Source of the DNA: Gemmobacter sp. 24YEA27
GTDB taxonomy: Bacteria; Pseudomonadota; Alphaproteobacteria; Rhodobacterales; Rhodobacteraceae
Length of the DNA stretch: 64,000 bases
Assembly (NCBI RefSeq): GCF_030052995.1
Contig: NZ_JASJPW010000001.1
Span: forward strand, 2,780,001 to 2,844,000
Direction: 5' to 3'
Within the stretch, counting starts at the first letter, position 1. Each line of letters starts with the position of its first letter. A program made the position numbers and the translations under genes. Shown piece by piece: positions 1-64,000 of this stretch. The notes under the pieces were generated by a model. The model was not told the DNA's origin and did no database searches. It saw only the letters and a program-made list of their open reading frames with translations.

Positions 1-956
1 GCGCCGAGCGTGGCGACTTCGGCCGCGACGCGCTCCTGCACATCGGGGCTGAGCGCGAGCAGATAGAGCGACCAACCAAGCGCCGAGGCGCTGGTCTCAT
101 GCCCGGCAAGGAAGAAGATCGCGACCTGGTCGACCATTTCGGCGGGCGTGAAGCGCTGACCGGTCACGGGATCGGCGGTGGTCATGATCTTGGTTGCGAG
201 ATCATCGGGCGCGGTGCCTGCGGCGATTTCAGCCGCCCGTGCATCTGTCAGCCGGGTGATCAGGTCGCGGATCATCTTTGCCGAGGCCCTGGTGCGCCCC
301 CGATGCAGGCGCGGGAACCAGCGGGGCAGTGGCAGGAAGGCCGCAAGGTTCAGGATCGGCTGCGTGCGCTGATAGGCGCGGAACTCAAAGAAGACCCGGG
401 CCGCGATCTCATGCTCGATCGGGATCGAAAACAGCGTACGGAAGATCACATCCGCCGCCGCATGGGACATCTCCTCTTCGACCTCGACCTCGGTTCCTGT
501 GCTGCCCTGGGTCAGGCTCTGCATCCGGGCAACCGCCGCCTGCCCCGCCGCCACCATAGCGGGGAAGGTGTCGCGCAGGCGTCCGCCCTCGAAGGCCGGG
601 TCGATTATGCGGCGCTGGTATTTCCAGGTCTCGCCATTGGTGACGAAGACGGAATTGCCCAGAACCGGTTCCAGCCCCGCCCGGATCCGGTTCGATTTCG
701 GGAAATCTTCGGGGCGGTCATTCAGCACCAGATCGACAAGCTTCGGGTCATTGCAGAGATAGGAGTGGAAGAAGGGCGTGCGGAACTCGGCCATCCAGGC
801 CCGGTAAAGCCGCGCGGGCTGGGCCGAGAGGATGTCGCGCCGAAAGAGCCGCAGATAGGTGAACAGCGAAACCCGGTCGGCGCGGGCCGCGGGTTTCGGG
901 GGGACGGGCGCCCCGGATGCCGCCGCAAAGGGGCAGGATTTCGGATCTTCGCTCAC
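1..956 (-). CDS. Cytochrome P450 (C-terminus outside window)
   Basis: Haem-thiolate monooxygenase, partial: the first ~318 residues are present and the gene runs off the left edge. Reading the minus strand from a GTG at 956 gives MSEDPKSCPFAAA..., then the N-terminal P450 region (DRPEDFPKSNR, TWKYQRRIIDPAFEG) and the I-helix oxygen-binding motif AGHETSAS near residue 280. The ExxR and haem-cysteine motifs lie beyond the window, so the P450 family and substrate cannot be told. The GTG overlaps the stop of the upstream hydrolase gene by four bases (GTGA), so the two are translationally coupled. The long plus-strand ORF over this stretch is its shadow. Confidence 0.9.
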   Translation of the reverse strand, partial: MSEDPKSCPFAAASGAPVPPKPAARADRVSLFTYLRLFRRDILSAQPARLYRAWMAEFRTPFFHSYLCNDPKLVDLVLNDRPEDFPKSNRIRAGLEPVLGNSVFVTNGETWKYQRRIIDPAFEGGRLRDTFPAMVAAGQAAVARMQSLTQGSTGTEVEVEEEMSHAAADVIFRTLFSIPIEHEIAARVFFEFRAYQRTQPILNLAAFLPLPRWFPRLHRGRTRASAKMIRDLITRLTDARAAEIAAGTAPDDLATKIMTTADPVTGQRFTPAEMVDQVAIFFLAGHETSASALGWSLYLLALSPDVQERVAAEVATLG

Positions 957-2173
957 GCCACGTTTCTATAGCGGTTGACGGTGGCTTCAATGCGGCTTTT
1001 CGACGGGTGACGGGTTTTGAAGCGCGCGTCCAGCGTCTGCGGCCCGGCGGTCACGCGGAAATAATCATAGTCGCCGGGGCTGCCCGCCAGATTGTCGAAG
1101 GCGCACAGATACTGGAAATGCAGCCGGAACCAGCGCCGCCTCAATGCGCGCCAGCGCGCCGGGCTCAGCGTCTGCGTGAAGGCGGCGGAAATCACCAGCG
1201 GCCAGCGTTTGCCCTTTGGCGGCGCGACCGAGACTGAAACCGGGTCGCAGAGCGCAAAAGCACAGCCGTCGCCGGGCGCGGTCACGTCGATCCAGGCGAT
1301 CTCGTCGCGGGTGGAGAGCCAGGCCAGATCTGCGCGCAGCCGGGTGGCGTCGGGCAGGAAGGAAACCATCGGCACCACATGGCCCAGCGACAGGAAAGAC
1401 AGAACCGGGCGCGGTGCGGGAAGGCCCGCGCGCAAAAGATCGGCAAGGATCGAGATGCCGAGATGCGCGCCCGAAGAATGGCCGATCACCAGCACCTCGT
1501 CGTAATCTCCGGACAGTGCAGCCCGGATCTGTCTGCCGAAATCCCGCATCCGCGCCTCTAATTCCGGCGGGTTGGCGCCCTTATACTGCGCCGAATAGGC
1601 ATAATCATGCATCAAATACCAGGCAAAGACCTTATTGTCCTTCTTTCGGAACCAATAAAGCACACCCCAGAGAATGGCGCCCGCGACCGGAAGGCCTGGT
1701 CCCCAATGCAACAGATGCGCCACCAGCGCAAAACCGGCCCAGGCCAGCCCCAAAGCGACGCCCAGCTGCAAAAGCAGAAAGACAATCGGGTAAAGCGCCG
1801 CGATCATCGGGCCTTTCCTGAGCCGCATCAGCCGGAACAGCGCCCCCGATCCGATATAGGCCCAGGCGGTTCGAAAAAGCTGCAGATAGGTCGCCGGGAT
1901 CGTCTCGGACATCGAGCCTTTGACGATATCTGACCAGACCAGCACCTCCATATCGGTTTCGACCGCGCGCCCTTCGATCCTGGCCTCGACGCGCCAGCCA
2001 TACGGGCCGCCCGCTTTTTTCGGCCTGAGGCTCAAATCATAGCCCGAAAGTCGCGCCTGTTCCGTGCCTTCCTTGCGGTAGAGCTCGCGGTAGCGGCGCG
2101 GATGAAACGGGTCATAGCCCGGAAGATAGAATACCTTGCGGCGGAAAATATCGCCCTGTCGCTGATCAGCCAT
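953..2173 (-). CDS. Membrane-anchored alpha/beta-hydrolase-like protein
   Basis: About 406 residues. Two hydrophobic helices lie near residues 125-180 (PMIAALYPIVFLLLQLGVAL and the following stretch). They are followed by a serine-hydrolase nucleophile elbow GHSSGAH near residue 240, so this is probably a membrane-bound esterase or lipase-like enzyme of unknown substrate. The ATG at 2173 is chosen because GGAGG stands five bases upstream; a GTG five codons earlier has no such site. The gene is coupled to the downstream P450 gene by a GTGA overlap, which suggests a joint role in modifying a lipid or other hydrophobic substrate (inference). Confidence 0.8.
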   Translation of the reverse strand: MADQRQGDIFRRKVFYLPGYDPFHPRRYRELYRKEGTEQARLSGYDLSLRPKKAGGPYGWRVEARIEGRAVETDMEVLVWSDIVKGSMSETIPATYLQLFRTAWAYIGSGALFRLMRLRKGPMIAALYPIVFLLLQLGVALGLAWAGFALVAHLLHWGPGLPVAGAILWGVLYWFRKKDNKVFAWYLMHDYAYSAQYKGANPPELEARMRDFGRQIRAALSGDYDEVLVIGHSSGAHLGISILADLLRAGLPAPRPVLSFLSLGHVVPMVSFLPDATRLRADLAWLSTRDEIAWIDVTAPGDGCAFALCDPVSVSVAPPKGKRWPLVISAAFTQTLSPARWRALRRRWFRLHFQYLCAFDNLAGSPGDYDYFRVTAGPQTLDARFKTRHPSKSRIEATVNRYRNVA

Positions 2174-2242
2174 GCCCACCTCCGGCACCCCATTTCAGGC
2201 ACCGGCTCCAGTCTGCCAAAGAAATCGGGCAGGAATAAGGGG

Positions 2243-2998
2243 TCAGCCGGGCACCGGCAGGCCGAGCGTCTCGAAAATGTTCAGGAGCCACCAGCTGAAA
2301 TCGGTAAAGGCCCCGGTCACCATCATCGTGCCGACGATCAGCAGCAGGGCACCCATCGCGCGCTCGATCCACTTCATATGGCGTTTGAGGCGGTTCATCA
2401 CCCCCATCGCACGTTCGATGAAAAGGGCCGAGATCAGGAACGGCAGCCCCAGCCCCACCGCGTAAACGCCCAGAAGGAAGGTCCCGCGCGAGACAGAGCC
2501 CTCCTGCGCCGCAAGCGACAGGATGGTGCCAAGCTGCGGCCCGATGCAGGGGGTCCAGCCCGCCGCGAAAGCCAGCCCGAGAAGAAAGGCGCCAAAGGCA
2601 GATCCGCCCTGATCACCCGCATCCAGCCGCGCCTCTCGATCAAGGATCGGGATGCGGATGATGCCGGTGAAATGCAGGCCAAAAATGAAGATCACGATCC
2701 CTGCAACCCGGGCGAACATCACCTGGTTTTGCAGGAAGAAGGCCCCAAAGGCCGACATGGTGAATCCCAAAAGCAGGAAGATCACCGAAAGTCCCAGCAC
2801 GAAAAACAAAGCCGGGACGAGGATGCGGCGCCTGGCCCTTCCCACTTTCATCTCACCGACGGAAATCCCGCCCATATAGGCCAGATAGGGCGGCACGACC
2901 GGAAGCACGCAGGGCGAGAGGAATGACAAAACCCCCGCAATCAGCGCGATGAATGTGGCCGGGCCAAGCCCTGCATCGAAGAGATCAATTCCAAACAT
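2243..2998 (-). CDS. ccdA: Cytochrome c biogenesis protein CcdA
   Basis: Inner-membrane thiol-disulfide transporter that passes electrons from cytoplasmic thioredoxin to periplasmic apocytochrome c and related thiol proteins. The product has about six membrane helices and the two signature cysteines in SPCVLPVVPPYLAY (near residue 30) and GWTPCIGPQLG (near residue 150). The start MFGIDLFDAG at 2998 is chosen because this is the usual CcdA beginning and a weak GAG Shine-Dalgarno lies seven bases upstream. In-frame starts up to 3049 exist without a better ribosome site. It is divergent from the TusA-like gene at 3101. Confidence 0.93.
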   Translation of the reverse strand: MFGIDLFDAGLGPATFIALIAGVLSFLSPCVLPVVPPYLAYMGGISVGEMKVGRARRRILVPALFFVLGLSVIFLLLGFTMSAFGAFFLQNQVMFARVAGIVIFIFGLHFTGIIRIPILDREARLDAGDQGGSAFGAFLLGLAFAAGWTPCIGPQLGTILSLAAQEGSVSRGTFLLGVYAVGLGLPFLISALFIERAMGVMNRLKRHMKWIERAMGALLLIVGTMMVTGAFTDFSWWLLNIFETLGLPVPG

Positions 2999-3100
2999 GG
3001 TCAAACTCATAGCCATAGCCGGCGGGCGCGTCATCCGCTCTGTGCTCACATTGACGGCATTCCTCTGTCACATTCTGTCGCAGCCCGCTATCACGGCCCT

Positions 3101-3367
3101 ATGACCGCAGAATACGACCAGGACCTCGATTGCGAGGGGCTGTTATGCCCCCTCCCCGTGCTGAAAGCGCGCAAGCGTCTGCTGGCGATGGAACCCGGCG
3201 AGGTTTTACTGGTGCGCACCACGGATCGCATGGCGGTGATCGATCTGCCGCATTTCTGCGCCGGTGCCGGGCATGACTATCTTGAAGCGCAGACTGACGC
3301 CGCTGTGACCCGCCATCTGATCCGGCGCGGCGCGAACAGTCATGCGGCACAGGCACCGCAGAACTGA
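3101..3367 (+). CDS. TusA/SirA-like sulfurtransferase
   Basis: An 88-residue protein of the TusA family, small sulfur carriers that hold a persulfide on a conserved cysteine. The hallmark CPLPVLKARKRL stands near residues 16-27, with the predicted persulfide cysteine at its start. An AGAGHDYLE segment follows near residue 60, as is usual in the family. Which sulfur pathway it serves (tRNA thiolation, molybdopterin or sulfur oxidation) cannot be told from context. It is transcribed away from ccdA with about 100 bases between the two starts. Confidence 0.88.
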   Translation: MTAEYDQDLDCEGLLCPLPVLKARKRLLAMEPGEVLLVRTTDRMAVIDLPHFCAGAGHDYLEAQTDAAVTRHLIRRGANSHAAQAPQN

Positions 3368-3444
3368 GCTGGTCAGTCTGTGATTCCGGAACCGAATGGC
3401 CGGGCCGGTTGCGCCTGATATAAAGATCTCCGCCGAAATGATTC

Positions 3445-3675
3445 TTAGTTGTTCAGGCCCGGCATCTGGCGGATCGGGCTCAGGATGAGTCTGTGAGGCT
3501 CTGATGTCCGGATCTTGCAGATGTATTCGTATGGGGTGAGGGTGTTGAGGGTGTTGAGCCTGCGGGCGCAGTTGTAAGCTGCTATGAAGTCGGTGAGGTG
3601 TGTGCGAAGCTGCTCGTAGAGGAGGCGCTTCACAGTTGCCTCCTTGATCGTGCGGTTCATCCGTTCGACCTGGCA
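3445..3675 (-). pseudogene. IS481-family transposase 3' remnant
   Basis: The last ~76 residues of an integrase-core transposase: QVERMNRTIKEATVKRL, then FIAAYNCARRLNTLNTLTPYEYI, ending IRQMPGLNN. This is the conserved tail of IS481-type transposases and includes the catalytic Glu region (QVERMNRT). The upstream DDE core is absent. The open frame continues upstream to 3903 but with unrelated sequence, so the element was cut near 3675. Confidence 0.8.
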
Positions 3676-3826
3676 GAGGCTGCCGCTCTGACGCTGGGCG
3701 TGAAACGCGCAACTTATTTCGGGCCCAACGCCACACAAAACCACAATGCAGCGCTTCGTGGCGCTCACCGCAAGTTGAGCGCCGCCCACGCCTCTCACGA
3801 CAAACGGAAGGAGGCGCGCCCGTGAA

Positions 3827-4003
3827 TTACTCCACCCGAACCGCGCCGCTTCCGCCGAGAGCAGCCCCCGCAACTGCGCCGACCGGCCCAGCCACAACCG
3901 CACCAGTCGCGGCGCCAGTGGTCGCGCGTGTCGCAGTATTTGGTCCGCAAGCAGCCAGCATGAGCGAGCCGGCAGACAGAATAACCATCGAGAGAGTTTT
4001 CAT
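3827..4003 (-). CDS. Small glycine-zipper lipoprotein
   Basis: A 58-residue ORF: a hydrophobic signal sequence ending in a lipobox LMLAAC (lipidated Cys19), then a short mature part rich in Gly and Ala (ATTGAATGAVVAGPVGAVAG) that resembles a single glycine zipper, ending GAVRVE. GGAGG lies seven bases before the ATG, which supports real translation. Similar tiny lipoproteins of unknown role are common in Rhodobacterales. A perfect 8-bp hairpin at 3760-3783 downstream could end the transcript but has no U-tract. The gene sits alone between IS and phage debris, so it may be cargo or a survivor of the original locus. Confidence 0.7.
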   Translation of the reverse strand: MKTLSMVILSAGSLMLAACGPNTATRATTGAATGAVVAGPVGAVAGAALGGSGAVRVE

Positions 4004-4096
4004 AGCTGATCCTCCAGTTTTAAAGGCTGATGCATATCAACTGCCAAATCAGCTTAAATGTTCCGCCATCCTCCGCGACCATCGGGGGATGCAGGG

Positions 4097-4285
4097 ATGA
4101 GCGGGTAGGAGAAGACGCCACAGAAGTGCGAGGGCTGCGGCCAGCCCACAACCGGTATGTGCTGGACTGATTGCGGCATGAGCCTTTGCGGCGCACCGCT
4201 GTGCGGATCCTGCCGCCACGTCGATGAAGCGTTTGGCTGGCGGCACGAACCCCGCGCCGCCGCGCAAGAGAAAGGGGGCGGATGA
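4097..4285 (+). pseudogene. Small Cys-rich phage-type protein with early stop
   Basis: In one frame the sequence reads MSG, TAG (4106-4108), then EKTPQKCEGCGQPTTGMCW..., followed by CGMSLCGAPLCGSCRH, a zinc-ribbon-like set of cysteine pairs. It ends at a TGA that overlaps the next start by four bases. The in-frame amber codon three codons after the ATG breaks it unless translation begins internally. The arrangement (Cys-rich small protein, then a small helix-turn-helix protein) resembles early-gene clusters of phage-like elements. The family is not identified. Confidence 0.5.
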
Positions 4286-4390
4286 TGGGGGCAATGCAGA
4301 ACCGCATCGAAGATCTCGCACCGCTCTGTGAGATAAAGGATGCAGCCAGGGCGCTTGGTATCCCGCCAGCAAGCCTGAAATCCGCAGCAG
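4282..4390 (+). pseudogene. HTH protein 5' fragment cut by an IS3 end
   Basis: About 36 residues, MMGAMQNRIEDLAPLCEIKD... then AARALGIPPASLKSAAE, resembling the first helix-turn-helix of a phage or plasmid regulator. At 4391 the sequence switches exactly to IS3-type DNA that recurs at 38671-38894, so the gene was truncated there. Its ATG overlaps the stop of the upstream Cys-rich fragment, as in an operon. Confidence 0.55.
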
Positions 4391-4614
4391 AACCCGCCAT
4401 AACGCTTCTTCCAGTTGAAGTATGTGGCCTGGCTGATCCCCGCCTTGCGGCAGATCTCGGCAACAGGCGTGCCTTCCTCGCCCTGCTTCAGAATGAACGC
4501 CTTCTGCGCTTCCGTGAACTTCGATGCCTTCATCGTCTTCAGCTCCTCTCCCAGCCAGGGAAAACTAGCCGAAAACTCCAGCTTAAGACGGTCCAGTTTC
4601 CAGGGGGCAGAGCA
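4391..4614 (-). mobile_element. IS3-family end fragment with orfA start
   Basis: This is a 224-bp fragment with only about one mismatch to 38671-38894. On the minus strand it holds the terminal sequence TGCTCTGCCCCCTGG... and the first 47 codons of orfA (ATG at 4533; MKASKFTEAQKAFILKQGEE, helix-turn-helix GISQATYFNWKKRYGG). The rest of the element is missing. The near identity of the two copies suggests recent movement or recombination. Confidence 0.85.
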
Positions 4615-4630
4615 GAATAGGGACGATCGG

Positions 4631-4936
4631 ATGAAGCGCAGCAGGTTCAACGAAGAGCAGATCATTTCGATATTGAAGGAGCAGGAGGCCGGGCTTGGGA
4701 CGGCCGATCTGTGCCGCAAGCATGGGATCAGCAGTGCCACCTTCTACAAGTGGAAGGCCAAGTATGGCGGGTTGGAGGTGTCCGATGCCCGCCGGCTGAA
4801 GGCGCTGGAGGAAGAGAGCGCCCGGCTCAAGAAGCTGCTAGCCGAGTCGATGCAGGATAATGCCATCCTCAAGGATGTCGCCGCAAAAAAATGGTGACGC
4901 CCGACGCGAAGCGAGATGCGGTGGCCCAGGCGAGAC
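4631..4936 (+). mobile_element. IS3-family orfA and start of orfB (truncated)
   Basis: An intact 88-codon orfA (4631-4897) encodes the helix-turn-helix transposase subunit: MKRSRFNEEQIISILKEQEA, GISSATFYKWKAKYGG, and a leucine-zipper-like region ending AILKDVAAKKW. The orfB frame opens at 4891 with the typical MVTPDAKRDAVAQ and is cut after about 15 codons. The element belongs to a different IS3 subgroup from the copy ending at 4614. Its left terminus is not recognisable, probably lost at the junction of the two elements. Confidence 0.85.
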
Positions 4937-4937
4937 C

Positions 4938-5258
4938 TTCCTTGTCCGCTATGGCGGCACCGGACCGCAAGTCCACGACCATATCGTGCTGCGCCATGCC
5001 GGACGCTGGCCTGCGCCGTCGATCCTGCGCTTCGATGTGGAGCGTGGAACAATGCTGTCCATGGTCGGACAGGGCTTCGGCATCACCATCGTCGGCGCGG
5101 CCACGGCGCTGCTGCCGACGACCGGAATCGTCTTCCTACCTTTTGCGGATGAACCAGAGCCGGTTGCCTTTACCGCTGTCTGGTCGCCGTTCAATCGCAG
5201 CGCCGCGCTCCGCAAGCGCGCGCGTACTAAGCGCCTCGTCCACATGCCTCACCTTTAA
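4938..5258 (+). pseudogene. LysR-type regulator C-terminal fragment
   Basis: About 106 residues of the effector-binding domain of a LysR-family regulator: ETFLVRYGGTGPQVHDHIV, MLSMVGQGFGITIVGAATAL, and VAFTAVWSPFNRSAALRKR ahead of the stop. The DNA-binding half is missing and the frame enters from truncated IS3 orfB sequence. It is a stump left by IS-mediated deletion. Confidence 0.75.
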
Positions 5259-5415
5259 TGTCAGCGTGAGCGCCACGTTTGTTCCCGGCCATTTGGGTGT
5301 TCGACGAAAGACGGCCAAATCTGCAGCGGCAGCTTACAGCGCCTCATCCAGGAGCATTTGGTTCGTTCGCCTGCTCCGGGCGCGGTTCACACGACTGAGT
5401 CCGAGCAGATCGTCG

Positions 5416-5850
5416 ATGACCAAGAGTAACAATAGGGACGACTTCACTCAGGCAACCAAGAATCGCCTTGCGAAACAAGCCCGGTATCATTGTAGCAATC
5501 CTAGTTGCAGGAAGCTGACGTCGGCGCCGACCAGCGATGGCTCAAGGGAAATGAATATTGGAGTTGCTGCTCATATCTGCGCTGCTGCCCCCGGCGTTGG
5601 TGCACGCCGCTATCGCGCCGATATGACGCCTGACCACCGGAAAGCGCATGAGAACGGAATTTGGCTTTGCCAAGACTGTGCAAAGGCAATCGATTCAGAT
5701 GATCCAATTTTCACAGAGGCATTGCTGCACTCTTGGAAGCAGAAGCACTCCGCGGACATGTGGCGCAGCGTTATCGACAAGCTTCCCTTCGGCCCGACTA
5801 TGCCGCCGACGGTTGCAGAGATCAGTGCACGCTTTCAAAAAAGCGCGTGA
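5416..5850 (+). CDS. HNH-type defence protein, probably 3'-truncated
   Basis: A 144-residue protein with a Cys/His arrangement typical of N-terminal HNH modules in bacterial conflict proteins: HCSNPSCRKLT, GVAAHICAAAPGVGARRY, HRKAHENGIWLCQDCAKAID. The ATG at 5416 is taken because the conserved module starts right after it; the open frame upstream is LysR/IS junk. In such proteins this module is usually followed by more domains. Here the frame stops at 5850, where the opposite-strand NTPase gene also loses its family sequence. A deletion therefore probably removed both 3' ends. Nuclease activity is inferred, not shown. Confidence 0.65.
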   Translation: MTKSNNRDDFTQATKNRLAKQARYHCSNPSCRKLTSAPTSDGSREMNIGVAAHICAAAPGVGARRYRADMTPDHRKAHENGIWLCQDCAKAIDSDDPIFTEALLHSWKQKHSADMWRSVIDKLPFGPTMPPTVAEISARFQKSA

Positions 5851-7365
5851 CAGGTCGGCGTCACTGACCGAGAGCGTTCGCGCCAATCGCGACGCATCGA
5901 CTTCAGCATTTGCCGCGCCCGCCCAAGCGCCGGATCGCAAAATATCAAGTTCAAGGGAACGCTTCGGATCTGAAATCCTAGCAGCGACCTGATCGGCGAG
6001 GAGTTCATGCATCCGTCGCCTGCGGGTCAGGATATGGACATATTCGAGAAGGAGGCCATCGCTCATCTTCCACGGCTCGCGCCAACCCGCCCAGTGCGTC
6101 ATTCCGGTTTCGCGAAGTTCCTCCCAGAGGCGTTGCGCGAGTTCATCATCGGGATCGGCGCGTATTTCGGCGGCACGAGCACGCTCAGCAATCAGCGTCA
6201 AGTCTTCTTCCCGGATCGAACCGAGCAGGACGACGCCGGGAACGGACGTCGCTTCTTTAATCAAGGCGCCCCAGCTTTCCGGTCCATTTCGGCCGATATC
6301 ATCCATGACAAAGCCTACGGGGCTGTCTTCAGAAGCGCGGAACGTGCGGATTAGCTGGCGCAGAGATGGAATATCTGCTGCGCTTAGACGGCGAATTCGA
6401 AACCATCGCACTGTATGGCGCAATGCGTTGGCAGTTTCCCACATCAAAGCGGATTTGCCGGCCCCTGATGGGCCGACGATCAGCGCCGCTCGGCGTTGTT
6501 CGATACCTTTCACCAATGCCAATCTGCTTTGGGGCCGTTCGGATACCAGTCCCGCCGCGATGTGGCCGGGTTCGACGTCCACCCCGAGATAGAAGTTTCG
6601 ATCATTGAGAGGAGTGAGGAAATCGATCGGTTCGCAGACTCCATCTCTGAGAGCGTGTTCGATCGCGTCAACGTCGACGGCCGCCAAAACATCGCGGATT
6701 GACGTTTCGGTGTCAGAGATCGAAAGACCGCGATAGCTCTCCGGCACTAGACGGCCATTAGCGTCTGCTAAAGACCCTACACGAACGAGCAATTCGGCAA
6801 AACACATCTGCGCCGCGACCGGAGTACAGTTCATCCGATCCGCAATCCGTTTGATCGCCCATTCCTGCGGTGAGGTCGCCACGATGATCGACGTTCTCGG
6901 AAGAATATCTGAAAACCCACTGAACTTTGAGAGTCTGGCGTTGATCTGACCTTCGATCGAACGGGCTGTGGGCTGACCTTCGAGGGGACTGAGGCCTGCC
7001 ACCTCCCGTTCAAGAACGAGCTCCAGTTGCTCTGGCTGTGGTGCGGAGCCGAGCGACCGGTTCCATAGATTTTCTATGTGCCCGGCTATCTCCCCTTCCG
7101 TATAGTTCCCGAGGTGCTCACGCCGACTCTTAACCTGGACAAAGCTCGGTGCTGCGCCACGCAGTTCAATATCGTCACCGCCTTCCGGGATCACAATAGC
7201 GGGCGCTCGCTTACCAGCCCATATTTCCACTGCCAACCAAGCGGACACGGCATCCTGATAACGAAAGCCTCGACCGGCGTTTGATCCTGCTCTAGACGCG
7301 GCCTTGACTGGTTTAAACGGCTTTGGGTCGCGGCGCCGCTCTATACTTTTTGCTTTCTTCGCCAC
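5695..7365 (-). CDS. DUF4297-like nuclease / P-loop NTPase, C-terminally truncated
   Basis: About 556 residues. The N-terminal part has the features of a DUF4297 (Cap4-type) dsDNA nuclease: GFRYQDAVSAWLA, IPEGGDDIEL and FVQVKSRRE, i.e. the E/D/QxK active site, at residues 35-83. A P-loop NTPase follows, with Walker A GPSGAGKSA near residue 300 and Walker B PVGFVMDDIG near 351. From about residue 508 the frame runs through the antisense of the HNH gene, so the true C-terminal effector or sensor region is missing. The GTG at 7365 has AGAGG five bases upstream. The likely role is anti-phage defence (inference), perhaps inactive now. Confidence 0.7.
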   Translation of the reverse strand: MAKKAKSIERRRDPKPFKPVKAASRAGSNAGRGFRYQDAVSAWLAVEIWAGKRAPAIVIPEGGDDIELRGAAPSFVQVKSRREHLGNYTEGEIAGHIENLWNRSLGSAPQPEQLELVLEREVAGLSPLEGQPTARSIEGQINARLSKFSGFSDILPRTSIIVATSPQEWAIKRIADRMNCTPVAAQMCFAELLVRVGSLADANGRLVPESYRGLSISDTETSIRDVLAAVDVDAIEHALRDGVCEPIDFLTPLNDRNFYLGVDVEPGHIAAGLVSERPQSRLALVKGIEQRRAALIVGPSGAGKSALMWETANALRHTVRWFRIRRLSAADIPSLRQLIRTFRASEDSPVGFVMDDIGRNGPESWGALIKEATSVPGVVLLGSIREEDLTLIAERARAAEIRADPDDELAQRLWEELRETGMTHWAGWREPWKMSDGLLLEYVHILTRRRRMHELLADQVAARISDPKRSLELDILRSGAWAGAANAEVDASRLARTLSVSDADLSRAFLKACTDLCNRRRHSRAEGKLVDNAAPHVRGVLLLPRVQQCLCENWII

Positions 7366-7587
7366 GTACACCTCTCACAAATTCCCTTACCGCTCCTGCG
7401 AGCCGACGAGGCTTACGTCATTTTACCTCATCATGCGTGCCGGCGTGTGGTTATTGTATTTAATTCGCTGATTCTCAGAGTTAGTCTTGATCATTTTCGT
7501 TATTCAACAGATCAAGCATTGTATAGTAACCAGTGGGAGACGACTTTCAGCCAACCTCCAAGAAATTTGCCAGCGTGCAGTGGGCTC

Positions 7588-7683
7588 GCTTCAAACATGA
7601 AATTATCGGGCAATAGCGTAGAATCGGCGGTTCGCTATACCGCATGGTGTTGTGCGGGGATCGGCGGGAATATCGGGCTGTGG
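7588..7683 (+). repeat. Dispersed repeat, copy 1
   Basis: About 96 bp, roughly 75% identical by eye to 11305-11410. Shared blocks include GCTTCAAACA, ATAGCGTAGAATCGG, GCATGGTG and GATCGGCGG. Both copies lie in the same orientation, 130-220 bp upstream of a minus-strand defence gene. Copy 1 continues rightwards into further ATCGG motifs that copy 2 lacks. It could be a mobile-element end or a shared upstream control region. Confidence 0.7.
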
Positions 7684-7735
7684 AGGGTAATCGGCGGGGT
7701 TGGCGGGCAGCGCCGACGAAGATGAGAACTATGAA

Positions 7736-7766
7736 ATCGTCATAACCCTTTGATGATTATGACGAT
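7736..7766. promoter_or_regulatory. 10-bp perfect inverted repeat
   Basis: ATCGTCATAA and TTATGACGAT, separated by 11 bases. The ATAA/TTAT inner ends and spacer length recall a tyrosine-recombinase crossover site, but an operator is equally possible. It lies just right of repeat copy 1. Confidence 0.45.
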
Positions 7767-8029
7767 ACTTCGGGTTATGCGGTTATCGGCTGGTTTCGGC
7801 GGCATTTGGGTGGCTAACAGCGGTCATATCGGGTAATCGGCTGGAGCATCTCAATTTTGTGCCTTGACTACAGCTATTCAGCTACGGGGTAGCCGCGTGC
7901 CATAAATTTGTGTTCGGCGGCCAGGCAGCATCAATGACCGGCATTGAGACAATCCTGACGGGCAGCGTTCGGTAACAAAAAGGGGAAGCTTCGTTTGGGA
8001 GCGCTCCTGCACCATATTGGAGATTGATC

Positions 8030-8746
8030 TTGAGCCAATTCACCCTCGATGTTCTTCAGGCCATCAATGACTGGCAACGTGGGGGCGATCACAAGCAAAA
8101 GGTCCGGCGTGGAGAGAAGCTAAAAGAGGCATCCCAGAACCTCGATGCCAAGTTCAGGAACTGCTCGCGAACTTGCTATCGACAAGAGGCGCACGAGAAA
8201 GATCGGGTCTGGCAACTGTTGGCCGACGATGCGCTGCCGGAAACGATCGCTGCTTGGACAACAGACCTAGCCACCGCAAAGTCCTTTAAAGGGGGCGTAC
8301 CGCCAGTGGGGCTTCAGGGCATCGTGTTCAAGTTCAATCCACCAGCGAGCAAAGTCGTACTCAATCTCGAAGAGGTCTACAAAGACCCCGATTTCACGCA
8401 AGCTGTGGCAGAACTGAAAGCTGATATTGTTGCATTCGGCGATGGTATCGGGCGCTATGGTGATGAGCAGTGCGAAGTGGTTCTAGAAATGGGCAGTCTC
8501 GACCAAGCGCACATCTACTGCTACGGCGGTTTTGCAAGCGGGCGCCCGGTGCTTGCACAGGACTACTTCGGCCGAGTTCCAACCGAAGATGATCTGAAAG
8601 AGTTCGACGCTCTCTGTCTTAAGGCGGGCATCTCGCCTGTGGGGGATTGGTGGTTAACACCGGAAGGGACATCAAATGTCATATCTAGAATTCAGCCTCG
8701 TCTCGATCAATTAAGAATGATCAAGGCGGCCCAACAAACTACCTAA
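8030..8746 (+). CDS. Uncharacterised protein of the defence island
   Basis: About 238 residues, soluble, no signal peptide or membrane helix, mixed alpha/beta composition, family not recognised. TTG at 8030 is chosen because GGAG ends seven bases before it; the TTG at 8024 is too close to that site. Distinct segments are INDWQRGGDHKQKVRRGEKL near the start (basic, helical), CEVVLEMGSLDQAHIYCYGG in the middle and GDWWLTPEGTS near the end. It is the only plus-strand gene between two minus-strand nuclease genes and stands alone, so it is a candidate single-gene module. Function unknown. Confidence 0.6.
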   Translation: MSQFTLDVLQAINDWQRGGDHKQKVRRGEKLKEASQNLDAKFRNCSRTCYRQEAHEKDRVWQLLADDALPETIAAWTTDLATAKSFKGGVPPVGLQGIVFKFNPPASKVVLNLEEVYKDPDFTQAVAELKADIVAFGDGIGRYGDEQCEVVLEMGSLDQAHIYCYGGFASGRPVLAQDYFGRVPTEDDLKEFDALCLKAGISPVGDWWLTPEGTSNVISRIQPRLDQLRMIKAAQQTT

Positions 8747-8990
8747 GGGTGGGCGCGACTTTCTAAACATTTCAGCCGAATTGCTCGACCAACCCTCTCT
8801 CAAGGCGCCAAGAAGCGATAAGGTCTTGGCTGTACACCGCATTTCTGTGCGACCACGCGCAACGTCGAAGACAGGGCTTAAGACGACAAGCATCCGACAC
8901 TCGACCAAGAGTGGCTTCACCAGTGAAAGAAGGGCAGCATTAGGGGCCTGATTTGACGCCGGAACGGCCGGGCTTGGTCGGGAGCGGTCG

Positions 8991-11171
8991 TCACATCAAA
9001 CAACATTTTTTGAACTTCTTGCCACTGCCACAGAAGCATGGGTCATTTCGGCCGATTTTCGAGCCGTCTGGCATACGGCTCGTAGAAACAGGCCGCGCGG
9101 CACCAGAATTCCCGTTGAGCACCATACCCCGCGTCAGGGCATCCATCCGATTATCGCGCCTCCATGGAAAATGCGTCGCGAGGCTGAACTTGGGCAGCCC
9201 ATCCGTCTCGCGCACAAGAAGTCCAAACCAATTGTCGGCGCGGTGGACGTACTTGCGCCGTCGGCAATGAGCGGCAAGCGCTTCGATAGCCTCGCCCGCC
9301 AGTGCCCGACTGCAATGGATTGTGAGTCCGGCATCACCGCTATCGAACCCCAAGGTGAAGTCGTGGGGTCGCCCGTCGAACCTCGTACGCTGTGCGACAT
9401 CCTTTATCCCATTGTCGAGTTGCGTGACCGTATCGCTATCGATGTCGAGCAGCAAGAAACCGAGATCGATCAGGTCGGGCTGGGCTTCGTGCTCGATCTT
9501 CTCGATGATCCGCGCAACATGCGTACCCGTGAACTTGGTAAGGATGCCCTTTGGTATAGCCGTTCCGGGTATGCCTTCCCGGCGTACGGTCATCGCAGTG
9601 TCGAGATCGAGTGAACACTCATCCGCCACCATGGCAATGCTCGTCTTGTCTTCAAACCAGAGATTCTGGCTTAGGTGATAGCCCAGAATTGCCAGTTCGT
9701 TGGTTCCGTGCACGCGTTCGGCATAGCCAACTCGCCGATCAATATAGCTGAGCAAGCGCAGGGGACTGGCGAGCATCTCGGTCAGCACGTCGATTAGGAA
9801 AACGTCGGCGACCAGCGGCGCATGGATAACCGAATCTTCCTCATATTCGAGAAAATGCCGAGCTTGGATTGTAAGCACCGGATAATGGTCGGACACCGCG
9901 CACAGAATATAGATATTGCGCAGCTCGGGAATATTGAGCTTCGCCCCATCCTCCTTTACGAAGTCCAACTCTGGTCGCCTAAGAGCTCGCGCACAGAGCA
10001 GACCCTGATCATAGGCGTCTTGCACCGCCTTCTGGAAATCATCTCGCAATGTCTGATCATTACCCTTACGCGATTCTAGCGTCATCTTCTTCGACTTGCA
10101 CTGGACGATCACGGCCCGGTCGCCAAAAACGACCAACACATCCATCTCCGACACCCGACCGGCGGCGCTTTCAATATTGATGTTACAATGGACATTCTGC
10201 TCGCCAAAGACGGAGCATAGGCGCTTGGCAACGAATTGCTCGGTGAAGGCGCCGCGGTGTGTCGAAGCCTCGGCGCGGTATGACTTGTCGCTAATCATCC
10301 AATAGAAAGGCGAATCGTAGAGGGACTCGACGATCCCGTAGGTCTGGAGCGCAATATAGCATCCATCCGGCAGCGCGATTATCGGGCATGCGTTGGCGAG
10401 GTTGAACGCGCCGAGAGACGTAAAATCCTGATTGGCGGGTGCAGTGACGCTGAAAGCCGCAAGCACCGCCCGAACCGCCTCCACAGGTCGGGCGCAGTGC
10501 GCAGCGATTTCCCCGGCTGTGGTAGTGAAGCCCGACAGCAAGGACGAGAAATGCAGTGTTTCGGTCTTGAGTCGCGACAACACGTCCACGATCTTGGCGT
10601 TCTGGAGTTCCGAGATTGCGCAGGCAATGGCCTGCGCATCGGAGATGCTGAACCCCTTGTTCGCAAGCATCCACGATTCATCTGCTGCGTAGCGTTCGAG
10701 CGCCATGTCCCGATATTGGAAACTGTACGCGGATTCGCCTCCATAAAAGATCGGCTCCCGAAGCACATCGGCACGTGTGAATGGCGAGGACGGGCGTTCT
10801 GCCCTCGCTACCTGTGCGGCTTTCGCGGTTTCGATGATCGAGTCCCACATCGGCCGCCCTAGTCGCGCATGAAGTTCCTCTAGCAACGTGTTGGTCCGAT
10901 CAAACAGTGCCTGAATCTCGGCAGGCGGCGGCTCGCTCAGGTCAATCGGCTGGCGGATCAGCAGTCCGAGCAAGGTCGTGAACTCAGTTCGAACTGTTCG
11001 TCCGGGGGCATAAGAGGCAGCGAGCGCATCGCCGTTCATCTTACCGTCAAAAGTCACATAATTGTCTCGCAGCGACATCCATGAAAGCGCGTGCACGAAG
11101 CCCGGTGCGGCGCAGAGCTGTGCGAGGTCGTTGAAAATGTCCTGTTCGGCGCGAGGTTCACTTGACTTCAT
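8991..11171 (-). CDS. NERD-like nuclease with C-terminal SEC-C motif
   Basis: A 726-residue protein. Residues ~305-400 form a nuclease-related (NERD/PD-(D/E)xK-like) module: AFTEQFVAKRL, then SEMDVLVVFGDRAVIVQCKSK with Asp344, Gln357 and Lys359 as candidate catalytic residues. The extreme C-terminus is a zinc-binding SEC-C motif, KIGRNDPCFCGSGKKFKKCC, as in SecA and many accessory proteins. The ~300 N-terminal residues are helical and unassigned. It is a single gene between non-coding stretches with repeat copy 2 upstream. The context suggests a defence or DNA-damage role, which is inference. Confidence 0.75.
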   Translation of the reverse strand: MKSSEPRAEQDIFNDLAQLCAAPGFVHALSWMSLRDNYVTFDGKMNGDALAASYAPGRTVRTEFTTLLGLLIRQPIDLSEPPPAEIQALFDRTNTLLEELHARLGRPMWDSIIETAKAAQVARAERPSSPFTRADVLREPIFYGGESAYSFQYRDMALERYAADESWMLANKGFSISDAQAIACAISELQNAKIVDVLSRLKTETLHFSSLLSGFTTTAGEIAAHCARPVEAVRAVLAAFSVTAPANQDFTSLGAFNLANACPIIALPDGCYIALQTYGIVESLYDSPFYWMISDKSYRAEASTHRGAFTEQFVAKRLCSVFGEQNVHCNINIESAAGRVSEMDVLVVFGDRAVIVQCKSKKMTLESRKGNDQTLRDDFQKAVQDAYDQGLLCARALRRPELDFVKEDGAKLNIPELRNIYILCAVSDHYPVLTIQARHFLEYEEDSVIHAPLVADVFLIDVLTEMLASPLRLLSYIDRRVGYAERVHGTNELAILGYHLSQNLWFEDKTSIAMVADECSLDLDTAMTVRREGIPGTAIPKGILTKFTGTHVARIIEKIEHEAQPDLIDLGFLLLDIDSDTVTQLDNGIKDVAQRTRFDGRPHDFTLGFDSGDAGLTIHCSRALAGEAIEALAAHCRRRKYVHRADNWFGLLVRETDGLPKFSLATHFPWRRDNRMDALTRGMVLNGNSGAARPVSTSRMPDGSKIGRNDPCFCGSGKKFKKCCLM

Positions 11172-11304
11172 ATTCGTCTTCCACTGCTGTCTTCAGCAGA
11201 TTAAGCTGGGTGCCTCTAATACGTCTAACTGTGATTTGTTTTTTGGCGAGCGTGGTTCGATTATTTCTTCCTTGCGACAATTGACGGCTGCAAAATATCC
11301 GCCG

Positions 11305-11410
11305 GCTTCAAACACAAAATGTCCGAATATGTCGGGGCATAGCGTAGAATCGGAGGTTCCATATACGGCATGGTGGTGTGCGATGATCGGCGGCAATATC
11401 GGGGATTTGG
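11305..11410 (+). repeat. Dispersed repeat, copy 2
   Basis: About 106 bp, the partner of 7588-7683 (same orientation, ~75% identity by eye). It lies between the start of the NERD/SEC-C gene (11171) and the stop of the nSTAND3 gene (11441) and is truncated on its right compared with copy 1. Confidence 0.7.
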
Positions 11411-11440
11411 CGGCAGCACTGCGCCAATGTAGTAGTATTC

Positions 11441-13744
11441 TCAGCGGTCCACGTCGTCGAAGATTGACTGTATGCTCGAACGTGCATTGGCGGCTCGGCC
11501 AACGGGCGTTTCCACTCGATCTTCAATGTCAGGGGTACGGGTCTCATTGAGATCCTCGATCGCCTTCACGATCGCAATTCGCCCGCTATCGATCTTAGCA
11601 CGGTCGGTGTCATCGATCGGAAGCGCGTCCTCGATACCGCCCAATAAGCTCGACAACTCATCGAAGTGACTATCCGGGTCACTGTCCCCGCAATTCGCCT
11701 TCCAATCGGAAATATGAGTGTCGAGTTGATCAATAACGTCTCCCCTTACTCGTGCTAAGAGATCGTCAAACTCAGTATCTGTCAGGAGAGACCGCAGAGA
11801 GTCGTCGCGAAAAACACCTCCATCCGGGACCGTAAGAGTCGTATCGACAATGTGCTCTACGAGGCTGAGGCGCTTTTCGTCGGGCAAAAGTTTCGCCTGG
11901 TGCAGCTTCGCCAGTAGTCGATTTTCGGAGGAGTACGCCATGAATGGGCCTGGGCGGAGATCGAGAACGTCCGGCACCTGGTCTACAACCAGCCGCAAGA
12001 ACGCAGTGTCGCAGCGTTGACCGAGAAAATAGCGGATGCGGTAGTCAATGGGATGTACGAGCAAACGATTGAGAAGCGCCCGATACAGCGATGGGCCGAC
12101 GCGGACGCTCGCACCACGCAGTTCCACCCCGCCGCACACAACCTCCTCAAGCAGCCGTTCGAATTTCGCGCCGCGCAGGTAAATTTCGGTCAGTTCAGGT
12201 GAATTGGCGACGAGTGCAGCATAGGCATCGCCAATAGTCGGGTGCTTGAAGGTCCATTTAGGTCCCTCTGTTGTGTCAACAAGCAGGGCAAGACTTCCGC
12301 GAAGCGAATCGAGCGCGAGCCGGATTTCGTCAGCGGTTACGCCCAAAAGTTCTGTGATCAACGCTATACGGTCGTCATTCTCGATTGGTGACGCGAGTTG
12401 CCCGCCGTGCATGAAAATCAGTGCAACTGCGGCCGCTTCGCCTCGATCGAGATTGCGCAGCACGTCTTTGAGGAAATCGACGGGTCGCCGTGCAAAATCA
12501 AGCAAACCCTCCTCATCGAGGGTCACTTTCTCCGTAAAGAATGCGGACCCGAGGCGACGAGCTGTCTCGGGAAGAAAAGATGCATCTTCCGCAAGTTTTG
12601 CCAAATGGGGCTTGATTGCCTTCTTAAACGCAGCCGGTTGATCACCGCGTTTAATGTGATTGTACAGGATTTGCGCCTTCTCGGCGGTTGCCAAGCCTTG
12701 GACGTTGATGACCACTTGAGATTTGTCGAAAAGCGGAAACGCGCCGGTTTTGAGATCGCGATGAGCTGATCGCCAGATGTAGGTGCGGGATGTCAGCAGG
12801 AAGCGGGCACCCTTGCGCAACGCGGCAGCCATTAGGGGCATCTGCCGATTCCAGGCGTCGGCAATATGGCGTTGGTACTGAGTGGCGCCGAAAGCATCGT
12901 CTATCCAGAAGAACTGCTTGGGGTCATCGGGATTCCAATGCCGCATGATGTCTTCAGGACTGGTCACGCGGATCGTCGGCGCGCGCCAGTGATCGAGCGC
13001 CCCCAAAGCGAGACTCGCGGCGATGGTCGATTTTCCGGAAGCTGGATCTCCAAGCAGCAAGACAAAATTATGATCGAGTAGCGCGTCCACGCTCTGACGA
13101 TGCGCATCTGTGACAACGAAACATGCCAGATCGTCCCCAAGTGCGCTCAGGACCGCGTGAGATTGTGCATAGGCCCGCTCATCAAGGATCTGGGAAAGAT
13201 CTCCCAATCCATAGACCCTCGGCACCATCACCCGTAGCCGTGACGATTCCCGAATTTGCTGTGCTATCCAGTCACGCCCAAGAACGACACAGTTCTTCAC
13301 GCCCACCGCTTCGAACGCCGCAGCGATTGCGTCGGCCTGCGTGCCCGATACGCTGTGATTTGTGAGAAGGATGTAGTCTTCAGCCAACCCTCTGGCTGCA
13401 AGCTTTCCGGCCTTGGTCAATTCGCCCTTCACGGCGCTCAAGCTTAGCGGTGCATCCGCCTTGCTCGTGAATTTGCATTGGATTGTCGAGCGACTGGCTG
13501 CATCTCCATTGGACCAACGGCCTAGAAATGCACCATCGCGCCCGCCATCCTTTGAGGGCAGAAATGTCTCAACCGGCCGTTTGAGCACTTCCTGAGCGAT
13601 TGCTACGCACAGGTCTTGAAACGACTTCCAGCCTAAAGTGTGAAGAGCGTAATCGATTAGTGGTCCTTGCGCTGATGGCGAAAATGAGCCGTCCACCTTT
13701 GTTGGGTCCGATACTCGTTTCGCTTCCTGATTATTGATTTCCAA
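11441..13744 (-). CDS. Mrr-like nuclease fused to nSTAND3-type NTPase
   Basis: About 767 residues. An N-terminal restriction-endonuclease-like domain (FQDLCVAIAQEVL; SKDGGRDGAFLGRW; STIQCKFTSK, i.e. D and QxK catalytic elements, residues ~43-97) precedes a NTPase of the nSTAND3 type. That NTPase has Walker A LLGDPASGKST near residue 232 and a Walker B-like FFWIDDAFGATQYQ near 285. A long helical C-terminal half would serve as sensor. STAND-nuclease fusions of this kind are known or suspected phage-sensing defence proteins. The TTG at 13744 has AGAGG five bases upstream; a GTG two codons earlier is the alternative. The ORF appears intact. Confidence 0.78.
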   Translation of the reverse strand: MEINNQEAKRVSDPTKVDGSFSPSAQGPLIDYALHTLGWKSFQDLCVAIAQEVLKRPVETFLPSKDGGRDGAFLGRWSNGDAASRSTIQCKFTSKADAPLSLSAVKGELTKAGKLAARGLAEDYILLTNHSVSGTQADAIAAAFEAVGVKNCVVLGRDWIAQQIRESSRLRVMVPRVYGLGDLSQILDERAYAQSHAVLSALGDDLACFVVTDAHRQSVDALLDHNFVLLLGDPASGKSTIAASLALGALDHWRAPTIRVTSPEDIMRHWNPDDPKQFFWIDDAFGATQYQRHIADAWNRQMPLMAAALRKGARFLLTSRTYIWRSAHRDLKTGAFPLFDKSQVVINVQGLATAEKAQILYNHIKRGDQPAAFKKAIKPHLAKLAEDASFLPETARRLGSAFFTEKVTLDEEGLLDFARRPVDFLKDVLRNLDRGEAAAVALIFMHGGQLASPIENDDRIALITELLGVTADEIRLALDSLRGSLALLVDTTEGPKWTFKHPTIGDAYAALVANSPELTEIYLRGAKFERLLEEVVCGGVELRGASVRVGPSLYRALLNRLLVHPIDYRIRYFLGQRCDTAFLRLVVDQVPDVLDLRPGPFMAYSSENRLLAKLHQAKLLPDEKRLSLVEHIVDTTLTVPDGGVFRDDSLRSLLTDTEFDDLLARVRGDVIDQLDTHISDWKANCGDSDPDSHFDELSSLLGGIEDALPIDDTDRAKIDSGRIAIVKAIEDLNETRTPDIEDRVETPVGRAANARSSIQSIFDDVDR

Positions 13745-13805
13745 CGACACCTCTATTTTTAAGCGCTCGGCCTAGCTAACTGGATGATCATCCAGTCCAA
13801 AATCC

Positions 13806-15497
13806 TCAGACAGCGTCACTGGCCAGGGAGACGCGCCCGTCTTTCAGACGATGTCGGCTCGCTTGTGCCAGATTGACGGTGTTGCGCACGAGATCGAGGC
13901 GCGCCACAGACGAGTGGTACCACCGAAACGCCTCGGACAACGTCTGATCGGTCACCTCCGGGGAGACCCGATCGTCCTGTCCGGTCGTGAGTGGAACGCT
14001 GTCGAGCGACAGGCCACGACCGCAAAGGAACGTGGTCACGATCACCTCGAAGGTCATCGGTGGACGATGATCCATATGGGCATCGTCTCGAGTGATCCGC
14101 TCGCCCGTCGCCGCACAGGTGGCATTGCCGTTCGCGTCGCCATGGGTCGCGAAGAAGGCGTCTCGGGCCTTATACAAATCGAAGCGCGCGGCCCGCCGAA
14201 ACGCTTGTGAGACCTCCTGCTTGCGGCTGGGCGGTCGCTGCGTGATGCAGTGCGGATAGGAGAAATCCGTACCGCTGCCGTCCGTTCGGATGATGCGGAA
14301 GCACTGCGTGCCATGTTCGGTCATCATCACTTGGAAATGGCTGAAGCCGCAGCCGACCTTCGCAACATACTCCGTATGGCGTTCGAGCAGAGCCGCAACG
14401 TCCAGAGCATCCTCGTCGTTGAGCCGCTCACCTGGCCGGTAGCGGTTCGCCTCGGCGCTGCCTGCTGCTGTGTCCGCGATCGGTGTGATGCAGACAGGGC
14501 AAACGTCTGGTGCGGGCGCGCCTTCGACGAAAAGCGATTCGGCGGCTTTCCACAAAGCCTGAAACACGGTTCCGGCCGCCTTATCGCGCTCCTCTGCTTC
14601 TTTGTCTTCGGCCGTCGTAAGCGTCGTGACGGCGGCATCGAAGGTTGGAATTACGCCGCTGACCATAGCCTCACCGCTATCGGCGTCGGTCGTTTCCAGC
14701 CACAAACTGGCGGCCGCACTGCGGATTTGCCGCAAACCGGCGAGTCCGATCTTGTTCTCCTCTGCTTTGGCGCGCGCCTCCAACTCGACATAGGCTGGAT
14801 CGAGCGCGGCGAGGGCCGTGAGGATGAGCGCCGGGTCAAGCGGTGCAAGGATCAGCATATTGGCGTGGGAGAGAACCTCCGTCGTGTCCCATATTTTGAC
14901 CGCTTGGGTCGTTTCCTTGGCGAGCTGGGTGTCAACGCGCTGGAGCGCCGTCTCGTCTTCGGCCGCGGTCTTGATCTGCGTCCGCAGCGAACGAAGGTTC
15001 TTTTGCACCTCGACCAGCGGGCTCAGTTGAAGCCAGTTGGCGACATCCGCGTAACGCTGCTCGGGTGTGTGTATTTCAACAAAAGTACGGAGTGCGTGGC
15101 CACGAATGATCGGCGGCACCGCCATGCAAGTATTGAGGGTAGTCGCTACCGCCGGAATCGGCCGCTTTGCACCTCCTGCCGCACGACTGCCGTTCGTGAC
15201 ATCCTTGCCCGAGATGAGGCCGATCGCCACGGTCGGGACGATCTTTGCTTCCTCGGCAAGATTATGCGCCAGAGCGATCGGACCGGCCTGGTTGTTGATG
15301 GCGCGCTGCCCCAACCGTTCCAGCGTTCCGTCTTTGGATAGTACGAACTCAAGTGCATCGATGACGCTGGATTTACCGCTGCCATTGGGCGCGAAGATCG
15401 CCAGGCATCGCTTCTTGCTGAAATCGAAAGTCTTCGGCTGGAGATAGGCACGGAAGCCGGTCAGGCCCAACGACTGGAAAAAATAGGGATCAGCCAT
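13806..15497 (-). CDS. Chimera: SMC/RecF-like ATPase N-half fused to DUF3223 protein
   Basis: A 563-residue ORF made of two unrelated parts. Residues 1-~345 are the N-terminal half of an SMC/RecF-type ATPase: Walker A FAPNGSGKSS near 35-44, a helical arm, and half a zinc hook, CPVC at 333-336. Residues ~350-563 are a DUF3223 (DCL-like) protein: RYRPGERLNDEDALDVAAL, VGCGFSHFQVMMTE, GSGTDFSYPHCI, then an HNH-like tail CAATGERITRDDAHMDHRPP. The second ATPase half (signature motif, Walker B) is gone, so ATPase function should be lost. The junction near 14456 keeps the frame, pointing to a deletion between two genes. Overlaps the small upstream gene by eight bases. Confidence 0.72.
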   Translation of the reverse strand: MADPYFFQSLGLTGFRAYLQPKTFDFSKKRCLAIFAPNGSGKSSVIDALEFVLSKDGTLERLGQRAINNQAGPIALAHNLAEEAKIVPTVAIGLISGKDVTNGSRAAGGAKRPIPAVATTLNTCMAVPPIIRGHALRTFVEIHTPEQRYADVANWLQLSPLVEVQKNLRSLRTQIKTAAEDETALQRVDTQLAKETTQAVKIWDTTEVLSHANMLILAPLDPALILTALAALDPAYVELEARAKAEENKIGLAGLRQIRSAAASLWLETTDADSGEAMVSGVIPTFDAAVTTLTTAEDKEAEERDKAAGTVFQALWKAAESLFVEGAPAPDVCPVCITPIADTAAGSAEANRYRPGERLNDEDALDVAALLERHTEYVAKVGCGFSHFQVMMTEHGTQCFRIIRTDGSGTDFSYPHCITQRPPSRKQEVSQAFRRAARFDLYKARDAFFATHGDANGNATCAATGERITRDDAHMDHRPPMTFEVIVTTFLCGRGLSLDSVPLTTGQDDRVSPEVTDQTLSEAFRWYHSSVARLDLVRNTVNLAQASRHRLKDGRVSLASDAV

Positions 15498-15717
15498 TGA
15501 CCACCTCCACCTTCGGAGGGTCCGCTCGCTCGGAGGCGAGTTTCACGATGGCGTCCTTCGCTTGGGCGATGGCATTTGGCGCTGGGGCTGCTTTCAGAAT
15601 GTGCGTGGTCAGAATAGCCGCAAGGTCGGTATCGACGCCTTCCTTTGCCTTTAGCCTCTCTCCCAAGGCCTTGAGAAACGCATCCGGCGTTTCCAAAATT
15701 TTTGCTTCACCATCCAT
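15490..15717 (-). CDS. Small partner protein of the SMC-like ATPase
   Basis: 75 residues (MDGEAKILETPDAFLKALGE...), acidic and helical, with no recognised domain. Its stop lies inside the start of the ATPase gene (8-base overlap), so both were made from one transcript. It is probably the small first subunit of the ATPase system. Given the truncation of the ATPase it may now be an orphan. Confidence 0.65.
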   Translation of the reverse strand: MDGEAKILETPDAFLKALGERLKAKEGVDTDLAAILTTHILKAAPAPNAIAQAKDAIVKLASERADPPKVEVVNG

Positions 15718-15801
15718 TGTCTATCCCCCCAATTACTCTTGTTTCGACTTTACGTTGAGATTTCTCTGAAGAGAATATTGAGTCGCAATTAATCCTCATG
15801 A

Positions 15802-16017
15802 TTGCAGGGGAAGCCGTCCCCTGCGGCCAGGCTAGCCTTCGCCATGCCCGCAGCCGTAGCGGGTTATGCGCTGGTGCACGGTATCGCGCGAGAGGCTGTC
15901 CCATCAGAGGCATGGCGTATGATCTTCTGCGTGATCGGCGGAGCCTGCACTGGGCTATCGGCGCTGATGCGTATTGTCGCAGCGCAAGCCTTGAGCACGA
16001 TAAGCGGCCAAGATTAA
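15802..16017 (+). pseudogene. Possible remnant of a small membrane protein gene
   Basis: The frame contains AARLAFAMPAAVAGYALVHG and WRMIFCVIGGACTGLSALMR, which look like two membrane helices of a real protein and resemble the tail of a conjugation or plasmid gene. There is no ATG or ribosome site, and the start would be a TTG. A 3'-end fragment is the best guess. Confidence is low and the family is not identified. Confidence 0.3.
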
Positions 16018-16104
16018 CGCATAATTTGCCGTCAAATCTCAAGCGCACCTTGCGGTTTCGTATTGATTGCATCACCCTTCCCAAAACAACCTTGGGAGGG
16101 GACC

Positions 16105-16623
16105 ATGCAGCCGTCAGACTTCATTGAAAAATATATGACCGGAAAGTGCTTCTATCATTTTACGGATACTCGTAACGTGCCTTCCATCAAATCTCACGGA
16201 TTGATGTCGCTTAATTTGTTGCGGGAAAATGGAATCGTTCCTCCGGCAGCAGGCGGTAATGACTGGAGCCATGAGGCTGATGAACGCTTGGGACTGCATA
16301 GCTACGTCCACCTTTGCTTCCTCGACCAACACCCTATGGAATGGACGATAAAGCAGGATGGTAGAATAAAGGACACCGTATTCATCAACGTTGACAAGTC
16401 TGTGCTTACAAGGCCGGGAATATTATTATCGGCTGATGTATCCAACAAAGCTGGCGTTGAGACGTTCGATTTCACGCGCGCTTTGGACTTGATGGATTTT
16501 CCGGTTATATATGAGCGAACAAATTGAAAGGACCCGGCCGTTCAGGAACGTCGGAAAGTCGCCAAGAAATATGAACTACTCGTACCCGATCACATATCGG
16601 CCGATCTGCTGTCAGGATACTGA
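16105..16623 (+). pseudogene. darT: DarT-like DNA ADP-ribosyltransferase toxin with internal TGA
   Basis: DarT (DUF4433) toxins attach ADP-ribose to DNA bases. The start at 16105 has GGAGGGG just upstream. The product shows YHFTDTRNVPSIKSHGLMS (NAD-binding start) and HSYVHLCF, then reaches an in-frame TGA at 16525-16527 after 140 codons. Past it the same frame continues KDPAVQERRKVAKKYELLVP and ends at a TGA at 16621. That tail carries the expected catalytic Glu (residue 157, in YELLVP). The TGA most simply replaces a TGG (Trp). The 140-residue product should be inactive. The next gene starts two bases after the second stop. Confidence 0.78.
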
Positions 16624-16625
16624 AA

Positions 16626-17321
16626 ATGGCCGAACGCCCCGTCTTCATACCACTTCCCGATGGGGACCGGCTCGTTCAGGAGTGCCCTGTCGAATTTCAC
16701 TGGCACTCTGGCATGGCCGATTCCCAAAAGAGAAAGAACGTGGTTTCGCTGCACGAAAGTGCAGCGAGACGGGGCTTGTCTCCGCTACTGGAGATATCCA
16801 GCAAGTCGGAGGATCGCGTTGGCCAACGCATGAGCGCCTTTAGCCTGAAAGTGAAGCTCGCCGGGCGCGAAATCCCTCTCGAAAATGCCTTTCAGGGGAG
16901 CAAGGTGTTCAGGGATGGCGGACCGTACAGCGACCTCTATGAAATGGAACCGCGCGCAGCGAAGTCGGATACGCGACTACGCGAGTCCGGCCCGTTGATT
17001 GGGTTTCACTTCGATGAAGACGACTATCCGATTTTTCCGCAAACAGTCTTCTATGACTGGCTTTATATTTCGGCGCTGTATCCGCACATGGATTATCTGA
17101 GGAGCAAAATTTATCACTACAAAGGGTTTACCGATATCGTCTTCAATCCTTTGAAATCGATAAATTGCCAAGCAAGATCATGCGCGACGTTGGTTGCAAT
17201 GGATAAGCAAGGCCTTCTCCCGAAGGCGATGTCGTCTTTCGAAGCGTTCCTTGAGATTATGACCGCCCACACTCCGCTGCCGTCAAGAGACGAGCGCGAT
17301 AGACAGCCCTCACTCATGTAG
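16626..17321 (+). CDS. DarT partner, NADAR-like putative antitoxin
   Basis: 231 residues, starting two bases after the full-length darT stop, so originally one operon. The central part (SAFSLKVKLAGREIPLENAF, QGSKVFRDGGPYSDLYEMEP, DYPIFPQTVFYDWLYISALY) has the E..FQ..K.F layout seen in NADAR-type glycohydrolases, which remove ADP-ribose from guanine. The match is only partial and the exact family is uncertain. DarT-NADAR pairs are known toxin-antitoxin systems, so the proposed role is to reverse DarT modification. The antitoxin appears intact while the toxin carries a stop. Confidence 0.6.
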   Translation: MAERPVFIPLPDGDRLVQECPVEFHWHSGMADSQKRKNVVSLHESAARRGLSPLLEISSKSEDRVGQRMSAFSLKVKLAGREIPLENAFQGSKVFRDGGPYSDLYEMEPRAAKSDTRLRESGPLIGFHFDEDDYPIFPQTVFYDWLYISALYPHMDYLRSKIYHYKGFTDIVFNPLKSINCQARSCATLVAMDKQGLLPKAMSSFEAFLEIMTAHTPLPSRDERDRQPSLM

Positions 17322-18026
17322 CAGTCTGGCGTTGCCCTGGGGGCCGCGCTCTCGGCTGCGCCGGAACCACGCCAAAGGGCGCGTTTCCGCCATTCGGCGT
17401 CGATCGCTAACGCAAGGGGACGCTGCAGCGCGCATGAAGCCCCGCATCGGGCGGATGCACGAGGCAGGGCGGCCTCCGCCCATGCGGCCGGATCAGGATG
17501 AGCCAGCCGCGCCACCTGTCCCTCGTTCTGGCTGGCAGATTGTGCAGGAGCGCTCATCCGGCGTCGCCACGCGAAGAATGCAGTCGGAACGGGCAGCCGT
17601 CCTACACGCGCTTCGTCCCGAGACGCGATGATCCCACAACTGGGCGCGTGGCACTTTCGGTAGGGACAAAAAAGGCCAGCTGTTTCAGGAACAGACCGAC
17701 CATGCCAGTGAACCCGTCGATCGCTCGCATCCCGTGAAAGCACCTGATCGCATCATCTTCTCTCTCTTGCTGCAGGGCGCACCTGCGGCGTCCTCGAAAG
17801 GCATGGGTCTGACCGAAGACCCGCTTCGCCTCGATCATTCTCCCGCAACGTCCGCCACCGGTTTTTCTCCGCCGCGCGCGAGCGCGCTTTGCATCGCGAG
17901 GCAAAAAAGCCGTCGTCGGCCGTCTTACACTGCGTTCCAGCCTTTCAGGTGCGGGCTGATCGCCTCCGGTCTCACGACCGCCATTGAGGTCGCGACAGGC
18001 GCGGCCCGAGCAACGGAGTGAAGACT
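17322..18026. other. Gene-poor stretch of the island
   Basis: No supportable gene. It begins with the repeat at 17333-17397. The remaining ORFs on both strands are arginine/proline-rich frames of high-GC DNA without ribosome sites or known motifs. Probably decayed island sequence. Confidence 0.5.
17333..17397 (+). repeat. Short direct repeat, copy 1
   Basis: About 60 bp (GGCCGCGCTCTCGGCT..., GCGCGTTTC...) repeated at 18952-19016 with roughly 80% identity. The two copies flank a 1.55-kb stretch with the DUF736 gene and the SinR-like gene. Confidence 0.6.
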
Positions 18027-18344
18027 ATGGCAACCATCGGCACTTTCACCAAGAACGCGAACGGCGAGTTCACCGGCACGGTCAAAACCCTGACCCTCAA
18101 CGTCAAGGCCAAGTTCGTCCCCACCGAGGGCGACAGCGAGCGCGGCCCCGACTATCGAATCATCGCTGGCCCCTCGGTCGAGTTCGGCGCGGCCTGGAAG
18201 AAGACCGCCCGCGAAACCGGCCGCGACTATCTCTCGGTCAAGCTGGACGATCCGAGCTTTCCTGCTCCGATCTACGCCAGCCTGGTCGAGGACGAATGCG
18301 GTGAGGTTTACAACCTTATCTGGTCCCGCCGCACTGGCGACTGA
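18027..18344 (+). CDS. DUF736 family protein
   Basis: 105 residues, [20 protein letters not shown]..., with the DUF736 pattern throughout ([38 protein letters not shown]). The family is found almost only on plasmids, integrative elements and conjugative islands of alphaproteobacteria; its biochemical role is unknown. The ATG at 18027 with GGAG eight bases upstream is preferred over a GTG at 18018. Its presence marks the surroundings as island DNA. Confidence 0.9.
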
Positions 18345-18358
18345 GGCCGAACAACTCC

Positions 18359-18384
18359 GAAGCCCCGCCGAGTGCGGGGTTTCG
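18359..18384 (+). terminator. Hairpin after the DUF736 gene
   Basis: GCCCCGC, five-base loop, GCGGGGT, followed by TTTCGT. A stable stem with a short U-tract 15 bases after the stop codon. Confidence 0.6.
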
Positions 18385-18485
18385 TCATGCTTGTCCCCCG
18401 CTTTTCAGGGGGTGCGGATTTCCGTAACCTACACTCCTGTAGTCATCGCCACGTTCACCGGAGTTCGCCTTTGAGTGTCGTCGCG

Positions 18486-18863
18486 TCAGTAAGCGAAGAA
18501 AGGATCATTCTTCTGATGCGCGCGGCACGTCTCGAACTTTGTTGATTTTGTCCAGCGGCTGTCTGGAGCCTTTTCCTTATCCGACCTTACCGACCAGCTC
18601 GAAATCGCTGTGATGAAACGCTTCTCTAGGGTGATTTTCTTGCCGATCGCCTTCTCAGCAGCGGCCAGAGCCGTGTCGAACGCAGTCTTGACGGCATCGG
18701 TGTCGGCAAAGACGCCCCAGACCGTCGTATTGGTCAGCCGGAAAAGTTTCGACGTGCCTTGAAAGACGTAAACCAGCCCAGCCAATTCAGCCTGCTTGAT
18801 GAACTCGGCCCATTGATTAGAAGCGCCGTCCTTGAAGTCATAGGTAACGAGATAGTCGGTCAT
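18486..18863 (-). CDS. Cas2/SinR-like small protein
   Basis: 125 residues from MTDYLVTYDFKDG. The opening beta strand MTDYLVTYD and the later strand NTTVWGVFADTDAV match the ferredoxin-like fold of stand-alone Cas2/VapD/SinR-like proteins often annotated as hypothetical. No CRISPR array or other cas gene is nearby, so a CRISPR role is not suggested. The internal ATG at 18863 is chosen over the longer frame because the conserved strand starts there. Convergent with the DUF736 gene, which ends in a hairpin. Confidence 0.55.
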   Translation of the reverse strand: MTDYLVTYDFKDGASNQWAEFIKQAELAGLVYVFQGTSKLFRLTNTTVWGVFADTDAVKTAFDTALAAAEKAIGKKITLEKRFITAISSWSVRSDKEKAPDSRWTKSTKFETCRAHQKNDPFFAY

Positions 18864-18951
18864 GAAAATAGTCCCCGTTCTGCAATGAAGACGATATGGG
18901 GATCGAGCGGTCATTTTACCAACAGCGTACAAATTTGGGCAGAACAGTGCG

Positions 18952-19016
18952 TTCCCTTCGGGCCGCGCTCTCGGCTAACGCCGGAACTACGCTCAAGAGC
19001 GCGTTTCTGTCACCCT
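18952..19016 (+). repeat. Short direct repeat, copy 2
   Basis: Partner of 17333-17397, lying just before the DUF5131 remnant. Confidence 0.6.
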
Positions 19017-19032
19017 TCGCGAATCCTTGGAA

Positions 19033-19140
19033 ATGGAACGGGACGAAGAGCCGGACCTCTGGCGGGTCGGCAAGAAGCGGGCGGGCCGCCACCTTGACGG
19101 GGAAACATGGGATCAGATGCCTGAGGCCGCCAATGGCTGA
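19033..19140 (+). pseudogene. DUF5131 (phage Gp37-like) 3' remnant
   Basis: The frame MERDEEPDLWRVGKKRAGRH, then LDGETWDQMPEAANG, is the typical end of DUF5131 proteins, radical-SAM-like proteins of phages and islands. The upstream ~200 residues are absent. It ends eight bases inside the next gene, an overlap typical of phage operons. Confidence 0.6.
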
Positions 19141-19537
19141 CTTCACCCACGCGGTCCTGACCCGGATGATATGGATCGATGCCCGCCTGATTGGCGCCGG
19201 CACCATTGGCAGGCAGGATCTGGTCAGGGCCTTCGGCATCAGCCAGTCTCAGGCTGCTATCGATTTCAGGTCATACCGCGCCATCAACCCCGGCCGCCTC
19301 ACCCATGACCGCCAGGCGCGCACCTATCGCGCGGCGCCGGGATCGCTTCCCGCATATCCGACTGCCCTGCGCGTGAGCGTGATCCATGCCGTGCGGATGG
19401 TGATGGACCTGATCACCGACGGCAGTCAGCCCGTGAAACCGGCGCCGAGCTGCGCGCGCTGCGAGGACACGCGGTTTCTGGATAGTCATATCGTTCTGGA
19501 ACAGTGCCCGGACTGCAATCCAGAGATCCCGAAATGA
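19133..19537 (+). CDS. HTH DNA-binding protein of phage/island type
   Basis: 134 residues from MADFTHAVLTRMIWIDARLI. A helix-turn-helix segment RQDLVRAFGISQSQAAIDFR near residues 27-47 is followed by a linker and a C-terminal zinc-knuckle-like region CARCEDTRF...CPDC. Similar small proteins follow DUF5131 genes in Rhodobacterales prophages. Role unknown, probably regulatory. Confidence 0.6.
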   Translation: MADFTHAVLTRMIWIDARLIGAGTIGRQDLVRAFGISQSQAAIDFRSYRAINPGRLTHDRQARTYRAAPGSLPAYPTALRVSVIHAVRMVMDLITDGSQPVKPAPSCARCEDTRFLDSHIVLEQCPDCNPEIPK

Positions 19538-19583
19538 CCCGGGCCAACTGCGCCCATCTGATGGTGAGGGAGGAAGCGGCGTA

Positions 19584-19808
19584 ATGGGAAAGCAGGTAGC
19601 AATCTCCTATCAGCCGCGCTTGCTTGGCTCGCAGGAGGCGGCAACATATCTGGGCGTGAGCGAGACCACCTTGAGAGGATTGGACATTCCGCGCCGCGTC
19701 ATGGGGGGGAGAAAGCTTTTTGACCGCATAGATCTGGATCGCTACGCGTCCGATCTGCCTTATGAAACTCAGTCTCCGAGGAACACATGCGATCAGGTCT
19801 TCGACTGA
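19584..19808 (+). CDS. Excisionase/AlpA-like HTH protein
   Basis: 74 residues with a MerR/AlpA-like winged helix: LLGSQEAATYLGVSETTLRG at residues 14-33 and KLFDRIDLDRYASDL near 45-58. Proteins of this type act as recombination directionality factors or integrase activators. Its end overlaps the start of the integrase gene by 22 bases, so the two are co-expressed. Confidence 0.75.
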   Translation: MGKQVAISYQPRLLGSQEAATYLGVSETTLRGLDIPRRVMGGRKLFDRIDLDRYASDLPYETQSPRNTCDQVFD

Positions 19809-20857
19809 CTGGCATTAAGGTGGTAATAAAGGCGAACGGTCGGCGATACCTCTACCGCAGGGTCGGAGCCAGCCTTGTCGCGCTGCCGAACCTGCCCGAG
19901 AATCATCCGGAGTTCCTAGCAGCATATGTTGCTGCAGGAAGCGCTAAGCCCAAGGCACGCGATGCCGAAGGTAGCATCGCCGCGCTTTGCAGCCTTTATC
20001 TGGCCTCACATGAATACTCCCGCATGGCAGCAAGCACGAGGGCTGTCTGGCGAAGGACGCTTGGTCGAATATCCGAAGAGCGTGGCAAAGGTCTGATTGC
20101 AGATCTGCGCCCCGATCACCTCAGAAAAGATATCCGGCCACTGTCCCCCGGCGCGGCCTCAAACAGGCTCAAGGCATGGCGCTCAATTCTTAAATTTGCA
20201 GTTGAAGAAGGCCTCATAACATCTGATCCCTCCACAGGAATCCGGGCTCAGCGGGGCGAAGTGCAGCCCCACAGGCAATGGACGAATGAAGAGGTCGAGC
20301 AGTTCAGAGACCATTGGTCGAAAGAGACGTCGGAACGTATTGCTTTTGAAGTGATATTCTGGACCGGAGCGCGATGCGTCGATGCGGTAGGCTTGGGCTG
20401 GCAAAAAGTCGATGCAGATGGATGGCTCAGCTTCACCCAGGCCAAGACCAAAGGGCCGGCAACTTGCCCTGTCAGGACACTCCCGCCATGGGCGGTCGGG
20501 ATGAAGTCCGATCACAAACACTTCCTCGACGTTGTGCCGATGGATCAAATGATCTGGATCGTGACGGGGTTCGGAAAGGCGCGAAGCGTCAAAGGGCTTT
20601 CGCAATGGATGAGCGCGGCCGCAAGCACAGCTGGCCTGCCCGATGACTGCACCGCGCACGGCCTGCGCAAAGCGAGAGCCGCAGCGCTCGCTATAGCGGG
20701 AGCAACGGCATCACAAATTGGCGCATGGACTGGGCATGCGAGCCTTTCAGAGATCGCCCACTACACGAAGCAAGCCGATCAAAAAGGGATTCTCGGGGCA
20801 AAGAAAGAACAGCAGATGGGAAACCGCGTGGAAAAGTTTCCAAAATCCCCAAATTAA
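19787..20857 (+). CDS. int: Tyrosine-type site-specific integrase
   Basis: 356 residues. An N-terminal core-binding region (residues ~60-150) is followed by the catalytic domain with the expected residues: Arg in [11 protein letters not shown], the HxxR box in [11 protein letters not shown], and His...Tyr in [13 protein letters not shown]. It ends 30 bases before the 3' end of the tRNA-Arg gene, the classic arrangement for an element integrated into a tRNA. It is therefore taken as the integrase of the island to its left. The opposite attachment site was not found in the window. Confidence 0.92.
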
Positions 20858-20887
20858 TCATTTTATATCATGATGTTATGGAGGTAA

Positions 20888-20964
20888 TGGCGCACCCGAC
20901 AGGATTCGAACCTGTGACCTCTGCCTTCGGAGGGCAGCACTCTATCCAGCTGAGCTACGGGTGC
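20888..20964 (-). tRNA. tRNA-Arg (anticodon CCG)
   Basis: Full cloverleaf on the minus strand: acceptor GCACCCG/CGGGTGC, D-arm TAGCTCAGCTGGATAGAGTG, anticodon stem CTGCC/GGCAG with loop CTCCGAA, T-arm AGGTTCGAATCCT and an encoded CCA. It is the likely attachment site of the island integrase immediately left of it. Confidence 0.96.
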
Positions 20965-21020
20965 AGCGCCCGGGTGTCTTAACCGCTCCTGCGCGCTGCT
21001 GCAAGGCTTGTGGTGCCGCT

Positions 21021-22244
21021 TCAGCCAAAGAGTTCGTGACAGAATTCCAGCGCTTCGACCAGGGCATCCACCTCGGCCAGGGTGTTGTAAAGACCGAAGG
21101 ACGCGCGGCAGGTTGCGCTCACCCCGAAATGGTCCAGCAGCGGCATGGCGCAATGGGTCCCTGCCCTGACGGCGATGCCTTTTTTGTCGAGAATCGTCGA
21201 GATATCATGCGGATGTGCGGCGCCTTGCAGGGTGAAGCTGAAAATCGCCCCCTTATCCGGCGCCTGCCCCTGGACATTCAGCCAGTTCAGCCCGTTCAGC
21301 TTTTCGCGGGCGTAATCGCGCAAAGCGCGCTCATGGGCAGCGATATTTTCCATGCCGAGGCCGGTCAGGTAATCGAGCGCCACGCCCAGACCGATCTGAT
21401 TGACGATGCCGGGTGTGCCGGCCTCAAACCGCATCGGTGGGTCTGCCCAGGTGACCGAGTCGCGATGCACCTCGCGGATCATGTCGCCGCCTCCCATGAA
21501 GGGGCGCATTTCCGCCATCCGCGCCTGGGAAATCCAGATCGCGCCGGATCCGGAGGGGCCATAAAGCTTATGGCCGGTGATCGCGTAGAAATCGGCGCCG
21601 ATTGCCGTCAGATCGACCGGCATATGAACCGAGGCCTGGCTGCCATCGACCATCACCGGCACACCGCGTGCGCGGGCCGCGGCGCAGATCGTGCTCACAT
21701 CAACCACGGTGCCGGTCACATTCGACATATGCGAGATGGCGACCAGCTTTGTCTTCGGCCCGATTGCGTCGATCACCGCCTGGGGATCGAGCACGCCATT
21801 GGCATCGACCTCGACCCATTTCAGCACCACCCCCTGACGTTCGCGCAGGAAATGCCAGGGCACGATATTGGCGTGATGCTCCATCACGGAAAGCACGATC
21901 TCATCGCCGGCCTGCAAACGAGGTGCAGCCCAGGCATAGGAGACGAGGTTAATCCCCTCGGTCGCCCCCGATGTGAAGACGATCTCGTCTTCCGAGGGCG
22001 CGTTCAGAAAGCGCGCAATCTTGCCGCGCACCGCCTCATAGGCCTCGGTCGCGTGGTTCGACAGGTAATGCAGGCCCCGGTGAACATTGGCATATTCCAT
22101 CGAATAGGCCTGGGTGATCGCGTCGATCACCACCTGCGGCTTTTGCGCCGAGGCGCCATTGTCGAGATAGACCAGCGGTCGGTCATTCACCTTGCGCGCG
22201 AGGATCGGGAAATCGGCGCGGATTTTTGCGACATCATAGCTCAC
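21021..22244 (-). CDS. sufS: Cysteine desulfurase SufS
   Basis: 407 residues. A PLP enzyme that takes sulfur from cysteine and hands it to the Suf scaffold. Visible features: LVYLDNGASAQKPQVVID at the start, the PLP lysine in FYAITGHKLYGPSG, and the active-site Cys in VRAGTHCAMPLL near residue 360, which places it in the SufS (group II) class. It lies at the downstream end of the suf cluster after two membrane-protein genes. Its start overlaps the end of the Yip1-like gene by 11 bases. Confidence 0.96.
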   Translation of the reverse strand: MSYDVAKIRADFPILARKVNDRPLVYLDNGASAQKPQVVIDAITQAYSMEYANVHRGLHYLSNHATEAYEAVRGKIARFLNAPSEDEIVFTSGATEGINLVSYAWAAPRLQAGDEIVLSVMEHHANIVPWHFLRERQGVVLKWVEVDANGVLDPQAVIDAIGPKTKLVAISHMSNVTGTVVDVSTICAAARARGVPVMVDGSQASVHMPVDLTAIGADFYAITGHKLYGPSGSGAIWISQARMAEMRPFMGGGDMIREVHRDSVTWADPPMRFEAGTPGIVNQIGLGVALDYLTGLGMENIAAHERALRDYAREKLNGLNWLNVQGQAPDKGAIFSFTLQGAAHPHDISTILDKKGIAVRAGTHCAMPLLDHFGVSATCRASFGLYNTLAEVDALVEALEFCHELFG

Positions 22245-22824
22245 GCGGCAGGTACTCCGACGGGATGAAGGGGGCGAGGATCATCGTCAGGACGAAGACG
22301 CTGACCAAGAAGGTCAGGACCGTCCCGAAGAACACCTTCACCGGCGAGGCAAAGCCGTGGATTTCGGCGATGAAATTGCTCAGGAGCACCACGAAGATCC
22401 CGACGGCGGCGATGCCGATCAGGCTGGACAGCACGGGCAGGATGACAAGCGTCAGCAACTGCACCAGCTGGATCGCCAGCATTACCGCCTGAAGCCAGGC
22501 GATCGCCAGCACGGCATCGGCAAAGGATCCGCGACCACCGAACCAGCCGCCCACCAGCCAGGCCAGGAAGGCGCAGAGGAGGAGGGTCAGGAATTGCAGC
22601 CCGGCCGTCACGAAAGGCGTTGAGAACAGCGCCGTGAACGGGCTGCCTTCGGGCATCGGCAGGATCTGCAGGCTCAGCTGCATCAACAAGGCCGAGGCCA
22701 CCGCCATCAGAAGGAGCGCCACCATCTCGGTGCCGCCGGGCCGGTTCAGCGCCTGGATCTGGCGCAGGCCCTGACGCGGGTCATGCAGCGACAAAAGCAG
22801 GGTGGAAAAGAAAAAGCCGATCAC
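22234..22824 (-). CDS. Yip1-family-like membrane protein
   Basis: 196 residues with about five membrane helices (MVALLLMAVASALLMQLSLQ, LQFLTLLLCAFLAWLVGGWF, VKVFFGTVLTFLVSVFVLTM). The start is a GTG overlapping the stop of the upstream gene (GTGA), so it is translationally coupled to it; the longer frame upstream is the shadow of that gene. A conserved position between sufD and sufS suggests a link to envelope or Fe-S metabolism, but no function is known. Confidence 0.75.
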   Translation of the reverse strand: MIGFFFSTLLLSLHDPRQGLRQIQALNRPGGTEMVALLLMAVASALLMQLSLQILPMPEGSPFTALFSTPFVTAGLQFLTLLLCAFLAWLVGGWFGGRGSFADAVLAIAWLQAVMLAIQLVQLLTLVILPVLSSLIGIAAVGIFVVLLSNFIAEIHGFASPVKVFFGTVLTFLVSVFVLTMILAPFIPSEYLPREL

Positions 22825-23335
22825 TGCATCGCCTCGCGCAGAAGTTTCACCCAGAGCCAGAGGAATGAGAGCCCGACCAGAATCCCGACCACCGTCACCG
22901 AAGACCCCGGTCCGCTGAACCCGGCCAGAAGGCCCTGGAACAGCATCAGGGGGGCCGCGCAAAGCAGCGCCCAGAACAGCGAGACCCGCGCTTCATAAGC
23001 GCCGATCCGCCCCCGAAGGCGCGGATCACCAGCGCCGAGATCGCCGCGATGCCGTAAAAGAACAGCGGTACCACGAAGAGAAAGACGAAGAAATTGATCC
23101 CCATCAAGGCCTGGATGCCCGGCACCTGATCCAGCGGCGTGCCGGCGGCGGTTGCCGCCTCTCGCGCAAGGAAAGCCTCGCGCGAGAGGCGCGGCCATTG
23201 CGCCACGAACAGCAAAAGACAGGCCGCGAAGAGCAGGATCAGCGCCCTGTCCTCGCGCGGGCCATCCGCCAGTTTCTCGCGGATGACCGCACCAGGCCGG
23301 GCCCAGGTCCGGAAGATATCGGTGGTGATCGACAT
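22821..23335 (-). pseudogene. Membrane protein gene with a one-base frameshift
   Basis: Two overlapping frames together give one ~171-residue protein. MSITTDIFRTWARPGAVIRE to LVIRAFGG is in frame one, and RIGAYEARVSLFWALLCAAP to LWLWVKLLREAMQ in the next. Adding one C to the run at 23010-23014 joins them. It has three to four membrane helices, no known function, and lies between sufD and the Yip1-like gene in the suf transcript. A sequencing error is as likely as a true mutation. Confidence 0.7.
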
Positions 23336-23394
23336 GGTCTCTGCCTGTTCCCTGCTGGCCGTTAACGCATTGGCGGATTTAGCCCGGAGGGGTC

Positions 23395-24666
23395 TCAGCC
23401 GTCCAGCCCGTGCAGCCAGTCTTCCAGCCTTGCATGGACCTCGCCCGCGATGGCCTCATCCTCGATCTCTTCCAGCGTGCCGGCCAGGAAAGCCAGAACC
23501 AGAAGCGCCTGGGCGGTGCGTTTCGTCACCCCCCGCGATTGCAGGTAGAATAGCGCCGTCTCGTCAATCGCGCCCGAGGTGGAGCCATGGCTGCATTTCA
23601 CATCATCGGCGTAGATTTCCAGCTCGGGCTTGGCGAGGAACTGCGCATCCTCATCCAGCAGAAGCGACTGGCTCATCTGATAGCCATCGGTCTTCTGCGC
23701 GCCCTGTTTGACGAGGATCTTGCCCTGGAAGACACCGGTCGCGCCATTTTTCAGCACTTTGCGGAAGACCTGACGGCTTTCGCAGCGCTCGGACGCATGG
23801 GTGATGAAGATGGTGTCGTCCTGGAGGAAATCCTTGCCATCGCCCAGCACGGTTCCGGCGACATGCGCCACGGAATCGTCGCCGGTGATTTCCAGGATCG
23901 CCTCATTGCGGGTCAGACGGCCGCCCGCGGTCAGGGTAAAGCTTTTGAACAGCGCATTATCAGCGATATGGGCGAAGATATGGGTGACGCCGCGCCGATC
24001 AGCATCAGGGCCCTGCGTGCGGATATGATGGAAGCGCGCGTTTGACGCCACATCGACCTCAAGCACGGTGTTAAAGCGCGCGCCGGGCGTGCCGCTTTCC
24101 AGAAGGGTGATTTCCGCGCCCTCTTCCAGCTTAACAACGTGATGAAGGATCACATCGGAAACCGCTGATTTCTGAGCATAAATCAGGGAAACCGGTTTTG
24201 CGGCCTGCCCGGTCACCCGGATCAGCACACCCTCAGTCGCATAGGCGGTGTTCAGCGCCGCCAGCGGACGTTCTACCGGAGAAGAGCCACGGGTCTCAAG
24301 CTGGCCATAAAGCCCCTGCGCCCAGTGGATATCCGACTGACCTGCCAGCGACAACAGTTCAACTCCGGCAAGCGCCGGATCATCCGAGGCAGCCGCGTCG
24401 AACACGCCATCGGTAAACACCAGCTTCACCGCATCCAGCGCCGCGAAGGACGGCGCGAGATCGGCGGGCGCACCGCTGATTTCCGGCTTTGTCAGCTGGG
24501 CCGGGTCACTGTAGCGCCAGTATTCGTCGCGCCGGGTCGGCAGGCCCTGAGCCGCCAGCCGATCAGAGGCCGAAGCGCGCGCCGCAGCCGTCCAGCCCTT
24601 TGCGGGGGCGCTGAGCCCCTGCAGCCGCGCCGTCAGCGCGTCCTGTTTGACCTGTGCCAGTGCCAT
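23395..24666 (-). CDS. sufD: Fe-S cluster assembly protein SufD
   Basis: 423 residues. Subunit of the SufBCD scaffold that assembles Fe-S clusters. The start MALAQVKQDALTARL is followed by the family region RRDEYWRYSDPAQL, the long beta-helix core, and the C-terminal signature KCSHGSTSGAID...LFYLQSRG. Its ATG overlaps the stop of sufC (TAATG), so SufC and SufD are translated in step. Confidence 0.96.
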   Translation of the reverse strand: MALAQVKQDALTARLQGLSAPAKGWTAAARASASDRLAAQGLPTRRDEYWRYSDPAQLTKPEISGAPADLAPSFAALDAVKLVFTDGVFDAAASDDPALAGVELLSLAGQSDIHWAQGLYGQLETRGSSPVERPLAALNTAYATEGVLIRVTGQAAKPVSLIYAQKSAVSDVILHHVVKLEEGAEITLLESGTPGARFNTVLEVDVASNARFHHIRTQGPDADRRGVTHIFAHIADNALFKSFTLTAGGRLTRNEAILEITGDDSVAHVAGTVLGDGKDFLQDDTIFITHASERCESRQVFRKVLKNGATGVFQGKILVKQGAQKTDGYQMSQSLLLDEDAQFLAKPELEIYADDVKCSHGSTSGAIDETALFYLQSRGVTKRTAQALLVLAFLAGTLEEIEDEAIAGEVHARLEDWLHGLDG

Positions 24667-25421
24667 TACTGCACCCCGTCCAGCAGATCGGCGTAGCCGT
24701 TATTCTCGACCTCAAGCGCCAGCTCCGGCCCGCCGGTTTTGATGATGCGGCCATTGGACATGATATGGACCACATCCGGTTTGATATGATCGAGAAGGCG
24801 CTGGTAATGGGTGATCACAAGGAAAGAACGACCCGCGCTGCGCAGCGCGTTGACGCCTTCTGCGACAAGTTTCATCGCATCGACGTCAAGACCGGAATCG
24901 GTCTCGTCAAGGATGCACATCTTCGGCTCCAGCATGGCCATCTGGAGGATTTCATTGCGCTTTTTCTCACCACCCGAGAAGCCGACATTGACCGGACGCT
25001 TGAGCATATCGGCGTCGATCTTCAGCGTTTTCGCCTTTTCGCGCACGACTTTCAGGAAGTCTCCTGCCGAAAGCTCCTCTTCGCCGCGCGCCTTGCGCTG
25101 CGCGTTCACCGCCGTTCTGAGGAAGGTCATATTGCCGACACCGGGGATCTCGACCGGGTATTGGAACGCCAGGAACAGGCCCGCTGCGGCGCGCTCTTCC
25201 GGCTCCATCTCAAGGAGTTCTTCATCATCCAGCGTGGCCGAGCCGTCGGTGACCTCATAGCCATCGCGGCCCGCCAGCACATAGGAAAGCGTCGATTTGC
25301 CCGAGCCGTTCGGCCCCATGATCGCATGAACTTCGCCAGGCCCGATTTTCAGGTCGACGCCTTTGAGGATGACCTTATCCTCTTCCTCAAGTTTAACATG
25401 CAGGTTCTTGATCTCAAGCAT
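24666..25421 (-). CDS. sufC: Fe-S assembly ATPase SufC
   Basis: 251 residues, an ABC-type ATPase energising the SufBCD scaffold. Walker A GPNGSGKSTLSYVLAG near residues 36-51, Q-loop region FLAFQYPVEIPGV, signature NVGFSGGEKKRNEILQMAML, Walker B ILDETDSGLDVDA, H-loop VITHYQRLL. Full family length. One-base overlap with sufD downstream. Confidence 0.97.
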   Translation of the reverse strand: MLEIKNLHVKLEEEDKVILKGVDLKIGPGEVHAIMGPNGSGKSTLSYVLAGRDGYEVTDGSATLDDEELLEMEPEERAAAGLFLAFQYPVEIPGVGNMTFLRTAVNAQRKARGEEELSAGDFLKVVREKAKTLKIDADMLKRPVNVGFSGGEKKRNEILQMAMLEPKMCILDETDSGLDVDAMKLVAEGVNALRSAGRSFLVITHYQRLLDHIKPDVVHIMSNGRIIKTGGPELALEVENNGYADLLDGVQ

Positions 25422-25431
25422 TTTTCTCTCC

Positions 25432-26025
25432 TCAGACCGGTTGTAGCAGCGCCCGCGTATAAGCGCGCAGCCGGTCCGGCGTCAGTGTCACAGGTTCAAG
25501 ATCGAAACGCGCCATGCGTCCGATCATCTCGGTTGGCCGCGCGATCTCTTCAGCCTTGTGATAGGCCTCGCGCGGGGCATAGTCGTCAAAAAACAGCGTC
25601 ACCGGACGGGTGATCCGGTAAGCCACGGTCAGGAAACAGGCGAGCCGGAAACGGCCATCGACCAGCACCAGATCCGGGTGAGAAAAGCCGGGTAAGTCCC
25701 AGATTTTCAATGCATAATCCGGCCAGCGACGAAAGGCGGACTCATCTGCCGGATGGCCCCATTCCTTTGTCGGGCCAATATCGGCATGATGGATATGGAC
25801 GCCGGCCTGCGCCGGATGTGCCGCGAACCAGTCGCCCATCATCCTGGCCCAGGAGGCATCGGATTCCACCGACCAGACCTCTGCCCCGGCCTCGGCCGCG
25901 ACCAGGGTCGATCCGCCGGAGCCATATTCCAGCACCACCCGCGCTTCGACGCAGGCATCCGTCCATGCCCGGGCAGCCGCCTCGGGCATGGTCAGATCAG
26001 GACGCTGAAGCACGGCACCGGACAA
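25432..26025 (-). CDS. SAM-methyltransferase-like protein within the suf operon
   Basis: 197 residues with a Rossmann-type start resembling motif I (VVLEYGSGGSTLVAAEAGA, residues ~30-48) and motif II-like VWSVESDASWARM. Further on it has HPDLVLVDGRFRLACFL and LFFDDYAPREAYH. It looks like a class I methyltransferase fold, but activity and substrate are unknown. It is set tightly between sufB (4 bases) and sufC (10 bases), an insertion that recurs in Rhodobacterales suf operons. Confidence 0.65.
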   Translation of the reverse strand: MSGAVLQRPDLTMPEAAARAWTDACVEARVVLEYGSGGSTLVAAEAGAEVWSVESDASWARMMGDWFAAHPAQAGVHIHHADIGPTKEWGHPADESAFRRWPDYALKIWDLPGFSHPDLVLVDGRFRLACFLTVAYRITRPVTLFFDDYAPREAYHKAEEIARPTEMIGRMARFDLEPVTLTPDRLRAYTRALLQPV

Positions 26026-26028
26026 GGT

Positions 26029-27564
26029 TCAGCCCACCGAACCTTCCAGCGAAATCGCCACCAGGCTTTGCGCTTCCATGGCAAATTCCATCGGCAGGGC
26101 CTGGAGGACTTCCTTGCAGAAGCCGTTCACCACCAGGGCGACAGCCTCTTCCTCATCCATGCCCCTTGAGCGGCAATAGAAGAGCTGATCCTCGTCGACC
26201 TTCGATGTGGTCGCCTCATGTTCGCAGCGCGAGGAATTGTTCTTCACCTCGATATAGGGAACCGTATGGGCGCCGCACTGATCGCCGATCAGCAGGCTGT
26301 CGCACTGGGTGTAATTCCGCGATCCGGTGGCCTTCGGGTGAACCGAGACCTGGCCGCGATAGGTGTTCTGTGCCTTCCCGGCCGAGATCCCTTTCGACAC
26401 AATCCGCGACTTCGAATTCTTGCCCAGATGGATCATCTTGGTGCCGGTATCGGCCTGCTGGTAATTATTCGCGATGGCGATCGAGTAGAATTCGCCCTGG
26501 CTGTCATCGCCGCGCAGGATGCAGGACGGGTATTTCCAGGTGATCGCCGAGCCGGTCTCAACCTGCGTCCACATCACTTTCGCCCGGTCGCCCCGGCAAT
26601 CGGCGCGTTTGGTGACGAAGTTGTAGATGCCGCCCTTGCCATCCTCATCGCCCGGGAACCAGTTCTGCACGGTTGAATATTTGACCTCGGCATCGTCGAG
26701 GATGACGATTTCCACCACGGCGGCGTGCAACTGGATCGTATCGCGCTTCGGCGCGGTGCAGCCCTCAAGGTAGCTCACATAAGAGCCCTTGTCGGCGATG
26801 ATCAGGGTGCGCTCGAACTGCCCGGTGTTTTCCGCATTGATGCGGAAATAGGTCGACAATTCCATCGGGCAACGCACGCCTTCGGGGATGTAGACAAACG
26901 AACCATCCGAGAAGACCGCCGAATTCAGCGTCGCAAAGAAGTTGTCCGATTGCGGCACGACCGAGCCGAGATACTTCTTCACCAGGTCAGGATATTCCCG
27001 GATCGCTTCCGAGATCGAACAGAAGATCACCCCGGCCTTTTTCAGCTCTTCCTTGAAGGTCGTGCCGACAGAAACGCTGTCAAACACCGCATCGACCGCG
27101 ACCTTGCGCTCGCCTTCCGGCGCCTCGACGCCGGCAAGCAAAGCCTGCTCTTTCAGAGGGATCCCCAGCTTCGCATAGGTCGCCAGCAGCTTCGGATCCA
27201 CTTCATCCAGCGATTTCGGCTTTTCCGCCATGCTTTTCGGGCGCGCATAGTAATACTGATCCTGATAATCGATCTCAGGATAGCTGAGCATCGCCCAACG
27301 CGGCTCTTTCATCTCCAGCCAGCGCCGGTAAGCCTTGAGACGCCAGTCCAGCATCCATTCCGGCTCGCCATTTTTCTCGCTGATCAGGCGGACGATATCC
27401 TCGTTCAGGCCCTTGGGCGCGTATTCGGTCGGGATCTCGGTCTCCCAGCCATATTTATATTTTCCGGCCATCGCCTGGACGGTTTCAATCGTCTCGCGGT
27501 CGACGCCTTCCCGGATCGCCTCATCGGGGATGCGGATATTATCCTCGGACACATGGGTATTCAT
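26029..27564 (-). CDS. sufB: Fe-S cluster assembly protein SufB
   Basis: 511 residues from [17 protein letters not shown]. The start is taken at 27564 because GGAG lies eight bases upstream and the longer frame overlaps the upstream gene. SufB is the scaffold subunit on which the cluster is formed. Features include [37 protein letters not shown] and the C-terminal [20 protein letters not shown] with the conserved Cys and Glu/His region. Operon member between the IscS-like gene and the methyltransferase-like gene. Confidence 0.96.
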
Positions 27565-27595
27565 TTCGGTCACTCCATCCTCACGCGGCCCATCT

Positions 27596-28639
27596 TCACG
27601 CAGCACGGGCGCGGGCTTTTCCGTAAGCCCTGGTCCACGCCTCCGCGAACCTGAGCACATTCTCTTCATTCACGCCCGGACCGATCGAGATCCGGATCAT
27701 CTGTCCGGCCTCATCGCCGTAGCCCATGGCGCCAAGCACCTTCGATCCCCTGACCTTGCCCGATGAACAGGCCGATCCGGCAGAGACCGCGAAGCCGGCA
27801 AGATCCATGGCCATGACCTGGGTCTCGCCCTTCCAGCCCGGCGCAATGACGCAAAGCGTATTCGGCAACCGTGGCTGGCCTTTCGAGACCGAGATAATGC
27901 CCTCAGCGCCGGCAAACAATGCTGATTCCAGAATATCCCTTATGCGGGCGACCTCTTCCCAGGTCCCGTTCGCCAGATCACGCGCCGCAGCCGTCGCCGC
28001 AGCCGCCATGCCGGCAATCCCGATCAGATTCTCTGTGCCGGACCGCCGCCCCATCTCTTGGCCGCCGCCTTTCAGCTTTGCCTCCACATCAAGCCCGCGC
28101 TTCAGCAAAAGCGCCCCAATGCCCCGCGGCCCGCCGAATTTATGCGCCGACACGAGCCCCATATCGCAGCCAAGCCAGTTGAAGGCGACCGGCAGCTTGC
28201 CCATTCCTTGCGTCAGATCCGACACCGCGAGCCCTTCGGGCAGATCCTGCACGATCCCCGTCTCGGGATTGGCAAGCTGCAGGGTGCCCTGCCCCGGATC
28301 CGGAACCGAAACCGCGCCATCCCGCCCGACCGGCAAGACATCGTCACACCAGGCCGAAACCGCCGAATGCTCGACACCGGCACAAGCCAGCCCCCGCCCC
28401 GCCAATGCCAGGGCCGACGCCTCGGTCGTCCCCGAGGTAAAGACCAGATCCGCCCCATCCGCACCGAAAGCTGCCGAAATCTCCTCGCGCGAGTGCTCCA
28501 TCAGCGCTTTCGCCGCCCGCCCCTCGCTATGGACCGAAGACGGGTTCCCGACGACATCCATCGCCGAAATCATCGCCGCCCGCGCCTCGGCCCGCAAAGG
28601 CGCCGTTGCATTCCAGTCCAGATAAAGCCGCGTGCTCAT
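27596..28639 (-). CDS. Cysteine desulfurase, IscS/NifS type
   Basis: 347 residues. A second PLP cysteine desulfurase, group I by its flexible loop [17 protein letters not shown] with the active Cys near residue 295. The PLP lysine is in [12 protein letters not shown]; the start is [19 protein letters not shown]. It probably donates sulfur early in the same operon or to tRNA thiolation. It is shorter than E. coli IscS (~404). It lies 110 bases after iscR with a GC-rich hairpin between. Confidence 0.9.
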
Positions 28640-28702
28640 GGCGCGCCCCTTTCATCTGTCGAAAAATATCCTCGGGGGAGCCGGACGCGCAGCGACCGGC
28701 GC

Positions 28703-28719
28703 GGGGGCAGACAGCCCCC
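28703..28719. terminator. GC hairpin between iscR and the iscS-like gene
   Basis: GGGGGC, AGACA, GCCCCC without a U-tract, next to GAAAAATATCCTCGGGGGAG. Perhaps a partial terminator or mRNA processing stem that sets the iscR to suf ratio. Confidence 0.35.
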
Positions 28720-28749
28720 CGGCGATCTCAGCCATGGCGCGCAACAGTC

Positions 28750-29259
28750 TCATTCCTCATCCACCACCCGGAACAGGTTCGGCACTGCCGGACAGGGCGT
28801 CATCTCATTGCCGATCACATCCGAAAGCCGTGCCTGGTGCAAAAACACATAGACATTGGCCGAAAGGCTCTGCCAGAGCCGGTTGGTCAGCGACTGTGCC
28901 CGCGTGCCCGACGAGCCCCCCGTGGCGCCCGCGCCGGTATGCATCGCATCGACCGTCTCATCGACCGCCTGCAAGACCTCGCTCACCCGGATCGAATCCG
29001 GTGATCGCGCCAGCCGGTAGCCGCCACCCGGGCCGCGCACTGCGTCCACCAGTCCGGCCCGGCGCAGCTTGACGAAAAGCTGCTCCAGATAGGGCAGCGA
29101 AATGTCCTGGCGTTTCGAGATCTCGGCCAAAGCCACCAGATCCTCAACTTCCGCCGCCTCCCCGCCTGCCTTTGCCAGCGCGAGTTTCGCCTTCGCCTCA
29201 CTCATTGCGAGATCGGCAAGCGCCACCATCGCATACCGGCCCTTCGTCGACAGCTTCAT
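28750..29259 (-). CDS. iscR: Rrf2-family regulator IscR with atypical cysteine content
   Basis: 169 residues. N-terminal winged helix (MKLSTKGRYAMVALADLAMS; ISLPYLEQLFVKLRRAGLVD; GPGGGYRLARS). In classical IscR the region after the dimerisation helix holds three cysteines that bind [2Fe-2S]. Here that loop reads HTGAGATGGSSGTRAQSLTN and has none. The only cysteine is Cys156 in TPCPAVP. Rhodobacter sphaeroides IscR is known to be of this reduced-cysteine type. It is first gene of the suf operon and presumably represses it. Confidence 0.92.
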   Translation of the reverse strand: MKLSTKGRYAMVALADLAMSEAKAKLALAKAGGEAAEVEDLVALAEISKRQDISLPYLEQLFVKLRRAGLVDAVRGPGGGYRLARSPDSIRVSEVLQAVDETVDAMHTGAGATGGSSGTRAQSLTNRLWQSLSANVYVFLHQARLSDVIGNEMTPCPAVPNLFRVVDEE

Positions 29260-29493
29260 CCCAGACTCTCCTTAACGAGCGCGCCGCGAGGCCTTTCCCC
29301 CGACCCGCAGCCAGACCCGCAACCAGACCCACACTCGAGCCCGGGCAACCACTGCGCAAGCCCGGGCGACCCCTGCAATTCCCGGCAATCCGGCCACATC
29401 CCCGGGGGAGCGGCCCAATTCCAGCCAGATCCATTGACGAGCCAGCCCGGGGCCATTACCTCAGGTGCGATCCGGGGGACAAGATTTGCCCCC

Positions 29494-29510
29494 TTTAGAA
29501 CAGTTCTAAA
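29494..29510. promoter_or_regulatory. Perfect 17-bp palindrome, Irr-box/Iron-Rhodo-box-like
   Basis: TTTAGAACAGTTCTAAA fits the TTTAGAA-N3-TTCTAAA iron-control-element pattern described for Irr in alphaproteobacteria. It lies between iscR (235 bases from its start) and the divergent hydrolase gene (53 bases from its start), so it could control either or both in response to iron. Confidence 0.7.
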
Positions 29511-29563
29511 TTACCCGGGCGTTTCAGTCAAGTTTCGATCCCGGAGAAATCAGGCGAGAGCGT

Positions 29564-30223
29564 ATGCCCGAAGTTATCTTTGCCGGCCCCGATGGACGTC
29601 TCGAGGGACGCTACCATGCACAGAAGGAACGCGACGCTCCGATCGCCATCGTTCTGCATCCGCATCCCGCCTATGGCGGCACGATGAACAATAAGGTTAC
29701 CTATAACCTGCATTACGCCTTCTACAATCTGGGCTTCAATGTGCTGCGGTTCAATTTCCGCGGCGTCGGGCGCAGCCAGGGCGAATATGATCAGGGCATC
29801 GGCGAGCTGTCGGATGCGGCCTCGGCGCTCGACTACCTGCAGTCGATGAACCAGAATGCGAAACATTGCTGGGTCGCGGGCTTCTCCTTCGGTGCCTGGA
29901 TCGGCATGCAGCTTCTGATGCGCCGCCCCGAGATCACCGGCTTTATCTCGGTGGCACCGCCCGCGAACCTTTACGATTTCAGCTTCCTCGCCCCCTGCCC
30001 TTCATCAGGCCTCGTGATCAACGGCACCGCCGATAAAGTGGCCCCGCCGAAAGACACCCGCACCCTCGTCGGCAAGCTGCACGAGCAAAAGGGCATCACG
30101 ATCACCCATACCGAGGTCGAAGGCGCCGATCACTTCTTCAAGGATGAAGACGCGCATATGAAGCCAATGATCGAGACGGTTTCGGATTACGTCAGGCGCC
30201 GCATGACCGAAAGCACCCGCTGA
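29564..30223 (+). CDS. Alpha/beta hydrolase, dienelactone-hydrolase-like (COG2945 type)
   Basis: 219 residues. Visible are the oxyanion region LHPHPAYGGTMNNKVTYNLH, the nucleophile elbow AGFSFGAWIG near residue 108 and the C-terminal His in GADHFFKDE. Asp in NGTADKVAPP is the likely third catalytic residue. Substrate unknown; a soluble cytoplasmic enzyme. Its stop overlaps the start of the next gene (TGATG), so the two are coupled. The iron-box palindrome stands 53 bases upstream. Confidence 0.85.
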   Translation: MPEVIFAGPDGRLEGRYHAQKERDAPIAIVLHPHPAYGGTMNNKVTYNLHYAFYNLGFNVLRFNFRGVGRSQGEYDQGIGELSDAASALDYLQSMNQNAKHCWVAGFSFGAWIGMQLLMRRPEITGFISVAPPANLYDFSFLAPCPSSGLVINGTADKVAPPKDTRTLVGKLHEQKGITITHTEVEGADHFFKDEDAHMKPMIETVSDYVRRRMTESTR

Positions 30224-30492
30224 TGTCCTTCATCCAGGAGCTTGCCGACCAGCTTGCGAAAGACGTGCTCGCCTCGCAGGATGAACTGCAGGATGACCGT
30301 TTTTACGAACAGGTCGGCCGGGTCCTGGGGGCTGCTTCGCCAACGCTGCAAGAGGCCTATATGACCTCGATCCGCATCCGTCTCGCCGAGGCGCGCGGCC
30401 GCGACTTCCTCCTGCGCGCGCTCCGGGCCAAACGCGACGGCGCTGACGCCCCGGATGCACCGCGCGATGTCAGCCTCGGCAGCGGCCACTGA
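30223..30492 (+). CDS. Small conserved hypothetical protein
   Basis: 89 residues, MSFIQELADQLAKDVLASQD..., helical and rather acidic with a basic stretch RIRLAEARGRDFLLRALRAK in the middle. No known domain. Coupled to the upstream hydrolase by a one-base overlap and followed closely by map. Confidence 0.7.
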   Translation: MSFIQELADQLAKDVLASQDELQDDRFYEQVGRVLGAASPTLQEAYMTSIRIRLAEARGRDFLLRALRAKRDGADAPDAPRDVSLGSGH

Positions 30493-30516
30493 CCCCCAAA
30501 GCGGAACGCTCCGGCC

Positions 30517-31266
30517 ATGACGATCACCCATCAGGACGAGCTTGAAAGCCTGCGCCATATCGGCCGCATCGTCGCCAATACCATGCTTGCCATGGCCAGA
30601 GCGATGGAGCCGGGCATGACCACGCTTGAACTCGACGAGATCGGGACCGGGCTGCTCGAACGCGAGGGCGCGGTCTCGGCACCGCGCAGCGCTTACGATT
30701 TCCCCGGCGCCACCTGTATCAGCGTCAATGAGGAAATCGCCCATGGCATCCCCGGCCCCCGCGTGCTCGCCGCCGGAGACCTCGTCAATATCGATGTCTC
30801 GGCCTCGAAAGACGGGTTCTTCGCCGATACCGGGGCAAGCTGGCAGCTGCAGCCAGAGCGTGAGGCGCTGAGCCGGCTTTGCCGCGAGGGGCGCCGTGCG
30901 ATGGAGACCGGCATCAACGAGGTCCGCGCCGGCAAACCCCTCGCAGGCATCGGTAACGCCATTGGCAAATTCGCACAGAAACGCGGCTATACGCTGATCC
31001 GCAATCTCGCGAGCCACGGCATCGGCCGCAGCCTGCATGAAGAACCGACCGAAATTGCCACCTGGCCGACCCGCGGCGACCGCCGCCGTATCGAAAAGGG
31101 CCTCGTCCTGACGGTCGAGCCGTTCCTCTCGACCGGCGGTCTTTGGGCCGATGCCGGCGAGGATGGCTGGACGCTCTACAGCGCGCCGATGGCGCCGGTG
31201 GTGCAATATGAACATACTGTGGTGGCAACCGGATCACAGGCCATCATCCTCACCCTGCCCGGCTGA
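30517..31266 (+). CDS. map: Methionine aminopeptidase, type I
   Basis: 249 residues. Removes the initiator methionine from nascent proteins. The five metal ligands are in place: the two Asp in VNIDVSASKDGFFADTG, His in ASHGIGRSLHE, Glu in TVEPFL, and Glu in QYEHTVV. The substrate His is in EIAHGIPGPR. Normal family length, no N-terminal zinc finger. Follows the small hypothetical gene by 24 bases. Confidence 0.96.
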   Translation: MTITHQDELESLRHIGRIVANTMLAMARAMEPGMTTLELDEIGTGLLEREGAVSAPRSAYDFPGATCISVNEEIAHGIPGPRVLAAGDLVNIDVSASKDGFFADTGASWQLQPEREALSRLCREGRRAMETGINEVRAGKPLAGIGNAIGKFAQKRGYTLIRNLASHGIGRSLHEEPTEIATWPTRGDRRRIEKGLVLTVEPFLSTGGLWADAGEDGWTLYSAPMAPVVQYEHTVVATGSQAIILTLPG

Positions 31267-31346
31267 GCCCCCTTCGCCTGGTCTGGCCAGCGCGGGCCGG
31301 CCTTCCCCCCTTGCCAGACTCCGGCCTTTCGCGCGATGACTGCAGC

Positions 31347-31979
31347 ATGGATACCCCGCTCAGCCCCCCCGCCGCGCCTGCACCGCCCGCCACCCATCCG
31401 CGTCTCGACGCCCAGTTCGCCTTTCTGAACGAGGCCGACCGGCTGAAATCGGTGCTGCGTGCCACCACGCTGTGCGACGGATCGAGGCGCGAGAATTCAG
31501 GCGAGCATTCCTGGCATCTGGCGCTTTACGCCATGGTTCTGGCGGATCAGGCGCCCGAAGGCGTGCAGATCGACCGCGTCATCCGCATGTTGCTCCTGCA
31601 TGATCTGGTCGAGATCGACACCGGCGATGTGCCGATCCATTCCGCGAACGGCGCCGCCCATGCCAGCGAGCACACCGTCCTTGCCGAACAGCGCGCGGCC
31701 GGGCGCATCTTCGGCCTCCTGCCGCCTGACCAGGCATTGGCCTTCCGCGCGCTCTGGGATGAATTCGAGGCGGCTGAGACCCCGGATGCCGTCTTCGCCA
31801 AATCCCTCGACCGGGTGCAGCCGGTCCTTGCCAATCTGCAATCCGGCGGCGGCACCTGGACCACCTATAACGTCACCTGGGACCAGCTTGTCGCCCGGGT
31901 CGGCCAGAAAATCGCGCGCGGTGCGCCCGGGATATGGACCTGGGTCAGCCAGAAGGCCAAAGCCTGGTTCGCGCCCTGA
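31347..31979 (+). CDS. HD-domain phosphohydrolase (YfbR/HDDC2-like)
   Basis: 210 residues from MDTPLSPPAAPA. The HD superfamily metal site is seen as GEHSWHLALYAM (His), LLLHDLVEIDTGDVP (His-Asp plus the Asp/Glu of 5'-nucleotidases), and a later Asp in FAKSLDRVQP. Enzymes of this branch hydrolyse deoxynucleoside 5'-monophosphates. The first 20 residues are proline-rich and disordered, and an upstream in-frame start at 31311 is possible. Confidence 0.82.
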   Translation: MDTPLSPPAAPAPPATHPRLDAQFAFLNEADRLKSVLRATTLCDGSRRENSGEHSWHLALYAMVLADQAPEGVQIDRVIRMLLLHDLVEIDTGDVPIHSANGAAHASEHTVLAEQRAAGRIFGLLPPDQALAFRALWDEFEAAETPDAVFAKSLDRVQPVLANLQSGGGTWTTYNVTWDQLVARVGQKIARGAPGIWTWVSQKAKAWFAP

Positions 31980-32177
31980 GCCGCTGCTGGCGTCCTTGCC
32001 CCCTTCCTCTTGACGAAAATACTCCCGCCGGAGGCATCCCCGGCCAGCCACAAAGCCGCCCGTTTTACCGGCAGGCGAAGATGAATTTTTTGTATACCAT
32101 TGCATACTACCTTCCGCGCCACCCGGATTTCCGCTAAATACGGCCCCAGGCGCAACCCAATCCAGAAAGGGCGTATG

Positions 32178-33392
32178 ATGACCAGGATCAAGGTGGCCAA
32201 CCCGGTGGTGGAACTTGACGGCGATGAGATGACCCGGATCATCTGGGATTTCATCAAGCAAAAGCTGATCCTCCCCTATCTCGATATCGACCTGAAATAT
32301 TACGATCTGGGCATCGAAGAACGCGACCGCACCGCAGACCAGGTGACCGTTGACGCAGCCCATGCCATTCAGAAATACGGCGTCGGCGTCAAATGCGCGA
32401 CGATCACCCCCGATGAGGCGCGGGTCGAGGAGTTTGGCCTGAAGCAGATGTGGAAAAGCCCTAACGGCACCATCCGCAACATCCTGGGCGGCGTGATCTT
32501 CCGCGAGCCGATCATCTGCAAAAACGTGCCGCGTCTCGTGCCGGGCTGGACGAAACCCATCGTGGTCGGCCGCCATGCCTTCGGCGACCAGTATAAGGCG
32601 ACAGATTTCCGCTTCCCCGGCCCCGGCAGGATCACGATGAAATTCGTGGGCGAAGACGGCACCACCCAGGAATATGACGTCTTTGACGCCCCCGCCGCAG
32701 GCGTCGCGATGGGGATGTACAACCTCGACCAGTCGATCATCGACTTCGCGCGGTCCTCGTTCAATTACGGGCTGATCAAGGGCTGGCCGGTCTATCTCTC
32801 CACCAAGAACACCATCCTCAAAGCCTATGACGGTCGCTTCAAGGATCTCTTTGCCCAGGTCTATGCCGAGGAATTTGAAGAGAAGTTCAAAGCCAAAGGC
32901 ATCCATTACGAGCACCGCCTCATCGACGATATGGTGGCTTCGGCGCTGAAATGGTCGGGCGGCTATATCTGGGCCTGCAAGAATTATGACGGCGATGTGC
33001 AATCCGACACTGTAGCGCAGGGTTTCGGCTCGCTCGGTCTGATGACCTCGATCCTTCTCACGCCGGATGGCCAGACCGTCGAGGCCGAGGCCGCACATGG
33101 CACCGTCACCCGCCACTTCCGCCAGCACCAGGCCGGCAAGCAGACCTCGACCAATTCCATCGCCTCGATCTTTGCCTGGACCGGCGGGCTGAAACACCGC
33201 GCGAAACTAGACGACAATCCGCAGCTGACGCGGTTTGCCGAAACGTTGGAACAGGTCTGCGTCCGCACCGTCGAAGACGGGTTCATGACCAAGGATCTGG
33301 CGCTGCTGGTCGGGCCGGATCAGAAATGGCTGACCACGATGGGCTATCTGGAAAAGGTTGATGAGTATCTGAACAGGGCGCTTGCCGGCTGA
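32178..33392 (+). CDS. icd: NADP-dependent isocitrate dehydrogenase
   Basis: 404 residues, the homodimeric (eukaryote-like) IDH class. TCA-cycle enzyme making 2-oxoglutarate and NADPH. Features: [75 protein letters not shown]. The second of two adjacent ATGs is chosen since AAAGGG lies six bases upstream. A strong terminator follows at 33428. Confidence 0.96.
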
Positions 33393-33427
33393 GCGACCGG
33401 CTCACATCGGGGGATGCCTGTGAGGCG

Positions 33428-33458
33428 GGGCGGCATCAGCGGATGCCGCCCTTTTTTT
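33428..33458 (+). terminator. Rho-independent terminator of icd
   Basis: GGGCGGCATC, AGCG, GATGCCGCCC, then seven T. A textbook intrinsic terminator 36 bases after the icd stop. Confidence 0.95.
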
Positions 33459-33643
33459 CCTGTATCCGTGCAGGGATCTGGCCTGTCATATCGCACCGCT
33501 GTCTTTCGGGTGGTTGCTGAGATGCGGCTCATTTGAGGCATTATTCGGTCAGGAGCCCGCCTGTCCCACCGGATGCTAACCGCGGCTTAAGGCTGATGTC
33601 GCAGATTGGGTGTGGCTGAAGCTGACCGGGACGGAGGGTCGGG

Positions 33644-34638
33644 ATGAGAACTATCACGGTTCAGGTCTGGACCCTCGACCCCGCCTTCAGCGTGCAGTCA
33701 CCCGGCATGGTGATCCGGCCCGATGACTGGAGCGCGTCACCTCAGGACGATTTCGTGGATATGCAGGGACATGGGATCGATCTCTCCCCTGGTTGCTCAG
33801 CGCAGAGCTGACCGATGGCGATGAAAGCCAGATTATCAGCTCTGATGAAAGCGACTCTTTTACTGTGGCAGGAACCACTTATCGGATCTACGCCGTTTAT
33901 AACGGTGACAGCGCGTGATTGCCGGTGCCACACAAAATCTGGTGACGTTCTACGGCCAGAGCAGCGAAGGCGAGTCGCTGGCGATCGCCCTTCCGGTCGA
34001 TGCGGATGGCAAGGTCTCTGCGGCCTATCCCGGCATGCTTACAGCAACCAGCTGGTTGTGGGAGCCAAATGAATTCGCCCTGCCATTCTCTTCGATTCCC
34101 TGCTTTGTTTCCGGCACCCTGATCCGCACGCCCGAAGGTGACCTCCCGATCGATGACCTGCGGGCCGGAAGCCTGGTCATGACCCGGGATCATGGCCCCC
34201 AGGTATTGCGCTGGATCGGCACCGTCACCCTGACCGAGGCAGATCTGCGCCGCGCCCCTGCTCTGCGCCCGGTCGTCATCGCCCCCGGGCACTCGGGCCG
34301 GGCGTGCCCCTGGCGGAGCTTCGGCTTTCCCCGCAGCATCGCGTGCTTCTGCGCTCGAAAATCGCCGCGCGGATGTTTGGCGCAGAGGAAATGCTGATCG
34401 CCGCAACCCGCCTGATCGGCCAGGACGGATTTCGGTGGCCGCCGGGACCGGTCCGGTCACCTATCTGCATCTGATGTTCGATCAGCATGAGTTTCTGTTC
34501 TCAAACGGCGCGGAAGCCGAAAGCCTCTATCTCGGGACGGAAGCGACAAAGGCCTTGCCCGTCGCCGCCCTGCAGGAAATCCTGGCATTGTTTCCCGGCC
34601 TCCGCCCCGGCGCCCCAGGCCTGCCCGCCCCTTCCTGA
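33644..34638 (+). pseudogene. Hint-domain protein gene with four frameshifts
   Basis: Pieces of one ~330-residue protein lie in successive frames. MRTITVQVWTLDPAFSVQSP is the start. Then come LTDGDESQIISSDESDSFTV, the Hint (hedgehog/intein-like) core CFVSGTLIRTPEGDLPIDDL...VLRWIGT, RLSPQHRVLLRSKIAARMFG, and a tail YLHLMFDQHEFLFSNGAEAE. Each break is repaired by adding one base: C at 33786-33789, G near 33915, G at 34287-34289, T at 34430-34432. Rhodobacterales carry many such Hint proteins, probably secreted; role unclear. Either a young pseudogene or poor sequence. Confidence 0.78.
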
Positions 34639-34903
34639 CCGGCCACAAGGCGCGGATGCTGGTGCAGCGCCACCGCCAGAACCGCAAACCCCTGGTCGAT
34701 GCAGCGCGCAGGCCGGTACAGATACCGCCAGAAGCGCGCCACACCCTGACACCAGCAAAGCAGCTTCAGGGCCGCCCGGATTGCCTTTTTACCGTACCCG
34801 ACAGATAGTGATCTGCCCCTCAACGGCAGCTCTGCACGAAACCGCATTTCCAAACCCGGATTTCTCCTGTATTTGCGGCACCGCAGCAAACAGGTAGAGC
34901 TTA

Positions 34904-36721
34904 ATGGACCTTCGCAACATCGCGATCATCGCCCACGTTGACCACGGCAAGACCACCCTGGTCGACGAACTTCTGAAACAGTCGGGCACCTACCGCGAAG
35001 GCCAGGCCACGACCGAGCGCGTGATGGACAGCAATGACATCGAACGCGAACGCGGCATCACCATTCTCGCCAAGGCCACTTCGGTCGAGTGGAACGGGTT
35101 GCGCATCAATATCGTCGACACCCCCGGCCACGCTGATTTCGGCGGCGAGGTGGAGCGGATCCTGAACATGGTCGATGGTGTGGTCCTGCTGGTTGACGCC
35201 GCAGAAGGCCCGATGCCGCAGACCAAATTCGTGACCTCGAAAGCCCTTGCGCTCGGCCTGCGCCCGATCGTTGTGCTCAATAAGGTCGACAAGCCCGATG
35301 CCGAACCCGAGCGCGCGCTCAATGAGGTGTTCGATCTGTTCGCCAACCTTGGCGCCTCGGACGAACAGCTTGATTTTCCACATCTTTATGCTTCGGGACG
35401 CTCTGGCTGGGCCGATGATTCGCTCGATGGTCCGCGCAAGGATCTGACCGCGCTTTTCGAGCTGGTGGTGAAACACGTCCCTGCGCCGAAGCAGATCGCC
35501 AAGGTCAACGAGCCCTTCTCGATGCTCGCGACCACGCTTTCGGCTGACCCTTTCCTTGGCCGTCTGCTGACCGGTCGCGTGGAATCGGGCACCATCCAGG
35601 CCGGTGCTTCGCTCAAGGCGCTGACCCGCGACGGCGAGCGGATCGAACAGTTCCGCGTTACCAAGATCCTCGCCTTCCGCGGCATCGCCCAGACCCCGAT
35701 TGACGAGGCCGTCGCAGGCGATATCGTCACGCTTGCCGGCATGACCAAACCGACCGTGGCCGACACGCTCTGCGCGCTGGAAATCGACACCGCGCTGCCC
35801 GCGCAGCCGATTGATCCGCCGACCATCACCGTGACCTTCGGCATCAACGACTCACCCCTTGCGGGCAAAGACGGCACCAAGGTGCAAAGCCGCGTGATCC
35901 GCGACCGTCTGATGAAAGAAGCCGAACAAAACGTCGCGATCAAGATCGCCGACACTGCAGGCGGCGACGCTTTCGAGGTCTCGGGCCGGGGCGAATTGCA
36001 GATGGGCGTTCTGATCGAGAACATGCGCCGCGAAGGCTTTGAGCTCTCGATCTCGCGCCCGCGCGTGATTTTCAAGGAAGAGAACGGCGTCCGGATGGAG
36101 CCGATCGAGGAAGTCATCGTCGATGTCGATGATGAATATTCCGGCGTTGTGATCGAAAAGCTGACCGGCGAGCGCAAAGGCGATCTGGTCGAGATGAAGC
36201 CGGCAGGCGTTGGCAAGACCCGGATCATCGCGCATGTGCCGTCGCGCGGGCTGATCGGCTATCAGGGCCAGTTCCTGACCGATACGCGCGGCTCGGGCGT
36301 GCTGAACCGCATCTTCCACGGCTGGGTGCCGCATAAGGGCCCGATCCAGGGCCGTCGCCAGGGCGTGCTGATCTCGATGGAGAACGGCGTCTCGGTGTCT
36401 TACGCGCTGTGGAAGCTGGAAGATCGTGGCCATTTCTTCATCGGCGCGCAGGAAGCGGTTTATCAGGGCATGATCCTTGGCGAACACAATCGCGACAATG
36501 ATCTTGAAATCAACCCGATCCGCGGCAAACAGCTGACCAACGTCCGCGCCTCCGGCACGGATGAGGCCGTGCGCCTGACGACGCCGGTGCGGATGAGCCT
36601 CGAAGAAAGCATCGCCTATATCCAGGACGATGAGCTGGTCGAGGTGACGCCGAAGATCATCCGGATCCGCAAGCGCTATCTCGATCCGCATGAGCGCAAG
36701 CGCATGAGCCGCGAAAACTGA
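34904..36721 (+). CDS. typA: GTPase TypA/BipA
   Basis: 605 residues. Ribosome-associated translational GTPase needed for ribosome assembly and stress or cold response. G1 [16 protein letters not shown]2/G3 [12 protein letters not shown] and [17 protein letters not shown]4 [12 protein letters not shown], followed by EF-G-like domains II, III and V and the TypA-specific C-terminal domain ([20 protein letters not shown]). Full length. The gene stands alone with a terminator downstream. Confidence 0.97.
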
Positions 36722-36748
36722 TCACAGGGCTGACGCCCGATATTACCC

Positions 36749-36785
36749 GGCCGGCAGAGGACCCCTCCTCCGCCGGCCGTTCTTA
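36749..36785 (+). terminator. Terminator of typA
   Basis: CGGCCGGCAGAGGA, CCCC, TCCTCCGCCGGCCG followed by TTCTTATT. Long GC-rich stem with a short U-rich tail 27 bases after the stop. Confidence 0.85.
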
Positions 36786-36789
36786 TTCT

Positions 36790-38028
36790 GCCGCCGGCCC
36801 ATCGCGGCAGATGCACTTGGGCCCCAAACGAGGCTCTGAAGAGCTCATGTCATCATCCTGGCTGGCCCGCCCCTGAACGGACCGGTCTACGATCCTTCCA
36901 TTGCGCCGTGTTGTACCAGTTGCGCCACCGGGATTGGATGCGGCGCAGCCAGGAGCGCTCGGCCTCTGACGGAGGAACCGACCCGAGCCGACGGGGGCTG
37001 CCGCGAAGCGCGACGGCGCCAGCTTCAATTTGCCCATGGCCCCCCGCAGAAAGGAAAACGCCCAAGAGCGTTTGCTCCGGGCGCTATTCAGGTGTGTCAG
37101 ACAGGCCTGAGACCTATCCCCGCCGCCCACCTGCTCGGACATCTGTCTGCTATGGCAGAGAGTGACACTGGCACAAGGCCATGGGCACAGACTATAGGCG
37201 GATGCGCTTCGCCCCTGTAAACCGGGCTTCAAGGGCAGCAGGTCATGATCCGACGCCGCTACCGGGTTTAGCGCACGAATAACCCGAACCGGACAATGGC
37301 GCCTCTATCAGCTTGCAGTTCGACAACCTCAGCGCAGAAGCCCGCCAAGGGGCCCGACCTGAAGAGAACGCCATCGCGCGACCTCAGCCTCGTATCAGCA
37401 AAGCGCCGGGCACGAGGTGCTGCCTTTGCATCGCGCTGCCGCTGATCACGCTTTCACATCGAGTGGATTGAGGCCAGGCGCTGCCGCTCGAGGATACAAC
37501 ACTCGCCCCCGGACCGGCACTGCGCGCCTGAGACCCAAGCGCAGGCCGGAACCGGGTGTTCGGCAGAATCAATCACCACCGCCGCTACCTGCCGGGCTCG
37601 GGATGAGCTGACCAGTTTCGCAGGCGGGATTGGCATGCCTGCCCCGCGCCAACTTGCCCCGGTGGCGTCCTGCCAGGTGACCATCGGGGTTTTCACCCCG
37701 ACCGGGGCGGCGGGTGATCCGTCCCCCCACAGTTGGACCTCGCACGGCCAGATCAAAGGCCGGGAACCTTTTCCCGGAGCAGCCATGTCGATCCCGCCCG
37801 CGACCCGCTTCCGCAACGCCGTTGCCGCGAACCTGCTGACATCGCCGGGCAGCTTCTTTTTTCTGGCGAGGTCATCAAGCTGGTGAGGCTGGCTGCTGAC
37901 CTCGGCATTCCGAAGGCGGACGCCCGCCAGGTCATCACATCCATGGTTAAGTCCCACGCCAGCGGATCACCGCGGGGATCGAAAGATGCGTGATCATGCA
38001 TCACCCTCCCACATCCAGCTGTCGCGCA
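36790..38028. other. Decayed stretch without supportable genes
   Basis: About 1.2 kb with no ORF that has both a ribosome site and family resemblance. A minus-strand segment at 36903-36932 (GTGGCGCAACTGGTA) resembles a tRNA D-arm but has no cloverleaf. A plus-strand stretch near 37860-37990 (GEVIKLVRLAADLGIPKADA) has a coding look but lacks a start. Probably remains of the element whose integrase fragment lies at 38895. Confidence 0.5.
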
Positions 38029-38894
38029 TCAGTGGCTCGCACCTGCCGGCAAACACCGTGCGCTGTGATCGATCCCCCACTGTTCAATAATCCACGGATG
38101 CCGGGCGAGGCAGGCGGCCAGCGTATCCACGATGGTCAGGATCCGCAGTTTCTTGCCCAGGGCGAGCTGGTCATGGACAAAATCCATCGCCCAGACCTCG
38201 TTCGGTCCGGAGGCCTCCTGTCGGTCCTCGCGCAGCCTCGCCTTCACCCGGCGCTTCGGATGCCTGTTGCGCAGCTGCAGGCCCAGCTCATTGTAAATCC
38301 TGCGTGTCTTCTTGATGTTCACCTGCCAGCCCTCCCGCCGCAGCAGCACATGGATGCGCCGGTAGCCATAGCGCACACTCGTTTCGCAGATCTCGCGGAT
38401 CCGCAGTTCGAGGCCGGCCTGCACGGTGCGACGGGATTTGTAATGGTAGCTCGAAGTGTCGAACCGCTGCGCCTGGCAGGCCCGTCGGATCGAGACATCC
38501 CAGTCAACCAGAAGCCCGTCAACAAGCTTGCGCGTCTGGACAGGCCTCAGAGCTTTCGGCGGATGACGTCCTGCAGCATCTCGCGGTCGAGCGTCAGGTC
38601 CGCCACGATCTTCTTCAGCCGTGCATTCTCGTCCTCAAGCGCCTTCAACCGCCGCATCTCATCGGGAAGCAACCCGCCATAACGCTTCTTCCAGTTGAAG
38701 TATGTGGCCTGGCTGATCCCCGCCTTGCGGCAGATCTCGGCAACAGGCGTGCCTTCCTCGCCCTGCTTCAGAATGAACGCCTTCTGCGCTTCCGTGAACT
38801 TCGATGCCTTCATCGTCTTCAGCTCCTCTCCCAGCCAGGGAAAACTAGCCGAAAACTCAAGCTTAAGACGGTCCAGTTTCCAGGGGGCAGAGCA
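38029..38894 (-). mobile_element. IS3-family element, 3'-truncated
   Basis: The terminus TGCTCTGCCCCCTGG... lies at 38894. orfA (38813-38547, 88 residues) has an HTH ISQATYFNWKKRYGG and a zipper up to MLQDVIRRKL. The orfB frame overlaps its end in the -1 frame (PKALRPVQTRKLVDGLL), as is usual for frameshift-made IS3 transposase. It continues to NEVWAMDFVHDQLALGKKLR and IVDT, the first catalytic Asp region, then breaks off near 38110 into unrelated sequence. The element is dead for lack of the rest of the DDE domain. It sits inside an integrase gene. Confidence 0.88.
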
Positions 38895-38993
38895 TAGATA
38901 GTTGTCGGTTTCGGGTTGGGCAAGCGCCCGGCGCACGCCGAGGCGGTTTATCTGGGCCCGCCATTTGTCTTTATATTTTCTGATCGATGCCAT
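38895..38993 (-). pseudogene. Integrase 5' fragment interrupted by the IS3 element
   Basis: 33 codons, MASIRKYKDKWRAQINRLGV, then RRALAQPETDNYL, match the usual N-terminal beta-sheet region of tyrosine integrases (SIRKYKDKWRAQI). The IS3 end at 38894 interrupts it. It starts 138 bases beyond the 3' end of the tRNA-Leu gene, so it belonged to an element integrated there. The rest of the gene is not found to the left. Confidence 0.75.
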
Positions 38994-38994
38994 G

Positions 38995-39013
38995 ATAACG
39001 CACAGTGCGTTAT
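38995..39013. promoter_or_regulatory. Palindrome before the integrase fragment
   Basis: ATAACGCAC-A-GTGCGTTAT, perfect 9-bp arms directly upstream of the integrase start codon, followed by another GTGCGT. Likely the operator of an element-borne repressor. Confidence 0.5.
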
Positions 39014-39131
39014 CTGTGCGTCAATGGATGCCTCATTTTGCACATTTCAGGCAATCAAAAATATGCATGAAAAAATAAAAGCATTGATTTTTTAAAAAAA
39101 ACAACCGCGGGTGCTTATTGCTTTTTAAGTG

Positions 39132-39484
39132 TGGTGCGGACGACGGGTCTCGAACCCGTAATTCCTTTCGGAAGGCAGATTTTCATCCCACTTCGGCTTT
39201 CGCCGCCGCCGGTTTCCCGGCGTTCGTGGGCTGGACTGTCCCTTTGCCATGGCCGCCGGGTCACCCGCAAAGGGCTTTCCGAAGGCTACAGGCACCACCC
39301 GTCCAGTCTCTACACCTTCCCCGGCATAGTCGCGCCGGGGCTTGGCTCGGGATTGGCGTAGGACCCTGCCTCACGGCCTGCCCCCTTAGCTTTCCCCGAA
39401 TTTGAGCGGTTCTGCACCGCAGGTTTCCCCACGGGCACTCCAATTGTCAAAGTCTGCTGCGTATACCAGTTTCGCCACGTCCGC
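39132..39484 (-). tRNA. tRNA-Leu (anticodon UAA) split by a group I intron
   Basis: Minus strand. The 5' exon at 39484-39450 holds acceptor GCGGACG, the D-arm and anticodon stem GCAGA plus CTT. The 3' exon at 39183-39132 holds AAAA, TCTGC, variable arm CTTCCGAAAGGAAT, T-arm ACGGGTTCGAGACCCGT, acceptor CGTCCGC, A and an encoded CCA. Joined, the anticodon loop is CTTAAAA, anticodon UAA, and the mature tRNA has 87 nt. The intron lies between U34 and A35, the position known for cyanobacterial and plastid tRNA-Leu(UAA) introns. The gene is probably also the attachment site of the degraded element to its left. Confidence 0.94.
39184..39449 (-). ncRNA. Group I intron (IC3-like) in tRNA-Leu(UAA)
   Basis: A 266-nt self-splicing-type intron. 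Core elements closely match the Azoarcus tRNA-Ile ribozyme: CTCAAATTCGGGGAAAGC (P3/P4/P5), CCGAGCCAAGCC (P6/P7 side), GGAAGGTGTAGAGACTGGAC (P7/P3/P8) and ACAGTCCAG (P7'/P9.0). The guide GAGU at 39440-39437 pairs with exon ACUU, leaving the U-G wobble at the 5' splice site. The last intron base is G (39184). There is no ORF inside, hence no homing endonuclease. Confidence 0.93.
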
Positions 39485-39674
39485 CCGGGCCCAAACGGAG
39501 CCGGTCGCGCCTCAATACACGGGTGGACGCGATTCGACAGCCCCGCTGTTGTCGCATCCGGCACTGCTTCTCCGCCTGACCGCAAAATCTCCGCGCCGCA
39601 GATTGACAGCGCGCGCCGCCATACCTTTATCTGCCTGAGATCAGGACGCGAGACCCAAAAGGAAGCACTGCGCT

Positions 39675-39965
39675 ATGGCCGATTTCAGCATTCAGAAAGA
39701 GCTCTCCGGCCAGGGCGGCCGATTTGTCATCTATAAGGATGGCGATGTGGCAGAGCTGACCTTTACCCGCCGCGCGCTTGACCTGGTCTCTGCCGATCAT
39801 ACCGGTGTGCCGGATGCCTTTCGCGGCACCGGCGCCGGCAAGGCCCTGGTCGAGGCGCTGATCGCCGATGCAAAGGCGAACACCTACCGCATCATGCCGC
39901 TTTGCAGCTTTGTTGACGCGCAGCGTCGGCGGCATCCGGAATGGGCCGATCTCTTCGTCGTCTGA
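39675..39965 (+). CDS. GNAT-like N-acetyltransferase (YidJ/COG2388 type)
   Basis: 96 residues, a minimal acetyltransferase fold: FVIYKDGDVAELTFTRRALD, then the acetyl-CoA loop VPDAFRGTGAGKALVEALI near residues 45-63, and IMPLCSFVDAQRRRHPEWAD at the end. Such small proteins are related to human NATD1; their substrate is unknown. Monocistronic, convergent with the lytic transglycosylase. Confidence 0.85.
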   Translation: MADFSIQKELSGQGGRFVIYKDGDVAELTFTRRALDLVSADHTGVPDAFRGTGAGKALVEALIADAKANTYRIMPLCSFVDAQRRRHPEWADLFVV

Positions 39966-39982
39966 AGCTCAGCGCCCGTCCC

Positions 39983-40860
39983 TCAGCCCCCCGTCGCCGA
40001 CAAAACGCGGAAAACGCAAGGATCGGTGACCAGTTCCGGCGGGGTCTGGCAGAGGCCCTGCGCCACCTGCCAGGCCGCAAGCACCTTGGGCACATAGTCG
40101 CGGGTCTCGGCATAGGGCGGCACGCCGCCATTCTTGCGCACCGCCCCCTCGCCCGCATTATAGGCCGCCAGCGCCATCAGCGGGTCATTGTTGAATTCAT
40201 CGAGCAGCCAGTCGAGATAGGCGACACCGCCCTTGATGTTCTGCGCCGGATCGGTGGAATCGGTGACACCAAAGCGCGTGGCGGTCGCGGGGATCAGCTG
40301 CATCAGCCCCACCGCCCCCGCAGAAGAGACCGCATCCTTGCGCCCGGCGCTTTCGATCCCCATCACCGCCAGCACCAGCGCGGGTGAGACATCGGTCCCG
40401 ACCGTCGCGATCAGGATGTCGCGGCCATAGGTTTCGGCAATGGTCTGCATCGACTGCATCCGGGGCGCCTTCACCGAGGCCCCCCCGGTCCTTTGGTCAG
40501 GGCCGCCATCGCGTCAGGGAATCGCCCGGCAGAGCTGTTGATATCCGTCGGGATCACATCCCAGTACCAGGCGTAATTCGATTTCGGGCCGGGCCCGGGC
40601 GTGACATCGCCGTCTTTGCCCTGCTCAACCGGGGCCAGCGGGCGCTCTTCATGTTGCAATGCCGGATCTTTCCACGCGGTCGCCGCCAGGCGGCGCGCCT
40701 GTTCCACCGGGTCGATCTGCACCGTGATCCGCTTGCCGGGCAGCGTGTCGCCGACTTTCACCCGCCGGAAGGTGAAATCCTCCTGCTCGGCGTGCCCGGT
40801 GCCGGGAATCGCCAGCAAAACCAGAATCACCGCCAGGGTGCCTGAGACGAGACGCGTCAT
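39983..40860 (-). pseudogene. Lytic transglycosylase (SLT domain) with a one-base frameshift
   Basis: The first frame (40860-40471) starts with a signal peptide (LVSGTLAVILVLLAIPGTGHA) and ends KGPGGPR. The second (to 39983) continues VKAPRMQSMQTIAETYGRDI and holds the SLT domain: VMGIESAGRKDAVSSAGAVG with catalytic Glu, LMQLIPATATRFGV, LAAYNAGEGAV. Adding one G to the seven-G run at 40480-40486 (minus strand) restores one ~290-residue periplasmic muramidase. Possibly a sequence error. Confidence 0.82.
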
Positions 40861-41231
40861 TTCGGATGCCTGCTTTTCTTATTTTTCGGAAGAATCGCAG
40901 AGATCGCGGTTCTGGCAAAGCGGAAAAGCAGGTGAAAAAAGGCAAATCCGCCCCAATTGATCGAAATGCAACGCAGTTTCCCGGTGGAAACTGATCTAGT
41001 TCGACGAAACCAGAAGTTTAAAGATCACAAAAAACATCACGTTAATGCGATATTAACCAGGTCTTTGAGGTTGCTGCGAAAATGCCCTCTCCTCATCCAA
41101 AAGCTGCCACGATCAGGGGGCTATATGCACTCATCCCGAACGGAAGAGACGGACCGGAACAGAGGCCGACCGACAGACACCGTGGCGGAGATGAACAGAA
41201 AAGCTGAGCACCTTTTGAAAGGGACAGACCA

Positions 41232-41435
41232 ATGAACGCTATGAATTTCATCAAAGACGAAGACGGCGCAGTCACCGTTGACTGGGTTGTGCTGACCGCT
41301 GCTATCGTCGGCCTCGGCCTGCTCGTGATGAGCGCCATCCGTCCGGCGATCTCGGGCCTCGGCGCACAGATCGCCACCGAAGTTACTGATACCGGAACCT
41401 GGCTGTCGACCCAGGGCACTAAGCTGCGTGAGTAA
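41232..41435 (+). CDS. flp: Flp-like pilin 1
   Basis: 67 residues. Short basic/acidic leader, then DEDGAVTVDWVVLTAAIVGL and a hydrophobic stretch, as in Flp/Fap pilins processed by a CpaA-type peptidase after the Gly. In classic Flp pilins the motif is G-A-x-x-x-E-Y; here Asp-Trp replaces Glu-Tyr. GGGAC lies before the ATG. First gene of the tad locus; a hairpin at 41475-41497 after it probably sets its high expression relative to the downstream genes. Confidence 0.85.
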   Translation: MNAMNFIKDEDGAVTVDWVVLTAAIVGLGLLVMSAIRPAISGLGAQIATEVTDTGTWLSTQGTKLRE

Positions 41436-41891
41436 TCTGCCTCTGGGCATGATCGTCTGATCACGGAAATACGGCCGCGCTCCCATCCGGGGCGCGGTCG
41501 AATTACGTTAGCCGCCGGTTCGGCGAGGATCAGTCTCGCCCCGGGGCGAGACATGGCGCAACCTCCGGCTTCCGCAGATCATCCGGCATGATACAAGCCG
41601 AATTCCTCCTGGCCACAAGGCCGGAGACACGGATCTGCCTCAGGATCAGATATAGCCGACAGATGCCCGCCGCGTCCGGACCTGGCCGCAGCGTCCCGTG
41701 GCACGGCCTGCACCATCCGATGCCCGACCGCTTCGCGACCTTTCCCGCAGCACGACTCTCATGGCCCCTTCACGCCCCGGCCCGGCCACGCATTCCCTTA
41801 GTGTTTCCCCGATTTTGCCGCATTCGGGCACCATAACTCTCACTCAAAGCGGCCAGAGAACCTGGTCGTCAGCCAACCGAGGAGACGTATC

Positions 41892-42104
41892 TTGCGCAGG
41901 GCAGTTTCGGGCTTCGTCAAAGATGAAAGCGGCGCAATAACCGTAGACTGGGTTGTTCTGACAGCTGCGATCGTCGGATTGAACATGGTCATTCTTTTTG
42001 CACCCGCGCGCGAAGGCCTTGTCAATCTGATGGTCACCATCGGAGAGACGATGGGCATCGTCGGCGATGTCATGCAGGCCTCCAACAATCTCGAGAACGG
42101 GTGA
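41892..42104 (+). CDS. Flp-like pilin 2
   Basis: 70 residues. TTG start with GGAG seven bases upstream. The processing and hydrophobic region DESGAITVDWVVLTAAIVGL is almost the same as in pilin 1, but the C-terminal half (REGLVNLMVTIGETMGIVGD) differs. It may be a minor pilin or pseudopilin. 79 bases before cpaB. Confidence 0.8.
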   Translation: MRRAVSGFVKDESGAITVDWVVLTAAIVGLNMVILFAPAREGLVNLMVTIGETMGIVGDVMQASNNLENG

Positions 42105-42182
42105 GACCGGTCGCCCGGGCCCCATGGCGGCGCTGATCCCGGGCCGGAACCCTGCCAGTCACGTACAGTATGAGAGGTAATT

Positions 42183-43016
42183 ATGAGAGCGATCTTTGGT
42201 CTCGTCCTTATTGTCGGGGTCGCCCTTGCAGGCTTCGCCGTCTACATGGCGCAGGGCTATATTCAGAATAACGAGATCAGGATGAATGCGGCTCTGGAGC
42301 GCGAGCGTCAGACCGGCAAGCTGGTTCAGGTCTTCGCGCTGAAAAAGCCGGTGAAATATGGCGATGGCATCCTGAAAAACAATGTCCAGCTGGTCTGGGT
42401 CCAGGAAAAGCTCATGCCGCCGGCGGCATATACCGATGGCGATGTTCTTTTCCCGCCTGACGCCAGCAAGCCACGCTTTGCAATGCGCTCGATGGAAACC
42501 AATGAAATTCTGCTGAGCAGCCGCCTGACCGAACCCGGCCAGGTCGCGGGTCTCGCAGGCAAGCTTGCCCCGGGAATGAGCGCCTTCCAGGTGCGCGTGA
42601 GCTCCGCCTCCGGTGTGGCGGGCTTTGTGATGCCCGAAGATCTGATCGACATCTACTGGACCGGCGCCAGCGGCTCGGGCGAAATCACCCAGCTGATCGA
42701 AAGCGCCATGCGCGTGATCGCGGTGGATTCCGCCATCGATCAGTCAGAAGCCCGCTCTGGCACGGCCAGAACCATCACGGTCGCAGTCTCGCGTGAGCAG
42801 GTCGCCCGTCTGGCACAGGCACAGGCCTCCGGACGTCTGACCATGTCGGTGGTCAGCGGACCCGCCGCCTCAGATGCCGCAAAGGTTGAAATCAACCGCG
42901 ACCAGCTTCTGGGCATCGAGGCCCAGCAGGTCGTCGAAACCGCGCAACCTTGCTACCGCACCACCCGCAAGGGAACGGAAGTTGTCAGGGAAGAGATCCC
43001 CTGCGCGACCAACTGA
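42183..43016 (+). CDS. cpaB: Flp pilus assembly protein CpaB/RcpC
   Basis: 277 residues. One N-terminal membrane helix (IFGLVLIVGVALAGFAVYMA), then an SAF-like region (VQVFALKKPVKYGDGILKNN) and the RcpC domain (MSAFQVRVSSASGVAGFVMP, DLIDIYWT). It is a periplasmic partner of the secretin in tad pilus assembly. The C-terminal ~30 residues contain two Cys (QPCYRTTRKGTEVV...PCATN), possibly a disulfide. Confidence 0.92.
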   Translation: MRAIFGLVLIVGVALAGFAVYMAQGYIQNNEIRMNAALERERQTGKLVQVFALKKPVKYGDGILKNNVQLVWVQEKLMPPAAYTDGDVLFPPDASKPRFAMRSMETNEILLSSRLTEPGQVAGLAGKLAPGMSAFQVRVSSASGVAGFVMPEDLIDIYWTGASGSGEITQLIESAMRVIAVDSAIDQSEARSGTARTITVAVSREQVARLAQAQASGRLTMSVVSGPAASDAAKVEINRDQLLGIEAQQVVETAQPCYRTTRKGTEVVREEIPCATN

Positions 43017-43243
43017 CCTGAAAACTCCACCAGGGCCGCGCGAATGCGCGGCCTCAGCCATACCGCATCTGGGGGATACCTTACTGCTGTGTACCTGGAA
43101 CTGCCCGTCTGTTGCAGGTTATCCACATAAGAAAAACGCTCCAAGAGTTTGATTATTGCAAAAAAATCCATCTTCCGGCACTTTAGGACGATGTAAGGGC
43201 GCAAAGACCCACATAACGAGGCGTGGTCGAAAGGGCAGATCAC

Positions 43244-44653
43244 ATGAGCATTAAGACCAAAGTTGCGGCCGGTATTTTCGGCCTGGCAGTCGCGGTGTCG
43301 GTCGTTCCGGTTTCCGCTGAAGTGTTGCGTGTGATGTCCGGTCAGGCATCAGGCGCGTTGAATGTGCCGATGAACCGCGCGGTCGTTGTCGAAAGTGATG
43401 TTCCCTTTGCGGAGCTCTCGATTGCCAATCCGGGAATTGCCGATATCTCGACGATTTCCGACCGTACAATTTATGTTCTTGGCAAAGCACCCGGGCGCAC
43501 CACGCTCACCCTGCTGTCGGCTGAGGGCAAGCTCATCTCGAATGTGGATGTGCATGTCACCCCCGATATCGCCGAGTTCAAAGAGCGCCTGGCGCAGATC
43601 CTGCCAAACGAGAAAATCGAGGTGCGGACCGCCAATGACGGGATCGTGCTCTCGGGCACCATCAGCTCGGCCGCCCGGCTTGACCGCGCGCTGGATCTGG
43701 CCAAGCGCTATGCGCCGGACCGGGTCTCGAACCTGATGGTCGTCGGCGGCACGCAGCAGGTCATGCTGAAAGTACGCTTCGCCGAGATGCAGCGCTCGGT
43801 CTCGAAAGGGATTTCGGCATCTATGGCCACCGGTGGCAACAGCGGGAACTGGACCGGAGGGACCATCTCGGGCAGCAACGGTAATGTTAATAACATTATC
43901 GGCGGCGGTCTTGTGACCACAGCAGCCCAGGGTGCACTCGGCCTTGGTTTCTCCTCGGGCTCCTTCCAGCTTGGTGTCTTGCTTGAGGCGCTGGAATCCA
44001 AGGGCATGGTCCGCACGCTTGCGGAACCGAACCTGACGGCATTGTCTGGCCAGGAAGCCCGTTTCCTCGCCGGTGGCGAATATCCGATTCCAGTCATGCA
44101 GAATGGCAGCGGAACTGGTGGCAACTCGATCACCGTCGAATATAAACCCTTTGGTGTCGAACTGAACTTCACCCCCTATGTGGTGGATGGCGACATCATC
44201 AACCTGCAGATCAACGCGGCTGTCAGTTCGATCGACACCTCGGTTTCCGTTCCGACCGGTGCCGGCAGCCAGATCAACGGCTTCAAACGCCGCGAGACCA
44301 CGACCACTGTGGAAATGCGCGACGGTGACAGCTTTGCCATCGCGGGCCTCTTGCAGGATGACTTCCGCAACTCGGCCAGCCAGGTTCCGTGGATCGGCGA
44401 TGTTCCCATCCTTGGTGCCCTGTTCCGGTCGACGGATTTCATGCGCAACCAGTCGGAACTGGTGATTATCGTCACGCCGCATCTTGTGTCGCCGGTGAGA
44501 GGCGAGGCACTTGCCCTGCCGACCGACCGTGTCCGTATCCCGACCGAGAGCGAAATGTTCCTCTACGGCGATATGGCTAAGCCCGCCAGGGGCGCCGCCG
44601 GTGAAGTTGCCCGTCAGGACTTCTCATCCTCCTACGGCTATGTGATGGAGTGA
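43244..44653 (+). CDS. cpaC: Tad secretin CpaC/RcpA
   Basis: 469 residues with a signal peptide (MSIKTKVAAGIFGLAVAVSV...SAE), an N-terminal pilus-secretin domain (VVVESDVPFAELSIANPGIA), a BON-like middle part (VRTANDGIVLSGTISSAARL) and the secretin core (VEYKPFGVELNFTPYVVDGD, PWIGDVPILGALFRS, ELVIIVTPHLVSP). Forms the outer-membrane pore. The ATG at 43244 has AAGGG eight bases upstream; the 43223 start would add seven residues before the signal peptide. Confidence 0.94.
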   Translation: MSIKTKVAAGIFGLAVAVSVVPVSAEVLRVMSGQASGALNVPMNRAVVVESDVPFAELSIANPGIADISTISDRTIYVLGKAPGRTTLTLLSAEGKLISNVDVHVTPDIAEFKERLAQILPNEKIEVRTANDGIVLSGTISSAARLDRALDLAKRYAPDRVSNLMVVGGTQQVMLKVRFAEMQRSVSKGISASMATGGNSGNWTGGTISGSNGNVNNIIGGGLVTTAAQGALGLGFSSGSFQLGVLLEALESKGMVRTLAEPNLTALSGQEARFLAGGEYPIPVMQNGSGTGGNSITVEYKPFGVELNFTPYVVDGDIINLQINAAVSSIDTSVSVPTGAGSQINGFKRRETTTTVEMRDGDSFAIAGLLQDDFRNSASQVPWIGDVPILGALFRSTDFMRNQSELVIIVTPHLVSPVRGEALALPTDRVRIPTESEMFLYGDMAKPARGAAGEVARQDFSSSYGYVME

Positions 44654-44657
44654 GCAG

Positions 44658-45314
44658 ATGCGCATGACCCCCTCCACGCTTCTCGCCTCTGTCTGCGTGT
44701 TGTCGCTGGCCGCCTGTGGCGCCAGTGCCAACCGCGAGCTTGGCGCCCAGGTCGATACCGGCAGTTTCGGCAATTCGACCATGCATAATGCACTGATCCA
44801 GACCGGTCAGATGGATTATACCATTGCCCTGGCACAGCGCTTTGCCGCCGAAGTCCCCGATACCGTGACCTTTGCCTTCAACTCGGCACAACTGACGCGG
44901 GAAGCGACGTCAATCCTCGACAGGCAGGCGAATTTTATCCGTCAGTTCCCCGAAGTGCGCTTCAAGGTCTTTGGCCATACCGATCTGGTCGGCAGCCAGG
45001 GCTACAATAAAAAGCTCGGCCAGCAGCGCGCCAATGCGGTCGTGGCCTATCTCGTCTCGCGCGGCGTGTCGAAATCACGCCTCCAGGCCGTGGTCAGCTT
45101 TGGCAAAACGCGGCCACTGATCCAGACCAATGCGCCGGAAGAACGCAACCGCCGCACGGTCACCGAGGTGTCGGGCTTTGTGAAATCGAACCCTATGGTG
45201 CTGAACGGCAAATATGCCGAGATCGTCTGGCGCACCTATTCGCGGGAATCGGCGGCGCGCGATCATGGCGGTACGACCGGGACCGTTTCGGAAGTGGCAG
45301 GTTCCGGCGACTGA
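44658..45314 (+). CDS. OmpA-domain lipoprotein of the tad locus
   Basis: 218 residues. Lipobox LSLAAC near residue 20, then an OmpA-like peptidoglycan-binding domain (TFAFNSAQLTREATSILDRQ, FKVFGHTDLVGSQGYNKKLG, QQRANAVVAYLVSRGV). It takes the place where cpaD is found in other tad loci and probably anchors the secretin to the cell wall. Starts four bases after cpaC; a terminator follows. Confidence 0.88.
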   Translation: MRMTPSTLLASVCVLSLAACGASANRELGAQVDTGSFGNSTMHNALIQTGQMDYTIALAQRFAAEVPDTVTFAFNSAQLTREATSILDRQANFIRQFPEVRFKVFGHTDLVGSQGYNKKLGQQRANAVVAYLVSRGVSKSRLQAVVSFGKTRPLIQTNAPEERNRRTVTEVSGFVKSNPMVLNGKYAEIVWRTYSRESAARDHGGTTGTVSEVAGSGD

Positions 45315-45337
45315 GATCGGTTCTCCTCAGGATTGCA

Positions 45338-45364
45338 AAGGCCGGGCTTATGCCCGGCCTTTTG
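45338..45364 (+). terminator. Terminator after the OmpA lipoprotein gene
   Basis: GGCCGGGC, TTAT, GCCCGGCC, then TTTTGCC. Splits the tad locus into an upper (pilin-secretin) and lower (motor) transcript. Confidence 0.88.
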
Positions 45365-45556
45365 CCTTTGCAGACTGCGAATGACCAAAGATTGACGCTA
45401 TTTCGGCCCCAATCTCGCCCAACTCGCCAGGCAAATTGCTGCAATGAGAACGGTGTGCGGCCAATTCCGCGCGCAGCGTCTTTGGGGCTTTCTGCGTCTG
45501 GCCAAAACCTGGCCCGCGATTCCCCCGTGACGCAGGGCAGAAAAACGTGAGGCGAG

Positions 45557-46888
45557 ATGACGAGCGTGGCAACAATCCAGCCAGATCCTGCACCGATTGC
45601 GGCGTGCACTGTTTCGCGCGATGTGCAGAACTTCGAGATGCTCATCGATGAGATGGAGCGGGAAATGGGCGAAGCCTGGGGCGACCTGAGCTTCGATGAC
45701 GCACTGGTCTTTCTGGACCAGCCTGAAGCGTCCGAACTGGAATTTATTGCAATCGCGCTGGATGCTGATGACGAGGGCGATCTCTCGCTGATCTCCGGCG
45801 TGATCCGGGCGGCGCGGGCCACGAGGACCCATGTCATCCTTGTCGCGAACCAGCTCAGCCCGACGGGATTGCATCAGCTGATGCGTCTCGGCGCCGATGA
45901 CTTTGTGCCCTACCCGCTTCCTGAAGGCGCGCTTCATGATGCGATCAGCCGCCTTCGCGCGGCTGCCACCGCCGAAGCCGCCGCCACGGCAAATGCTGCT
46001 GCCGCACAGGCTGCCACCCCCCATCCGGCCCCGCCTGCCGCAACCGCAAATGCGCTGGTTCTGGTGGAGGATACGAGCAATACGCCCGCTTTCCGCGCCA
46101 GTGGCAATCGCAACGGCCTCGTGCTGCCGATCCATGGCATGGCCGGTGGTTCGGGGTCGTCCACCTTCGCGGCAAACCTCGCTTGGGAGCTGGCCAATGC
46201 CGATAAGGTGAACCCACCGCGCGTCTGCCTTATGGATCTCGATTTTCAATATGGCTCGATCGCGACCTATCTCGACCTGCCACGAAAGGATGCGATCTTT
46301 GAGATCCTCACCGATCCGGGCCAGGTCGACAGCGATCTGCTGATCAAGTCGATGCAGACCTTCAACGAGCGGCTCTGCGTCTTTACTGCACCTGCAGAAA
46401 TGCTGCCGCTGGATATCATCTCGGGCGAGGATCTCGGTCGGCTGATCGATATGGCCGTGGCGAATTTCGATTTCGTGCTGATCGACATGCCGAAAACGGT
46501 TGTGACCTGGACCGAAGCCGTGCTGTCGCGCGCCCATATCTATTTCGCGCTGCTCGATCTCGATCTGCGCTCGGCGCAGAACGTTTTGCGCTTTGTGCGC
46601 GCGCTGAAAGCCGAGGCGCTGCCGCATGAGAAACTGCGCTATGTGCTGAACAAGGCGCCGAAATTTACCGACCTTTCCGCCAAGGCGCGGGTCAAGCGGA
46701 TGTCGGAAAGCCTTGATATCCAGATCGAGGTTCAGCTTCCCGATGGCGGGACTGCGGTGACGCAGGCCAATGATCACGGCCTGCCGCTGTCCGAAAGCTC
46801 TGCCAAGAACCCGCTGCGCAAGGAACTGCAAAAGCTCGCGAAATCGCTGTTCGAGCTCAGCAAGGCCCAGGTCAGCGCCCGGTCGTAA
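45557..46888 (+). CDS. cpaE: CpaE/TadZ localisation ATPase-like protein
   Basis: 443 residues. A receiver-like N-terminal part (residues ~20-150), an Ala/Pro-rich linker near 150-185, then a ParA/MinD-like domain. The deviant Walker A reads HGMAGGSGSSTFAANLAWEL without the usual lysines, so ATP turnover is probably weak or absent. Further motifs are VCLMDLDFQYGSIATYLDLP and FDFVLIDMPKTVVTW. TadZ proteins place the pilus machine at the pole. Confidence 0.92.
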   Translation: MTSVATIQPDPAPIAACTVSRDVQNFEMLIDEMEREMGEAWGDLSFDDALVFLDQPEASELEFIAIALDADDEGDLSLISGVIRAARATRTHVILVANQLSPTGLHQLMRLGADDFVPYPLPEGALHDAISRLRAAATAEAAATANAAAAQAATPHPAPPAATANALVLVEDTSNTPAFRASGNRNGLVLPIHGMAGGSGSSTFAANLAWELANADKVNPPRVCLMDLDFQYGSIATYLDLPRKDAIFEILTDPGQVDSDLLIKSMQTFNERLCVFTAPAEMLPLDIISGEDLGRLIDMAVANFDFVLIDMPKTVVTWTEAVLSRAHIYFALLDLDLRSAQNVLRFVRALKAEALPHEKLRYVLNKAPKFTDLSAKARVKRMSESLDIQIEVQLPDGGTAVTQANDHGLPLSESSAKNPLRKELQKLAKSLFELSKAQVSARS

Positions 46889-46911
46889 TTCTTTCCCAAA
46901 GGCACGCAGTT

Positions 46912-48360
46912 ATGTTCAGCCGTTTCAAAAAAGATGCTGCCCAGGGTAAGCCTGCCGCGCCTGCCGGTCCGGCGGACAGGGCGCCCGCCGCGGCGACCGC
47001 CGCGAGCCCCGTCAAGGTGACACGCCCGACCTCCATGATGGGCGGGAAAGCCTCGCCGGCCGAGGCCGCACAGGTCGATAAGGAAGCCAAACGCCGCCAC
47101 CGGATGATGGAGCTCAAGCTTGAGATCCACAAACGGCTGCTGGAAAACCTGAACCTCTCGGCGCTGGAACATGCCTCCGAGCAAAGCCTGAAATCAGAGA
47201 TCTCGACCCAGACCTCCGAGGCGCTGGATGAGCTTTCCGTCGCGCTGAACGCCAGTGACCGCGCCATTCTGGTGCAGGAGCTTTATGACGAGGTTATGGG
47301 GCTTGGTCCGCTGGAGCCCTTGCTGAAAGACGAGACCGTCAACGATATTCTCGTGAACGGCCCCTTCCGGGTTTTCGTCGAACGTGGCGGCAAGCTGGAA
47401 CTGTCGGACATCACCTTCCGGGATGAACGCCATCTGATGCGGATCATCGACAAGATCGTGTCCGCCGTGGGCCGGCGCGTCGATGAATCGAACCCCTATT
47501 GCGACGCGCGCCTGCTGGATGGATCGCGGTTCAACTGTATGGTGCCGCCGGTTGCGGTGGACGGCTCGCTGGTTTCGATCCGGAAATTCAAGAAAGAAAA
47601 GCTGAAGATCGAAGATCTCGTGCGCTTTGGTGCCTTTACCGAGGAAATGGCCGCCTATCTTCAGGCGGCCGTGTCGACGCGGCTGAATATCATCGTCTCG
47701 GGCGGTACGGGTTCGGGGAAAACCACCACGCTCAACGCGCTGTCCTCGTTCATCGACAATACCGAACGCGTGCTGACGATCGAGGATACGGCGGAACTTC
47801 AGCTGCAACAGGTCCATGTCGGCCGGATGGAAAGCCGCCCCGCCAATGTCGAAGGCAAGGGTGCCGTGACGCAGCGCGATTGTCTGAGGAACGCGCTCCG
47901 GATGCGGCCTGACCGGATCATCGTGGGCGAAACCCGCGGCGAAGAGGTCATCGACATGCTCCAGGCGATGAATACGGGCCATGACGGATCCATGACCACG
48001 ATCCACGCCAACAACCCGCGCGACGGTATCTCGCGTCTGGAAAACATGGTCGCCATGGCCGGGATCGAGATGCCGCTGAAGGCAGTGCGCAGCCAGATCG
48101 CATCGGCGGTGAACGTGATCGTCCAGGCCTCGCGTCTGCAGGACGGCTCGCGCCGCATGACCTCGATCACCGAGATCACCGGCATGGAGGGCGAAGTGCT
48201 CTCGATGCAGGAAATCTTCCGGTTTGAACGCCTCGGCGTCGAGCCTTCGGGCAAGATCATCGGCCGTTTCAACGCCACCGGCATCCGATCGGCCCATTCG
48301 GATCGGTTCCGATCCTGGGGCTTCGATCTGCCCGCATCCATTTACGAACCCATCGCGTAA
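46912..48360 (+). CDS. cpaF: Tad secretion ATPase CpaF/TadA
   Basis: 482 residues. Hexameric motor of the secretion-ATPase family: N-terminal helical region (to ~130), ILVNGPFRVFVERGGKLELS, Walker A SGGTGSGKTTTLNAL near residue 265, Asp box VLTIEDTAELQLQQ, Walker B RPDRIIVGETRGEEVIDMLQ, His box MTTIHANNPRD. Intact. Starts 24 bases after cpaE. Confidence 0.96.
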   Translation: MFSRFKKDAAQGKPAAPAGPADRAPAAATAASPVKVTRPTSMMGGKASPAEAAQVDKEAKRRHRMMELKLEIHKRLLENLNLSALEHASEQSLKSEISTQTSEALDELSVALNASDRAILVQELYDEVMGLGPLEPLLKDETVNDILVNGPFRVFVERGGKLELSDITFRDERHLMRIIDKIVSAVGRRVDESNPYCDARLLDGSRFNCMVPPVAVDGSLVSIRKFKKEKLKIEDLVRFGAFTEEMAAYLQAAVSTRLNIIVSGGTGSGKTTTLNALSSFIDNTERVLTIEDTAELQLQQVHVGRMESRPANVEGKGAVTQRDCLRNALRMRPDRIIVGETRGEEVIDMLQAMNTGHDGSMTTIHANNPRDGISRLENMVAMAGIEMPLKAVRSQIASAVNVIVQASRLQDGSRRMTSITEITGMEGEVLSMQEIFRFERLGVEPSGKIIGRFNATGIRSAHSDRFRSWGFDLPASIYEPIA

Positions 48361-48369
48361 GGCCAGGCC

Positions 48370-49338
48370 ATGACCATTTCGATTGCGCCCCTCATCTATG
48401 TAATGATCTTCGTTGCCGTCATTGTGCTGGTCGAGGGGATCTACCTCACGGTCTTCGGCAAATCGATCAAGCTGAACAGTCGCATCTCGCGCCGGCTGAC
48501 GCTGCTTCAGAAGAACGGGAACCGTGAAGAGGTGCTCGCCCAGCTCCGCAAGGAGATGAACCAGCACCTGAACTCGAGGAATATCCCGCTTTACTCGATC
48601 CTGGCCAAAAAGGCGCAGCGTGCGAATATTGCCTTCTCGCCGGTGCAGCTGATCGGGCTGATGGGCGCGCTTGGGGTCGTCGCCTTCCTGCTGCTGACCA
48701 TCGGCACCTCGGCCGAATTCGGGGTCCGGATCCTTGCCGCCATCGGCATGGGCGTGGGGGGCATCTATGTCTGGGTCAATGGCAAGGCCAAAAAGCGGAT
48801 GAACCTGATGGAAGAGCAGCTTCCGGATGCGATCGACCTGATGGTGCGGTCTCTGCGTGTCGGTCACCCGTTCTCGGCGGCAGTCAATATCGTCTCGAAA
48901 GAGGTCCCCGACCCGCTTGGCACCGAATTCGGGGTGATCGCTGACGAGGCCGCTTATGGTGCGGATATATCCGAGAGCCTGAAGAGCTTTGCCGAACGTA
49001 TGGACAGCCAGGATCTGCGCTTCCTCGCCGTCGCGGTGACCATTCAGCAGCAATCAGGCGGCAACCTGGCCGAGATTCTCGACGGATTGTCGAAAGTGGT
49101 GCGGGCGCGGTTCAAGCTGTTCCGCAAGGTGCGTGCCATCACCGCCGAGGCGAAATGGTCGGGCATGTTCCTTTCGGCCTTCCCGATCCTCGCGCTGATC
49201 ATGATCAACGTGATCCAGCCGAATTACTATGACGGTGTGATGGGAACTCCGGTCTTCGTTCCCGCCGCCCTCGTGGTCTGCGCCTTCCTCATCATCAACG
49301 TGATCTTCATGAAGATCATGGTCAACATCAAGGTCTGA
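48370..49338 (+). CDS. tadB: Tad inner-membrane platform protein TadB
   Basis: 322 residues. GspF/T2SSF-type domain: two N-terminal helices (LIYVMIFVAVIVLVEGIYLT and a second near residues 95-140), cytoplasmic part DAIDLMVRSLRVGHPFSAAV, FLAVAVTIQQQSGGNLAEIL, and C-terminal helices. Pairs with TadC to build the platform driven by CpaF. Nine bases after cpaF. Confidence 0.94.
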   Translation: MTISIAPLIYVMIFVAVIVLVEGIYLTVFGKSIKLNSRISRRLTLLQKNGNREEVLAQLRKEMNQHLNSRNIPLYSILAKKAQRANIAFSPVQLIGLMGALGVVAFLLLTIGTSAEFGVRILAAIGMGVGGIYVWVNGKAKKRMNLMEEQLPDAIDLMVRSLRVGHPFSAAVNIVSKEVPDPLGTEFGVIADEAAYGADISESLKSFAERMDSQDLRFLAVAVTIQQQSGGNLAEILDGLSKVVRARFKLFRKVRAITAEAKWSGMFLSAFPILALIMINVIQPNYYDGVMGTPVFVPAALVVCAFLIINVIFMKIMVNIKV

Positions 49339-49347
49339 GGCACGATC

Positions 49348-50331
49348 ATGTTCGACTCCATCAACTCTGTGCTGACCGGACTGCTTGGGCCGCTGGGGCC
49401 GCTGATCGCAATCGCCGGGCTCGGGATCGTGCTGGTGCTGATCGCCCTGCCGACGATGATGAAAAAACAGCGCGACCGCTTCGCCGAACTCGGCGTCCAG
49501 GCGGGAATCCGGGGCGCGGCTGCCGACGCTGGCAAATCAAGCCGCCTGCGCCGCATGAGTGCGGGCGACCGGCTTGAGAAATACGCCCATCTGCTGGAGC
49601 CGCAAAAGGCCGAAGAACTCTCCGCGCTGCGGCTGAAACTGATGCGGGCGGGTTATCCCGATAAGGGCGCGGTGCGCCTGTTCCACGCCGCAAAAATGGT
49701 GCTTGGTCTTTGCGGCCTGGTGCTGGGCGTGATCTATGCACTGACCAATGCGACTGATGAAACCTCGACCACCACCTTGCTGATATATGGCGCGCTGCCC
49801 GGGGTGCTTGGCTATTACCTGCCGGTCTACTGGGTCGAAAAGCGGGTCGGCAAGCGCCAGACCGAGATCATCCAGGGCTTTCCTGATGCTCTGGACATGA
49901 TGCTGGTCTGCGTCGAGGCCGGCCAGTCACTTGACCAGTCGATCATCCGCGTCGGCCGCGAAAGCCGCGCCGGCTACCCTGCCCTCGCCGATGAATTCGA
50001 CCTCGTCGCCCAGGAGGTCAAGGCCGGCAAGGAACGCACGCAGGTGTTGCGCGATATGTCGGACCGGGTCGGCATCCCGGATGTTGCCTCTTTCGTGACC
50101 ACATTGGTGCAGTCGGCGACCTTCGGGACGCCCGTTGCCGAGGCCCTGCGTGTCTATTCCGCCGATATGCGGGACAAGCGTGTGATGCGGGCCGAAGAAA
50201 AGGCAAATATGCTGCCCACGAAGCTCACTTTGGGAACTATGATGTTCACAGTTCCGCCGCTGCTGATTATCCTGATCGGACCGTCGGTCTGGGGCATCGT
50301 GACCATGCTGGGGCAAATGGGCGGCAAGTGA
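49348..50331 (+). CDS. tadC: Tad inner-membrane platform protein TadC
   Basis: 327 residues. Second GspF-like subunit: N-terminal helix LIAIAGLGIVLVLIALPTMM, middle helices near residues 110-165, FPDALDMMLVCVEAGQSLDQ and FVTTLVQSATFGTPVAEALR, last helix near the C-terminus. Nine bases after tadB, so in one transcript. Confidence 0.94.
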   Translation: MFDSINSVLTGLLGPLGPLIAIAGLGIVLVLIALPTMMKKQRDRFAELGVQAGIRGAAADAGKSSRLRRMSAGDRLEKYAHLLEPQKAEELSALRLKLMRAGYPDKGAVRLFHAAKMVLGLCGLVLGVIYALTNATDETSTTTLLIYGALPGVLGYYLPVYWVEKRVGKRQTEIIQGFPDALDMMLVCVEAGQSLDQSIIRVGRESRAGYPALADEFDLVAQEVKAGKERTQVLRDMSDRVGIPDVASFVTTLVQSATFGTPVAEALRVYSADMRDKRVMRAEEKANMLPTKLTLGTMMFTVPPLLIILIGPSVWGIVTMLGQMGGK

Positions 50332-50353
50332 GGTCGGGATTGAGCGTGTTGGT

Positions 50354-50914
50354 TTGAGATTTGCGGTCAGTGTTTTGCTGGTCGCGACCCTGCTGGCCGC
50401 CTGTGGCAATACGGGCGGCCCTGCTGCGTCGCGAAACACGCCTTTCGGGGTTAATCCAAAAGGCGCGGCGGTTGACGCGTTGATTGTCGGACATCGTCTG
50501 ATGGCGGCGGGCGAGCCGGAGCTGGCGCTGAAAGCCTATTACCGCGCCGCCGCCGAAGACGGGATCAGCGTCGATACGCTTTCCGCCATCGGATCGGCCA
50601 ATCTGGCGCTTGGGCGACTGGGCCAGGCCGAACAGGTGCTGCGCAATGCGCTGAAACAGGATGAGACCTTTGTCCCTGCCCTGAACAACCTGGGCGTCGT
50701 GCTGATGGAGCGCGGCAAGCTCGGCGAAGCGCGGCTTGTCTTCCAGCAGGCCTATGCGCTGGACAGTGGCCAATCGGACTCGATACGCGACAATCTGAAA
50801 CTCGCTATCGCCCGAACCGAAAACCGCGTATATGATGATGCCAGTGAGGAAAAGGGCGAATTCCAGCTCGTGCGCCGCGAGAAGGGGCAATATGTCCTTC
50901 TGACAGAGCTCTGA
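50354..50914 (+). CDS. TPR lipoprotein of the tad locus (TadD-like)
   Basis: 186 residues. A TTG start gives a signal peptide with lipobox TLLAAC near residue 17, followed by three TPR-like units (ALKAYYRAAAEDGISVDTLS, NLALGRLGQAEQVLRNALKQ, LGVVLMERGKLGEARLVFQQ). TadD-type lipoproteins help secretin assembly. The ribosome site is weak; an alternative start is not obvious. Confidence 0.85.
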   Translation: MRFAVSVLLVATLLAACGNTGGPAASRNTPFGVNPKGAAVDALIVGHRLMAAGEPELALKAYYRAAAEDGISVDTLSAIGSANLALGRLGQAEQVLRNALKQDETFVPALNNLGVVLMERGKLGEARLVFQQAYALDSGQSDSIRDNLKLAIARTENRVYDDASEEKGEFQLVRREKGQYVLLTEL

Positions 50915-50975
50915 GGCGTCGGGCAAAGGCTGGAACCAGGCCTGAATTGGGCAGTAAAAGATAAAAGGACGCAAA

Positions 50976-51833
50976 ATGCGCCACCTGGTTTTTGTGACAC
51001 TGTGCCTCGGGGGCGCAGTTTTTCTTGCCGGATGCCAGAAGAATTCCGACGCGCAGGTTCAGCGCGCGCTCAAAGACGTCAATGTCATTGATGAAGCGAA
51101 CCTCAACGACATCATGCTCACGGTCGGCGATCCCAATGAGGCCGTGGCCTATTTCCAGGGCGCCCTGCAAAAGGATCCGGGCCGGATCGATCTGATGCGC
51201 GGTCTAGGCAAATCGCTGGTGCGCGCCGGCAAGCCGATGGAAGCCGCCAAGGTGCTGGAACGGATCGTCACCATGGAAGGCAATAATCCCGAAGACAAGG
51301 TGATGCTCGCAGACGCGCAGATCCGCTCCAATGAATGGGCCAGAGCCAAGGCCACGCTCGCGACCATTCCGCCGACCCATGAGACCTTTGACCGCTACCG
51401 GCTGGAGGCGATGGTCGCCGACAGCGACAAGAACTGGAAAAAGGCCGACAGTTTCTACGAAATCGCGGCTGGTCTGACCACGAAACCCTCGGGCATCTAC
51501 AATAACTGGGGTTTCTCGAAACTGACCCGCAAGGATTTTGGCGGTGCCGAGCGGTTGTTCAGCCAGGCGCTGACCTATGATCCGACCATGTTCACCGCCA
51601 AGAATAACCTCGTCATGTCGCGCGCCGCACAGCGCAAATACGACCTGCCGGTGATCGAGATGACCCAGACCGAACGGGCCGAGCTGCTCTACACCATGGC
51701 GCTGGCCGCGATCAAACAAGGCGATGTCTCGGTCGGCAAGGGTCTCTTGCAGCAGGCTGTCGACACCCATCCGCAACATTTCGAGGCCGCAGCGCGCAGT
51801 CTTGCCGCCCTCGACAACAATGTGACCAACTGA
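50976..51833 (+). CDS. Second TPR lipoprotein of the tad locus
   Basis: 285 residues. Lipobox VFLAGC near residue 20, then several TPR units (AVAYFQGALQKDPGRIDLMR, GAERLFSQALTYDPTMFTAK) and a C-terminal helical repeat. Paralogous in layout to the preceding gene but longer; probably also a secretin pilotin or scaffold. Confidence 0.85.
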   Translation: MRHLVFVTLCLGGAVFLAGCQKNSDAQVQRALKDVNVIDEANLNDIMLTVGDPNEAVAYFQGALQKDPGRIDLMRGLGKSLVRAGKPMEAAKVLERIVTMEGNNPEDKVMLADAQIRSNEWARAKATLATIPPTHETFDRYRLEAMVADSDKNWKKADSFYEIAAGLTTKPSGIYNNWGFSKLTRKDFGGAERLFSQALTYDPTMFTAKNNLVMSRAAQRKYDLPVIEMTQTERAELLYTMALAAIKQGDVSVGKGLLQQAVDTHPQHFEAAARSLAALDNNVTN

Positions 51834-51836
51834 GCC

Positions 51837-52334
51837 ATGACAACACCGACCATCACCCAGGCCCTGTGGTTCCTGCCCTTCTGCCTGCCGATTGCGCTCT
51901 GGGTCTCTTACACCGACCTGAAATATATGAAGATCCGCAACAATGCCTGTCTGGCGATGATTGCGGCCTATGCGGTGGTCGGCTGGCCGGCGCTTGGGCT
52001 GCACAGCTGGCTCTGGGGCTGGGCGATCATGGCCATCGTGCTGGTCTTCGGCTTTTTCGGCAATGCCGTCGGCCTTTTCGGCGCCGGGGATGCCAAATTC
52101 GGCGCCGCAATGGCCGGAGTGTTTTCCGGCGGCGACCCCTGGCTCATCGCGATGCTCTATGCGGGCTGCTCGATCGCCGCCCTTCTGGGCCAGCGTATCG
52201 CGCGGATGATCCCCCTGGTGCGGCGCGCCTCGCCCGACTGGGTCAGCTGGTCCTCGAAGAAATTCCCAATGGGGCTCGCGCTGGCGCTGATGCTGATTTT
52301 GTATCTTCTCGCCGCCTTCCTGCCCAAAGGCTGA
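51837..52334 (+). CDS. cpaA: Prepilin peptidase CpaA/TadV
   Basis: 165 residues, about five membrane helices. Type IV prepilin peptidase with the two catalytic Asp: SYTDLKYMKIRN (near residue 27) and the GxGD motif LFGAGDAKFG (near residue 83). It cleaves the leader of the Flp-like pilins. Starts three bases after the TPR gene; a terminator follows. Confidence 0.93.
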   Translation: MTTPTITQALWFLPFCLPIALWVSYTDLKYMKIRNNACLAMIAAYAVVGWPALGLHSWLWGWAIMAIVLVFGFFGNAVGLFGAGDAKFGAAMAGVFSGGDPWLIAMLYAGCSIAALLGQRIARMIPLVRRASPDWVSWSSKKFPMGLALALMLILYLLAAFLPKG

Positions 52335-52362
52335 CATTATTCCCTGCAAACTGCTGCGATAA

Positions 52363-52398
52363 CGGGCCGCTCTCTCCGGGGCGGCCCTTTGCTTTTCC
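52363..52398 (+). terminator. Terminator after cpaA
   Basis: GGGCCGC, ten-base loop, GCGGCCC, then TTTGCTTTT. Confidence 0.8.
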
Positions 52399-52454
52399 GG
52401 CAGTGCCAAAGGCGCAGACCGGCTGTGAGACAGAGACAGACAGGGGCGCGGAAG

Positions 52455-53786
52455 ATGAATGTGCAGCTGACCAATCCAGATGGTATCACCTCCGGCGTCC
52501 AGGCACCGCCTTCGCCGCGCTCGCTGGCCGATACCGGCATTGGCATCGTTATGCTGCGCGACATCCTCCTGAAGACCATGTTCCGCACCAATCTTGATCT
52601 CTGTTCGAGGATCAGTCAGGCGATCTCGCTGCCGGTGCCGCTGACCCAGGAGCTGATCGATCTCGCCCGCAGCCAGCGCCTTCTGGAGGCGACAGGAACC
52701 ATGCATGCCAATGCCGGCAATGAGATGGGCTATCAGCTGACCGATGCCGGCAAGGCACGCGCGCTGGATGCACTCGCCCAGTCGGAATATTATGGTGCGG
52801 TGCCGGTGCCGCTGGATCAATATGGCGAACAGATCAAACGCCAGTCGATCCGCAATATCTCGCTCAACCGTGACCAGCTGATGGCCGGTATGGGAGGGCT
52901 GATCCTGCCCCCGGACCTGATCGGCAATCTGGGCCCGGCCGTGACTTCGGGCCGCTCGATCCTGATGTATGGCCCGCCCGGCAATGGCAAATCTTCGATC
53001 TCGCACGGGATCCGCAAAGCGATTGGCGACAAGGTCTATGTGCCGCGTGCGATCGAATATTCCGGCCAGGTGATCTCGGTCTATGACCCGATCGTCCATG
53101 CCGCAGCCGAGGCCGCGGTCGACGACCCGAACAGCCTGCGCCGCACCTCGAACCGTTTCGACAACCGCTATGTCTATTGCGAGCGCCCTTCGGTGATCAC
53201 CGGAGGTGAGCTGTCGCTTGATATGCTCGACCTCGCCTATAATCCGGTGTCGCGCACCTATCAGGCCCCTTTGCAACTGAAGGCCACTGGCGGCATTTTC
53301 ATCATCGACGACCTTGGCCGCCAGGCCGAGCCGCCACAAAAGATCGTCAACCGCTGGATCGTGCCGCTGGAGGAAAGCCGCGATATTCTCGCGTTGCAAT
53401 CGGGTGAGAAATTTACCGTGCCCTTCGACACGCTGGTGATCTTTTCGACCAACTTCCACCCCAACCAGATCTTCGATGGCGCGGCTCTGCGGCGGATCTT
53501 TTTCAAGATCATCATCAATGGCCCGAGCCAGGAGATGTTCCTGAAGATCTTCGCGATGGTCGCTCGCAAAAAGAAAATGCCGCTGGATGAAAAAGCGCTG
53601 ATGTATCTCCTCAAGGTCAAATATCCGACCATCGACATGAACTTCGCGAATTATCAGCCGACCTTCCTGATCGATCAGATGATCTCGATGTGCCAGTTCG
53701 AAGGTATCCCGAACCAGATGAGCCCCGAACTGATCGACCGCGCCTGGGGCAATATGTTCGTAGAACAGGCCGATTTCGCGCATTGA
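52455..53786 (+). CDS. AAA+ ATPase linked to the tad locus
   Basis: 443 residues from MNVQLTNPDGITSG. AAA domain with Walker A LMYGPPGNGKSSISHGIRKA near residue 175, Walker B GGIFIIDDLGRQAEPP near 280, and a sensor-like VIFSTNFHPNQIFDGAALRR. The N-terminal 150 residues have a winged-helix look (LLEATGTMHANAGNEMGYQL). Proteins of this type occur next to tad loci in Rhodobacterales; the role is unknown, perhaps regulatory or an assembly chaperone. Confidence 0.8.
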   Translation: MNVQLTNPDGITSGVQAPPSPRSLADTGIGIVMLRDILLKTMFRTNLDLCSRISQAISLPVPLTQELIDLARSQRLLEATGTMHANAGNEMGYQLTDAGKARALDALAQSEYYGAVPVPLDQYGEQIKRQSIRNISLNRDQLMAGMGGLILPPDLIGNLGPAVTSGRSILMYGPPGNGKSSISHGIRKAIGDKVYVPRAIEYSGQVISVYDPIVHAAAEAAVDDPNSLRRTSNRFDNRYVYCERPSVITGGELSLDMLDLAYNPVSRTYQAPLQLKATGGIFIIDDLGRQAEPPQKIVNRWIVPLEESRDILALQSGEKFTVPFDTLVIFSTNFHPNQIFDGAALRRIFFKIIINGPSQEMFLKIFAMVARKKKMPLDEKALMYLLKVKYPTIDMNFANYQPTFLIDQMISMCQFEGIPNQMSPELIDRAWGNMFVEQADFAH

Positions 53787-54282
53787 AACTTGCGAACGAT
53801 TAGCGAGCCGTGGTCCGAAGGCTGAAGGCGCGCAACAACCTTCCTGCGCGCAGGTCCGCCATGATCAGCGCATATATGACCAGAGTGCCTTCCCGGAAAC
53901 TTGCAAGGGTCGCGCTCGACATTGTCGGGCCGCCCGGCTCCGGCAGAAGATCCGACAAGGTTCCTTCCTGAGCCGGCACCGCTTTGAGGGCGCCATGCGG
54001 TATGCCGCCCTCAAGAACGTGCCACCCTCACACCACCCGCCATAGCGCCGCTGCGACGATGGTATCAAACGGCATCCCTATCACACAGGCCCCGCAATAT
54101 CTGGGCCGCAGCAACACGGTGACCATGTCCTAGACCTATCGCAGATTCGCGCCCCACACCTGACAGAGGCGATAGAAGTTTTGGATTTCGTGAGGTTTCG
54201 CGCGAGGCAGCAGGGTCCATGAACCATGGGGCGCTTTCTTAAAATGAAGAAGCCCCGGAACTATCCGAGGCTTATCAATGCG
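53787..54282. other. Intergenic DNA left of the prophage remnant
   Basis: No convincing gene. The ORFs on either strand are short and without family resemblance. Near its right end, 54250-54275 can form a hairpin (AAGCCTCGG/CCGGGGCTT on the minus strand) that may be the original tRNA-Val terminator, now separated from the tRNA by the prophage remnant. Confidence 0.5.
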
Positions 54283-54298
54283 ATAATGGTGAGCGATA
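54283..54298 (+). repeat. Putative attachment-site repeat, left end of prophage remnant
   Basis: ATAATGGTGAGCGATA, 15 of 16 bases identical to 58264-58279, which covers the 3' end of tRNA-Val and its CCA. It marks the far junction of the element. Confidence 0.72.
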
Positions 54299-54327
54299 GC
54301 TGTTTAGCTATTTGGCTAAGGTTCACG

Positions 54328-54836
54328 TCACCCGAAGATGTTGCGCGGATCATCCCGCAGCGCCTGTTCCTCTGCCTGGGCCCGCGCTTTCTCGGCCCGT
54401 TTCACATCGCGTTCCTGAACCCTGACGGCCAGAGCCGCCATTAACTCGCCCTCGGCCATGCCATTATTGCGGTGGCGTGTGAGCCATGCCTTATCCGCGA
54501 TGCCGTCAGATTTTGCCCGCCGCTGGTCTGGTGACATGGCGGCGTATTTCCCGCGCTGGCGGTCTGCATCACGGGCCTTGGCCTGTTCCGCATGTTCTTC
54601 CGCGCTGGTGGCGGCGATCTTCTCATAGGACCGGACAGCACCCACCCGCGCCTGATACTCGCGGCGCTGGCGGTCCTTCTGTGCCTCATACTCGGGGGGT
54701 CGCGCTCTGCCTTCCAGCGCCGCGCGTTGCGGGCCTGCCGGTCGGCATCATTCTGCGCCTTGATCCGGTCGGAAATAGCACCCGAAAGCATCCTTGCGCG
54801 GGGCGTCAGACCTTGCGATTCTTCGTCGCGTTCCAT
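54328..54836 (-). pseudogene. Phage protein gene, frameshifted
   Basis: The first frame (start 54836) reads MERDEESQGLTPRARMLSGA and on to RRWKAERDPP. The next frame continues EYEAQKDRQRREYQARVGAV to RAQAEEQALRDDPRNIFG. Adding one base in the G6 run at 54694-54699 joins them into a ~169-residue protein, almost all charged helix. AAGG is seven bases before the ATG. Function unknown; perhaps a scaffold-like or regulatory phage protein. Confidence 0.55.
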
Positions 54837-54899
54837 ATACTTGCCTTGCAATCTAAGCCGATCATCAGGGGTTCAGCGTTCCAGCGCTGGCCCCTGTTT

Positions 54900-55337
54900 T
54901 CATTCCGTGGCGCGGGTGATCTGGTCGCCAAGATCCTCTGCCACGGCAAAGGAAAGCGGATATTCCTTGCCGGTGATCGGGGAAACCAGCGTCATGCCAG
55001 CGCCCATCCGCTTCACCTTGACGCCGGTCAGCTTCGCCAGCCCCTCAATCCAGCGCTTCTTGCGTTCCAGATCGGCAGGACCGGACTGTTTCAGCAGGTC
55101 GGCAAGGGTCGGGCCTTCCTGCACCGGCAGCGATGCCGTGAAGCCGGGGGCGCGGATGATGATTTCCTCGGGTGCCTTTTCGACTTCCACGCCCGGCAGA
55201 TCGGCAGAGATTACACCAGCCGCAATCTTGGCGCGGATATGGTCGGTAATCACGTCCACCACGGTCTTGCCCTCGGCTTCTGCGATCATCTGGAGTTGCT
55301 TGCCGCGTTCATCCGGCAGTTTGAGATTAAAGGCCAT
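54900..55337 (-). CDS. Phage/plasmid small protein with RHH-like N-terminus
   Basis: 145 residues from MAFNLKLPDERGKQLQMIAE. The beginning resembles a ribbon-helix-helix regulator (strand FNLKLP, helices ERGKQLQMIAEAEG and VVDVITDHIRAKI). The C-terminal part WIEGLAKLTGVKVKRMGAGM is basic. The ORF upstream of this ATG runs through the iteron-like repeats and is not coding. It could bind the palindrome at 55368-55391 just before its start (inference). Confidence 0.6.
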   Translation of the reverse strand: MAFNLKLPDERGKQLQMIAEAEGKTVVDVITDHIRAKIAAGVISADLPGVEVEKAPEEIIIRAPGFTASLPVQEGPTLADLLKQSGPADLERKKRWIEGLAKLTGVKVKRMGAGMTLVSPITGKEYPLSFAVAEDLGDQITRATE

Positions 55338-55367
55338 AACGGCACATCCTTCATTGTTGACAGGATA

Positions 55368-55391
55368 AACATAGGCACTGGTGCCTATGTT
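55368..55391. promoter_or_regulatory. 11-bp perfect palindrome upstream of the RHH-like gene
   Basis: AACATAGGCAC-TG-GTGCCTATGTT, ending 31 bases before the start codon at 55337. A TTGACA (55358-55363) stands beside it on the plus strand. A probable operator. Confidence 0.6.
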
Positions 55392-55413
55392 ATGAAGTGG
55401 CCCGCAATGAATA

Positions 55414-55589
55414 TTTCTCCGAATTTCTTTGACGCCCGGCACCCGTCCGGGGAAGTGTTTCTCCGTATTTCTTGGCCGGGTCTGGCGGTGCCTCGGACCG
55501 GGGAAGAGGGCGTTTCTCCGAATTTCTTGCTTGTTATAGTAAATATCAAAGATTGAAGTCTTACAGGACTCCAAAGAAATTCGGAGAAA
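55414..55589. repeat. Four iteron-like 16-bp repeats
   Basis: TTTCTCCGAATTTCTT at 55414-55429, TTTCTCCGTATTTCTT at 55458-55473, TTTCTCCGAATTTCTT at 55513-55528, and the same word inverted at 55574-55589. Starts are 44, 55 and 61 bases apart. This is the layout of iterons of a replication origin or of a multi-operator control region. No replication initiator gene is left nearby. Confidence 0.75.
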
Positions 55590-55653
55590 CGTTCTCAGGA
55601 TAGACCATCCTCCGGGCGGTCGCGGGTTGCGCCCCTTCCCTTCCCCGGTCAGA

Positions 55654-56217
55654 TCAGCCGCGCAGCATCCCGCCCGGACGCATCTGCCGGATCAGTTCTG
55701 TCTGGATCAGCGCCCGCATCCCGGCTTCGGTTTCCCGCGCCACCTGTTTCGCCAGATCGGCATTCTGCTCGGGCGTTCCGGCACTGCCGTTCACCGTGAT
55801 CGGGCTGTTGATGGTGATGGCCGGTGCCGATGCCCGCGCACCCACCCAAACGGCGTTGGTGATGGTGTTCCGCTTCGGCAGCAGGATGGTATGGCTGGCG
55901 GTGCTGCGCACATCGGCAATGGTGCGGATCGGGCTGAACTCCACCAGATTGCGGATGAACTCGCCTGAGGTTTCTTCGGGTGCCAGCACATAGGCCGGGG
56001 CGTCAGAGGCCACGGTCAGCGCCTTTTGGTCGATCTGGCCCGATTGCAGGAAGGTGACAAACGCTTTCTTGTCGGCATCATTACCCTGCACAACGGCAGG
56101 TGCGCCCAGACGCTGACCTTTGGCTTCCAGCTTGTCGAGACGGGCCAGAACCGCGTTCAGGGCTTTCTGGTCGATTTCCGGCGCGTCATTGGCCGGGTTG
56201 GTGTTTTCGGTTTCCAT
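55654..56217 (-). pseudogene. Chimera: major capsid protein start fused to tape-measure end
   Basis: 187 codons. Residues 1-~124 are the N-terminal part of an HK97-type major capsid protein: helical delta-domain IDQKALNAVLARLDKLEAKG, KKAFVTFLQSGQID, then SGEFIRNLVEFSPIRTIADV. Residues ~128-187 are the C-terminal end of a lambda-like tail tape-measure protein: ITINSPITVNGSAGTPEQNA, TELIRQMRPGGML. The fusion is in frame near 55836. Everything normally between capsid and tape measure is missing. Confidence 0.72.
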
Positions 56218-56298
56218 ATTCGGAATCTCACTCTTTACAGATTTGACAGAGGTGATCTGCGCCCCCGGATGGGCCGGGACCGCAACAATGCTGATCCT
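56218..56298 (-). pseudogene. Prohead protease 3' remnant
   Basis: The frame RISIVAVPAHPGAQITSVKS runs straight into the capsid start. That is the usual C-terminal end of HK97-type prohead proteases (SxVavPAhpgA). The protease catalytic part is missing. Confidence 0.6.
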
Positions 56299-56539
56299 TC
56301 GCGGCTTCCTTGTTCTCGGCATAGGTCTTGAACGGCAGGGTGGCGACAGATTCCGCGATCAGCGACACGGCCCGGCGAACAGAGGGAACCCGCATGGCGC
56401 TGGCGGCGGTGACAGTCACGCCCGAGGCAGAGGGGGCAATCCCGAACAGCGGGAAAGCCTCTGGATCAGTGAGGCGGATGGATTTCTTTTCGGAAACGCC
56501 CCACCCGGCGAACCGGGTGAGGCTGGACATGATACCCAT
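56296..56539 (-). pseudogene. Phage portal protein 5' fragment
   Basis: MGIMSSLTRFAGWGVSEKKS, then SAMRVPSVRRAVSLIAESVA and TLPFKTYAEN, the usual N-terminus of HK97-type portal proteins. After ~75 residues the family sequence stops and the DNA changes to the prohead protease end in another frame, so a deletion joined the two genes. The frame itself runs on to a stop at 56228. Confidence 0.7.
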
Positions 56540-56609
56540 GTGGAACTCGCACAAAACTACAGTGCAAGAATCTCATAGGTTGAATCAGCCCGCAAGCGGA
56601 ATTGTTATA

Positions 56610-58178
56610 TTATAACACCAAGGCGTAATCTGGCAGCGCGTCAATGACGCGGGCCTTGGCGGTTATCGACACATCGCCATAGCCATCCGAAGCGGTGCGC
56701 CCCGCGTGACCCTGTATTCCATCCACAACGCGAATATCTGTACCAATGTCACGGGCTTGGGTTTTGAAGCGATGTCGCCAAGCGTAATTCGGTTGAACCC
56801 CATCCGGCACAACGCCGGTTTCTTGCAGCCAAGTGCCAACTTGGTTCGTCATGCGAACAGCCTTGGCCGCGTATTTTGCGGGGTCTGTTCCGGTATGGAA
56901 AAGCGGTCCCTGTTCGGATTGCTCCACAAACTGAATGAACCCCTCGGCAATCACCTGCCGGTGCAATGGCACATCACGATAATGCCCGGCTTTCATGGTG
57001 CCAGCGTCTGGCGTGATGCGGATGATCCAGCGCCTGCCTTCCTCTCGCATGTCCTCTTTCCGCAGTTGCGTGATCTCTGAAACACGCACCCCGGTGAAAG
57101 CACAAAGCAACGGAACCCACCGCTTGGCATTCACCGATGCGGACGTTTCCCGAACGCGCCCAAAGTCATCGGCCTTTGGCATATACTGCCGCGAAGCCTT
57201 CAACACCTTGACCGCCTCGGCATCCGTATAGCCTGCCTCACGCGAACGCTGTTTCTTTGGCTTGGCCTGCTTCACCGTGCCAGCCGGGTTTTCAGGCAGC
57301 CGCTCGTTATCATGCGCCCATTGGAACAGTGACCGAACAGCAGACAGATACATATCGGAAACGGTCTTGGCGGACAGGGACGCAAGCAACCGGTCGCGCC
57401 AGTCCAGCAAGTTCTTCTTGCTGACTTGCCGCGCATCATTATGCCCGAGGAACTGCCGCAAACTTGCAGCAACGGGGCGCATCCGTTTGCCACCGTCTTT
57501 CAAAAAGCCAGCTGTGGTGCGGGCCTTTATGTAATCATCCCATAGCTTGGAAAGGCTCACCGGGTCAGGCGCTTTTTCCGGCAACGAGGCATTGACCAGC
57601 AAGGGGTGATCCGGCTTCCCGGTGAAGTCGCCTTCATCGCGCTCCACAACACGCGACAGCGCCTCATATTCAGCCACACACAAGGCGCGGGCGATCTGCC
57701 GCCATTCATCTGAACCGGGTTCTGCGGTGAGATTGCCCGCAGCTCGGAACCGCTCGATACGCACTCCGACCAGTTCAACCAGTTCTGAATCCGACGGCCT
57801 ACCCGCCATCGCGTCACGCAAACGCTGTGCAAGCTGATCGTCAACCGCCACCGAAACATAGCGCGGATCGCTTCGCAGTTGTTCATCAAAGGCCATGCGC
57901 TGGTGATAGTGCGACATCGCAATCTGATCCGGTGCCAGCGGATAGCGGGCCGGGCTGGCTGCACTGTTCGCAGGAACCGCCTGCCGCTCGGCATGTGCGA
58001 TCTGGTGTTGAAGCTGCGCCACCGCGCCCGGCAGCATCTTCATGGCAGTCCTGCGATCCGGCCCGAGGGCTGCCCGCAGTTCAGATTTACCGACAGCGGC
58101 CCGCAGGTCTTTCGGCACCACAAGCCGGGCAAAGAATCTGCCATCGCGGTTAAGAAGGTATCGTTGTGCGCCAGCCAT
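56610..58178 (-). CDS. int: Tyrosine-type integrase of the prophage remnant
   Basis: 522 residues from MAGAQRYLLNRDGRFFARLV. The N-terminal part is of the DUF6538 type, a SAM-like core-binding region follows (LSKLWDDYIKARTTAGFLKD), then the catalytic domain: Arg in LLCAFTGVRVSEITQLRKED, HRFK in NYAWRHRFKTQARDIG and His/Tyr in GIQGHAGRTASDGYGD. It points away from tRNA-Val, its start 90 bases from the tRNA 3' end, so it is the integrase for this site. It appears intact. Confidence 0.9.
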   Translation of the reverse strand: MAGAQRYLLNRDGRFFARLVVPKDLRAAVGKSELRAALGPDRRTAMKMLPGAVAQLQHQIAHAERQAVPANSAASPARYPLAPDQIAMSHYHQRMAFDEQLRSDPRYVSVAVDDQLAQRLRDAMAGRPSDSELVELVGVRIERFRAAGNLTAEPGSDEWRQIARALCVAEYEALSRVVERDEGDFTGKPDHPLLVNASLPEKAPDPVSLSKLWDDYIKARTTAGFLKDGGKRMRPVAASLRQFLGHNDARQVSKKNLLDWRDRLLASLSAKTVSDMYLSAVRSLFQWAHDNERLPENPAGTVKQAKPKKQRSREAGYTDAEAVKVLKASRQYMPKADDFGRVRETSASVNAKRWVPLLCAFTGVRVSEITQLRKEDMREEGRRWIIRITPDAGTMKAGHYRDVPLHRQVIAEGFIQFVEQSEQGPLFHTGTDPAKYAAKAVRMTNQVGTWLQETGVVPDGVQPNYAWRHRFKTQARDIGTDIRVVDGIQGHAGRTASDGYGDVSITAKARVIDALPDYALVL

Positions 58179-58223
58179 TACAGACCCGTTTTGTAACAGA
58201 GTTTGTAACGGTAGAATGGAAAA

Positions 58224-58262
58224 GGCCCAGCAAAACAAGGGATTTCCTTAGTTTTCTGGGCC
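58224..58262 (-). terminator. Long hairpin after tRNA-Val
   Basis: On the minus strand GGCCCAGAAAAC...GTTTTGCTGGGCC with an inner AAGG/CCTT stem, then TTTTCC. It probably ends the tRNA-Val transcript and came with the phage, since a separate hairpin stands beside the left att repeat. Confidence 0.75.
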
Positions 58263-58263
58263 A

Positions 58264-58279
58264 ATAATGGTGGGCGATA
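58264..58279 (+). repeat. Putative attachment-site repeat, right end
   Basis: ATAATGGTGGGCGATA, covering the CCA and 3' acceptor strand of tRNA-Val. Partner of 54283-54298 (one mismatch). The two define a 4.0-kb prophage remnant. Confidence 0.72.
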
Positions 58280-58342
58280 ACGGATTTGAACCGCTGACAT
58301 CTTCGATGTGAACGAAGCGCTCTACCGCTGAGCTAATCGCCC
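58268..58342 (-). tRNA. tRNA-Val (anticodon CAC)
   Basis: Minus-strand cloverleaf: acceptor GGGCGAT/ATCGCCC, D-arm TAGCTCAGCGGTAGAGC, anticodon stem CTTCG/CGAAG with loop TTCACAT (anticodon CAC), T-arm GCGGTTCAAATCCGT, encoded CCA. Attachment site of the prophage remnant. Confidence 0.95.
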
Positions 58343-58354
58343 GGTGAGGGGCTT

Positions 58355-58765
58355 TTAGCTATCCTCTCCGTCCTCCGCAAGAGGCTCTTTCCCGCTTGCC
58401 TCTTTCTTTTGTCCTGCGTTCTTGACTTTGACTGTCAGAACAGCCCCGCCCGATTTATCCGATGATTTCACCACCTTGAGCCTGCCGAGACCGGGCAGGT
58501 TCAGCTCTTCTCCGGCCGCAAGCGCGGTTCCAAGCACCGCCAGAACAGCCTCGGACACTTCACGCTGCGTCTTTTTCGGAGCGTCGCTCTGCTCTGCCAC
58601 ACGGACCAGCAGATCCTTGAGCTTCAGACCCGCCGATTTCACGCGAGCCTCTTCACCTGCCTTGCCAGCCGGCGAAGCCGGGACTTCCGCCGCTTTGGCG
58701 GGCGGCGCCTTTCTGGCCGGGGTCACCTTTGGTTTCACCGCAGTCTTAAGCGCTGGCATGGCCAA
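58355..58765 (-). CDS. HU-family-like DNA-binding protein with N-terminal extension
   Basis: 136 residues. The first ~40 are Lys/Ala/Pro-rich (TPARKAPPAKAAEVPASPAG), like a histone tail. The rest follows the HU/IHF fold: LKLKDLLVRVAEQSDAPKKT, QREVSEAVLAVLGTALAAGE, LNLPGLGRLKVV. The DNA-intercalating arm is shortened and lacks the usual proline motif, so binding may be unlike that of HU. Lies between tRNA-Val and lon. Confidence 0.75.
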   Translation of the reverse strand: MAMPALKTAVKPKVTPARKAPPAKAAEVPASPAGKAGEEARVKSAGLKLKDLLVRVAEQSDAPKKTQREVSEAVLAVLGTALAAGEELNLPGLGRLKVVKSSDKSGGAVLTVKVKNAGQKKEASGKEPLAEDGEDS

Positions 58766-58839
58766 GTTCCCGCATATGTTGCATCTGCTCCGAGCTTATC
58801 CATCCGCCCCTTGGCCCGCCAATGAAATTGCAGCGCCGC

Positions 58840-58879
58840 AAAAACAAAACGGCGCGGCAGGAGGGCCTGCCGCGCCGTC
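58840..58879 (-). terminator. Terminator of lon
   Basis: On the minus strand GACGGCGCGGCAGG, CCC, TCCTGCCGCGCCG followed by TTTTGTTTTT. A strong intrinsic terminator 27 bases after the lon stop. Confidence 0.92.
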
Positions 58880-58905
58880 TTTGCTGTCAGCCGCTCAGGC
58901 CGGGA

Positions 58906-61313
58906 TCAATGCGCAACGTGTGCACGGTCGCGGCTTTCGGCCGCGCGGGCGGCGGCGGCGGCCTCTTCGGCGGCCTCATCCCAGTCAACCGGTTCTGGCT
59001 GACGGGTCAGGGCGCGGGCGAGAACCTCGCGCACATGGGTCACGGGAACGATCTCCAGGCCCTCTTTCACATTGGCCGGGATCTCGGCGAGATCCTTCTC
59101 GTTCTCTTCGGGGATGAACACCGTTCTGATGCCGCCCCGAAGTGCCGCGAGCAGTTTCTCTTTCAGGCCCCGATCGGCATCGCATTGCCGCGCAAGGAAA
59201 CCTCACCCGTCATTGCAATGTCCTTGCGGACCGGAATACCGGTCAAAGCCGAGACAATCGCCGTCACCATCGCGAGACCTGCGGAAGGCCCATCTTTCGG
59301 CGTCGCCCCATCCGGCACGTGGACATGGATGTCCACCGTGTCGAATTTCGGCGGCTTGATGCCGAGTTGCGGGCTGATCGAGCGCACATAGGACGACGCC
59401 GCGTCGATGGATTCCTTCATCACATCGCCGAGTTTGCCGGTCGTCTTCATACGGCCCTTACCGGGCAGTTTCAGCGCCTCGATATGCAGCAGATCACCGC
59501 CCACGCTCGTCCAGGCAAGCCCCGTCACCACGCCGACCTGATCTTCTTTCTCGGCCAGACCGTAACGATAACGCTGCACGCCGAGATATTCCTCGGATTT
59601 TGCCGTGGTCACATCAACGGATTTCGCCTGACCTTTCAGGATCTCGGTCACCGCTTTACGCGCCAGTTTCGCGATCTCACGCTCAAGGTTCCGAACCCCG
59701 GCTTCCCGCGTGTAATAGCGTATAACATGGTTCAGCGTCTCGTCGGAAACGGCGAATTCGCCTTTCTTCAGACCATTGGCCTTGACCTGCTTCGGCAGCA
59801 GATATTGCTTCGCGATCTCGCGTTTCTCGTCTTCGGTATAGCCCGAAAGCGGGATGATCTCCATCCGGTCGAGAAGCGGCCCCGGCATGTTGTAAGAGTT
59901 CGCCGTGGTGATGAACATCACGTTCGAGAGGTCATATTCGACCTCGAGATAGTGATCGACGAAAGTGCCGTTCTGTTCGGGGTCAAGAACCTCAAGCAGC
60001 GCGGATGCCGGGTCGCCCCGGAAATCCTGGCCCATCTTGTCGATTTCATCGAGCAGGATCAGCGGGTTGGTGGTCTTGGCCTTTTTCAGCGCCTGGATGA
60101 TCTTGCCGGGCATCGAGCCGATATAGGTCCTGCGGTGACCGCGGATCTCGGACTCGTCACGCACGCCGCCGAGGCTGATGCGGATGAATTCGCGGCCCGT
60201 GGCTTTCGCGACCGAGCGGCCAAGCGAGGTTTTCCCCACGCCGGGCGGGCCGACGAGGCAGAGGATCGGGCCCTTGAGCTTCGTCGCCCGCGCCTGAACG
60301 GCGAGATATTCGACGATGCGTTCTTTGACCTTTTCCAGACCATAGTGATCGCTGTCCAGCACCTTCTGAGCCGCCGGCAGGTCTTTCTTGGTGCGCGACT
60401 TCACGCCCCAGGGAACGCCCAGGAGCCAGTCGAGATAGTTCCTGACAACGGTCGCCTCTGCCGACATCGGCGACATCGACTTCAGCTTCTTGACCTCGGC
60501 TTCGGCCTTTTCCTTTGCCTCTTTGGACAGCTGGGTCTTTGCGATCCGCGCTTCCAGTTCGGCAATCTCGTTCTGGCCATCCTCGCCGTCGCCGAGCTCC
60601 TTCTGAATGGCCTTCATCTGCTCATTCAGATAGTACTCGCGCTGCGTCTTCTCCATCTGGGTCTTGACGCGGGTTTTGATCTTCTTCTCGACCTGGAGGA
60701 CGGAAAGCTCGCCCTGCATCTGGCCGTAAACCTTCTCAAGCCGCTCGGCGATCACCAGCGTCTCCAGAAGATCCTGTTTCTGCGCCACATCAATCCCGAG
60801 ATGCCCGGCCACCAGATCCGCCAGCCGCGCCGGTTCGCGGGTGTCGGAAACCGCAGCCATCGCCTCTTCGGGGATGTTCTTCTTGATCTTGGCGTAGCGT
60901 TCAAACTCTTCGCCAACGGCGCGCAGCAGCGCATCGACCGCTTCCTGATCGCCGGTCTCTTCCGAAAGCGGCTCGACGCTCGCCTCGAAATAAGACGGGT
61001 TATCGATGAAATCGGTGATTTTCACCCGCGACTTGCCCTCGACCAGCACCTTCACGGTGCCATCGGGCAGTTTCAGTAGTTGCAGCACGTTTGCCAACAC
61101 GCCGGTGCGGTAGATCCCTTCCGGCGAAGGGTCATCAACGGTCGGGTCAAGCTGACTGGACAGGAGGATCTGGCGATCATCCTGCATCACCTCTTCCAGC
61201 GCCCGCACCGATTTTTCCCGGCCCACAAACAGCGGCACGATCATATGGGGAAAGACCACGATGTCGCGGAGCGGCAGGACGGGGTAAGTGGAGGTTCTGA
61301 TATCGCTCATCAT
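58906..61313 (-). pseudogene. lon: Lon protease gene with one-base frameshift near the 3' end
   Basis: ATP-dependent protease for damaged and regulatory proteins. The first frame (61313-59163) holds the N-domain (YPVLPLRDIVVFPHMIVPLF), AAA Walker A CLVGPPGVGKTSLGRSVAKA and the protease Ser in GATPKDGPSAGLAMVTA, and ends at MPIGA. Adding one G at the C4 run 59168-59171 continues it as IGGLKEKLLAALRGGIRTVF and on to 58906, the true Lon end (~803 residues). The catalytic Lys is in the GGLKEK motif, i.e. just after the break. As Lon is widely kept, a sequence error is the likeliest cause. Confidence 0.85.
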
Positions 61314-61616
61314 TCATCCTTCATTTCGGCAGACAGTGCGGCCCCGGGTATCGGCAGCCATCGCCATCTCCATCGGATCGCCTGTTAATCTGTGTTGACC
61401 ACAGTATGAATTCAAGTCTCCCACCCGCTCGCGGGTCAGCAAAGCAGAATAACGTGCGGGCATGGCTCTGCAAGAGGGGTTGGCATCCGAAATGGCGAAG
61501 TCACCCGGAACTCCATCCCCATCAAAGCCCGAGCCGGGACATTTTTTCCCTGTTCGCGCCACATCATCGCCCGGAAGCCGGATAACAAAAAGGTGACACC
61601 AAACAGGAGCCGGGCC

Positions 61617-62554
61617 ATGCTCAGGCGGATCATTCACCAATATAAGCGCATGCTCTTCGGCGGCACCCTGCTCACCCTGACGCTTTGCTTTGCGCTTTAT
61701 GCGATGGACCAGTTCGACGCGGGGATGGTCGAGAGATTGCAAACGCCAGAGGGGCTCATTGCCATCGCGGTTCTCAGTTTTGGCTTTATCGCCCTGTGCA
61801 CCGCGCTTCTTGCGGCTTTCACGCCGCGCTTTCTCGATGTGATCGAGGTCCTGCTCATCTCCCTCGCCCTGACGGCGCTGATTGTCACGGTCCTGGAACG
61901 GATCATGCCACCGCTGATGGCGCTGATCGGTCCAAATCTGCCGAAGCCGCGCGACCTGACCCATTGGGGCGAAGTTGCAGCATGGGCGGAATGGAGCATC
62001 CTCTTTGCCTGTTTCTGTCTTGTTTGTCGTTTTTCAATCGGCCCCTGCCCGGACTGGATGCGCAGCAATGCAGGCCCATATCGGGGTCGCTTCACCTCAC
62101 CAGAGCCACCCGAAGAGGCATGGAAGCTGCTTTACCCGCTGCCTGGCCAACTGGAACGCTACTTTTACCCTGATAGCATCGTCAGTGCCGCCCCGAGGGG
62201 AGCAGCGCCGATTTCATGCTTCAAAGAAAAGGCGATTTCCCGCATCTGGTCACGGTTCACGATTATAGGCCGGGACGGCAGATCAGCATGGAATCTCAGA
62301 TTTGGGATCCCGATGGGAAAACGGCCCTCAGAACGCTCGGCGGCACATTGTTTTTTGAGGTCAGTCCCGGCCCGGATGGCGGCAGCAAGATCTCCTGGCA
62401 GGAAACCGTCCGCGGCGCATATCCGATGCTGCGCCTCGGCATGGCGCTAAGCTGCATCGCCCGCGAGGTGAATGACGGCTACGCCGCACGGGCAAACGGG
62501 CGCCCGGATCGCTCGCTGCTCACCACAGGTGTCCCGCAAATGCCGCCGCGCTGA
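61617..62554 (+). pseudogene. Membrane protein gene with one-base frameshift
   Basis: The first frame starts MLRRIIHQYKRMLFGGTLLT and has four membrane helices (LTLCFALYAMDQF; LIAIAVLSFGFIALCTALLA; VIEVLLISLALTALIVTVLE; WSILFACFCLVCRFSIG). After SIVSAAP it loses sense; the next frame goes on EGSSADFMLQRKGDFPHLVT to the stop at 62554. One more C at 62191-62194 joins them (~312 residues). The C-terminal half may be a LytTR-like DNA-binding domain (RKGDFPHLVTVHDY resembles its core strands), which would make it a membrane-bound regulator. Uncertain. Confidence 0.65.
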
Positions 62555-62574
62555 CTTTTGCGGCCTGCACCTGT

Positions 62575-63846
<1,272 letters not shown>

Positions 63847-63884
63847 ACACCCTGTCCCTCCTATTGCCGCAAGAAAGCCCCTGA

Positions 63885-64000
63885 TGGAATCCCCTGCCGC
63901 ACCCGCCCCCGGTCCTGGCGCGATCCAGCCCCGCAGCGCCGGGATCCTCACCGCGATCCGCAGCACCTTTGCCGCGAAAGGCTTTGACGGCACGTCGATG
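63885..64000 (+). CDS. TetR-family regulator (C-terminus outside window)
   Basis: First ~38 codons: a Pro/Ala-rich lead MESPAAPAPGPGAIQPRSAG, then ILTAIRSTFAAKGFDGTSM, the first helices of a TetR DNA-binding domain (A...F...G...TS). The rest is beyond the window. The palindrome at 63831 is its probable operator, and the target genes are unknown. Confidence 0.78.

Follow-up and report, generated by a model that had tools for sequence, protein, structure and literature searches.

The locus described here raises the question of how a tRNA-Leu(UAA) gene in a member of the Rhodobacteraceae came to carry an intron at the position occupied in cyanobacteria, and whether the interrupted gene could still supply a functional tRNA. 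Within the window, i.e., the whole 64,000-nucleotide stretch of the Gemmobacter sp. 24YEA27 genome that was analysed, the original prediction placed a tRNA-Leu(UAA) gene split between U34 and A35 (position 34-35) by a group I intron of 266 nt. This was borne out by ARAGORN, which recognised the joined exons as tRNA-Leu(taa), as well as by the model search and the covariation described below. The coordinates of the gene, the elements of the intron core and the neighbouring genes are listed in Table 1.

Table 1. Features of the interrupted tRNA-Leu(UAA) gene and its surroundings (positions in the window)
Feature	Position	Strand	Basis or remark
Interrupted tRNA-Leu(UAA) gene	39484-39132	minus	87 nt mature, CCA encoded
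5' exon of tRNA-Leu(UAA), U34 last	39450..39484 (35 nt)	minus	ARAGORN on joined exons
Group I (IC3-like) intron, G terminal	39184..39449 (266 nt)	minus	Rfam Intron_gpI below gathering score, model R2, covariation
3' exon, A35 to encoded CCA	39132..39183 (52 nt)	minus	single match genome-wide
Internal guide GAGU with exon ACUU (P1), U-G at 5' splice site	39437..39440	minus	sequence
P2 hairpin, GAAA loop	39417..39434	minus	76% of cells paired; 7/7 pairs with two-sided changes
P3	5' strand 39404..39410, 3' strand 39294-39300	minus	covariation
P4-P5	39347..39399	minus	P4 39394-39399/39347-39352; P5 39389-39390/39356-39357
P6/P6a	39314..39346	minus	aligned-intron comparison
P7	5' strand GACUG 39304..39308, 3' strand CAGUC 39234-39238	minus	pseudoknot with P3
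P8	39246..39293	minus	longer than in most of 26 aligned introns
P9 region, two GAAA-capped hairpins	39188..39229	minus	aligned-intron comparison
GNAT-like acetyltransferase, synteny neighbour	39675..39965	plus	PF14542
Lytic transglycosylase (SLT), synteny neighbour	39983..40474	minus	PF01464
Two frames for transposases (HTH_Tnp_1 followed by HTH_21), adjacent to the tRNA 3' end on its downstream side	38029..38993	minus	Pfam

Standard tRNA annotation missed this gene, and the approximately one tenth of the group's genomes with a match to the intron model may hold others that it overlooks. ARAGORN run without introns found nothing at 39484-39132 and listed only tRNA-Arg(CCG) and tRNA-Val(CAC) in the window, the same two genes being the only matches of the 64-kb window to Rfam at the gathering thresholds. 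With introns allowed, ARAGORN called a tRNA-Phe(gaa) at the locus from the unspliced DNA; boundaries and names are frequently wrong in this mode. A 601-nt search with an E-value threshold gave a match to the Rfam family Intron_gpI (RF00028) at 39286-39459 on the minus strand, with 29.8 bits and an E-value of 1.1e-5, and in the whole 5.08-Mb genome the same locus (E 2.1e-5) was the sole match at E ≤1. The RF00028 gathering score of 50 bits, which was not reached, is a curator's threshold and not a biological feature, and the insert was classified as a group I intron on other features. Model R2 was derived from 19 introns found in other genomes; the window, L047, L049-L052 and L076 were excluded from it, and L048 and L053, which are also rather close (0.88 and 0.84, respectively, over trimmed columns), were retained. 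It had one match in the 64 kb, at 39233-39410 on the minus strand, with 109.9 bits and an E-value of 4.5e-27. The intron is real, belongs to a known kind of group I intron and is probably functional.

The four core blocks named in the original prediction fall in P3/P4 (CTCAAATTCGGGGAAAGC), P4/P6 (CCGAGCCAAGCC), the 5' strand of P7 (GTAGAGACTGGAC) and the 3' strand of P7 (ACAGTCCAG). In the window intron every named pair from P2 to P9 forms, and P7, which by homology we take to be the guanosine-binding helix, crosses P3. The pairing was evaluated in an alignment of 26 introns, comprising that of the window, 24 loci of its family and one plasmid intron. Standard pairs occupied 90.5% of the cells, versus a mean of 79.9 upon shuffling, and two-sided changes were detected in 30 of the 56 pairs, versus a shuffled mean of 19.1; in a control with the 3' strands slid by 1-3 columns, pairing amounted to 29-48%. 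Two-sided changes are present in P3, P5, P6a, P7 and P8: the last pair of P7 is A-U in 15 introns and G-C in 11 and is never unpaired, one pair of P3 is C-G in 14 and U-A in 12, and one pair of P5 is G-C in 19 and C-G in seven. The pairs of P7 and P3 are the strongest individual evidence among these. P4 is invariant and P6 nearly so in this set, so that neither has test value, and the outermost drawn pair of P3 forms in only two of the 26 introns. Since the minimum-energy fold of the intron alone was only modestly better than those of shuffled sequences (z -2.32), the structural case rests on the comparison, by which the core does fold. Besides its insertion in the anticodon loop at 34-35, the window intron has a short P5 region and GAAA in the P2 and P9 hairpins, and by the features of subgroup IC3 (insertion in the anticodon loop, absence of a P5abc domain and GAAA in the loops of P2 and P9) we take it to be a member of this subgroup. 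The IC3-like core, the insertion position known from cyanobacteria, the GAGU guide facing exon ACUU, the U-G at the 5' site and the terminal G are all present in the sequence, as had been predicted.

Guide sequences were surveyed in 205 distinct introns with an assigned host; the best match was taken within the first 40 nt, which makes short pairings easy to obtain. At least three contiguous guide-exon pairs together with U-G at the site were found in 139 of 139 Leu(UAA) 34-35 introns, and ACUU/GAGU was the best match in 117 of these. The same combination was found in all 28 Arg(CCU) introns, all 17 Ile(CAU) 36-37 introns and all four Arg(UCU) 34-35 introns, as well as in six of ten fMet introns and one of two Leu 33-34 introns, and not in the single Ile 33-34 intron. 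A GGGAA-type stretch, which may belong to P2 and not to the guide, scored best in 15 of the 28 Arg introns. The telling part of the survey is the four-base match of the Leu introns.

Taking these elements together, the transcript would most likely fold around a small group I ribozyme of the IC3 type; guanosine at P7 would bring about a cut after U34, positioned by the GAGU guide, and joining of the 3' exon would yield mature tRNA-Leu(UAA). A second, uninterrupted tRNA-Leu(UAA), which the original prediction had counted, together with a lack of splicing of this copy, as evidence against itself, was not found among the tRNAs read or by pattern searches. All 42 tRNA matches in the 5.08-Mb assembly were read with ARAGORN, and the leucine tRNAs among them were CAA, UAG, GAG and CAG. 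The assembly is 98.6% complete in 12 contigs and its tRNA list is incomplete, lacking Tyr and Ile(GAU); therefore, the absence of a second tRNA-Leu(UAA) leans also on the pattern searches. The 3' exon sequence occurs once in the genome, and three patterns for an uninterrupted Leu(UAA) arm found none in it, one of them finding only a Leu(CAA) arm. The interrupted gene is the only tRNA for UUA codons found in this genome. In 29 reading frames of the window, picked mechanically, only six of the 12,831 codons are UUA, and this low demand may explain the tolerance of the intron. The exon boundaries, a conserved and covarying core, the match of guide and exon and the lack of a second copy in the searches are all apparent at the sequence level. 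We infer that the intron is spliced in vivo, because seven members of the genus have retained both the tRNA and the core, with introns 67-99% identical, and none of the seven yielded an uninterrupted Leu(UAA).

It had been supposed that a Leu(UAA) intron is exceptional in Proteobacteria. However, when searched with model R1, which includes the window, 27 of the family's 295 genomes and 48 of the class's 385 genomes had a match at E ≤1e-5, the genome under study being counted in both. The tRNA host was readable in 26 of the 27 matching family genomes, and for the class the best 30 matches were retrieved. An uninterrupted Leu arm was found in at most 247 of the 295 family genomes, this being an upper figure since the looser pattern used admits some Leu(CAA) genes by one mismatch. 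That pattern replaced GTAGACGCAGCAGACTTAAAATCTGC, which was too narrow for a census of uninterrupted genes (28/295, including some Leu(CAA) genes). A search for tRNA halves without constraints was overfitted and returned nonsense anticodons, and exon signatures were used in its place.

Scanning of named public genomes gave at least 117 stretches, 115 of them readable. Among the matches listed, the hosts were Leu(UAA) 34-35 in 56 cases, Arg(CCU) in 20, Ile(CAU) in 15, fMet in ten, Leu(UAA) 33-34 in two and Arg(UCU) in one, with 11 loci lacking an assigned host; the gap range of the pattern (24-54) favours long P6 loops, and these proportions are not a census. The 56 Leu(UAA) introns among the matches listed comprise nine cyanobacterial, 30 alphaproteobacterial and seven betaproteobacterial ones and ten from other or less exactly named sources, 47 thus lying outside cyanobacteria. 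The place of the window intron is therefore less unusual than had been supposed.

Several loci could not be read by pattern (two of the 117 public-genome loci, and L218, L221, L233, L235 and L241 of the family and class sets). Reading by hand identified Leu(CAA) 33-34 (L102), Ile(CAU) 33-34 (L118) and Lys(CUU) 35-36 (L239, L246 and L247) as hosts. Further hosts, likewise interrupted in the anticodon loop, are Thr(GGU) (L055 and L064) and Arg(UCU) (L056 and L062). We know of no literature reports of hosts and positions such as Lys(CUU) 35-36, Leu(CAA) 33-34, Ile(CAU) 33-34, Thr(GGU) or Arg(UCU). In L140, a Lewinella record, and L180, the intron of tRNA-Leu(UAA) lies one position earlier, at 33-34. 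Three other loci (L147, L183 and L134) consist of an intron and a tRNA 3' half with an unrecognisable 5' half, the result either of decay or of a break in the assembly.

Bacterial tRNAs with group I introns serve as a textbook example in the discussion of intron age and movement. The relationships of the window intron were analysed in a quick tree of 205 introns and in careful trees of 193 and 63 introns. The trees cover loci with an assigned host, which sets aside 11 of the 115 readable genome loci and 52 of the 121 viral ones, and the 193-row tree, from which twelve long-branched rows had been dropped, had a bootstrap that had not settled. In all three trees the partner of the window intron is L047, from its own family (support 100/89 and 98/90 in the two careful ones), and in the 193-row tree this pair is the smallest well-supported set containing it; apart from this pair, branch support near the window is weak. 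Its neighbours are alphaproteobacterial Leu introns, and the same cluster contains most of the Arg(CCU) introns (97/95 in the 63-row tree) and two Thr(GGU) introns (100/99). Nesting of the Arg(CCU) introns within the window-type Leu introns was considered, but a Leu cluster held together without Arg and Thr was not rejected (p-AU 0.241); Arg and Thr held together gave 0.475. All that is claimed is that the Arg(CCU) and window-type Leu introns are close. The family's rows of the cluster, held as one clade, gave a borderline p-AU of 0.044 for a group named after the tree was seen. The 17 Ile(CAU) 36-37 introns formed a group of their own in the quick tree, with a support of 100.

The origin of the gene was approached by a comparison within the genus. 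According to R1, the intron is present in seven of 13 genomes (G000, which is the genome under study, G675, G678, G679, G680, G682 and G683). An uninterrupted Leu(UAA) gene was found in five of the six others (G676, G677, G681, G684 and G686, i.e., all but G685) and in none of the seven; a fixed-spacing pattern tried for this purpose detected it in one member of the genus, and another search was used in its stead. In five of the intron-bearing genomes (G000, G675, G682, G678 and G680) the order SLT-GNAT-tRNA is found in a single orientation with 0.1-0.2 kb between the GNAT gene and the tRNA. The same order occurs, about 1.5 kb apart, in the uninterrupted G681 and, by coordinates, in G676, G684 and G686. 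The intron-bearing G683 has SLT next to the tRNA without GNAT, and its downstream families F22 (found also in G681) and F10 (G676 and G681) are common with uninterrupted relatives, so that in this genome both flanks match. The intron-bearing gene of G679 had no shared neighbours within the 17 kb taken, and the contig piece of G677 was too short for the synteny comparison. Thus, the genus displays both states at one locus, which makes transfer of a whole gene separable from insertion of an intron.

The mature tRNAs differ between these two states. Among 12 genomes, identity averaged 0.97 (minimum 0.93) within the intron-bearing set and 0.92 (minimum 0.87) within the uninterrupted set, versus 0.66 (maximum 0.71) between the sets. 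The introns of the seven genomes are 0.67-0.99 identical, with changes mainly in loops and outer stems. The window tRNA is 0.89 identical to an intron-bearing tRNA of the Caulobacteraceae, versus 0.77 for the best of 18 distinct uninterrupted tRNAs of its own family; the sets differ in size (72 tRNAs of other families versus 18 from 22 loci of the 247 matching genomes), the former being by its size more likely to contain a high best match, and the means differ little (0.70 and 0.67, respectively). Exon and intron distances among 91 Leu rows were correlated (r 0.45, with none of 2000 permutations as high), a correlation that could stem from shared descent.

Such a split in tRNA identity is to be expected if a whole gene was replaced and then passed on vertically, but hardly from insertion alone, and most likely a foreign intron-bearing gene replaced the native uninterrupted one. 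The best explanation, to which as a whole we assign a probability of about 0.8, would be that the gene is the sole UUA tRNA found, that its transcript is spliced by an IC3-type ribozyme, and that an intron-bearing tRNA-Leu gene entered from another lineage, displaced the native uninterrupted one in some species of the genus and has since descended vertically. Unlikely, though still the most serious competitor, is a scenario in which the intron alone reached the anticodon loop of the resident gene, through reverse splicing or homing, and the tRNA drifted later. The guide needs just about CUU, which is common to the Leu(UAA) and Arg(UCU) 34-35 introns, and introns are carried by native-looking tRNAs in some members of the family: those of L065, L069 and L070 are 0.88-0.90 identical to their uninterrupted relatives, which suggests that resident genes, too, receive introns by insertion. 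However, the mature tRNAs of the two sets in the genus differ at about one third of positions, as opposed to 3-8% on average within each, and the best match of the window tRNA is an intron-bearing tRNA of another family; with 66% identity between the sets versus 92-97% within them, change of the exons after local insertion is hard to credit.

The same position and host tRNA could also be taken to mean that the intron was transferred directly from a cyanobacterium, or that an intron common to both groups was retained. We consider this improbable. The nine cyanobacterial Leu introns come together in the quick tree (SH-aLRT 99), apart from the 92-row set (support 96) that contains the window, and in the 193-row tree forcing them together with nine rows of the window group was 97 log-likelihood units worse, although the p-AU of 0.063 remained above 0.05; such a clade is disfavoured. 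Uninterrupted native alleles also exist in the genus. Of the two options raised in the original prediction, horizontal transfer was upheld as an option, while independent retention is not the simplest reading, with species of the same genus having a different, uninterrupted tRNA at the same place. Least probable is that the tRNA gene is dead and its insert decayed and unable to splice: the sub-gathering Rfam score would fit it, but the core is intact, the joined exons give a full tRNA, no other UUA tRNA was found, and the gene has been kept in seven of the 13 genomes while its loops diverged.

Synteny was seen only inside the genus, and among the proteins flanking the window's gene only IS pieces matched beside the tRNAs of other loci (1.5-kb flanks). 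The transposase frames downstream of the gene look IS3-like and degraded, the second appearing incomplete, and have partial near copies in L233. In the intron-bearing genomes other than G683, the mechanically called frames that follow the tRNA have no shared members but one, a phage-type integrase frame located about 1.8 kb downstream in G678 (L445 8826-9629); a related integrase frame lies about 0.1 kb downstream of the tRNA in the uninterrupted G684 (L448 7787-8824). The tRNA locus looks like an integration site, and one could guess that integration at it delivered the new tRNA.

Among known systems, the cyanobacterial tRNA-Leu(UAA) intron, which has a counterpart in plastids, shares with the window intron the tRNA, the position and a similar core, but the nine representatives sampled lie on a separate branch of the quick tree. 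A tRNA-Leu(UAA) intron in a gammaproteobacterium was reportedly described by Vepritskiy et al. in J Bacteriol in 2002, and the gammaproteobacterial one of Carnimonas nigrificans (L091) groups elsewhere than the window in our trees. The tRNA-Ile(CAU) intron of Azoarcus has the IC3 core layout in common with the window intron and differs in its position (36-37) and guide; betaproteobacterial Ile(CAU) introns stood in for it in the comparison. The alphaproteobacterial Arg(CCU) introns are of the same kind with the same core, and those sampled fall beside or within the window's Leu introns (BbgpI itself is absent from the trees), but they differ in the tRNA, the position (36-37 versus 34-35) and the guide. 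For BbgpI, the tRNA-Arg(CCU) intron of Bartonella bacilliformis, splicing in vivo and self-splicing in vitro are reported in PMC7717549, which also mentions its kin in alphaproteobacteria, and PMC8450103 describes group I introns in tRNA-Ile2 of Acidovorax and Burkholderia.

Besides the replacement within a genus, the interest of this system lies in its phage and plasmid carriers. Plasmid pCTX-M3 (NC_004464.2, L076 3963-4261) harbours an interrupted tRNA-Leu(UAA) gene in which both the exons and the intron are of the same type as in the window. The 299-nt L076 query matched 1280 of 72,556 plasmid records, 1257 of them with one place over at least 80% of the query, and the best place was at least 99% identical in 1273 of the 1280. 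This plasmid tRNA is close to the alphaproteobacterial ones and may mark the chromosomal source of that segment. In the two records examined (L076 and L395) the pCTX-M3-type gene is located near an AAA-ATPase frame and aac(3)-IId.

In IMG/VR, whose contigs are predicted viral and may include some bacterial DNA, at least 120 stretches were found, with one more detected by a second pattern (L274-L394). The 121 loci among the matches listed comprise 61 tRNA-Leu(UAA) 34-35 genes, eight other tRNAs and 52 loci without an assigned host; examples of tRNA-Leu(UAA) with an IC3-type intron are L313, L342, L285 and L319. Other tRNAs were located nearby in six of eight picked loci, and nine of ten neighbouring proteins matched a PHROG, including a UvsX-like recombinase, an SSB and a homing endonuclease. 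A shared junction motif was found in 22 of the 52 host-less loci (L384, L390, L310 and 19 others), and the upstream frames of L384, L390 and L310, the three searched, matched a phage major head protein. It is plausible that phages serve as a reservoir. One could tentatively propose that intron-bearing tRNA-Leu(UAA) genes are mobile self-splicing cassettes carried whole on phages, plasmids and islands, which displace resident tRNA genes at the loci of the latter and sometimes pass the intron on to Arg, Ile, Thr, Lys and fMet tRNAs, the window showing one replacement within a genus; we regard this generalisation as possible, with the odds somewhat against it.

The 2014 review PMC3984707 states that the phage introns observed up to then were all in protein genes, and according to a 2025 database paper (PMC11835236), over half of viral group I introns are IA2. 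In Gordonia phage Daredevil (NC_048021.1, L273 989-1300), an unannotated tRNA, read by ARAGORN as Lys(UUU), contains a 238-nt IC3-like intron and is located about 0.6 kb from the integrase gene.
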